Part shown: in pieces, positions 1 to 30,983 of the stretch
How positions within the stretch are numbered: the stretch's first letter is position 1
Layout: each line of letters opens with the position of its first letter
The notes under the pieces: model-generated
The model's database searches: none
What the model was told of the DNA's origin: nothing
What the model saw: only the letters and a program-made list of their open reading frames with translations
From: a virus
IMG/VR virus record: IMGVR_UViG_3300046328_000807
Span: 1-30,983 of that record
Strand: one strand, 5' to 3'
DNA length: 30,983 bases
Made by a program: the position numbers and the translations under genes

Positions 1-111
1 TATGTGGCATGTGCATCCGCTGATTTCGCACTTGCAATCGTGATAGACGGTGGTGCTGTGGATACCGAAATCATTTTAGGAATCCTTAGAAGCCCAGTAG
101 TAGTAGCCTAA
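1..111 (+). CDS. C-terminal end of an unidentified phage protein (partial)
   Basis: The frame is open from the first base and ends at TAA 109-111, giving 36 residues ending in SPVVVA. The residues are mostly small and hydrophobic. It lies 33 bp before the major capsid gene on the same strand, where many phages place a head decoration protein, scaffold or protease, so a virion role is plausible. Nothing in the visible part identifies the family, and the start is outside the window. Confidence 0.6.
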   Translation, partial: YVACASADFALAIVIDGGAVDTEIILGILRSPVVVA

Positions 112-144
112 TCAAACTAAAAAAAAATATTTTCACTATACATT

Positions 145-1461
145 ATGAAAAAAGTAAGTAAATCACAATTGGCACTTATCACCGCAATCCTCGCAAACGA
201 TATGGATACGGTGAAGAAAAACACGACCCCCATCCGATTGAGCGATGAGGAAATCAGGGACAACAACGAAATGTTGAGACGTAATGAGGATGACCGAAAC
301 AAATCCGTTTTGGAGTTCTTCACGAAATTGCAAGCTGTCAGAATGGGCTGGTCGAGCGATTTCAAAAAAGAAACCACACCGAACAATATTTCATTTTCGC
401 AAGCCGTCAACGCATTCTACGGAAAAAGCGTGAACGAATTTTTGAGGGACATCCAAGTTTTCCAAAACGACACGATCCAGTCGGCAAGTGAAAGAATGGG
501 ATTCAGTCAGGCAAGCAAAAACTCTGTGAAAGAGTGGCTTCTTGATTACAGCAATATCGGTGTGGGTTCATTTGCATCCACCAAGGATATTGACCCTAGT
601 TACCGTTTCATTATTCCCGAAATCATCCTGAATGCTATCCGTGTGGGATATGAGGCAAGTGCAAGACACATGCGTTGGATTGGCGGAACTCAAAATGTTT
701 CCAAGAAAAAAATTACAGCCCCTTTCATCAAGGATGGCGATGTGATGCCTAGCCGTATCAACGAGGGCGGTGCGATTCCATTTGGTTCGCTTACATTCGG
801 TCAGAAAGATGTTCAGGTTTTCAAAGTTGGTTGTGGATTCAGCCTTACTGATGAACTAATCGACCAATCCTCAATCGAGATGATGACCATCTTCTTAGCC
901 CAAGTGGGTACGAAAATGAGTATCGGAGCAGACGTTGAGGCAATGCGTGTGTTAGTGAATGGTGACCAAGCCAACGGTTCCGAATCAGCCCCAGTAATCG
1001 GAGTTGAAACTGTGTCGGGTACGAATGGATTCCTGCATAGTGATATTGACAATATCACCATGCAAATGGAGATGCTCAATATGCCTGCGGATATGATGAT
1101 TGGTGCAAAATCGGAGTTCATCAGGGATTTGAATACCGCTTTCCCGAACCGTGACAGAGAGACGATTTCCGAATACACAGGATTGATGAGGGATTTGTTC
1201 TTGCTTCCTGCCGGTCAGTTGATGTTCATCAACAAGAGGAACGCACTTGCAAAACTGCAATATAAGGGTCTTATGATTGAAACAGGCAGAAACATCAAAC
1301 ACCAGGAGGATGAAATCTTTGTGACCGACCATTGCGGATTTATGAATATCAAGCGTGATGCAAGGGTAATTACCGATAGAACCGTGGCGTTCAGCTCAAA
1401 CGGATTCCCTAGTTATATGGACATCGAAACATATTTGCAATCAGGATTTAAAACTATCTAA
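145..1461 (+). CDS. Major capsid protein
   Basis: This 438-residue protein is the probable shell subunit of the phage head. The first ~130 residues are charged and helical, like the N-terminal arm or delta region of HK97-fold capsid proteins. The core follows, with a DELIDQSSIEMM segment near residues 233-244 and a beta-rich end. No protease motif is seen. It heads a rightward series of head-tail joining genes (1467-3084), the usual order head, connector, neck, tail. The start at 145 is the only well-placed ATG after the preceding stop, in an A-rich leader without a Shine-Dalgarno sequence. The assignment rests on length, composition and gene order. The HK97 fold is likely but could only be shown by structure prediction. 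Confidence 0.8.
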   Translation: MKKVSKSQLALITAILANDMDTVKKNTTPIRLSDEEIRDNNEMLRRNEDDRNKSVLEFFTKLQAVRMGWSSDFKKETTPNNISFSQAVNAFYGKSVNEFLRDIQVFQNDTIQSASERMGFSQASKNSVKEWLLDYSNIGVGSFASTKDIDPSYRFIIPEIILNAIRVGYEASARHMRWIGGTQNVSKKKITAPFIKDGDVMPSRINEGGAIPFGSLTFGQKDVQVFKVGCGFSLTDELIDQSSIEMMTIFLAQVGTKMSIGADVEAMRVLVNGDQANGSESAPVIGVETVSGTNGFLHSDIDNITMQMEMLNMPADMMIGAKSEFIRDLNTAFPNRDRETISEYTGLMRDLFLLPAGQLMFINKRNALAKLQYKGLMIETGRNIKHQEDEIFVTDHCGFMNIKRDARVITDRTVAFSSNGFPSYMDIETYLQSGFKTI

Positions 1462-1466
1462 GAACA

Positions 1467-1691
1467 ATGGCAAAATACAGATTATCAAACGAAGCGACAA
1501 TATTTTGGGATTTGGGTCAGGAACTCGAAAACCAAAAACTATTGCAAGGCGAGGAGAAAGAATTGAAGGAAACGCAAGCCGTAAGACAGGCGAAACAATT
1601 CAACTACCTTGTTTTGGTGGAGGAATCAGAGCCTAAGAAAGCGAAATCCGAAACCCCAGACGAAGCCGAACCTGAAAAAAAGAAGAAATAA
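1467..1691 (+). CDS. Small charged hypothetical protein behind the capsid gene
   Basis: This 74-residue protein begins 5 bp after the capsid stop codon and ends 3 bp before the next gene, so it is translated as part of the head operon. The middle is rich in Glu, Gln and Lys and probably helical. The tail is low-complexity, with alternating acidic and Lys residues ending in four lysines. No family is recognised. The position suggests an accessory or head-joining factor, but this is only inference from context. Confidence 0.65.
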   Translation: MAKYRLSNEATIFWDLGQELENQKLLQGEEKELKETQAVRQAKQFNYLVLVEESEPKKAKSETPDEAEPEKKKK

Positions 1692-1694
1692 GGG

Positions 1695-2159
1695 ATGACC
1701 ATCAACGAAATAGTTTTGGGAAAGCTGACCTATCTCGCAAGCCCTGCGGATGATTCAAAGATTGCGTTGGAAACAACGCAGTCCTTTGTCTCCCTGCAAT
1801 CCTATCTTCAAAAAGAGGATGTGGATGTGTTGGACGAATCGAAATATTCCGAAATACAGAAAATGCTTGTGGCATATTATACCTGCTATAACCTAATAAC
1901 CGTGGAGGCGATGAAAAATATTTCAGGGAGCAATGGAAACGCACCGAATCCGAACCAACTAATCAAAAAAGCAAAGGCTGACGTGGTTGAAACGGAGTTT
2001 CAGGATACATCGGGCAAAAATACTTTGCTTTTCGATGCGGAAAAATTGTCAGGGGAAATAAAACAACTCCTATGCACAACTGCAAGGACGATGGGTATTT
2101 TCCTCCCAATCTGCAATAGGAAGTTCGAGGTCGCATTACCATTTAAAGTTTATCACTAA
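1695..2159 (+). CDS. Probable head-tail connector protein
   Basis: This 154-residue, mostly helical protein lies directly after the capsid block. It overlaps the next gene by one base (TAATG at 2157-2161), indicating translational coupling. Size and position match the head-tail adaptor proteins (gp6/gp15-like) that sit between portal and stopper in tailed phages. No diagnostic motif is visible, so the call rests on synteny: capsid, this gene, a beta-rich stopper-like protein, then a gp10-like protein. Confidence 0.5.
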   Translation: MTINEIVLGKLTYLASPADDSKIALETTQSFVSLQSYLQKEDVDVLDESKYSEIQKMLVAYYTCYNLITVEAMKNISGSNGNAPNPNQLIKKAKADVVETEFQDTSGKNTLLFDAEKLSGEIKQLLCTTARTMGIFLPICNRKFEVALPFKVYH

Positions 2160-2596
2160 TGGGTTTTCTAAGTCCTCAAGTAGTATCAAAATTCAGGGAT
2201 GTAATCAAACAGACAACCGATACATTCCTTCAGAAAGACATTGTGTATAAGGCTAAATCCCAAACGGTCAATAGGTTTGGAGAGGATGAAAACACGCTAT
2301 ACACGGATTACAATCTGAAATCAATGTATGTGCAGGAAAATAACACATCCGATATGGTGATTCAGAAAAACATAGGCACTTACGATGAATCGGATGGTTA
2401 TTTCCTGTTCAACTTTGACGACTTGGACGCTTTGGGTCTGATTGCAAACGGTCAACCGGTATTCAACGCCAGTATAGACACTATCATTTGCGATGGACTG
2501 GAATACGAGGTAATGGGGGTGCATCCCCTAGGGCAATTTGTGGACACATTTACAATGGTGAAGGTGGTAACGAAAAAAAGGCTGCAATCGCTATGA
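2159..2596 (+). CDS. Probable head closure (stopper-like) protein
   Basis: This 145-residue protein is beta-rich in its second half (FLFNFDDLDALGLI, then YEVMGVHPLGQFVDTFTMVKVV), as expected for small barrel-type head-completion proteins. It overlaps the previous gene by one base and the next by four (ATGA at 2593-2596). Its place between a helical adaptor candidate and a gp10-like tail completion protein fits the head closure role. Sequence alone does not prove it. Confidence 0.5.
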   Translation: MGFLSPQVVSKFRDVIKQTTDTFLQKDIVYKAKSQTVNRFGEDENTLYTDYNLKSMYVQENNTSDMVIQKNIGTYDESDGYFLFNFDDLDALGLIANGQPVFNASIDTIICDGLEYEVMGVHPLGQFVDTFTMVKVVTKKRLQSL

Positions 2597-3084
2597 AGAC
2601 AGGGCTAACAAAGTTCGGTCAATGGCAGAAGGCAAACAGGATGATTGACAATCTCGAACGGGATATTGAGTTCGCATCCAAACAGTATCTTATGCAGATC
2701 GGATTGAAAGGCGAAGGGTTGGCGGTGGAACATATTCAGAAACAGGATTTGAACTGGAAACCGCTTTCAAGTAGGTACAAGGCTTACAAGGAACGGAAAA
2801 ATCTTTCAAACAAAATCCTGATTGCGGATACTACCTATATACAGAACATAACATCGTTCACAGCCAAAGACAAGGCATATATCGGAGTAAAACGGGATGT
2901 GAAAGATAAGGACGGCAACCAAATAGCCAATATCGCAAAGGTTTTGGAGTACGGTAGTGTAAGCAGGAACATCCCTGCAAGACCACTCTGGTCGCCTGTG
3001 ATGGTCGAAATGAAAAAATGGATTAGGGAAAACAAGTTTGTATTATTTCTAGCAAGATACATCAATAAAAAATATGGAATCTGA
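2593..3084 (+). CDS. Tail completion / HK97 gp10-like protein
   Basis: The start chosen is ATG 2593, which overlaps the preceding stop as ATGA. This gives 163 residues (MKTGLTKFGQW...). An in-frame start at 2488 would add 35 residues lying wholly inside the previous gene and is unlikely. The C-terminal part reads VLEYGSVSRNIPARPLWSPVM, close to the EYG...MPARPFL pattern of gp10-family and virion-morphogenesis proteins that join the tail to the head. It ends 11 bp inside the next gene. Confidence 0.6.
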   Translation: MKTGLTKFGQWQKANRMIDNLERDIEFASKQYLMQIGLKGEGLAVEHIQKQDLNWKPLSSRYKAYKERKNLSNKILIADTTYIQNITSFTAKDKAYIGVKRDVKDKDGNQIANIAKVLEYGSVSRNIPARPLWSPVMVEMKKWIRENKFVLFLARYINKKYGI

Positions 3085-3745
3085 AAACCTGAATATCAAT
3101 CAAGATACCGAAAATAAAGTAGCACAACTTAGAGCGGTGCTGAAGAAAAAGGGTTATGCCTTTTTTGAAAGTGGTGATTTCAATTTGAACATCATCGCAA
3201 TCAGGGAGGATGATAAGTTCGACAACAAATTTTCCGACACGGTGCATATCGCTTACAAGGTATTCGGTAAATGGCGTGTGCTTACCCTTCCTTGGACAAC
3301 CCTCGCAGGAACTTTGGGTTTCGGTGGTGAGCAAAACCCACTCACAGCATGGCAGACAGGAACTGGCGTAAGCGGAACGGCAATCATACTCGAAGGACAA
3401 TACCGAGGGGCTTTCAAATGGGTTGAGAATGGCTGGCAGTATCCTTTCATCCAGTATTTCAAACAGGTTAAGCCTCTGAAATATCTTAGGGATAACGACA
3501 GAAACGGCATAATTACACGTGATGGCAAAATCTATGAAGGCGACTACCAAACCCACATACACGCCATGTCGCCAGAGGGAATGGACCAGGACTATGTGAA
3601 TTACGATTGGTCGCCATGGTCGCAGGGGTGTCAGGGGAACCCATCATACTATTTCAACAAACTTAAACCCATAGTCCGTAATGCAATCGCATTGTGGGGG
3701 GATAGGTTCACATACACGCTAATCCACCGAAAAGATTTCAATTAA
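3074..3745 (+). CDS. L,D-transpeptidase-like cell-wall protein, candidate lysin
   Basis: This 223-residue protein has H161-I-H163 followed at residues 183-186 by S-Q-G-C. That spacing (His, about 20 residues, then S-x-G-C) resembles the catalytic His/Cys pair of YkuD-type L,D-transpeptidases and related phage proteins, which act on peptidoglycan peptide stems. There is no signal peptide. The three genes that follow each encode a hydrophobic segment near the N-terminus, so this looks like the lysis cassette: cell-wall enzyme followed by holin or spanin-like proteins. It sits unusually between head-tail joining and tail sheath genes. A structural virion role cannot be excluded. Confidence 0.5.
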   Translation: MESENLNINQDTENKVAQLRAVLKKKGYAFFESGDFNLNIIAIREDDKFDNKFSDTVHIAYKVFGKWRVLTLPWTTLAGTLGFGGEQNPLTAWQTGTGVSGTAIILEGQYRGAFKWVENGWQYPFIQYFKQVKPLKYLRDNDRNGIITRDGKIYEGDYQTHIHAMSPEGMDQDYVNYDWSPWSQGCQGNPSYYFNKLKPIVRNAIALWGDRFTYTLIHRKDFN

Positions 3746-3746
3746 T

Positions 3747-3944
3747 ATGGAAAACCAACTATTTGCACTATTCATCGTGTTCCTTGTCGCCAATTTCTTC
3801 ATTATGATTATGGTGTTCTTCTTCATAATGACGATGAGCAACAGGCTGACGAAGGTCGAGGGAAAAGTGCATCAGCAAGATTACGAAATATCGGACTTGA
3901 AAATAGGGGTAAGTACGGCAATGTATCAAGCAAACAAAAAATAA
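3747..3944 (+). CDS. Small one-span membrane protein
   Basis: This 65-residue protein begins one base after the preceding stop codon. Residues about 5-29 form one strongly hydrophobic segment, followed by a charged helical tail predicted to be cytoplasmic or coiled-coil. This shape is common for phage holin accessory or spanin-like proteins. Position next to the probable lysin supports a lysis role, but no family is recognised. Confidence 0.55.
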   Translation: MENQLFALFIVFLVANFFIMIMVFFFIMTMSNRLTKVEGKVHQQDYEISDLKIGVSTAMYQANKK

Positions 3945-3948
3945 AACA

Positions 3949-4122
3949 ATGAAAAACTGGAAAACAACACTTACAGCAATCGTCTTATTCGCTCTTTCTC
4001 TTTCTTATGAGCAGGGTTTCATTACAACCGAAATCTATACCCTTGCAATCGGCACGGGTGCGTCTTTGGGATTTTGGGCTTCCAAGGATGCTTCAAACAA
4101 GGAAAAAGAGGAACAAAAATAA
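3949..4122 (+). CDS. 57-residue holin-like membrane protein
   Basis: An ATG at 3949, 4 bp after the previous stop, opens 57 codons to TAA 4120-4122. The protein starts MKNWKTTLTAIVLFALSLSY. It has two short hydrophobic stretches (about residues 7-20 and 30-43) and a charged Lys/Glu C-terminal tail, the usual layout of small phage holins in this phylum. It lies within the membrane-protein group after the lysin candidate. Holin activity is inferred from topology and neighbours. Confidence 0.55.
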   Translation: MKNWKTTLTAIVLFALSLSYEQGFITTEIYTLAIGTGASLGFWASKDASNKEKEEQK

Positions 4123-4148
4123 TTCATCACCAATAAACCATACACAAA

Positions 4149-4592
4149 ATGAGTAAGATTTTTCAAGCGATATTAAACTTTGTCCTTATTTTTTGGGCTG
4201 GGGCAAAAACATACATCAAGCAGAATGCAATCCCTGCGGTGACATTCCTACAGGTGCTGAAAACCATATCGGATAGCCAATCTTTCGACTGGCTTGTTGT
4301 GCAATCCAAAACAGGTGTTGATGACAGGGTTCTTGGAAATCTAAGAACCGGGCTAACAACCGCAATTAAAATATTAGGCTTTGCAAACGAGAATGTAAAT
4401 AAAACAGATAAGGAAATCGCCAAATCATTTTTCGAGGAAATCAACAAGCTACCCGATTTGCAGAGGAGTGCGATTCTGCATAAGGCATCCACTATTATAG
4501 CGGAGAACCTGGGTACTAACAAGGTATTCAAGGAGTATGTGATTGATTTTTTGCTTCAACTGGCATACTGCAAAATTAAAGCGAAAGACTAA
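4149..4592 (+). CDS. Hypothetical protein with N-terminal hydrophobic segment
   Basis: This 147-residue protein has a hydrophobic N-terminus (about residues 5-20, FQAILNFVLIFWAGAK) followed by a soluble, largely helical body. It sits between the lysis-type membrane proteins and the tail genes, 26 bp after the former and 2 bp before the latter. It may belong to the lysis cassette, but no family or motif is recognised. Confidence 0.5.
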   Translation: MSKIFQAILNFVLIFWAGAKTYIKQNAIPAVTFLQVLKTISDSQSFDWLVVQSKTGVDDRVLGNLRTGLTTAIKILGFANENVNKTDKEIAKSFFEEINKLPDLQRSAILHKASTIIAENLGTNKVFKEYVIDFLLQLAYCKIKAKD

Positions 4593-4594
4593 CA

Positions 4595-5227
4595 ATGAAT
4601 TTCACTACCGACCAAGTTGATAAGGGGATATACGAAGCAATACGGCTTGTACTTGTCGAATCGGGTTACACGCCCGATGTAGTCATCTACAATACGGAGG
4701 CACTCTATAAAGCCCAATTGCTTGTAATAAAAGCAAATGGCAAAAACCCTGTCAATCTGTATGGTGTCGGTAGTTGGAAGGCGAAAGAGGAATTGAAATT
4801 CAGTACCATAGTGATTGAAAGAACTAGGGAGGGGCTTTCCCCAATCGGATACAGGGGTACTACTTATTTCGAGCCTGACGGTGCTGGGAAATTCGATATG
4901 AAACAGGTTTCATTCGAGACGACTACCATCACCTATACAATATCCATGGTGGTAAAAAATAGTAGTGACGAGAAAACAGTATCCTACCTACTTAGAAAAG
5001 CATTGGGGGTTACAAGGGAACTGAAAGGACTTAATGTGGATGGAACTTACACCACGGGAACATTCAGGATATTTAGGGATGACATTGTGGATGTGGGTAG
5101 TGAATCAATGATTGAGAAAAAGATGATTTACAAAACATCCGAACTTATTTTGGAGGAAGACAGAATCATAGGGGAAAAAGTAAGCCCTATCACGGATATA
5201 GAATTTGACTTAAACGAAGAAAATTAA
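4595..5227 (+). CDS. Probable neck / tail terminator protein
   Basis: This 210-residue protein lies immediately before the sheath gene, where contractile-tailed phages usually carry the tail terminator or neck protein. The N-terminal half contains the alternating helix-strand pattern seen in tail terminators; the rest is beta-rich with a long acidic end (FDLNEEN). No motif is diagnostic. The call is based on order (connector genes, this gene, sheath, tube) and size. Confidence 0.45.
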   Translation: MNFTTDQVDKGIYEAIRLVLVESGYTPDVVIYNTEALYKAQLLVIKANGKNPVNLYGVGSWKAKEELKFSTIVIERTREGLSPIGYRGTTYFEPDGAGKFDMKQVSFETTTITYTISMVVKNSSDEKTVSYLLRKALGVTRELKGLNVDGTYTTGTFRIFRDDIVDVGSESMIEKKMIYKTSELILEEDRIIGEKVSPITDIEFDLNEEN

Positions 5228-5238
5228 CAATATACATT

Positions 5239-6795
5239 ATGAATAACAATCTAGGGTCTGGGAGACCACGCACCGAAGTAAACATTGTCGATGCCTCCAT
5301 CATCAAGGCAAACAGCTTATCGGGTTTCGCCTGTGTGCAGGGCGTTACGCTCAAAGGCGAGCCGTTCAAGCCCGTTCTTGTTCCCAACTGGGAGTTTTTC
5401 GTTCAGGAGTTTGGCGGTCTGCATCCCTCTGACGATTTCCCCCTTATGTGCAAGCGTGCATTGGATTCAGGGGCAAAGCTGTATGTTTCCCGTGTGGCAC
5501 ATTGGGACACAACCGATTGGGAAGGGGCAAAGGCTACAGCAACGGTTACGCAATCCCTTAACAGCGTAATTTTCACGGCAAAAAATGTGGGTGCAGGGTA
5601 TAACGGAATCGTTGTAACTGTTTCGGCAGCCATAAGCGGAGATACTACCAAAGTGGATATTACGGAGCAATCAGGCTTGAAAGTTTCCACAATCAGGGAT
5701 GTAACCAAAACAACGGTTTCCACCGAATTGTCGAGAATCAATGCAGGATTGAAATTCACACGCATCAACACCCTGCCTGTGACATTGCCAATCGGTACTG
5801 CAACGCTTGCAGGCGGAACGCAGACATACGCCTCCATTGTGGCAAATGACTACATAGGAAGCAGAACCACCGAAACAAAGGGATGGTTCGCTTTTGACGA
5901 TGTGCAAGACAGTATGAGGATTTTCAACTTCAACAAGCCCGTGTTCACTGTGGATTCGGCTTTGAAGGACTACTGCGAATCAAGAAAGGATATGAGGTTC
6001 TATATCCGTCCTGTATTGTCGGATAACCTTGATTATGAAACAATGATTGATTACAGGATGGGTACGGGTGCGTATTCCCATACTCCGATTGACAGTTATT
6101 GGGGCGACATCATCGCAGGGAATGTTTTGGTTTCCAATCCCGATGACGTTACCGAAACAAAGCAAATTTCTGCAATTGCCGATGTGTGCGGTTTGATGTG
6201 TGCCAAAGATGGTGCAACCGGGGTTTGGTCTTCAACGGCTGGTGCAACTAGGGGGAAACTGAAAACGAATTTGGGAGTGCCATACAACCTTGGAAGTGTT
6301 GCCAATGCAGACTTCTTTGACCAAGTATACAACAAACAAATCAACCCTGTCATCAATGACAGTGCGTTTGGGGTGGTGTTTTGGGGAAATAGAACCTTGT
6401 TGCGTGACCAAACCAAGAAACTAAAATTCTCCAATAGTGCCGATTTGGCTGTGTATATCAAACGCACCTTGTTGCCTCTTATCCGTAGCGTACAATTCGA
6501 CCCGAACTCGCCCGAATACTGGAATCTTATCTACAGGAAAGTAAGACCCTTCATTGTGGACGAACTTGAAACGGGTAATGCGATTAGAAAAGGAGAGGGT
6601 AAATATTGGTTTTGGCAAGGTGACCAAGATGCAAAAAGTCTTGACGATTTGACATACAACACCAAAACGGACATTGACGCAGGTATCTACAAGGCTCGAT
6701 TTGTCTATGTGGATGTGTCGCTTATGGAATACATAGGCATTGATGCGGTGCTTACCGACAGCAACTCGGTTTTAACAATTTCAGAGAACATTTAA
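5239..6795 (+). CDS. Contractile tail sheath protein
   Basis: This 518-residue protein is the probable sheath subunit, which contracts around the tail tube during DNA injection. Length, the beta-rich middle domain (about residues 90-200), and the C-terminal domain ending in a long beta segment (KARFVYVDVSLMEYIGID) match the sheath family, in which the C-terminal domain is the conserved part that interlocks subunits. It is followed after 12 bp by a tail-tube gene, the standard pair in myoviruses. This identifies the phage as having a contractile tail. Confidence 0.8.
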   Translation: MNNNLGSGRPRTEVNIVDASIIKANSLSGFACVQGVTLKGEPFKPVLVPNWEFFVQEFGGLHPSDDFPLMCKRALDSGAKLYVSRVAHWDTTDWEGAKATATVTQSLNSVIFTAKNVGAGYNGIVVTVSAAISGDTTKVDITEQSGLKVSTIRDVTKTTVSTELSRINAGLKFTRINTLPVTLPIGTATLAGGTQTYASIVANDYIGSRTTETKGWFAFDDVQDSMRIFNFNKPVFTVDSALKDYCESRKDMRFYIRPVLSDNLDYETMIDYRMGTGAYSHTPIDSYWGDIIAGNVLVSNPDDVTETKQISAIADVCGLMCAKDGATGVWSSTAGATRGKLKTNLGVPYNLGSVANADFFDQVYNKQINPVINDSAFGVVFWGNRTLLRDQTKKLKFSNSADLAVYIKRTLLPLIRSVQFDPNSPEYWNLIYRKVRPFIVDELETGNAIRKGEGKYWFWQGDQDAKSLDDLTYNTKTDIDAGIYKARFVYVDVSLMEYIGIDAVLTDSNSVLTISENI

Positions 6796-6807
6796 ACTTA
6801 TACAGAA

Positions 6808-7266
6808 ATGTCAATAACAGGTAATATTTTAAAAAGCTACGACTGGATTTTGGAATTGGACGGACTGCCGAAATTCTCAATACAAAAAGTTACACTTCCC
6901 GAAATCGAAATTGAGGAGGTAATGCACTCGATGGGTGTGTACGATGAAAAGACACCGGGTAGGATTAAGACAACCGATCTGGTTTGTGAAAAAATTATGC
7001 CCTTTGAGGATATTGAGGATTGGGCTTGGAAAATGCTCAACGATGCACAGTCATACGCACTTGGTGGGAAACTACCCGGCAACTTCCGAACAAGTGCAAG
7101 GCTTGTACTTACCCAGCCCGATGCTGTTACATTTGTGAAACAGTACGTGATGGAAAACATCTGGGTCAAAAAAATAGCGACATCGGACTTGGATAAATCC
7201 AGTTCGGAGAACATAATCGAAACGGTGACCTTCTCCGTGTCGAGGTTCAGAAAGGTAATTGCATAG
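6808..7266 (+). CDS. Tail tube protein
   Basis: This 152-residue protein matches the T4 gp19-like tube family in size and pattern: a short N-terminal strand region (WILELDGLPKFSIQKVTLPEIEIEEV), an acidic middle, and a C-terminal strand carrying VTFSVSRFRKV. It forms the inner tube inside the sheath. It is the last gene of the first structural run; a strong terminator (7288-7321) follows. The tape-measure gene is not next but 3.4 kb away. Confidence 0.75.
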   Translation: MSITGNILKSYDWILELDGLPKFSIQKVTLPEIEIEEVMHSMGVYDEKTPGRIKTTDLVCEKIMPFEDIEDWAWKMLNDAQSYALGGKLPGNFRTSARLVLTQPDAVTFVKQYVMENIWVKKIATSDLDKSSSENIIETVTFSVSRFRKVIA

Positions 7267-7287
7267 GTTTTATTTTGAATTGATTCA

Positions 7288-7321
7288 AAAACCCACCCTG
7301 TTTTATGGGGTGGGTTTTTTT
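7288..7321. terminator. Bidirectional rho-independent terminator
   Basis: ACCCACCC (7291-7298) pairs with GGGTGGGT (7308-7315) around a short AT-rich loop. A T-run follows on the plus strand and a matching A-run precedes it, so it works for both the tail operon and the convergent DUF2335 gene. Confidence 0.85.
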
Positions 7322-7811
7322 ATTCTTCATCATCTTCCTCATCCTCTTGCGCTTTTTTATTGGACTTGTTTCTTTTATTCCATATTCTTGCTATACCGCC
7401 CAATGTGCTAAGCCCGAGTAATCCACCTGCCACAGCAGGATCGCCATATATGCCCACTAAAGTTGTAGACAACATAATTATTGCAATACTTACAACAGAA
7501 TATAACTGACCCCTCGCATTTTGTTTAGATTGTAGTTCGAGTAACTTTGAATCCATTTCAATTTTATGTCTTTGTTCGTTTTCCACCAATTTAAGGATTC
7601 TGTCGGCACCGTTGGGCGTGGCATCATTGAATTTGGCGAGTTCTTCTGGGTCGGGTATAATGCCTTGGTGTACGGTCTGGCTTGTAAACGAAAAACGTTG
7701 TGCGATAATTTGTTTTTGTTGGCTGCTTAGATTAGCCTCTTTGGCGATTTGGTCTATGTCTGCGTTTGTTTTGGCTATTTCGTTTTTTCTTTTATTCCTT
7801 CTATTGGTCAT
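7320..7811 (-). CDS. DUF2335-like membrane protein
   Basis: This 163-residue protein has a soluble N-terminal half containing the segment GIIPDPEELAKFNDATPNGA followed by DRILKLVENEQRHKIEMD, closely like the DUF2335 pattern (PPPEEL...PGSAERIL...EQ.HR.E). Two membrane spans follow (about residues 104-122 and 126-144) and an acidic tail. The biochemical role of DUF2335 proteins is not known; they often occur on mobile elements. It is downstream of the 72-residue gene at 7821-8039 with a 9-bp gap, so the two form a leftward pair convergent with the tail tube gene. Confidence 0.65.
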   Translation of the reverse strand: MTNRRNKRKNEIAKTNADIDQIAKEANLSSQQKQIIAQRFSFTSQTVHQGIIPDPEELAKFNDATPNGADRILKLVENEQRHKIEMDSKLLELQSKQNARGQLYSVVSIAIIMLSTTLVGIYGDPAVAGGLLGLSTLGGIARIWNKRNKSNKKAQEDEEDDEE

Positions 7812-7820
7812 AGGCTTGTT

Positions 7821-8039
7821 CTATTTGTTTTCGTCCATTACTTTTTCTATGCTTTTTTTTACGGTAGTCCAGTATTTTTTAATCGACACTACCACTGGTT
7901 TAGTACCCTCTAATTCTTCATCGCCCATTATGATTTGGTCAAAAACCGAATCGAATCCTTCATTGAAATATACAGATTTCATTTTGGAAAGATGTGTTTT
8001 TGAATTAATTGATTTTGAATGCCCTATTCTTATTTTCAT
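7821..8039 (-). CDS. Small hypothetical protein
   Basis: This 72-residue, Lys-rich protein has no recognised family. It is the first gene of a leftward pair with the DUF2335 gene and is divergent from the HTH regulator, with about 295 bp of very AT-rich DNA between them. The arrangement suggests a lysogenic cargo pair, but the sequence gives no function. Confidence 0.5.
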   Translation of the reverse strand: MKIRIGHSKSINSKTHLSKMKSVYFNEGFDSVFDQIIMGDEELEGTKPVVVSIKKYWTTVKKSIEKVMDENK

Positions 8040-8242
8040 ATTACTTATTGAGTAGTGATAATTGATTGTTTATAAAACGCAAATTATAAAATTTAAGTTT
8101 ATAATTAACTTTTTTATTAAATTATTGCGAACTGTTTTTAAATATATCTGCGAGAATTGTTTGCTTTATTGCAACTTCTTAATACCTGATTTGATTTTCA
8201 ATGCTAAAAAAACAATTTAAAACAATCAAAAATAAATAGAAA

Positions 8243-8250
8243 TATTTTTG
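8243..8250 (+). promoter_or_regulatory. Promoter -7 box for the HTH gene
   Basis: TATTTTTG fits the Bacteroidota TAnnTTTG -7 element. Transcription would start a few bases further, at or within the first palindrome (8255-8271), so bound repressor would block it. No good -33 TTTG is seen. Confidence 0.45.
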
Positions 8251-8254
8251 CAAT

Positions 8255-8271
8255 TAATACTATAAGTATTA
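8255..8271. promoter_or_regulatory. Palindromic operator, copy 1
   Basis: TAATACTATAAGTATTA has 7-bp perfect arms about a 3-bp centre. It recurs identically at 8296-8312, 41 bp away, which is about four helical turns and suits cooperative repressor binding. Confidence 0.65.
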
Positions 8272-8295
8272 TTTTTACACGTAATTCAAAATAAA

Positions 8296-8312
8296 TAATA
8301 CTATAAGTATTA
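8296..8312. promoter_or_regulatory. Palindromic operator, copy 2
   Basis: This is an exact second copy of TAATACTATAAGTATTA, 22 bp before the first possible start codon of the HTH gene. It is likely bound by that HTH protein as autoregulator. Confidence 0.65.
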
Positions 8313-8334
8313 AAACTTAAATTTTTAAAAAATA

Positions 8335-8553
8335 ATGGGAAAAATATTTGGAAGTAAATATATAACTACGCATATTTGCAATATGTCAGGATTAGAATTA
8401 AAGTCATTGAGAGAAAAACATAATATCACCCAAATAGATTTAGCGAAAGCAATAAACACAACGCAAGCTCAAATTTCAAGATGGGAAAATGGTGTTCATA
8501 CTATAAGCAGTGCTTATTTAACACTATTAAAAATGTTTTTTGACAAACTTTAA
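8335..8553 (+). CDS. Cro/CI-type helix-turn-helix regulator
   Basis: This is a 72-residue DNA-binding protein with a complete HTH_3 domain: LKSLREKHNITQIDLAKAIN, then TQAQISRWENG (recognition helix) and the closing helices. An internal ATG at 8383 (MSGLELKS...) gives 56 residues that still hold the whole domain, and may be the true start because the first 16 residues are not part of the fold. There is no dimerisation or cleavage domain, so it resembles a Cro-like or minimal repressor. Two identical palindromes lie directly upstream, suggesting autoregulation. The next gene is an antirepressor. Confidence 0.75.
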   Translation: MGKIFGSKYITTHICNMSGLELKSLREKHNITQIDLAKAINTTQAQISRWENGVHTISSAYLTLLKMFFDKL

Positions 8554-8604
8554 TTTTTTTTTCGCGACAAAATATGCGGTTTTGTATATTTTTAAAATAA
8601 AAAA

Positions 8605-8645
8605 CCCTGCAAAGTGCCAGTTTACGAGGCAAACACAGAGCAGGG
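8605..8645 (+). promoter_or_regulatory. Structured leader before the antirepressor gene
   Basis: CCCTGC (8605-8610) pairs with GCAGGG (8640-8645). Inside, TGCC (8615-8618) pairs with GGCA (8628-8631), or alternatively GTTT (8620-8623) with AAAC (8631-8634). The second strand has no T-run, so this is not a plain terminator. It lies 27 bp before the antirepressor ATG and may control its translation or act as an attenuator. Confidence 0.45.
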
Positions 8646-8672
8646 TATGTTTAACTTAAAACATTTTCACAA

Positions 8673-9401
8673 ATGAACGGATTTTTTAATAAAAATCAAA
8701 ATGTTCCCCTAATAAGGGTCGAGCAAAAAAACGGAAACAACGTTGTTTCCGCAAGGGAACTATACTCTTTCCTGCAAGTGAAAACTGATTTTTCAGACTG
8801 GTGTAAGAGAATGTTTGAATACGGTTTTACAGAAGACAAGGACTTTACCCCAATTTTGGGGAAAAGTCTGGGAGGTCGTCCAAGTATCGACTACGCCTTA
8901 ACCTTGGACACAGCCAAAGAAATTGCGATGATCCAACGGACGGAGAAAGGCAAACAGGCAAGGCAGTATTTTATCGAGTGCGAAAAGCAACTACAACGCC
9001 CATCCAAGCCTTTGACCCCTTCGGAGTTGATTCTAATGCAAGCCCAAAGACTTGTGGATATTGAAAAACAGCAGACCGAACAAGCCGAGGAACTTAGGGC
9101 AATCCAAGACCAAAGGTATGAGGCGGAGGCTTACCTCGAAGAAATAGGGTTAGAACCCGTTTCCACATTTCAAGTAAGCACACGAAAGGCGGTGGACAGC
9201 CTTGTTAAAGCCTACTCCGAGGCAAACGGGATTGCACCCCAGTCAATCTATACCATTATCTACAAGCGGTTTGAAACCATATACAGAAAAAATGTATCAG
9301 CGGTAGCCAAAAGGCAGAAAATCAGCGTGATTGGTTGGATAGAGCAGAACGGATGGATTGGCGAATTGTACGAGGTTGCAAAGGAGGTGCTTAAAAAATG
9401 A
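8673..9401 (+). CDS. AntA/AntB-type phage antirepressor
   Basis: The protein has 242 residues. The N-terminal part (about residues 14-110) has the AntA/AntB pattern: VVSARELYSFLQVKTDFSDW, then W-C-K-R, YGF, a DY-A-LTLDTAKEIAMIQRTEKGKQARQYFIECEK run, which is the hallmark of this antirepressor domain. A coiled-coil linker follows, then a C-terminal domain (IYTIIYKRFETIYRKNV...) resembling the ORF6C/Rha-type C-terminal modules. Antirepressors bind or displace phage repressors to trigger lytic growth. It follows the HTH gene and overlaps the next gene by 4 bp (ATGA). Confidence 0.8.
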   Translation: MNGFFNKNQNVPLIRVEQKNGNNVVSARELYSFLQVKTDFSDWCKRMFEYGFTEDKDFTPILGKSLGGRPSIDYALTLDTAKEIAMIQRTEKGKQARQYFIECEKQLQRPSKPLTPSELILMQAQRLVDIEKQQTEQAEELRAIQDQRYEAEAYLEEIGLEPVSTFQVSTRKAVDSLVKAYSEANGIAPQSIYTIIYKRFETIYRKNVSAVAKRQKISVIGWIEQNGWIGELYEVAKEVLKK

Positions 9402-9619
9402 TAGTAACCGACATAAACCAAGCGATAGAGGCATTGCTTAAATTCGATGAACCGGAAGACCACTGCAAAAACATAGACGATATGATACAGGTACTACTTG
9501 ATTATCATTTTGCGTCCGATTGCGGAATGCCTGAAAACCTGACGAGCCAGATAAAGCTATTGAACGCAATGAGGGATGTGTTCATGGTGATGCACCTGAA
9601 GAAACCGTCCGCAAACTGA
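9398..9619 (+). CDS. Small hypothetical protein coupled to the antirepressor
   Basis: This 73-residue acidic protein starts at ATG 9398, overlapping the antirepressor stop by 4 bp, so the two are probably co-translated. No family is recognised; it is predicted to be helical and soluble. It is followed by a strong terminator at 9654-9685. Confidence 0.55.
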   Translation: MIVTDINQAIEALLKFDEPEDHCKNIDDMIQVLLDYHFASDCGMPENLTSQIKLLNAMRDVFMVMHLKKPSAN

Positions 9620-9653
9620 TACCGCCAAAAAAAACATAGACATAAACGACTAA

Positions 9654-9685
9654 AATCCTGAATCTAAAAGTTCAGGATTTTTTTT
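9654..9685 (+). terminator. Rho-independent terminator, repeat copy 1
   Basis: AATCCTGAA (9654-9662) pairs with TTCAGGATT (9671-9679) and a T-run follows. The whole sequence, including the 8-base loop, recurs at 10619-10650. Confidence 0.9.
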
Positions 9686-9738
9686 GCTCAATATTGATAA
9701 TTATATCGAATGATGTTTCCAAAAATATAATAAATACC

Positions 9739-9746
9739 TAAATTTG
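9739..9746 (+). promoter_or_regulatory. Promoter -7 box for the DinD gene
   Basis: TAAATTTG fits TAnnTTTG and lies 45 bp before the DinD start codon. The -33 box is not clear. Confidence 0.5.
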
Positions 9747-9790
9747 TATTGTTGAAAAAAAACAAGAAAACCCTCATAAACTGAAAAACG

Positions 9791-10612
9791 ATGGAAGAAA
9801 TAAATGAAAAAAATATACCGACATTCGAGGATTTCAAACAAGAAAACGGAATCACTTTTTGGTGGGCATCCGACTTGATGACTATGCTTGGGTATAAAGA
9901 GATGAAGTCTTTCCAAAAAGTTCTTGACAGGGCTACCAAGGCTTTTGTTTCATTGAATATACCCCATTATGAGAATATACAGGCAGAACAAAGGACGATA
10001 GATGGGGAATCTTTGCAGGATTTCAAACTAACACGTTTTGCTTGTTACCTTGTCGCAATGAATGGCGACCCAAAAAAGGAGGAAGTAGCCAAAGCCCAGT
10101 CTTATTTTGCGGAACAAACCCGTAGATTCGAGTTATATATAGAGAATAGCGATGAAATGGAACGAATCCTGACAAGGGACGAACTCACAGACGGAAACAA
10201 GTCTCTTGCTTCAGTTGTTTCGCAAGCTGGCGGAATAGGCTTCGACTTTGCTAAATTTCAAAATGCGGGGTACTTGGGAATGTATAATATGCCTTCTTGG
10301 CAACTTGAAAAAAAGAGGGGTGTCAAGAAGGGAAAACTAATGGACTATATGGGTAGGGCGGAATTAGCAGCTAACTTATTCAGGGTGACACAGACGGAGG
10401 AAAGAATAAAGAATAAGAAAATAACGGGGCAGTCCAATCTTGACCAAACACATTTTAATGTAGGCAAAGAGGTTAGGCAGTTTATGCAGAAAAGTTCGGG
10501 TAAAAACCCCGAAAATCTGGAGCAGGAAAAACAATTGTCAGAGTTGAAAAAAGAGATAAAAAAGGGGCATAAAAAAATGATTACCGAAGACAAAAAAAAG
10601 AAAAAAGATTAA
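9791..10612 (+). CDS. dinD: DNA-damage-inducible protein D (DinD) homologue
   Basis: The 273 residues match the length of E. coli DinD (about 274). The pattern is the same along the length: a Bro-N-like N-terminus (WWASDLMTMLGY...F..VL.RA), LTRFACYLVAMNGDP, YFAEQTRR.E, then DFA.FQNAGYLG.Y, and the very conserved ELAANLFRVTQTEE and HF.VG..VRQ segments. In E. coli DinD is SOS-induced and inhibits RecA filament activity. In a temperate phage it may modulate the SOS response that drives induction. The C-terminus is Lys-rich. It has its own promoter and terminator. Confidence 0.8.
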   Translation: MEEINEKNIPTFEDFKQENGITFWWASDLMTMLGYKEMKSFQKVLDRATKAFVSLNIPHYENIQAEQRTIDGESLQDFKLTRFACYLVAMNGDPKKEEVAKAQSYFAEQTRRFELYIENSDEMERILTRDELTDGNKSLASVVSQAGGIGFDFAKFQNAGYLGMYNMPSWQLEKKRGVKKGKLMDYMGRAELAANLFRVTQTEERIKNKKITGQSNLDQTHFNVGKEVRQFMQKSSGKNPENLEQEKQLSELKKEIKKGHKKMITEDKKKKKD

Positions 10613-10618
10613 TATTTG

Positions 10619-10650
10619 AATCCTGAATCTAAAAGTTCAGGATTTTTTTT
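10619..10650 (+). terminator. Rho-independent terminator, repeat copy 2
   Basis: AATCCTGAA (10619-10627) pairs with TTCAGGATT (10636-10644), followed by a T-run. It is identical in stem and loop to 9654-9685. Confidence 0.9.
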
Positions 10651-10669
10651 TGTTGATGGGATATTTGAT

Positions 10670-10677
10670 TATATTTG
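10670..10677 (+). promoter_or_regulatory. Promoter -7 box for the tape-measure gene
   Basis: TATATTTG is a perfect TAnnTTTG element 32 bp before the tape-measure ATG. A TTG-containing stretch about 17 bp upstream could serve as -33. The gene therefore has its own promoter, separate from the tail sheath/tube operon. Confidence 0.55.
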
Positions 10678-10709
10678 CATCATACTGAGGCGACATAACT
10701 AAAATCTAT

Positions 10710-13532
10710 ATGGACGGATTATTAGGTATGGGCTTGGTATTTGCCCTTAAAGATGAATTTTCCGCAAGTGCGGACAGGATACAGGCTAAAATGGGTATCC
10801 TTTCAGGCGGTGCCGACAACATGGCATCCCAAATGACAGCCTCCCTCAACACAATGAAACTCGGACTCGCCACGGTTGGCGTTGGACTGGCTATTGCCTC
10901 CCCTTTCGCAATCGCAATAGACAAGGCAAGGGATTTTGAAGCCCAACTAAGCAGCATCAAATCCCTTGGTGTCGTGGCAAGCGACATGGAGAAGTTAAAA
11001 GACCTTGCTATGCAGATGGGTGCCGAGACCAAATTCAGTGCCTTGGAGGCTGGGCAGGGTATAGAAGAACTTTTAAAGGCAGGGGTTAGCACTGCCGATA
11101 TTATGTCGGGCGGATTGAAGGGGGCTTTGGATTTGGCGGTGGCTGGTGAACTATCCGTGGCCGATGCTGCCAATGTTGCGGCTACTTCATTGAACGCATT
11201 TGGTTTGCAGGGCGGTGCAAGCGTAATCCACGCAGCCAATATTCTATCGGGGGCCGCCAATGCTTCATCCACAAATGTTTCCCAACTCAAATATGCTTTT
11301 TCATCCGTTGCTGTTGTGGCAAACCAAATGGGAATGTCGCTGGACGATACATCGCTGGCTCTGGCTTTGCTTGCGAAGAATACACTGGTCGGTAGCGATG
11401 CCGGAACTTCATTCAAGGCTATGCTTAATACATTGAGTCCACAAACAAAAGAGGCCACCAATTTAATGAAAAGCCTTGGACTTATTACACGGGATGGGCA
11501 GAATCAGTTCTATACAGCTTCTGGAAAACTCAAATCCTTTTCAGATATGACTGATGTTCTGAGGCAGGCATTGAAAAACCTAAACCCTAAACAACAAGGC
11601 GATGCTTTAAGGGATATGTTTGGTAGCGATGGCCAAAAAGCGGCTGCAATCTTGTTGAAATCCAACACCGAAACAATCAAAGGGTTATACGCAGACATGC
11701 TGAAAGTCACCGCAGAACAAACCGCAGCCGAAAAACTTAACAACTTCAACGGTGCTATGGAGGCTATGCAGGGCAGTATAGAAACGGTACTCATACAGGT
11801 AGGGCAGTTGTTCCTTCCTATGCTTGCTAAGTTGGTCAATAACTTTAATACTGTGATAGGCGTGGTTTCCTCGTTTGTGGATACACCGATAGGTAAATAT
11901 TTCGTCATCGCATCCGCAGGGGTTGCTGTTGCCACAATCGCCCTCGGCACATTCCTCACGGTGTCGGCTCTTGCTAGGTTTTCCTCCCTGCAACTGGCTA
12001 CCTCTTTCGCTTCTATGGGTCAGAAATCAATTTCGGCAGCTTTCGCCCAAAGAGGGATGATAGGCGGATTACAGGCTATGGCTACAAGTGCGATAAGGGC
12101 GACAATCGCAATGATTCCCCTGGTTGCGAAAGTGATACTGATTACAGCACCTCTTTGGCTTGGGTATCTTGCATTCAGGCAGTTCAACAGCGTACTTGAT
12201 GGAACATCGAAGGTTTCAACGGGTTTCCTTGGTGCGATGCAACAGGTGGGGGGTGTGATTGCCTCCGTAATCCAGATATTTAAGACTTGGGACGGGGAAA
12301 GTTTCAACCTTGGAGGTATGGAAGCCCAACTGGAGAGTTTGGGAATACTTGATTTCGTTAAGAATCTAAGCACTTGGATAGTGAGGGGGATAGAACTGGG
12401 TAAGGGCTTTGGCAAGGGATTTATAGAGGCTTTTACAGCGGTCAAAGGCGTGGTAGTGGATGCTGTGACCGTAATAGTCAACAACGTGAACGGATTACTT
12501 GAATCATTCGGATTGAGCGAATGGGCAATCGGGAAAGCCACATCCTCAATTCAGGATTGGGCGGAAGTAGGCAAATACCTTGCCTATGTGGTTGTGGGAG
12601 GGCTTACGCTTTCATTCGGTCTTTTCGCTTATGCCGTGGTGGCTGTGGCAGGTCCGATAATAGCTTTGGGGCTTGCAATCTACGGGATTGCTTCTGCCAT
12701 ATATAATTGGGGCGACACAATGGACTGGATTGGCGGAGCAGTAAACTCCGCAGTGGACTATATGTACGGTCTGCTTAAAGATTTCGGCACTTGGCTTAGT
12801 ACAAACCTAGGGTATATGATTATACAGGCATTCTCGCTCCCTATAAGGTTTGTGGTTTGGTATTGGGCGCAGGCGGTGCCGTTTATGATTTCGTCTATTC
12901 TAAGTTTTTTATGGTGGGCTTATATTTCAGTACCTTATTATATAGGGGAGGCATTCGTTATGGCTTTCAAATGGGTGTATGACTTGTTTACGGTCGAAAT
13001 ACCCAAATACGGTAACCAATTTTCAAGTTTTGGGGATTGGCTCGTTAATGATATGCCGACTTATTTCTCAAATGCTTTTACAAGTGCGTTTGTTGAGGTT
13101 ACTAAACTGCTTACGGATTTCTTGAAAGACATTGAGAAATTCGCTGTCAGCCTCGGAACAAACCTAGTGGCTGGAATGATTACGGGTATCAATGATGTTT
13201 GGGGTGATTTGGTTACAACGATTTCCGATGGACTTGCACAGATACCGGGTGCGGACTATCTCGGTCTTGAAACTTCGGGTAGTGGTTCGGGTTCGGGGAA
13301 TGTTTCAGGCGGTGGAACAATCAGTTCCATCAATTCCACACAGCCATCTTTTTTGGGTGACCAATTCGCCCAGTTGTCGGCATTGAAAAACGGAGGCAAC
13401 GGATCCGTCATTAATAATTCGACAAACACAAACAACCAGGCCGAGAACCTGAACATTAATTTGGAGGTTGACGGGAACATATTCACAAAGGTTGTAAATC
13501 TCCGTAATGCGTTGGAAAACTCAAGGGAGTAA
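10710..13532 (+). CDS. Tail tape-measure protein (TP901 type)
   Basis: This 940-residue protein sets tail length and lies inside the tail tube. After a short N-terminus it has the TP901 core (about residues 60-330): FEAQLSSIKSLGVVA...MAETKFSALEAGQGIEELLKAG, ...NVAATSLNAFGL, ...GTSFKAMLNTLSP. Several hydrophobic segments follow (about residues 390-420, 460-490, 620-680, 705-745), and a Gly/Ser- and Asn-rich C-terminus. Such membrane-active stretches are usual, as the protein enters the host envelope during injection. No tail assembly chaperone gene is seen upstream. Confidence 0.9.
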   Translation: MDGLLGMGLVFALKDEFSASADRIQAKMGILSGGADNMASQMTASLNTMKLGLATVGVGLAIASPFAIAIDKARDFEAQLSSIKSLGVVASDMEKLKDLAMQMGAETKFSALEAGQGIEELLKAGVSTADIMSGGLKGALDLAVAGELSVADAANVAATSLNAFGLQGGASVIHAANILSGAANASSTNVSQLKYAFSSVAVVANQMGMSLDDTSLALALLAKNTLVGSDAGTSFKAMLNTLSPQTKEATNLMKSLGLITRDGQNQFYTASGKLKSFSDMTDVLRQALKNLNPKQQGDALRDMFGSDGQKAAAILLKSNTETIKGLYADMLKVTAEQTAAEKLNNFNGAMEAMQGSIETVLIQVGQLFLPMLAKLVNNFNTVIGVVSSFVDTPIGKYFVIASAGVAVATIALGTFLTVSALARFSSLQLATSFASMGQKSISAAFAQRGMIGGLQAMATSAIRATIAMIPLVAKVILITAPLWLGYLAFRQFNSVLDGTSKVSTGFLGAMQQVGGVIASVIQIFKTWDGESFNLGGMEAQLESLGILDFVKNLSTWIVRGIELGKGFGKGFIEAFTAVKGVVVDAVTVIVNNVNGLLESFGLSEWAIGKATSSIQDWAEVGKYLAYVVVGGLTLSFGLFAYAVVAVAGPIIALGLAIYGIASAIYNWGDTMDWIGGAVNSAVDYMYGLLKDFGTWLSTNLGYMIIQAFSLPIRFVVWYWAQAVPFMISSILSFLWWAYISVPYYIGEAFVMAFKWVYDLFTVEIPKYGNQFSSFGDWLVNDMPTYFSNAFTSAFVEVTKLLTDFLKDIEKFAVSLGTNLVAGMITGINDVWGDLVTTISDGLAQIPGADYLGLETSGSGSGSGNVSGGGTISSINSTQPSFLGDQFAQLSALKNGGNGSVINNSTNTNNQAENLNINLEVDGNIFTKVVNLRNALENSRE

Positions 13533-13544
13533 CGGACTAAGTCA

Positions 13545-13558
13545 GTTATTCGGTCAGT
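13545..13558 (+). repeat. Integrase-region repeat, copy 1
   Basis: GTTATTCGGTCAGT differs in one base from 13759-13772. Its GTCAGTTATT overlap (13541-13550) is also inverted exactly at 13787-13796. It may be an arm-type integrase site or a regulator operator. Confidence 0.6.
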
Positions 13559-13605
13559 AGGCATAAAAAAAATATTTTTACACTTTGATTTATAGCGATT
13601 TACAA

Positions 13606-13631
13606 TGTAAGGTTCGACCCCTTCCCTTACA
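13606..13631 (+). other. Hairpin with tRNA T-arm-like loop, possible attP core
   Basis: TGTAAGG pairs perfectly with CCTTACA around a loop beginning TTCGA. Read as tRNA, GGTTCGACCCC would be a T-arm and CCTTACA an acceptor strand, but the T-stem has a mismatch and no CCA follows. It may be a plain hairpin. Confidence 0.25.
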
Positions 13632-13711
13632 GCAACCTAATAAAAATGGTAAAAATATTTTTATTTGATTATCTAAATAGTTTGAAATAATAAAAATTAG
13701 TTAGTAATTTT

Positions 13712-13743
13712 AAATCCTGATAAATAATTTATCAGGATTTTTC
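13712..13743 (+). terminator. Rho-independent terminator after the tape-measure gene
   Basis: AAATCCTGATAAAT and ATTTATCAGGATTT form a 14-bp perfect inverted repeat with a one-base centre in DNA, and T residues follow. The outer arms (AATCCTGA/TCAGGATT) are the same as in the two cargo-gene terminators. Confidence 0.8.
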
Positions 13744-13758
13744 TGTTTTACACTAATC

Positions 13759-13772
13759 GTTATTTGGTCAGT
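13759..13772 (+). repeat. Integrase-region repeat, copy 2
   Basis: GTTATTTGGTCAGT. Its TTTGGTCAGT (13763-13772) is inverted exactly at 13791-13800 (ACTGACCAAA), 18 bp away, just before the integrase ATG. Confidence 0.65.
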
Positions 13773-13786
13773 CGGATTATTGTAAA

Positions 13787-13800
13787 AATAACTGACCAAA
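13787..13800 (-). repeat. Integrase-region repeat, copy 3 (inverted)
   Basis: AATAACTGACCAAA carries the inverted form of both GTCAGTTATT and TTTGGTCAGT. It lies 13 bp before the integrase start codon, where a bound protein would control the gene. Confidence 0.65.
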
Positions 13801-13813
13801 CTATTATCATCCT

Positions 13814-15013
13814 ATGAATATCACATTCCTAATCAAACCATCCGAAACAAACACGAAGGGGAAAGTTATAATCTATTGCAGATTCAAGACCGATTCGGGA
13901 AACAAAAAAGAGATTTCATCGGGTATCAGAATATTCCCTGACGAATGGGATTCAATCTCAAAGCAGATAAGACCTATTTCAAAAACCACACGCATAGAAC
14001 TTTCAAACATAAAATCACTTAATGAAACGCTTACAGTCATTGAAACAAAGCTGAGGGATATTCATAACAGAATGGTGGATATGGGTAAGAATCCGACAGC
14101 GAAAATGGTCAAGGATGAATATGAGGGAAGAAACAAGGGTAAAAGATTGTCGGATGTTTTCGATATTGTGTTCAAAAAAAAGCCTTCCAGTTGGAAGCGG
14201 ATAAACAACCTCAAAAACTGCATTTTCGAGTTCACCAAGGAATATTACAAGGTGGCGGATATGGATTTGCAGGATTTGGCTAATATGAAATCATTCAACA
14301 ACGACATCGAGTATTATGTAATCAATGTGAAAAAGTGGGGAACGATATACACGAAATCGCAACTAAGTTATTTCAGGATATGTCTGGACGAGGCAGTTAA
14401 AATGGATTGGATTGAGAAAAACCCGATTTCGCACAATATCAAAATTGACAAGACCGAATCCAAGGTACAAGAACCACTCACGAAAGAGGAGTTCGAGAAC
14501 CTTAAAAATACGGATTTGAGCCAAAACGAAAGCCTTCAAAGAATCAGGGATATTTTTGTTTTCCAATGTTATTCCGGGTTGGCTTATGTGGATGTGAAAA
14601 ATCTTAAATATTCGGACATTCAAAAAGATGGGGATACTTTTTTCATCATCAAAGGCAGACAGAAAACGGCAACCAAATTTATCATTCCACTCATTACGGG
14701 TGCAATGGGGATAATAGACAGATACAGGAATGACAGCCACCGAAAAACGCACTACAAGGATTTTGTTTTCCCAGTCAAAAGCAATGCGAAAACAAACAGT
14801 TACCTCAAAGTGATTGCTGATTTGGCAGGGATTCCCAAAAACCTTACAACCCACATAGCCCGATACACTTGTAATCAGTTATTGTATGAAGCTGGCGTAT
14901 CGGACGAGTTGAGGAAGCAGATACTTGGTCATTCCGCAATCACCATGACGGCACATTATACCAAATCAAGGGTGAATATCCTACGTGATGCAATCAATAA
15001 GATTGGGGATTAG
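13814..15013 (+). CDS. int: Tyrosine recombinase / phage integrase
   Basis: The 399-residue protein has the Bacteroidota layout. An arm-binding domain comes first (residues 1-90, with SSGIRIFPDEWD), then a SAM-like core-binding domain (about 108-205), then the catalytic domain (about 220-399). Visible catalytic residues are H347-x-x-R350 (HIAR), H373 (LGH) and the nucleophile Y382 (HYTK). The position of the first catalytic Arg is Ala257 (GLAYVD rather than GLRY.D), as in IntDOT-like enzymes, where that Arg is also replaced. It probably integrates and excises the phage. Repeats flank the gene on both sides. A DNA-binding protein at 21323-21643 could act as excisionase. Confidence 0.9.
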   Translation: MNITFLIKPSETNTKGKVIIYCRFKTDSGNKKEISSGIRIFPDEWDSISKQIRPISKTTRIELSNIKSLNETLTVIETKLRDIHNRMVDMGKNPTAKMVKDEYEGRNKGKRLSDVFDIVFKKKPSSWKRINNLKNCIFEFTKEYYKVADMDLQDLANMKSFNNDIEYYVINVKKWGTIYTKSQLSYFRICLDEAVKMDWIEKNPISHNIKIDKTESKVQEPLTKEEFENLKNTDLSQNESLQRIRDIFVFQCYSGLAYVDVKNLKYSDIQKDGDTFFIIKGRQKTATKFIIPLITGAMGIIDRYRNDSHRKTHYKDFVFPVKSNAKTNSYLKVIADLAGIPKNLTTHIARYTCNQLLYEAGVSDELRKQILGHSAITMTAHYTKSRVNILRDAINKIGD

Positions 15014-15061
15014 GGGCGTTAGTCACAACCTTATTAATTTTCCACTTGCTGTGACCTTATG

Positions 15062-15074
15062 AAGTCCGTTATTC
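15062..15074 (+). repeat. Integrase-flanking repeat, downstream copy
   Basis: AAGTCCGTTATTC matches AAGTCAGTTATTC at 13539-13551 with one mismatch, on the other side of the integrase gene. It may be a further arm site, or chance in AT-rich DNA. Confidence 0.35.
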
Positions 15075-15094
15075 TTAGGCATATTGTTTTATGT

Positions 15095-15334
15095 TTACTC
15101 AATATAATCATCGTAAATCTGTATCGAACCATTACTAACAATGAGTTTTCCGAATTTTTCAGAAAATTGGATTAACTCTTCCAAGGAGTTAATTTCAATG
15201 TTTGGCTTACAATCATTATCCATAAGAATCCCATACGAATCATTCATTATGAATGCAAATCCAATTTCCTGTAATTTTTTTCTGCTATCAGCATCTGGAT
15301 ATTGCCATCCTGCTGTCGATAATTTAAAATTCAT
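15095..15334 (-). CDS. Small hypothetical protein
   Basis: This 79-residue protein is mixed alpha/beta with an acidic C-terminus and no recognised family. It is the second gene of a leftward pair behind a small membrane protein, with 11 bp between. The DNA here is clearly more AT-rich than the tail genes, which suggests later acquisition. No function is suggested. Confidence 0.5.
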   Translation of the reverse strand: MNFKLSTAGWQYPDADSRKKLQEIGFAFIMNDSYGILMDNDCKPNIEINSLEELIQFSEKFGKLIVSNGSIQIYDDYIE

Positions 15335-15345
15335 ATTTTTATTGT

Positions 15346-15549
15346 TTATTGTTTGTTGTTTCTAAAATACAGAGACAAAACCCAAAGAAAAAGGCTAATA
15401 CATAATGATTGCCAGTAACTAATTTGTGATATTTCAAATATTGAAGGTATTAACCCGTTCCAAACAACCATTATTATAAATGCAATAATAGTGTTTGTAA
15501 TTCCAAATATTATTATTTTCACTAAAATTATAATTCCTAAAATCCTCAT
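15346..15549 (-). CDS. Small two-span membrane protein
   Basis: This 67-residue protein has two hydrophobic segments (about residues 3-31 and 45-61) and no recognised family. It is divergent from the L31 gene, about 80 bp away. Small membrane proteins in lysogenic cargo often act in superinfection exclusion, but here that is only a possibility. Confidence 0.45.
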   Translation of the reverse strand: MRILGIIILVKIIIFGITNTIIAFIIMVVWNGLIPSIFEISQISYWQSLCISLFLWVLSLYFRNNKQ

Positions 15550-15560
15550 AAATTTAATTT

Positions 15561-15591
15561 TTTGTTGTTAAAATAAATTCCACTATATTTG
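15561..15591 (+). promoter_or_regulatory. Strong Bacteroidota promoter for the L31 gene
   Basis: TTTG (15561-15564), exactly 19 bp, then TATATTTG (15584-15591) is a full match to the Bacteroidota consensus. The start codon of the L31 gene follows 40 bp later. Confidence 0.8.
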
Positions 15592-15631
15592 CACCCTCAA
15601 AACAAGGCGTACAACAATATTAATTTTACAA

Positions 15632-15877
15632 ATGAAAAAAGACATTCATCCCGAATATAAAGAAGTGGTTTTTTTAGACTCTTCAAACGATTTCAAATTC
15701 ATCACCCGTTCAACAATGGGTTCAAATGAGACAATCGAAGTAGAAGGCAAAACCTACCCATTGATTAAATTAGAGGTAACTTCTGAATCGCACCCTTTTT
15801 ACACAGGCAAAAAAATGTTTTTGGATACTGCTGGAAGAGTGGAAAAATTCAACAAACGTTTTGCGAAGAAACAATAA
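15632..15877 (+). CDS. rpmE2: 50S ribosomal protein bL31, type B
   Basis: The 81 residues follow the type B L31 family throughout: the N-terminal [50 protein letters not shown] (residues 53-63), and [13 protein letters not shown] (65-77). There are no cysteines, so the zinc-binding site of type A L31 is absent, as expected. bL31 bridges the 50S and 30S subunits. The gene is flanked on both sides by phage genes and has its own strong promoter and terminator, i.e. a self-contained cargo gene (moron). The host presumably has its own copy. It could supplement or replace host L31 during infection or lysogeny. Confidence 0.9.
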
Positions 15878-15888
15878 TTTTGATTTGA

Positions 15889-15931
15889 AACCACTAATTG
15901 AAATGTTTCTGAAATTCAATTAGTGGTTTTC
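15889..15931 (+). terminator. Rho-independent terminator of the L31 gene
   Basis: AAACCACTAATTGAA pairs perfectly over 15 bp with TTCAATTAGTGGTTT, with a short loop and a following T-run. It separates the L31 unit from the end of the leftward operon and probably works in both directions. Confidence 0.85.
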
Positions 15932-15934
15932 CCC

Positions 15935-16180
15935 TTATTCCTGCTCTACAAATTTAACGATTCCCAACCACTTAGCAAGGCTGATTAATTTTGTTTTATC
16001 TCCAAATTTATCAAAAAACCCTTTGCATCCTATTTTACCACCATCAATACTTGATTTGTGGCAGATGAAATAGGTGTTTTCATTCACGCATTCCTTTATT
16101 ATGTCTTTGGCTCTTTCGGAACTAACTATCCTGTTTTTCGATAGCAAACATTGGTCGCATTGTTCTTTGTATACTTTCAT
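15935..16180 (-). CDS. Cys-rich phage protein, probable zinc-binding
   Basis: This 81-residue protein has CDQC near residues 8-11, a further Cys at 31, FICHKSS, and C51 in a GCKGFF segment. The CxxC...C...CH pattern suggests zinc binding. Similar small proteins are common in accessory regions of Bacteroidota phages, without known function. It is the last gene of the leftward operon, 3 bp after the preceding gene. Confidence 0.55.
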   Translation of the reverse strand: MKVYKEQCDQCLLSKNRIVSSERAKDIIKECVNENTYFICHKSSIDGGKIGCKGFFDKFGDKTKLISLAKWLGIVKFVEQE

Positions 16181-16183
16181 AAT

Positions 16184-16450
16184 TTATCTGTTTGATTCCC
16201 CTATAAATATATTTTTCATCTCAATATCGCAATGTTCGCAAATATGCTTCATCCAAATACACACATAACCATCTCGCATAAAACAGGTAATGTAATCGTC
16301 AGAAAGTAAAAATTCAATAAGTTTTACAAACTCGTCCAATTGTGAGAAATGTGGCATAATACATACATCTGGAATGCCTTCTTCATTATTCTGCCTATGC
16401 CATTCAATGTTGTTTTCATTGATGAACTTGTAAAGCTCTAATTCGGTCAT
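16184..16450 (-). CDS. Hypothetical protein
   Basis: The start chosen is ATG 16450 (MTELELYKFINENNIEW), 4 bp after the preceding gene ends. An upstream in-frame start at 16510 would overlap that gene by 56 bp. It is 88 residues, alpha/beta, with a C-terminal CEHCD. It is not recognised. Its position in the leftward accessory operon points to a phage accessory role. Confidence 0.5.
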   Translation of the reverse strand: MTELELYKFINENNIEWHRQNNEEGIPDVCIMPHFSQLDEFVKLIEFLLSDDYITCFMRDGYVCIWMKHICEHCDIEMKNIFIGESNR

Positions 16451-16454
16451 AAAA

Positions 16455-16901
16455 TTAAATTTTGTTTGTGATATGGTGAGGAATCGCTCTGTTGTGATTG
16501 CATTCCACAAAGTCAGTCCAGGTTATTAGTTTGCCCTCGAAATAATGAGGGAAAAAGTCTCTCATATCTGCCCAATCCTGAAAACCGTCCTTACGGGCAA
16601 ATTCATTGAAAGGCTCTATCCCATCCATAGCCAATATAAGGTTATAGCCGTAATTCCCTCTCGAATCCATTATACATATAATGTCATTATCAAATTCGGT
16701 ATTTATGGTAATCAAATGAACCTCCGAAACAATCCCCTCCCCAAACTGGAAAGGAGATTGTTTCACGTTCCTTGGGTTTCCCTTCCAGAAATGTATCTTT
16801 TTGCCTACTGAAAATCGGTTGCCCTTGTCCTCCCTGATAGTCTGTTGTTTTGTGCCTCCGATAATCAGAGGAACAAATCTTTCTTTGAATGATAATATCA
16901 T
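16455..16901 (-). CDS. ASCH-like (PUA-fold) domain protein
   Basis: The 148 residues begin ILSFKERFVPLIIGGTKQQTIRED, then a VGKKIHFWKGNPRN segment. This K...I..G.K..TIR...R...G..I pattern is that of ASCH domains, which are PUA-like folds proposed to bind RNA or modified nucleic acids. Similar genes occur in many Bacteroidota phages. The C-terminus is DGF..W.DM..FF, also usual. It may act in nucleotide or RNA metabolism of the infected cell. Confidence 0.6.
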   Translation of the reverse strand: MILSFKERFVPLIIGGTKQQTIREDKGNRFSVGKKIHFWKGNPRNVKQSPFQFGEGIVSEVHLITINTEFDNDIICIMDSRGNYGYNLILAMDGIEPFNEFARKDGFQDWADMRDFFPHYFEGKLITWTDFVECNHNRAIPHHITNKI

Positions 16902-16905
16902 GGTT

Positions 16906-17109
16906 TTATTTATTCAATCTCTTGTTAATTAAATTTAATTCTTCGGTGAAAAACATCACTTGCTCTATATCATTTTTGATAGTATGGAAACCTATTGCCA
17001 TTTTCGTATAACGCACCCTGTTTATAAGTTGCTCATTTGTGCAACCCATAACAGTAGTGTAGGCGATTGAGTTTTTATAAGCTATCGTATTTGAGATTTC
17101 ATCTTTCAT
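16906..17109 (-). CDS. Small hypothetical protein
   Basis: This 67-residue helical protein overlaps the end of the methyltransferase gene by 4 bp (ATGA), so the two are translationally coupled. No family is recognised. It may be a partner of the methyltransferase, but only coupling supports this. Confidence 0.5.
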   Translation of the reverse strand: MKDEISNTIAYKNSIAYTTVMGCTNEQLINRVRYTKMAIGFHTIKNDIEQVMFFTEELNLINKRLNK

Positions 17110-17870
17110 AATTCAATCGTTATTTGTTTGTGTTTCTGTAAAAAATCCAGTTCAGGCTTTTTTATATGGGCCTGAAATCTTTCCACAGCATCGAAGAAAT
17201 GCCCTTTGTTTTTCTCTATGCCGGTAAACTTGAATCCACCCATCTCACAGGCAATGGCACTACTGCCACTACCTAAATTCGGGTCAAGTATTTTCATTCC
17301 TTCAGATGCAAAGTTTTTCAGCAGATACTGATACACTGCAACTGGCTTTTGTGTCGGATGGATTTTGGCTTCAGTATTTGCACCGCCCCTGCCTCCTTTT
17401 CTGAATAGCTTTGCAGGGTAATCGAAGGAAGTCCAAGCAAGTTCGATTTGGCTAAAATTTTCCCAAGGCTGTACCTTATCCCAACAAACGATACAGCGTG
17501 TTGGAGGCAGGGGAAAATAATTACCTCCCCAGATTATCTGATTTTTGGAGACCCTGAATAATTCCTCGAAATATTCAGGAGTAGGGATTTCATCATCCCA
17601 ATCAATATCCGATTTATTCAGTATCCTATTTTTAAGTTTACCACTTCCTCTATTTAACCTGCCTTTCATTTTCTGTGCGGTGGACATTGTTTTTCCTCTC
17701 TTTAAATTCTGTCCCATCTGCATATTGGGTGCATTGATACCGTAGGGAGGGTCCGCAATAACCAAATCAAATTCATTGTCATCAAAACCACGCATGACCT
17801 CCATATTGTCATCAAGGATGAACCTGGCATCGTGGTTAAGGAACTCTATTTCGTAATAATCATTACTCAT
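17106..17870 (-). CDS. DNA adenine or cytosine-N4 methyltransferase (beta-class order)
   Basis: The 254-residue protein has motif IV DPPY at residues 40-43 near the N-terminus, and motif I near the C-terminus as DPNLGSGS (196-203), an order typical of beta-class amino-methyltransferases. Motif I has Asn-Leu where most enzymes have Phe. HPTQKP (171-176) is motif X-like. It would transfer a methyl group from S-adenosylmethionine to an exocyclic amino group in DNA. No restriction enzyme gene is next to it, so it is probably an orphan enzyme protecting phage DNA or altering regulation. Confidence 0.8.
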   Translation of the reverse strand: MSNDYYEIEFLNHDARFILDDNMEVMRGFDDNEFDLVIADPPYGINAPNMQMGQNLKRGKTMSTAQKMKGRLNRGSGKLKNRILNKSDIDWDDEIPTPEYFEELFRVSKNQIIWGGNYFPLPPTRCIVCWDKVQPWENFSQIELAWTSFDYPAKLFRKGGRGGANTEAKIHPTQKPVAVYQYLLKNFASEGMKILDPNLGSGSSAIACEMGGFKFTGIEKNKGHFFDAVERFQAHIKKPELDFLQKHKQITIEL

Positions 17871-17874
17871 TTTT

Positions 17875-18537
17875 CTAATTTTCGGGATGATAACGTTTTT
17901 CCACTTCTACCTTAGCCTTTAAGTGCAGCGAACCTTTTTGATTTCTTTCCTCTATCGTTTTAGCTAGATTATCTATTCCAAAGATATTTTTCAAGGCTTC
18001 CAACTCCCCAATTGTCGAAAAACTGGCAATCAAATTATCTTCAAATACAGAGAAAAGACTTTCATAGTCTTTATCTTCAATGGCTTTTTCCAGCATTTCT
18101 TTGTATTCCAATGCGGTTGGGTTGTTTTCCCAAAACGCCTCAACCTCTTTTATTTTTTGTTCATAGATATTGCGATTCATCTTTTCCAATATCTGCATAT
18201 TCACACTATCTTCTTTCCTGTAGCTATCATAGATGGTTATTTTTTCAATGACCTCGTTTGCCTTTTTTATATAACCATCTGCTAATTTTTCTACTTGTCT
18301 TTGAATTGCTTCTTCTTTTTCCTTTTCTTCAAATGAAGATAAATACAGCATCCTTGCTTGTAGCACATCATCAATTGCCATTTTTACGTATTTCCCATTT
18401 TCGTCTTTTAAATAGTCCTCACTCCCTTCGTGTTTTAGGAAGAAAGTATTTTTACCAGCGTCAAGGAACTTTACTATACTACCCCCGATTATTCCAGGGG
18501 ATAATATTTTACTTTTTAAAATCTGTTCTTTTGTCAT
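17875..18537 (-). CDS. Coiled-coil hypothetical protein
   Basis: This 220-residue protein is highly charged and helical, with probable coiled coil about residues 70-155. The N-terminal part (IVKFLDAGKNTFFLKHEG) is beta-rich. No family is recognised. It lies between the methyltransferase (4 bp downstream) and a 105-residue unknown protein in the leftward operon. Confidence 0.5.
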   Translation of the reverse strand: MTKEQILKSKILSPGIIGGSIVKFLDAGKNTFFLKHEGSEDYLKDENGKYVKMAIDDVLQARMLYLSSFEEKEKEEAIQRQVEKLADGYIKKANEVIEKITIYDSYRKEDSVNMQILEKMNRNIYEQKIKEVEAFWENNPTALEYKEMLEKAIEDKDYESLFSVFEDNLIASFSTIGELEALKNIFGIDNLAKTIEERNQKGSLHLKAKVEVEKRYHPEN

Positions 18538-18549
18538 CGTTTTATTTGT

Positions 18550-18867
18550 TTATTGTAAAAATTGATTAATCTCCTCATCACTCTTTTTCGGTATCTCTGA
18601 AAAAACCGCCTGTATCACTTCTATATTGGCGGTGGTCTCATCAAAGCTACCCCCTGCCAACTCATCCCTGCCGTCCTGAAACACAATGTCGCAGATTTTG
18701 ACAAGTTCCGTCAAGAATCGTTTGGCAACGAATTTCAATGAATGCCTTAGAAGGTTGTTATCGTGCATATTGTCGATGCAGGAAATCAGCATCGAGCAAC
18801 AGGCAATCGCCAAAGCCATGTTCCTCTTTGAGTTCGGTATCGGTGTTTTTTTAGATGTTGTGAACAT
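18550..18867 (-). CDS. Hypothetical protein
   Basis: This 105-residue protein has a Met/Cys-containing helical core (MALAIACCSMLISCIDNMHDN) and an acidic C-terminus. It is not recognised. The hydrophobic stretch is short and contains charged residues nearby, so it is probably soluble. It lies 5 bp after the DUF3560-like gene. Confidence 0.45.
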   Translation of the reverse strand: MFTTSKKTPIPNSKRNMALAIACCSMLISCIDNMHDNNLLRHSLKFVAKRFLTELVKICDIVFQDGRDELAGGSFDETTANIEVIQAVFSEIPKKSDEEINQFLQ

Positions 18868-18872
18868 TGTTC

Positions 18873-19670
18873 CTATTGTTTTGTGTTATTCAACCATTTA
18901 TTTAATGCCTCCCCATACGCTTCCTCTCCACCTTCAAGACACCACCCACCTTCTGAATCGTACAATGATGGTTCTATCCATCCGTAATCCTCTTTTTTCG
19001 GTTCGGGCAATGGTTCGGGTTCAATGGTGTCAGCCCACAATATTTCAGCGGTTTTTAGGTTTTTCGCCATTTCGTTCACTTCTTTTTTTGCGTAGGGCAA
19101 AGAGAATGCGTGTTCCCGTCGGATAGTTCCATTTTTCAAACCTTCGTGTTTGCGTTTCGCCTGTTCCAGTTTGAATCCGTAATATTCCAAACTTTCAGGC
19201 ATTGACAGATTTATTGTGTCGGCTTTTTCCTCCCAGTACGAAACACGACTTTCGTATTCGTCCGCAATTTTTGAAAATTCCACCGATTTTGCCATCCTGT
19301 TATGGTTTCTTTCGATTAAAGCCCTGTGGCGTTTTTCGCTGTGATGCCCTATTTTGATTGGTTCGGCTAATGAAAGAAAATCCTTACCCTCGTTCGATGC
19401 CTCCCAATACGCATTGCTTTTTTTCTCGGCGTTTCGGCTTGCGTTTTGAAGCCTTTCCGCTTTCTTTTTTGCCCATTCCTGCACGTTGAATCCATCGGCT
19501 CTGACAATGGAATAGTAGTAGAACCCGTCTTTCTCCGATACAAGGTTGAAAACGATGCACTCGTTTTCTTTGCCGTATTTTGTGGTGACCAATATGGTAG
19601 CCCCTCTTTCGTGTTTTTCAGTGCATTTTGCCACAAAGACATTGGGGCAGTATTTTGCGTATGTATTCAT
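18873..19670 (-). CDS. DUF3560-like protein
   Basis: The 265-residue protein contains RLQNASRNAEKKSNAYWEAS followed by EPIKIGHHSEKRHRALIERN and a long helical stretch. The IKIGHHSEKRHR core is the signature of DUF3560 proteins, which occur in plasmids and phages with no agreed function. The N-terminal about 65 residues form a separate beta-rich domain. The C-terminal is acidic and Trp-rich. Its start overlaps the HNH gene's stop (ATGA), so it is co-translated with the HNH enzyme and retron. Confidence 0.6.
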   Translation of the reverse strand: MNTYAKYCPNVFVAKCTEKHERGATILVTTKYGKENECIVFNLVSEKDGFYYYSIVRADGFNVQEWAKKKAERLQNASRNAEKKSNAYWEASNEGKDFLSLAEPIKIGHHSEKRHRALIERNHNRMAKSVEFSKIADEYESRVSYWEEKADTINLSMPESLEYYGFKLEQAKRKHEGLKNGTIRREHAFSLPYAKKEVNEMAKNLKTAEILWADTIEPEPLPEPKKEDYGWIEPSLYDSEGGWCLEGGEEAYGEALNKWLNNTKQ

Positions 19671-20032
19671 TTTGATTGATTGTTAAAAATCCCTAATTGT
19701 TCCCTTCTGTTTTTTCCGTACTTTCTGCTGTATGCATGCATTTTGCCATCGTGTTTGAGGTGGCATCTCTGGCAGAATGCTTTGAGGTTGCTGAAACGGT
19801 TATTCCTTATGTCTTGGTCGAGGTGTGCGATGGTCAGCACTATTTTGATGTGCTTTTTACCTGCGAAATCGGATTGGAAAGCATTACACTCGACCAAATC
19901 CCCTACCTCGTTGCGGTATCCAGTTTTGTAGTTTTCCACTCCGCAATTCTCGCACTTATGACCTGCACGTTTCAGGATAAGTCTGCGTATCAACGTCCAT
20001 TTGGGGTGGTATAGTTTGTAATCTATCGGCAT
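19667..20032 (-). CDS. HNH endonuclease
   Basis: This 121-residue protein carries a complete HNH domain: zinc-binding C27-x2-C30 and C87-x2-C90, and the nuclease triad as H70 (TIAHLDQD), N82 and H91 (CHLKHD). The start (MPIDYKLYHPKWTLIRR) is 5 bp after the retron RT stop, and the stop overlaps the DUF3560 gene start by 4 bp, so it is co-expressed with both. Similar enzymes are common in Bacteroidota phages as free-standing nucleases, possibly in packaging or homing. Here it could also be the retron effector. Confidence 0.8.
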   Translation of the reverse strand: MPIDYKLYHPKWTLIRRLILKRAGHKCENCGVENYKTGYRNEVGDLVECNAFQSDFAGKKHIKIVLTIAHLDQDIRNNRFSNLKAFCQRCHLKHDGKMHAYSRKYGKNRREQLGIFNNQSK

Positions 20033-20037
20033 AGGTT

Positions 20038-21078
20038 TTATTTAGTTAAAAGGTTTTGAAAATAGGCGTTGTCGAATACCATCTTGCTGACGGCTTTCCC
20101 TGCATTCTTGCTTTTGAGTAGTGCTTTAACCAATTCTATATCCTGATTTTCAGACCCATCCAATTCAAATGTGCCTGAAAGCCACAATTTTGTTATTTCG
20201 GCAATCTGCTCTTTGTTGAATTTTCGAGGTGGGTTAAGTACGTTTTCGATATAGTTCGACATACTTTGATGGGCAAAGTTTTTGCTTTCAGGGTTTTTAC
20301 CTGCATTGTGTTCTATTGCCCTTGCTTTTTTCCTCAATCTTTTTGGGATTGAAATACCCTCGTCAACAGCAAGACCGCAAATAATCCTGTTCCCCTGTTT
20401 TTTCGACATTACCTCTGTCTTTGATTCATTGATGGTGAATCCTGATTTATTGACCAATTCCGTGACAACTGAAATAATCCTGCTGTGAAATTCCTTGTCT
20501 TCGTTATTGGTAGATATGGTAATGTCATCGCTGTACCTTGAATATGAAACCTCGTTATCCAGTTGCTTTAGACTTTCAAAAAGCAATGAATCAATTTCCG
20601 CAAAAACGATATTCGATATTGCAGGGCTTGTCGGCAACCCCTGGCCCGAAACCATTTTTTTATTCAATTTCACAAAGCAGTTGTCTTTGATGAATCTTGC
20701 AATCGTTATCGGTATCTCAATTATTTTTAGTGCCGTGTTGCCATACATGGCTTTTATGAAAACATCTATATCGGGATGTAGGTATTCCCTGCTTTCCTCC
20801 GAAAAATATCTGCAATTGTCTATTTTTTCAAAATCAATCGAATGGAAAAAGTCTTTCAAATCCATTTTGATTGATATTTTCTTGTTTACATGGGTTTCCG
20901 CATTGGTATAGGTGTTCCTTCCTATGATATAGGCGTGTGCGTGTTCACAGAAAACATCCTGCAACTGCGACAAAACAAGGGAGTTTATCCGTCTAAGCCT
21001 TCTTTTTTGAAGTTTATCACAATCAAAGACTATCCGTTTTGAACCGTCTTTTTTACGGATGATTATTTTTTTTATCAT
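20038..21078 (-). CDS. Retron reverse transcriptase
   Basis: This 346-residue RT reads: KKDGSKRIVF (RT1-like), N59-A-E-T-H63 (the retron NAxxH motif), DLKDFF (73-78), GQGLPTSP (145-152), the catalytic YSDD at 182-185 (Ser where most retrons have Ala), then TEVMSKKQGNRIICGLAV, whose ICGL (233-236) stands where retrons have VTG. It would make a branched RNA-DNA hybrid (msDNA) from the RNA encoded just upstream. No maturase or protease domain is fused to it. It lacks the DGR pattern. It precedes the HNH gene by 5 bp. No effector domain is fused; the tail (about residues 280-346) is helical. Confidence 0.88.
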   Translation of the reverse strand: MIKKIIIRKKDGSKRIVFDCDKLQKRRLRRINSLVLSQLQDVFCEHAHAYIIGRNTYTNAETHVNKKISIKMDLKDFFHSIDFEKIDNCRYFSEESREYLHPDIDVFIKAMYGNTALKIIEIPITIARFIKDNCFVKLNKKMVSGQGLPTSPAISNIVFAEIDSLLFESLKQLDNEVSYSRYSDDITISTNNEDKEFHSRIISVVTELVNKSGFTINESKTEVMSKKQGNRIICGLAVDEGISIPKRLRKKARAIEHNAGKNPESKNFAHQSMSNYIENVLNPPRKFNKEQIAEITKLWLSGTFELDGSENQDIELVKALLKSKNAGKAVSKMVFDNAYFQNLLTK

Positions 21079-21091
21079 ATTTTTTTTCTTT

Positions 21092-21322
21092 GGTTGATAA
21101 TGCCAAAGTTGCTATCAGTTGCCCAATAACAACTTGGTGTATCAAAAACTACAATGAGCGTGCGAAATTGTAGTTTATTTCACTACTCATAATCCTAAAA
21201 TAATACAAGCCGAAACAACCTGTGTAATAGTGGCAGGTGTTGCACCTGCATAATAGTAAATCTCGTTACTACTGCGGACTTTCATTCAAGGGTACTAATC
21301 CCGAACTTACACTATCATATCC
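21092..21322 (-). ncRNA. Retron msr-msd non-coding RNA (candidate)
   Basis: The 244-nt gap between the HTH gene and the RT is non-coding but rich in pairing, read 5' to 3' on the minus strand. The ends TGATAGTGT (21309-21317) and GCATTATCA (21095-21103) form a 9-bp a1/a2 stem with G-U pairs. Next come a GGG/CCC hairpin (21285-21305), TAGTAA/TTACTA (21254-21271), GCAGGTG/CACCTGC (21233-21249), and ACAGG-TTGTTTCGG-CTTGT (21205-21223), whose loop equals that of the Ec86 msr. Then come a 10-bp stem AAACTACAAT (21146-21176) and a 13-bp stem starting CCAAGTTG (21103-21137), the likely msd. The branching G could be at 21306. It was folded by eye. Confidence 0.7.
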
Positions 21323-21643
21323 CTAAACCGCCTGATTAATGAACCTCTCTTTTTCCGCTTTCAAGTCTTCCATCTCATAGAGTAGGCTACCACCGACACG
21401 GACAAACGGAACACGCTTTTTGCCTTTGGGTTTGTCGATTCCTTTTTCGTAGGAAATCGTACCCATTTGTGAGTATGAAAGCCCCAAATATTGTGAGGCT
21501 TTCAACCTGTTCATTTTTTTCTTTGAGTTCCCTAAAAGGGCAATCTCTCCTCTTAGCAGGTGTATCTCGTGCATCATTTCGGCTTTCATCTGATTGAACT
21601 CTGAAACGAACGCACCTACTGTTAAAATATCACTTGGATTCAT
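21323..21643 (-). CDS. Helix-turn-helix protein, excisionase-like
   Basis: This 106-residue protein has a helical N-terminus (about 1-40) and then KASQYLGLSYSQMGTISYEKG, with KRVPFVRVGGSLLYEMEDLK. That pattern (x-x-YLG-S...G..PF.R.G....Y...DL) is typical of MerR-like helix-turn-helix/excisionase proteins. It may regulate excision with the integrase, or repress its operon. It is 14 bp inside the preceding gene, and the retron RNA follows at once. Confidence 0.6.
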   Translation of the reverse strand: MNPSDILTVGAFVSEFNQMKAEMMHEIHLLRGEIALLGNSKKKMNRLKASQYLGLSYSQMGTISYEKGIDKPKGKKRVPFVRVGGSLLYEMEDLKAEKERFINQAV

Positions 21644-21821
21644 TATTGTCTTGGGTTTTGATTTGTATTAATTGTACTCGTTTTTTCTGCCACAGGATGC
21701 CTTCCAAGAACGCCAGTCTAGCCAGTGTTTTTTCGTTTTCCCTCCGCAAAAAGTCCTGATTTTCGGAGTATTGCAGGGCTGATTCACGCTCCTCCGTACT
21801 CCATTTTTTAGGGTGTTTCAT
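21630..21821 (-). CDS. Small hypothetical protein
   Basis: This 63-residue charged, helical protein overlaps the HTH gene by 14 bp and follows the Cys-rich gene by 3 bp. No family is recognised. Confidence 0.45.
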   Translation of the reverse strand: MKHPKKWSTEERESALQYSENQDFLRRENEKTLARLAFLEGILWQKKRVQLIQIKTQDNNESK

Positions 21822-21824
21822 TGG

Positions 21825-22316
21825 TTAATCTGTATAAGCAATGTATTCAAAACTGTAACTTTGTTCGTCAATCCTTGAAACCCAACGCCCTCCAAATGTT
21901 CCTATGACTTTAGGCAATATTGATTGACACGTTTCGCTCCCCTTTGGGAAAACACCCATTATCCTCATCGAAAAATGTGTGTGCGATTGACTATGTATTT
22001 CCAATTTATCGGCAGGGATTTCACCACGAAATTTTTTCCAAAACAGTCTATCTTTCTCATCACGCTCTTTTCTTTGCTGTTCATAGTAAGCCTCGTTTTT
22101 TTTATATGCTTCAGATTGCACCCTGTCATATTCTCGTTGTTCTTCTTTGGCATCCCATCCACATTCTTCACAGTAAGCATTTTGCTCGGTGCAATAACCA
22201 CACGGAGGATTTATATGGCAGGAACAACTTCCTTCTTTTTCTATTTCCTGAATAATGCCTGTGCATCCTTCCCTATTGCAGGTTTCACCTTCCAAATATC
22301 CTTCTTCTATATTCAT
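21825..22316 (-). CDS. Cys-rich hypothetical protein, probable zinc-binding
   Basis: The 163-residue protein has seven cysteines within its first 60 residues, in patterns C-x4-C, C-x-C, C-x2-C, then C-x2-C, suggesting two zinc knuckles. The rest has a charged helix and a beta-rich C-terminus. No family is recognised. It is part of the leftward operon and follows the DUF2693-like gene after 49 bp containing a hairpin. Confidence 0.5.
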   Translation of the reverse strand: MNIEEGYLEGETCNREGCTGIIQEIEKEGSCSCHINPPCGYCTEQNAYCEECGWDAKEEQREYDRVQSEAYKKNEAYYEQQRKERDEKDRLFWKKFRGEIPADKLEIHSQSHTHFSMRIMGVFPKGSETCQSILPKVIGTFGGRWVSRIDEQSYSFEYIAYTD

Positions 22317-22329
22317 ATAGGTTTATTTT

Positions 22330-22357
22330 AACCCCTACTTTCGCAGGGGTAGGTTTA
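22330..22357 (-). terminator. Hairpin between leftward genes, weak terminator or attenuator
   Basis: ACCCCT and AGGGGT pair around an 8-base loop. On the minus strand the stem is followed by TAAAATAAA rather than a clean T-run. It may attenuate the leftward operon. Confidence 0.4.
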
Positions 22358-22365
22358 GTTTGCTA

Positions 22366-22698
22366 TTAATTGATTGCTAATTTTTTGATTTCTGATTTGG
22401 TAAGCACCCTGTATTGGTGTTCCGCTTCTGCCTTCATACTTCTCCACTCATTGTCTAAGAGCGAGAAAAAGGTTACCACGGATTCGGATGATTTGCCGTT
22501 CCCTTTAGGCATTGCCAGTTGGGGGATTGCATCCTGTTTTTTTGTGGCGTATTTGGTGCTTAGTTCACCGTTCGCCTTGATAAAGGTAAGTTCTACCACT
22601 TCATTTCTTAGAGCCTCTTTCACGCTTGCGTAAACCTTTGGTTTCGCTGTGAAGAATGATTTTACAAATTCGATTACCAGTTTCGTTACTTTTCTCAT
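22366..22698 (-). CDS. SH3-barrel protein of DUF2693 (WYL_2) type
   Basis: In this 110-residue protein the pattern VVELTFIKANGELSTKYATKK, then IPQL...K...SVVTFFSLLDNEWRS and the final VLTKSEI match the DUF2693 family of small SH3-like barrels found in Bacteroidota phages: FTKKNG.....CT......IP..........VYD.E...WRS. The family's function is unknown. It is the first gene of the leftward operon, behind a TATATTTG promoter that overlaps an operator-like palindrome. Confidence 0.6.
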   Translation of the reverse strand: MRKVTKLVIEFVKSFFTAKPKVYASVKEALRNEVVELTFIKANGELSTKYATKKQDAIPQLAMPKGNGKSSESVVTFFSLLDNEWRSMKAEAEHQYRVLTKSEIKKLAIN

Positions 22699-22738
22699 TT
22701 CGTTATTCGTTTATGTTTTCGTTATATTTAATTATACG

Positions 22739-22771
22739 CAAATATAGTTGGAAAGTTTGAATTATTGCAAA
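22739..22771 (-). promoter_or_regulatory. Leftward promoter of the accessory operon
   Basis: On the minus strand, TTTG (22768-22771), 21 bp, then TATATTTG (22739-22746). The TSS would be near 22732, about 34 bp before the first gene. Confidence 0.65.
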
Positions 22772-22775
22772 CTTT
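22752..22775. promoter_or_regulatory. Palindromic operator over the leftward promoter
   Basis: AAAGTTTG and CAAACTTT form a perfect 8-bp inverted repeat over 8 bp of spacer, between the -33 and -7 boxes of the leftward promoter. A bound regulator would block it. Confidence 0.6.
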
Positions 22776-22790
22776 TTTCATTTATTTTTC

Positions 22791-22823
22791 AATAGTTTGA
22801 AATATAATGTAAAATAGTTTGAA
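22791..22823 (+). repeat. Paired direct repeat AATAGTTTGAA
   Basis: Exact copies lie at 22791-22801 and 22813-22823, 22 bp apart (two helical turns). The second covers the -33 box of the rightward promoter. Confidence 0.55.
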
Positions 22824-22848
22824 TTTTAATTAAATTTAACTACATTTG
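22818..22848 (+). promoter_or_regulatory. Rightward promoter of the small-gene operon
   Basis: TTTG (22818-22821), exactly 19 bp, then TACATTTG (22841-22848) matches the Bacteroidota consensus fully. It drives the three genes 22878-23918. Confidence 0.75.
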
Positions 22849-22877
22849 TACATCATAAACATAAACGATGTAACGAA

Positions 22878-23375
22878 ATGGATAAAATGAATGAAAGACT
22901 GGAAGCAATAACGAAACTGGAAGGTCTTGCAAAATCAGGTGATGAAGCCAATATAAGGCTCGCCTACCAATTGAACAAGGGTAACAAGCTAATGACTGAT
23001 GCCGATTTGGTGGCGTTGCTTGAGAACCCTCTAAAATCGAAAATACTGGAACTTGCCGAAATGGTGGGTGGGGTGTCAAATGTAAAGTTGGCAGAGGATA
23101 TTGTATACTATTCGCACAAAGATAATATTGCCTTAGATGAGGATTTTGTGGAACATCTAATGACGAGGGGTTTCAAACACGGTTTCGGAATGAAGGCTTC
23201 AGAAACACACTTCATTAACGAAATAGAATACTCGTTGAACAACACATTGAAATTGAATTTGAAAAATATCAAACTTCAAGTAAGTTCGCAGTTCAATAAA
23301 ACGGAATGGTCGTCCAAACCCATTACTGATTTTATTTCAAAATTGGAAGAGATGTTTAGCACGCAGATAGTATGA
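22878..23375 (+). CDS. Hypothetical protein
   Basis: This 165-residue, largely helical protein is the first gene behind a consensus promoter. It overlaps the next gene by 4 bp (ATGA). It has no signal peptide or membrane segment. No family is recognised. In a temperate phage the position, divergent to the accessory operon, would fit an early or regulatory gene, but no DNA-binding motif is evident. Confidence 0.55.
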   Translation: MDKMNERLEAITKLEGLAKSGDEANIRLAYQLNKGNKLMTDADLVALLENPLKSKILELAEMVGGVSNVKLAEDIVYYSHKDNIALDEDFVEHLMTRGFKHGFGMKASETHFINEIEYSLNNTLKLNLKNIKLQVSSQFNKTEWSSKPITDFISKLEEMFSTQIV

Positions 23376-23644
23376 AAGCGATTGCCACACTCCTATTTAT
23401 CTGCTTATCCTTTGCGGTTTTCGCACAGGATAGGCAGATGCTTCAAGACCGACTGCAAAGCAGTATAGGCAACATTGAAGCCTTTGAAAATTCGCTCCCA
23501 TCCCCTTTCGATAGTTGTACCCAATACAACAATTACACTATCTGTTATGAAAACGAGGGGTGCTGGTTCTCCGAAAAAGAGACCGTGTTTTGGTTGTCGT
23601 TCGATGAAATTTTGGACATCATAAAACGAAAAGAGGATGAGTAA
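23372..23644 (+). CDS. Small exported protein
   Basis: The 90-residue protein starts with a clear signal peptide (MKAIATLLFICLSFAVFAQD), probably cleaved after FAQ or VFA. The mature part has three Cys (in SCTQ, TICYE, GCWF) and a charged C-terminus. It overlaps both neighbours by a few bases (ATGA upstream, 8 bp downstream). An exported phage protein could block superinfection or assist lysis. The family is not recognised. Confidence 0.55.
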   Translation: MKAIATLLFICLSFAVFAQDRQMLQDRLQSSIGNIEAFENSLPSPFDSCTQYNNYTICYENEGCWFSEKETVFWLSFDEILDIIKRKEDE

Positions 23645-23918
23645 GGAGACAAAAAAAGTTACCAAAGAAGAATTATTAGAACAAGTTATGCCTTCCGTTT
23701 TTTTGTCGGGTAAGGATAAGGTGGAGCAGTTCAAAAAAGAGTTAAAAGCATTATTGGCTAAATATGATGCAGAATTGACTATTGAAGATTTTGGTAGGGA
23801 TTGGAGTTCTGATGAAAAGATAGTAGTCGATTTTAATTGGGATGAAGATTTAGCGGATAGAACCGATGACGGCATTGTTCCACAGTGGGTTGTCGGGCGT
23901 ATGGAAAATGGCGATTAA
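23637..23918 (+). CDS. Acidic hypothetical protein
   Basis: This 93-residue protein has a charged helical first half (VEQFKKELKALLAKYD) and an acidic beta-rich second half with DFGRDWSSDEKIVVDFNWDEDL. It is soluble and not recognised. It is the last gene of the rightward trio, followed by a terminator. Confidence 0.5.
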   Translation: MSKETKKVTKEELLEQVMPSVFLSGKDKVEQFKKELKALLAKYDAELTIEDFGRDWSSDEKIVVDFNWDEDLADRTDDGIVPQWVVGRMENGD

Positions 23919-23936
23919 CATCGCACTCACCCAATA

Positions 23937-23971
23937 AAAAAAAAGCACTCCGTAAAACAGGGTGCTTTTTT
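23937..23971. terminator. Bidirectional rho-independent terminator
   Basis: AAAGCAC pairs with GTGCTTT, extended by a T-G and a C-G pair, with an A-run before and a T-run after. It lies between two convergent genes. Confidence 0.8.
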
Positions 23972-23988
23972 GGTAAACGCTAAACAAC

Positions 23989-24708
23989 TTATATTGAAAA
24001 TGGATTCGAGGGGGCAAGGGTAGGGGTTGCCTTCCCCTTCCTCATTTTCTCCCTCAAATCCAGATATTCGGGGTTTTTATAGTCCAGTACCTTCTTTGCA
24101 AAACGGGTAAACGAACGATTGATTTGTTTCTCGTTCAGTTCAAACACCTGAAACGTGTAATATTTTTCAGGGATTGAAAATGGATTAAATTCTTTCACTA
24201 AATCCCTTTCGACAGCCACAATAACCAGGGCGGTTTCAATCTTGATTTTATACATCTCCTCTACTGCATTGGCGTAAGCCGAAACCTGCAATTTTGCATC
24301 CCCCATCTGTTCCGATTTCTTGTCCTTGTTAGATGTCTTCCACTCCACTATACAGCCTTTGCCTTTGTATTTCGCCACCATATCCACTATACCCTTATAT
24401 CCGTATTTGTCGGAGTAAATCCAACTTTCGCAAAACTCTATCTCTATGCCTGAATTTTCAAGAAACTGAATGATTGATGGATGGATGCTTTCACGCTCCA
24501 CCTGCCAGTATTTTTTCACGTCATCGTGGAATTTCGAGCCTCGATTTCTCGAAGCCTCGCTTATCTTTTCGGCTTTTTCCTTGCCAGTGCGTGCAATCCA
24601 GTTCTGCAACGACTTCCTTTTTGATTCGGATTGGGTGGCATTGATAACCCTTGTCACGGATGCGTATGAATCACGGGTACTATCTCTTTCGGGAAAATAT
24701 GGCAACAT
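23989..24708 (-). CDS. PD-(D/E)XK exonuclease (RecB/Cas4-like)
   Basis: The 239-residue protein has RGSKFH at 56-61 (motif RGxxxH typical of RecB-like nucleases), G-I-V-D109, E122-W-K124 (the D...ExK catalytic core) and Q141-V-S-A-Y145 (the QxxxY motif). These are all the motifs of the RecB/Cas4/Mgm101-like exonuclease family, which acts on single- or double-stranded ends. It may process phage DNA in recombination or repair. It is alone on its strand, divergent from terminase, behind its own promoter. Confidence 0.85.
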   Translation of the reverse strand: MLPYFPERDSTRDSYASVTRVINATQSESKRKSLQNWIARTGKEKAEKISEASRNRGSKFHDDVKKYWQVERESIHPSIIQFLENSGIEIEFCESWIYSDKYGYKGIVDMVAKYKGKGCIVEWKTSNKDKKSEQMGDAKLQVSAYANAVEEMYKIKIETALVIVAVERDLVKEFNPFSIPEKYYTFQVFELNEKQINRSFTRFAKKVLDYKNPEYLDLREKMRKGKATPTLAPSNPFSI

Positions 24709-24718
24709 GATAAAATAT

Positions 24719-24728
24719 TTTGAATTAT
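24719..24728 (+). repeat. TTTGAATTAT half-site
   Basis: TTTGAATTAT recurs at 22756-22765 and in the palindrome 24740-24757. It lies between the nuclease gene and its promoter. Confidence 0.45.
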
Positions 24729-24739
24729 TAATAAATTAC

Positions 24740-24757
24740 TTTGAATTATAATTCAAA
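24740..24757. promoter_or_regulatory. 18-bp perfect palindromic operator
   Basis: TTTGAATTATAATTCAAA is a perfect palindrome overlapping the -7 box of the leftward nuclease promoter. Its half-site TTTGAATTAT recurs in the other divergent control region at 22756. Confidence 0.65.
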
Positions 24758-24784
24758 TATATTAATTATTTTTGAAAAAACAAC
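24754..24784 (-). promoter_or_regulatory. Leftward promoter of the PD-(D/E)XK nuclease gene
   Basis: On the minus strand, GTTG (24781-24784), 19 bp, then TATATTTG (24754-24761). The -7 box is covered by the palindrome. Confidence 0.65.
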
Positions 24785-24792
24785 TATCTTTG
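24785..24792 (+). promoter_or_regulatory. Promoter -7 box for the terminase operon
   Basis: TATCTTTG fits TAnnTTTG. No TTTG is seen at -33, so the promoter may be weak or need an activator. TSS near 24799 would leave a 5' leader of about 73 nt. Confidence 0.5.
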
Positions 24793-24811
24793 TTTCGCTT
24801 CTTACTTGTAC

Positions 24812-24850
24812 GGGCAACAAAATAAAAACTGTCGCCTCAGTCTGTTGCCC
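24812..24850 (+). promoter_or_regulatory. Hairpin in the terminase 5' leader
   Basis: GGGCAACA (24812-24819) pairs perfectly with TGTTGCCC (24843-24850). No T-run follows. It lies within the predicted leader, 21 bp before the start codon. Confidence 0.5.
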
Positions 24851-24871
24851 TGCAAGTTAATTATTGAAACT

Positions 24872-26464
24872 ATGAAAGATAACGAGGTTCTAAGGCTTGC
24901 CAAAATTGAGAAATACAGACGTATTCTGATGCAGAAATACAGGGAGAACCCTGCATTTTGGTTGTCGGACAGGTTTGGCGAAAGCAAGGAATCAATTATC
25001 TGGTCAATGTTCGACAATTACGAAGGCTATGTCTGGGATGGGGATAAAGACCCACTCTATCAGGCTTGGAGGGAACTAGGGAATGGCAACTGGGTAGGTG
25101 TGGAATCGGCAACGGGAACTGGGAAAACATACACGCTTGCAAGGATAGTGTTTTGGTTTCTGGACTGCTTTGAAAATTCATTGGTGGTCACCACAGCCCC
25201 CAAAGAATCACAGTTGAAACTGCATCTCTGGACTGAAATAGAAAAGGCTTTCGGGAAATTCAAGAGGATAAGACCCAATGCGGAACTATACTCATTAAGG
25301 CTTGTGGTGGATGGAACGAAGAAGGATAATATTGAGGATGAAACAGCAGGGTGGCAGGCGGTCGGCTTTGTATCGGGTGTGGGGGCAAGTGAAGCTAGTG
25401 CGACAAAGGCACAGGGATTCCACAGAGAACACATGCTAATCATCACGGAGGAAACACCGGGCATAGGATTGCCAATTTTGACAGCTTTTGAAAATACAAG
25501 TACGGGTGGTCACAACCTTATCCTTGCGGTTGGGAATCCCGACAGCGAAACTGATACCCTCCATAATTTTTGCAAATCGGATCGGGTAAAAAGTTTCAGA
25601 ATATCTGCTTTGGATTTCCCAAATGTGGTGCAGAATCAGGAAGTGGTGAAAGGGGCTGTAACAAGGCAAAGCATTGATTTCAGGAAAGACAAGTACGGTG
25701 AGGAAAGCAATTTCTATAAATCGAGGGTTCGGGGGATTTCGCCAGCCCAATCCAAAGACAGTTTAATCAAACTCGCTTGGATTGAGGACTGCATCATTGA
25801 ATCGGATGAAGAACCGACTGGATTAGGTGCATTGGGGGTTGACGTGGCAAACAGCGAAACAGGCGACAAGGCTGCTTTGGCTTGGGGAAAGGGGAACACA
25901 CTCACGGAATTGCAGGAGTTTCAATGCCCGAACGCCACTCATTTAGCTTACAACCTGATAATGCCAGATATGGAACTGGCTCAAAACAACTATTTGAATT
26001 ACAGGACTGGAAAAATAACCACTAGGAATGTGAAGCCCTACAATGTAGGCATTGACGGGGTGGGCGTGGGAGTGGCGACAATCAACGCATTACACGACAA
26101 AGGCAGAAAGGTGGTGAGTTTGCAGGGAGGTCAGCTTGCAAAAGCGATTCAGAAAGATTCGGAGGGTAAGCCATTGTTCAATTTCAATTCGCTTAGAGGT
26201 CAGATGTACTGGGAACTAAGGGAGGATTTGAGGCTTGGTGAGGTTCGGTTTTGTGTGAAGGACAAGACATTACTCAGGCTTCTTGTTTCGGAGTTGGTCA
26301 TCCCAAAAGTGGAACAGAAAGAGAAAATAGCGGTGGAATCAAAGGACGCTATAAAAAAAAGACTTGGACACTCCCCCAACCTTGCGGATGCGGTAGTGTA
26401 CTGGAACTGGATTAGAAAAGGGCATTACAAAGAGAACAACGTCATTTTACCATTTGGAATATGA
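24872..26464 (+). CDS. terL: Terminase large subunit
   Basis: The start is ATG 24872 (MKDNEVLRLAK), giving 530 residues. An in-frame TTG at 24806 would place the leader hairpin inside the gene and is rejected. The ATPase domain has Walker A SATGTGKT (79-86), Walker B MLIITEE (188-194) and a GNP motif at 221-223. The nuclease domain has acidic residues D324 (GVDVA), D395 (GIDGVG) and D506 (LADAVVYW). It cuts and translocates phage DNA into the head. The stop overlaps the gp25 gene by 4 bp. No small subunit gene is next to it; the small subunit and portal may lie outside the window. Confidence 0.85.
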   Translation: MKDNEVLRLAKIEKYRRILMQKYRENPAFWLSDRFGESKESIIWSMFDNYEGYVWDGDKDPLYQAWRELGNGNWVGVESATGTGKTYTLARIVFWFLDCFENSLVVTTAPKESQLKLHLWTEIEKAFGKFKRIRPNAELYSLRLVVDGTKKDNIEDETAGWQAVGFVSGVGASEASATKAQGFHREHMLIITEETPGIGLPILTAFENTSTGGHNLILAVGNPDSETDTLHNFCKSDRVKSFRISALDFPNVVQNQEVVKGAVTRQSIDFRKDKYGEESNFYKSRVRGISPAQSKDSLIKLAWIEDCIIESDEEPTGLGALGVDVANSETGDKAALAWGKGNTLTELQEFQCPNATHLAYNLIMPDMELAQNNYLNYRTGKITTRNVKPYNVGIDGVGVGVATINALHDKGRKVVSLQGGQLAKAIQKDSEGKPLFNFNSLRGQMYWELREDLRLGEVRFCVKDKTLLRLLVSELVIPKVEQKEKIAVESKDAIKKRLGHSPNLADAVVYWNWIRKGHYKENNVILPFGI

Positions 26465-26820
26465 GTGCATTAATTTTTCCGATACGCATCGGGGCAAATG
26501 GATCATCCGAACTGGCTGTATCGAATAAGGATTCGATACAGCAGAATGTGAAGGCTATACTTGGAACACAGCAGGGAGGTTACGGTTTCGACAGGTCTTT
26601 CGGTTCAAGGCTTAACGAATTGACTTTCGAGCCTAACAACGAGGTTCTGATTACTCTAATGACCAGCTTTATCAAGACTGCATTGAAGCAGGAAAAAAGG
26701 ATACAGGTACAAAGGATATTTTTCGAGGTGGATACCTCGATTGTAAAAAGCAGAATAATATACACAATAATCCAAAGCAACTCCACTGAGGAGTTGATAT
26801 ATGATTTCCAAAGATTATAG
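26461..26820 (+). CDS. gp25/gpW-like baseplate wedge protein
   Basis: This 119-residue protein has the family pattern: FPIRIG..G......D.I.QNV..IL.T..G......FGS.L..L.FEPN and a C-terminal helix. It forms part of the baseplate wedge, where the sheath first contacts the baseplate. Its overlap with terminase (ATGA at 26461-26464) is odd, as terminase usually sits with head genes. Confidence 0.85.
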   Translation: MSALIFPIRIGANGSSELAVSNKDSIQQNVKAILGTQQGGYGFDRSFGSRLNELTFEPNNEVLITLMTSFIKTALKQEKRIQVQRIFFEVDTSIVKSRIIYTIIQSNSTEELIYDFQRL

Positions 26821-26823
26821 ATT

Positions 26824-28488
26824 ATGGCTCAACAAAGACTTTTCGAGTTCGAGGCACCCGATAGCACATTCGACCTCAACAGCAGATTTGCAACCATCGC
26901 ACCGGGCGGACTGTATTACGGTTTCGATGCGGTACGGGGTGCATCAATGAACCTAGGTTTCAACCACCTGACCACGGGGCAAAACTACGTGAACGACAAC
27001 TTATCACTTACAGACAAACTGGGTGTCGTAATCACAAAGCAGGGCGTTGAAATCCGTATCGGCACGGTTGCCAGTCTGCCAATCAACACAACGGCAGGGG
27101 TAACCCGAAAGGATGCGGTGATACTGGAACATGGCTACGTATTAAGTACGGGCGGAAATCCTGCATCCATCAGCGTTTTGGAAAACGTGACACTCCCCCT
27201 CACCCTTGCAAGCAATCAGGTTCTACTCGGTATTCTCGAACTGCCAATCAATTGCACTGCATTGAATCAGTCAGGGGTTGTTTATACAAGGTCTGAAAAG
27301 CCAAAATTCGCTTATGCTGGCGATGTGGATTTGAGTGGCTATTACACAAAAGATGAATCTGATAATTTGTTCAGAAACGTGATTTCACTACCTGATGACA
27401 GCGATTTCAATGCGATGTATCCTTCTGATAGCCCTACAAATCTTTGGGGTTCGATTAGATACGGGGTTGTAATTAATACTGGTGGAGGATTCAACAGCCC
27501 TCCTGCCTTGTTCGGGTCATACTGGCTTGTGGAAGTAATCAGAATTGATTCTGCCAGAATTGTTCAGGTTGCAACGGATATGGATAGCAACCCGAATAAA
27601 TGGTATAGGTCGAAATCATACACCAATTCGGAAAACTGGGAACCGTGGAGAAGGTTTGCAACAAGTGCGGATATAAGCATTCTGAATGCTTCCATTTTGC
27701 AGAAAATAGACATTTCCGAAAAAGGTGTTGCCAACGGGGTTGTGCCTCTTGGGGCGGATATTAAAATCCCTGCAATCTATATCCCTGATGAATATAGGGA
27801 ATCCAAAGTTGTCAACAATATTGCCGAAAGAGATGCGATTGCAATAGTATTTGACGGATTGAAGGCACACGTTATAGATGCGACAGCCGATGTAACGGTT
27901 TCGGCAGGTTCGGCAGGTTACATCTACCAATTATCCACAACGTCTTGGAGCAAGGTTTACGAGGGCGAAAGTTTGGATTTGAACCTTTGGAACTACTATA
28001 CAAAAGGGGAAACAGATTCAATTTTCACAAACTATTATACGAAACCTGAAACTAATTCAATTTTCACAAACTATTATACGAAACCTGAAACTGATGGGTT
28101 GATAGCAGGTGTTAATGCAAATGCAAACTCAAAGGCTGTGGTTGGAGCTACGGGGAGTTGGGTCGATTTGGCTTTGACTTTCCAAAGTGGTGACGATAAC
28201 CTTCAATCTTATACGCTCAAAGCAAAGAAAGACCAATTTGGGGAAGTTACAATTATTGGGGATTTCCAGTTTGCCGTTAATTCACCTTCAGCATTTTATC
28301 TGCATACGCTTGGAGCATCTTTAACACCATTCAACAATTCAACTATATCACAGCCCATTCAAAACAGTGGAATAGATTCAGGTAAACTAGGGGGGCTTCA
28401 TATTATCAACGGGAATCTTTTCATCTCAAGGGATGTGTCATCAATAGGAGGGCTAGGCAATTTCATACTAAAATACCCAACAGCTTAA
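26824..28488 (+). CDS. Tail fibre protein with YYTK repeats
   Basis: The 554-residue protein has an N-terminal baseplate-attachment region (about 1-165), a first YYTKDESDNLF repeat at about residues 173-183, a middle beta region, and three further copies of the 13-residue repeat (YYTKxET-) near residues 391-430. YTK-repeats occur in phage fibres as trimeric shaft or hinge elements. The C-terminal part (about 440-554), beta-rich, is the likely receptor-binding tip. The final stop overlaps the next gene's ATG. The role in host adsorption is inferred. Confidence 0.75.
   Translation: MAQQRLFEFEAPDSTFDLNSRFATIAPGGLYYGFDAVRGASMNLGFNHLTTGQNYVNDNLSLTDKLGVVITKQGVEIRIGTVASLPINTTAGVTRKDAVILEHGYVLSTGGNPASISVLENVTLPLTLASNQVLLGILELPINCTALNQSGVVYTRSEKPKFAYAGDVDLSGYYTKDESDNLFRNVISLPDDSDFNAMYPSDSPTNLWGSIRYGVVINTGGGFNSPPALFGSYWLVEVIRIDSARIVQVATDMDSNPNKWYRSKSYTNSENWEPWRRFATSADISILNASILQKIDISEKGVANGVVPLGADIKIPAIYIPDEYRESKVVNNIAERDAIAIVFDGLKAHVIDATADVTVSAGSAGYIYQLSTTSWSKVYEGESLDLNLWNYYTKGETDSIFTNYYTKPETNSIFTNYYTKPETDGLIAGVNANANSKAVVGATGSWVDLALTFQSGDDNLQSYTLKAKKDQFGEVTIIGDFQFAVNSPSAFYLHTLGASLTPFNNSTISQPIQNSGIDSGKLGGLHIINGNLFISRDVSSIGGLGNFILKYPTA
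28016..28092 (+). repeat. 39-bp in-frame tandem repeat in the fibre gene
   Basis: Two copies (28016-28054, 28055-28092 and one mismatched base) are identical over 38 of 39 bp. They encode 13 residues each. A diverged copy precedes them. Confidence 0.85.
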
Positions 28489-29306
28489 TGAAGTCAATAT
28501 TTTACATATCTCTGTTCCTGCTCTGTCTCAATCCTGCAAATTCTCAGTCGGAAATAGAGATGATTGCAACCAATGTGCTATCAAACGGGATTACTACGGG
28601 TGTTTCAAGCCTAATCAACAAGCCGAAACACAAAAAGCTATTGCCGTATATGCTTAGAAGTTTCGGTTACGGGTGTTTGGGTGGTGGAATCATCTACGGG
28701 GCAAAAAAAACAGGGGAACTGATTGTGAGCGAGGAAAACTTAGCCTACGGGCAGTTGTCAAAGCTGGTTTTCTGCATCGGCAGCTCTATCAACTACAATG
28801 TCGCTAGGAATATGAAGCCGTTCGAGGAATTTACATATTTTTTCGGGTTTTCTGAATTTTCATACAATTTCAGGGAACACCGATTCAGGGTGTTTCTGAA
28901 TCCTTATAGCCTTATCCGTTTTTTAATCCTTGTTTCAAGACCAGAAATTACGTTCTCGATTGCAAAAACATTCGAGATTGGGGATTTCTATTTTGAGGAA
29001 CAATTCAACCTATTGAATCCACCAGACTACAAAGGATACTACAACGCAGACTATATAGTTGTAAACGATTTGGTAAAAATATACAGGCAGTTGGGTTATT
29101 CAAATGATTTCGTTTCAACCCCCACCCACGAAAGGGTACATCTTTTCCAAGACAGGGAGTTATTGGTTTTTAACAAGGCAGTCAGCCACCGTTTGGGGAT
29201 TGATAAATTTTTCATTCAAAACGATGCAAGGATTTTTGATTTGACATATTCTGTCAATAGCGAATATTACGAATCGGAGGCATATTTTTTCAGTAGAATA
29301 AGATAA
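28488..29306 (+). CDS. Exported protein with HExxH metallopeptidase-like motif
   Basis: The 272-residue protein has an N-terminal signal peptide (MKSIFYISLFLLCLNPANSQ, cleavage about residue 19). The body is beta-rich with aromatic residues. Near residues 211-218 is TPTHERVH (HERVH = HExxH, residues 214-218), then LFQDRELLV. HExxH is the zinc-binding and catalytic motif of many metallopeptidases, and the E after the motif could be the third ligand, but this is not certain. Its place between fibre and baseplate genes suggests a virion or lysis link, although the signal peptide argues for export from the infected cell. The family is not recognised. Confidence 0.55.
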   Translation: MKSIFYISLFLLCLNPANSQSEIEMIATNVLSNGITTGVSSLINKPKHKKLLPYMLRSFGYGCLGGGIIYGAKKTGELIVSEENLAYGQLSKLVFCIGSSINYNVARNMKPFEEFTYFFGFSEFSYNFREHRFRVFLNPYSLIRFLILVSRPEITFSIAKTFEIGDFYFEEQFNLLNPPDYKGYYNADYIVVNDLVKIYRQLGYSNDFVSTPTHERVHLFQDRELLVFNKAVSHRLGIDKFFIQNDARIFDLTYSVNSEYYESEAYFFSRIR

Positions 29307-29312
29307 ATTACT

Positions 29313-30962
29313 ATGGCAAACCTATTTTCATATTTGAGCCGTTCCAAAGAGCAGATTTTGCAGGATTTGAAGGTTATGTTGCCTTCGGAGTTGCCCGAAA
29401 TCAAGGACTACGAAAGCGATATTCTTGTACGTGGCTTGAAAATCTGGGCGAACCTTGCTGAAAACCTCCACTACTACATTGACAATGTGGCGAGGGAAAC
29501 ACACATTTCAACCTGCAGATTATTTTCGAGTGCGGTGGAACTTGCCGTTGCGGAAGATTACAGGGTAAGGGGCTTTATTCCCTGCAACGTCAATCTTACT
29601 TTCACATTGTCGGCTGTTTCTGCTACGGTCGTACTGATACCGAAAGGCACGATATGCGAAACAGCGGACGGGATACAGTATATAACGACACAGGATTTGA
29701 GTATCCCGATTGGTCAGCTTTCAGGTATTACCAATGCCAGTCAGGAAACATTTGTCCCTTCGGCGGTCATAGGGATTACAAACGGAACTGAAAATCAAAA
29801 GCTAATTCTTGCAGGTCAGATTGTCGATAACTCTCTTGATATTACAATCGCATCGGAACAATACGAAGCGAAAGAAACTTTTTTCAGAAGCCTCCCTGCG
29901 AGCCTTCATTTCATCCAAAGCGTCAACAGCGATGCAATCACCGAAATCAAATTCGGAGATGGTATCAATGGCAAACTCCCATCCGCAAATCAGAACATAA
30001 ACGCATCCTATTACACAACACTAGGCACAAAAGGCAGGGTTGGTAAAAACAAAATCAACAAGATTGTTTCAACGCTTTCACTCCCATCGGGTATCACTGC
30101 AACCGTAACCAATGTTTCGGAAAGTTTCGCAGGATCTGACAGGGAGAAAACAGTGGAAATCGCAAAGAATGTTTCGATACTCAACAGAACCGTGGAAACA
30201 GCAATCAGCAGGGATACATACAGGGATTTGGGGGAACTCGCCCCAGGCGTTGCCAAAGCAGGATTGTCATACAACTACGGCACTACCGTGGATATATTCG
30301 TAATTCCCGATGGTGGGGGGATAGCCAATCAGGCGTTTTTGGACGCTGTGGAGGCTTACTATCAGGATAAAATCATAATCTGCACCCGTGTAAACGTAGG
30401 TTCGGCAGGAGAGGTTGATGTCGTACTGGATATTGATGTGGAACTGCTTTCAAATGCTGACAGACTTGAAACAAGCCAAAAAATCAAAAACGCACTTGTA
30501 TCGTTCGGCAGTCTTGATACTCAGGATATTTCGGGCAGGATGGTTTCGGGAAACATTGCCCAAATAGTCTGCAATGTGGCAGGGGTTAAATCCTGCATCA
30601 TCAATGTTTTTTCCATAATCCCTTATGCAAGACCCATCTCTTCCACAACGGAATTGAATTGGGATGCGACATTGCTTGTTGGCTCTATCGTACCACACAA
30701 TTGGAAGATAAGGTTCACAGCCTCAAATACATTCCAACTTTTCAAGGATGACACGTTTGCAGGGAATTACACGGTCGGGTTCTTGGTATCTCTCCCAGAA
30801 ATTAGTTTCATAATCAATCAGAATTATGCAACCAACGATGAATGGACATTCGTAATATACCCGTTTTTGGGTGACAGGTCGGGAAGCTACGAACTTTCAG
30901 AACCTGCGATTTTGAGCATAAAAGAAAGCAATATCACACTTAATCTGATAGGGGGGATTTAA
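29313..30962 (+). CDS. Baseplate J-like protein
   Basis: This 549-residue protein has an N-terminal helical region (SRSKEQILQDLKVMLPSELPEIKDYE), then a beta-rich J domain (PKGTICETADGIQYITTQDLSI; GITNGTENQKLIL), the conserved EIKFGDGINGKLPSAN segment, and a GITATVTNVSESFAGSD stretch, typical of the baseplate J/gp47 family. It forms part of the baseplate wedge with the gp25-like protein. It ends 1 bp before the next ATG. Confidence 0.85.
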   Translation: MANLFSYLSRSKEQILQDLKVMLPSELPEIKDYESDILVRGLKIWANLAENLHYYIDNVARETHISTCRLFSSAVELAVAEDYRVRGFIPCNVNLTFTLSAVSATVVLIPKGTICETADGIQYITTQDLSIPIGQLSGITNASQETFVPSAVIGITNGTENQKLILAGQIVDNSLDITIASEQYEAKETFFRSLPASLHFIQSVNSDAITEIKFGDGINGKLPSANQNINASYYTTLGTKGRVGKNKINKIVSTLSLPSGITATVTNVSESFAGSDREKTVEIAKNVSILNRTVETAISRDTYRDLGELAPGVAKAGLSYNYGTTVDIFVIPDGGGIANQAFLDAVEAYYQDKIIICTRVNVGSAGEVDVVLDIDVELLSNADRLETSQKIKNALVSFGSLDTQDISGRMVSGNIAQIVCNVAGVKSCIINVFSIIPYARPISSTTELNWDATLLVGSIVPHNWKIRFTASNTFQLFKDDTFAGNYTVGFLVSLPEISFIINQNYATNDEWTFVIYPFLGDRSGSYELSEPAILSIKESNITLNLIGGI

Positions 30963-30963
30963 T

Positions 30964-30983
30964 ATGTTTTCAGTCAAAAAAAT
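30964..30983 (+). CDS. Start of a further gene (partial)
   Basis: ATG 30964 begins one base after the preceding stop; only six codons (MFSVKK) are visible. In this setting a further baseplate or tail-fibre gene is likely. Confidence 0.55.

Follow-up and report, generated by a model that had tools for sequence, protein, structure and literature searches.

A probably exported orphan protein with an HExxH motif, encoded beside a fibre gene in a probable insertion between baseplate genes of a phage that probably infects Bacteroidota

The tail gene cluster of a virus whose host is probably a member of the Bacteroidota encodes a 272-residue protein with a predicted signal peptide, an HExxH motif and no assignable family, in what is probably a two-gene cassette inserted together with a tail-fibre-like gene. 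The gene (28488..29306, + strand; open reading frame (ORF) call, ATG start) lies in a linear IMG/VR virus record of 30,983 bases (IMGVR_UViG_3300046328_000807), the whole of which was analysed and is here called the window. Its 272 codons are intact, with zero internal stops, and the two features that a sequence-only reading had picked out in the product, a signal peptide and HERVH at residues 214-218, are both present. We take the gene and the motif to be real, export to be likely, the inserted cassette to be probable and the family to be an orphan. The best overall reading, to which we give a probability of about 0.35, is that the protein is exported to the envelope and produced along with the fibre, and is plausibly a peptidase of gluzincin-like type that would alter the surface of the cell making it.

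The gene is closely packed among structural genes on the + strand. On its left are a gp25 baseplate wedge gene (26461..26820, +; Pfam GPW_gp25, E = 2.1e-10) and the tail-fibre-like gene (26824..28488, +; PHROGs phrog_7946 and phrog_1446, minor tail protein, E = 1.5e-5), which carries YYTK repeats (D1), and on its right is a baseplate J gene (29313..30962, +; Pfam Baseplate_J, E = 4.5e-10), so that the position between fibre and baseplate genes proposed in the sequence-only reading stands. The fibre stop codon and the ATG of the 272-residue gene share 1 base (TAATG), its own stop codon is separated from the baseplate J start by 6 nt, and no terminator-like sites were found on the + strand in 26400-30983. 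This tight spacing and the absence of terminator-like sites support the late-operon placement that had been suggested, and the gene reads as belonging to that operon and not as a free-standing moron. Promoter-like sites in the same interval (n = 14) show no excess over shuffles (mean 10.8, s.d. 3.1). The codon-usage index (0.767) and GC3 (0.459) of the gene are inside the range of other phage genes, which for the index is 0.729-0.811 across the 17 phage genes or gene pieces measured. Its GC content is 0.389, against 0.409 in the second half of the fibre gene, 0.467 in the first half and 0.441 in baseplate J; a foreign origin argued from low GC was dropped, as gp25 is also at 0.403 and codon usage is ordinary. 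Upstream, gp25 overlaps the end of the terminase gene (24806-26464) by 4 nt. In L004 and L005, two loci that hold a terminase relative, the terminase is followed by genes that look, by size and order, like portal and capsid genes; this differs from the terminase-gp25 order here, and the gene order of the window phage therefore looks rearranged.

Insertion of the two genes is suggested by comparison with 49 loci (L027-L075), chosen because each holds a baseplate J gene related to the one in the window and comprising 5 phage records, 1 bacterial contig and 43 viral contigs, some of them near-duplicates. The gp25-like ORF overlaps the baseplate J start or ends no more than 29 nt from it in 48/49 of these loci, and the exception (L054) has 194 nt between the two, with a 70-residue ORF. 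In the window, by contrast, gp25 and baseplate J are 2,492 nt apart, and this space holds the fibre gene and the 272-residue gene, for which a two-gene insertion between gp25 and baseplate J is the simplest and a probable reading. No HExxH ORF was found beside baseplate J in any of the related loci L027-L075, and searches with 8-residue patterns of the fibre found no fibre relatives in viral_contigs. The two genes presumably travel together as a pair.

The host assignment derives from the window's integrase, which has Arm-DNA-bind_5 and Phage_int_SAM_5 domains. Its relatives in the plasmid collection, at <60% identity, are all from Bacteroidota (61/61 records; genera Bacteroides, Phocaeicola, Parabacteroides, Prevotella, Segatella or Marivirga), and the virus therefore probably infects a member of this phylum. 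The window also encodes a reverse transcriptase (20038-21078, - strand; Pfam RVT_1, E = 1e-24) of a retron or unknown-group kind, for which the best PADLOC model is RT_XIII (E = 3e-45); no Rfam RNA families were found in the window. A DUF2335 membrane protein (7320-7811, -; E = 1e-14), encoded on the strand opposite the tail genes, matches a PHROG listed among morons.

Signal peptidase I cleavage in Bacteroidota usually leaves a glutamine exposed (PMC5837995), and the N terminus of the 272-residue protein has this arrangement. A signal peptide at residues 1-19 (28488..28544, +; pattern test), MKSIFYISLFLLCLNPANS, is followed by QSE, with a predicted signal peptidase I cut before Q20 (the Q-rule). 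It has a basic n-region (lysine), a hydrophobic core, A at -3, S at -1 and Q at +1, making the cut site ANS-Q. Two leucines precede C13, which therefore forms no lipobox, and the lipobox cysteine of exclusion lipoproteins of the T5 Llp type is absent. The Q-rule pattern, which we wrote ourselves and which is not a trained predictor, was matched by 2/108 window ORFs of at least 60 residues, by 100/20,000 scrambles of the protein's first 35 residues and, across 74 loci (L002-L075) with 2,139 ORFs, by 4 distinct ones. Export through the host Sec and signal peptidase I pathway is thus likely on the strength of the pattern, which bears out the sequence-only reading on this point. That reading had also considered an exported protein odd in such a phage, a premise weakened by the exported Q-rule proteins reported from Porphyromonas phages (PMC10367356). 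The other window ORF to match the pattern (23372-23644, +) encodes a second predicted exported protein, of 90 residues (MKAIATLLFICLSFAVFA followed by Q), that has no Pfam family. A 333-residue protein of another phage contig (L026:13871-14872, +) likewise begins with a Q-rule signal peptide and matched no Pfam family at E ≤ 0.1.

HERVH is the sole HExxH among the 108 window ORFs of at least 60 residues. The motif extends to HExxHxxQ (HERVHLFQ, residues 214-221, ending in Q221; 29127..29150, +), in which H214 and H218 are candidate zinc ligands and E215 the candidate catalytic residue, as inferred from the motif. An ExEA sequence (ESEA, residues 262-265; 29271..29282, +) lies 44 residues past H218 and offers E262 or E264 as a candidate third ligand. 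Among 100,000 scrambles of the protein, HExxH occurred in 0.47%, HExxHxxQ in 0.005% and HExxHxxQ with ExEA 10-70 residues downstream in 0.001%, figures that overstate significance because the longer motifs were picked post hoc and the finding was selected from the whole window. E.EA was present in 914/40,000 random 82-residue stretches (2.3%) and in 14/105 distinct HExxHxxQ ORFs from the collected loci, a set partly gathered by motif and containing the window's gene twice. A survey places ~52% of HExxH occurrences within known Pfam domains (PMC3650047), so an orphan HExxH is in itself no proof of a peptidase. HExxHxxQ followed by ExEA fits a gluzincin, so that a one-zinc gluzincin-like peptidase, a candidate form of the metallopeptidase suggested in the sequence-only reading, is the leading chemistry, one towards which we lean slightly, and a zinc site is possible.

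The absence of a known family, asserted in the sequence-only reading, was borne out by profile searches. The protein matched no family in Pfam, PHROGs or NCBIfam at E up to 10, which includes the profiles of DUF4157, DUF6782, SprT and other catalogued HExxH families, and nothing in PADLOC at E up to 0.01; nor did it match PDB sequences at E up to 10. Searches by tblastn of phages (E up to 1 and 10) and plasmids (E up to 1) gave no match, though a chromosomal relative in Bacteroidota may exist. Patterns of 8 residues returned 20 stretches from genome_contigs, with 0 relatives among them, and 0 relatives from viral_contigs. Three motif scans were equally unproductive. THERVH..Q led to 6 contigs, with the motif in frame in two, both encoding membrane proteins without similarity; HEMIHxYQ led to at least 116 ORFs with the motif in frame, which among the matches listed were mostly SprT-like and resembled the 272-residue protein at noise level; and [TAV]HE[RA]VH[VLR]xQ led to 422 stretches and 0 relatives. 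In 40 genomes related to a Dysosmobacter metagenome-assembled genome (GTDB), 3 matches (E 0.016-0.85) were dismissed as chance. As no relative was found in the collections searched, the motif and third ligand stand without support from conservation. Exported Bacteroidota proteins with a similar glycine-rich stretch and an HExxH motif may exist.

The full-length single-sequence model is unreliable (mean pLDDT 32.8). A model of residues 184-272 (pLDDT 55) puts HExxH and ExEA in separate helices, and was built from an alignment of the protein with six zincin-like fragments, which presupposes zincin likeness and biases the result. Foldseek with this weak fragment model returned chance matches only and no metallopeptidase (best E 3.4), and a profile of the fragment alignment gave three matches to PDB sequences (E about 0.5) that covered the motif only and were rejected. 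When the six zincin-like phage fragments alone, with the 272-residue protein left out, were the hhalign target, 16 residues round the motif were aligned at a probability of 4.3%, and scrambles that kept the motif (eight residues fixed) outscored the protein in 12/12 cases. Likeness to these phage fragments is, in such comparisons, limited to the motif. These results also bear on a quite different possibility, in which the protein is an exported, moron-like accessory protein of the periplasm or outer membrane that carries HExxH by chance. Such a protein would have no enzyme activity and, like T5 Llp, would prevent entry or modify the surface through binding. Both models are poor and zincin homology past the motif is absent, and a frequency of 0.47% in scrambles of one protein means that a chance match somewhere in a window is not remote; the combination of HExxHxxQ and ExEA is nevertheless far rarer in scrambles, though chosen post hoc, and we regard chance as a serious but doubtful explanation.

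For the reading of an exported, gluzincin-like envelope protein, the steps would be as follows. Translation would occur late and be coupled to that of the fibre gene, both genes belonging to the two-gene cassette between gp25 and baseplate J. Host Sec and signal peptidase I would export the protein, with cleavage at Q20, and the mature form would act in the periplasm or on the outer membrane of the cell that made it. There it may modify or cleave the surface structure to which the fibre attaches; new virions would then be spared loss on the producing cell or its debris, and secondary infection would be blocked. We propose this job only tentatively, as the most likely of those considered. Action on the producer's envelope is suggested by the precedents of T5 Llp and a Listeria metzincin, and pairing with a receptor-binding fibre makes receptor alteration a better candidate than lysis. 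An exported peptidase that helps lysis late in infection by cutting envelope proteins or peptidoglycan links would also fit the late-operon position and predicted export, and a secreted phage-derived metzincin does increase lysis in Listeria (PMC8235301). However, the neighbours examined are structural, the Pfam and PHROGs scans name no adjacent endolysin or holin, a Pfam search of the protein found no peptidoglycan-binding domain and the host is probably Gram-negative, unlike Listeria, all of which makes a lysis helper unlikely. Less likely again is a virion protein whose N-terminal hydrophobic stretch is membrane-active and which rides on the fibre or baseplate to act on the next host cell. 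The contractile-tail cluster does place the gene between two baseplate wedge genes, and HExxH effectors such as VgrG2b are known on contractile systems (PMC6899460), but a textbook signal peptide with the +1 Q preferred by the host would take the protein out of the cytoplasm and away from tail assembly. The boldest version of receptor alteration, in which fibre and exported zinc enzyme form a mobile matched pair and the enzyme clips the fibre's receptor protein on the producer, with receptor binding and self-exclusion passed on as one cassette, is a speculation to which we attach little weight.

No title or abstract opening among the open-access papers searched describes a fibre/baseplate cassette in a Bacteroidota phage that encodes an exported protein with HExxH. 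Exported Q-rule proteins as such are already known from Bacteroidota phages (PMC10367356); new here are the Q-rule cut site of this protein, the probable cassette between gp25 and baseplate J, the extension of the motif to HExxHxxQ followed by ExEA, and the finding of no relative in the collections searched. Should the pairing be real, a contractile-tailed phage would pass on receptor binding and receptor removal as a single module, and the protein would offer an enzyme candidate, open to testing, for superinfection exclusion in Bacteroidota. To our knowledge, little is known of superinfection-exclusion systems in this phylum. At minimum, an orphan exported protein joins the accessory genes of these phages and the gp25/baseplate J junction is marked as a site that can accept cargo.

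Four described systems and two proteins from other phage contigs provide points of comparison. Phages of Porphyromonas gingivalis (proposed Nixviridae) encode exported Q-rule proteins of unassigned function, for which outer-membrane effects have been suggested (PMC10367356). These share phage encoding and a signal peptide ending before Q with the 272-residue protein; compared by description only, they differ in that the passages describing them mention neither HExxH nor a fibre-linked cassette (PMC10367356). T5 Llp is likewise an exported phage-encoded protein, and it blocks FhuA, the receptor of T5's own receptor-binding protein (PMC9586334). It is described as a small lipoprotein made early in infection (PMC9586334), whereas the 272-residue protein is encoded in a late operon, has HExxH and is without a lipobox. 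Mtz, a secreted metzincin of phage origin, is an exported metalloprotease acting on the envelope of its producer, which it changes, sensitising Listeria to phage lysis (PMC8235301). It differs in being a metzincin, against HExxHxxQ here, and in the type of bacterial envelope on which it acts. The metzincin motif is longer and includes a third histidine. The gluzincins of DUF4157 and the VgrG2b C terminus also have HExxH and are encoded with contractile-tail genes, and VgrG2b has a third Glu ligand and periplasmic toxicity (PMC6899460). VgrG2b activity resides in a domain of a spike protein (PMC6899460), whereas the 272-residue protein is separate and exported, and at E up to 10 it has no Pfam match. 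The closest parallels in kind are exported proteins on two other phage contigs (L020:4808-5329, a probable lipoprotein, and L022:9328-9771) with HE[AR]VHxxQ and ExEAYC, the L022 protein having a sub-threshold match to DUF6782 (E = 0.0094). They are not demonstrable relatives, being shorter (147-173 residues), with zero similarity to the 272-residue protein outside the motifs and other genome positions, but share with it a signal peptide or lipobox, HE[AR]VHxxQ, ExEAY and a place among late genes near a terminase, suggesting that proteins of this exported, zincin-like sort recur in late gene clusters.
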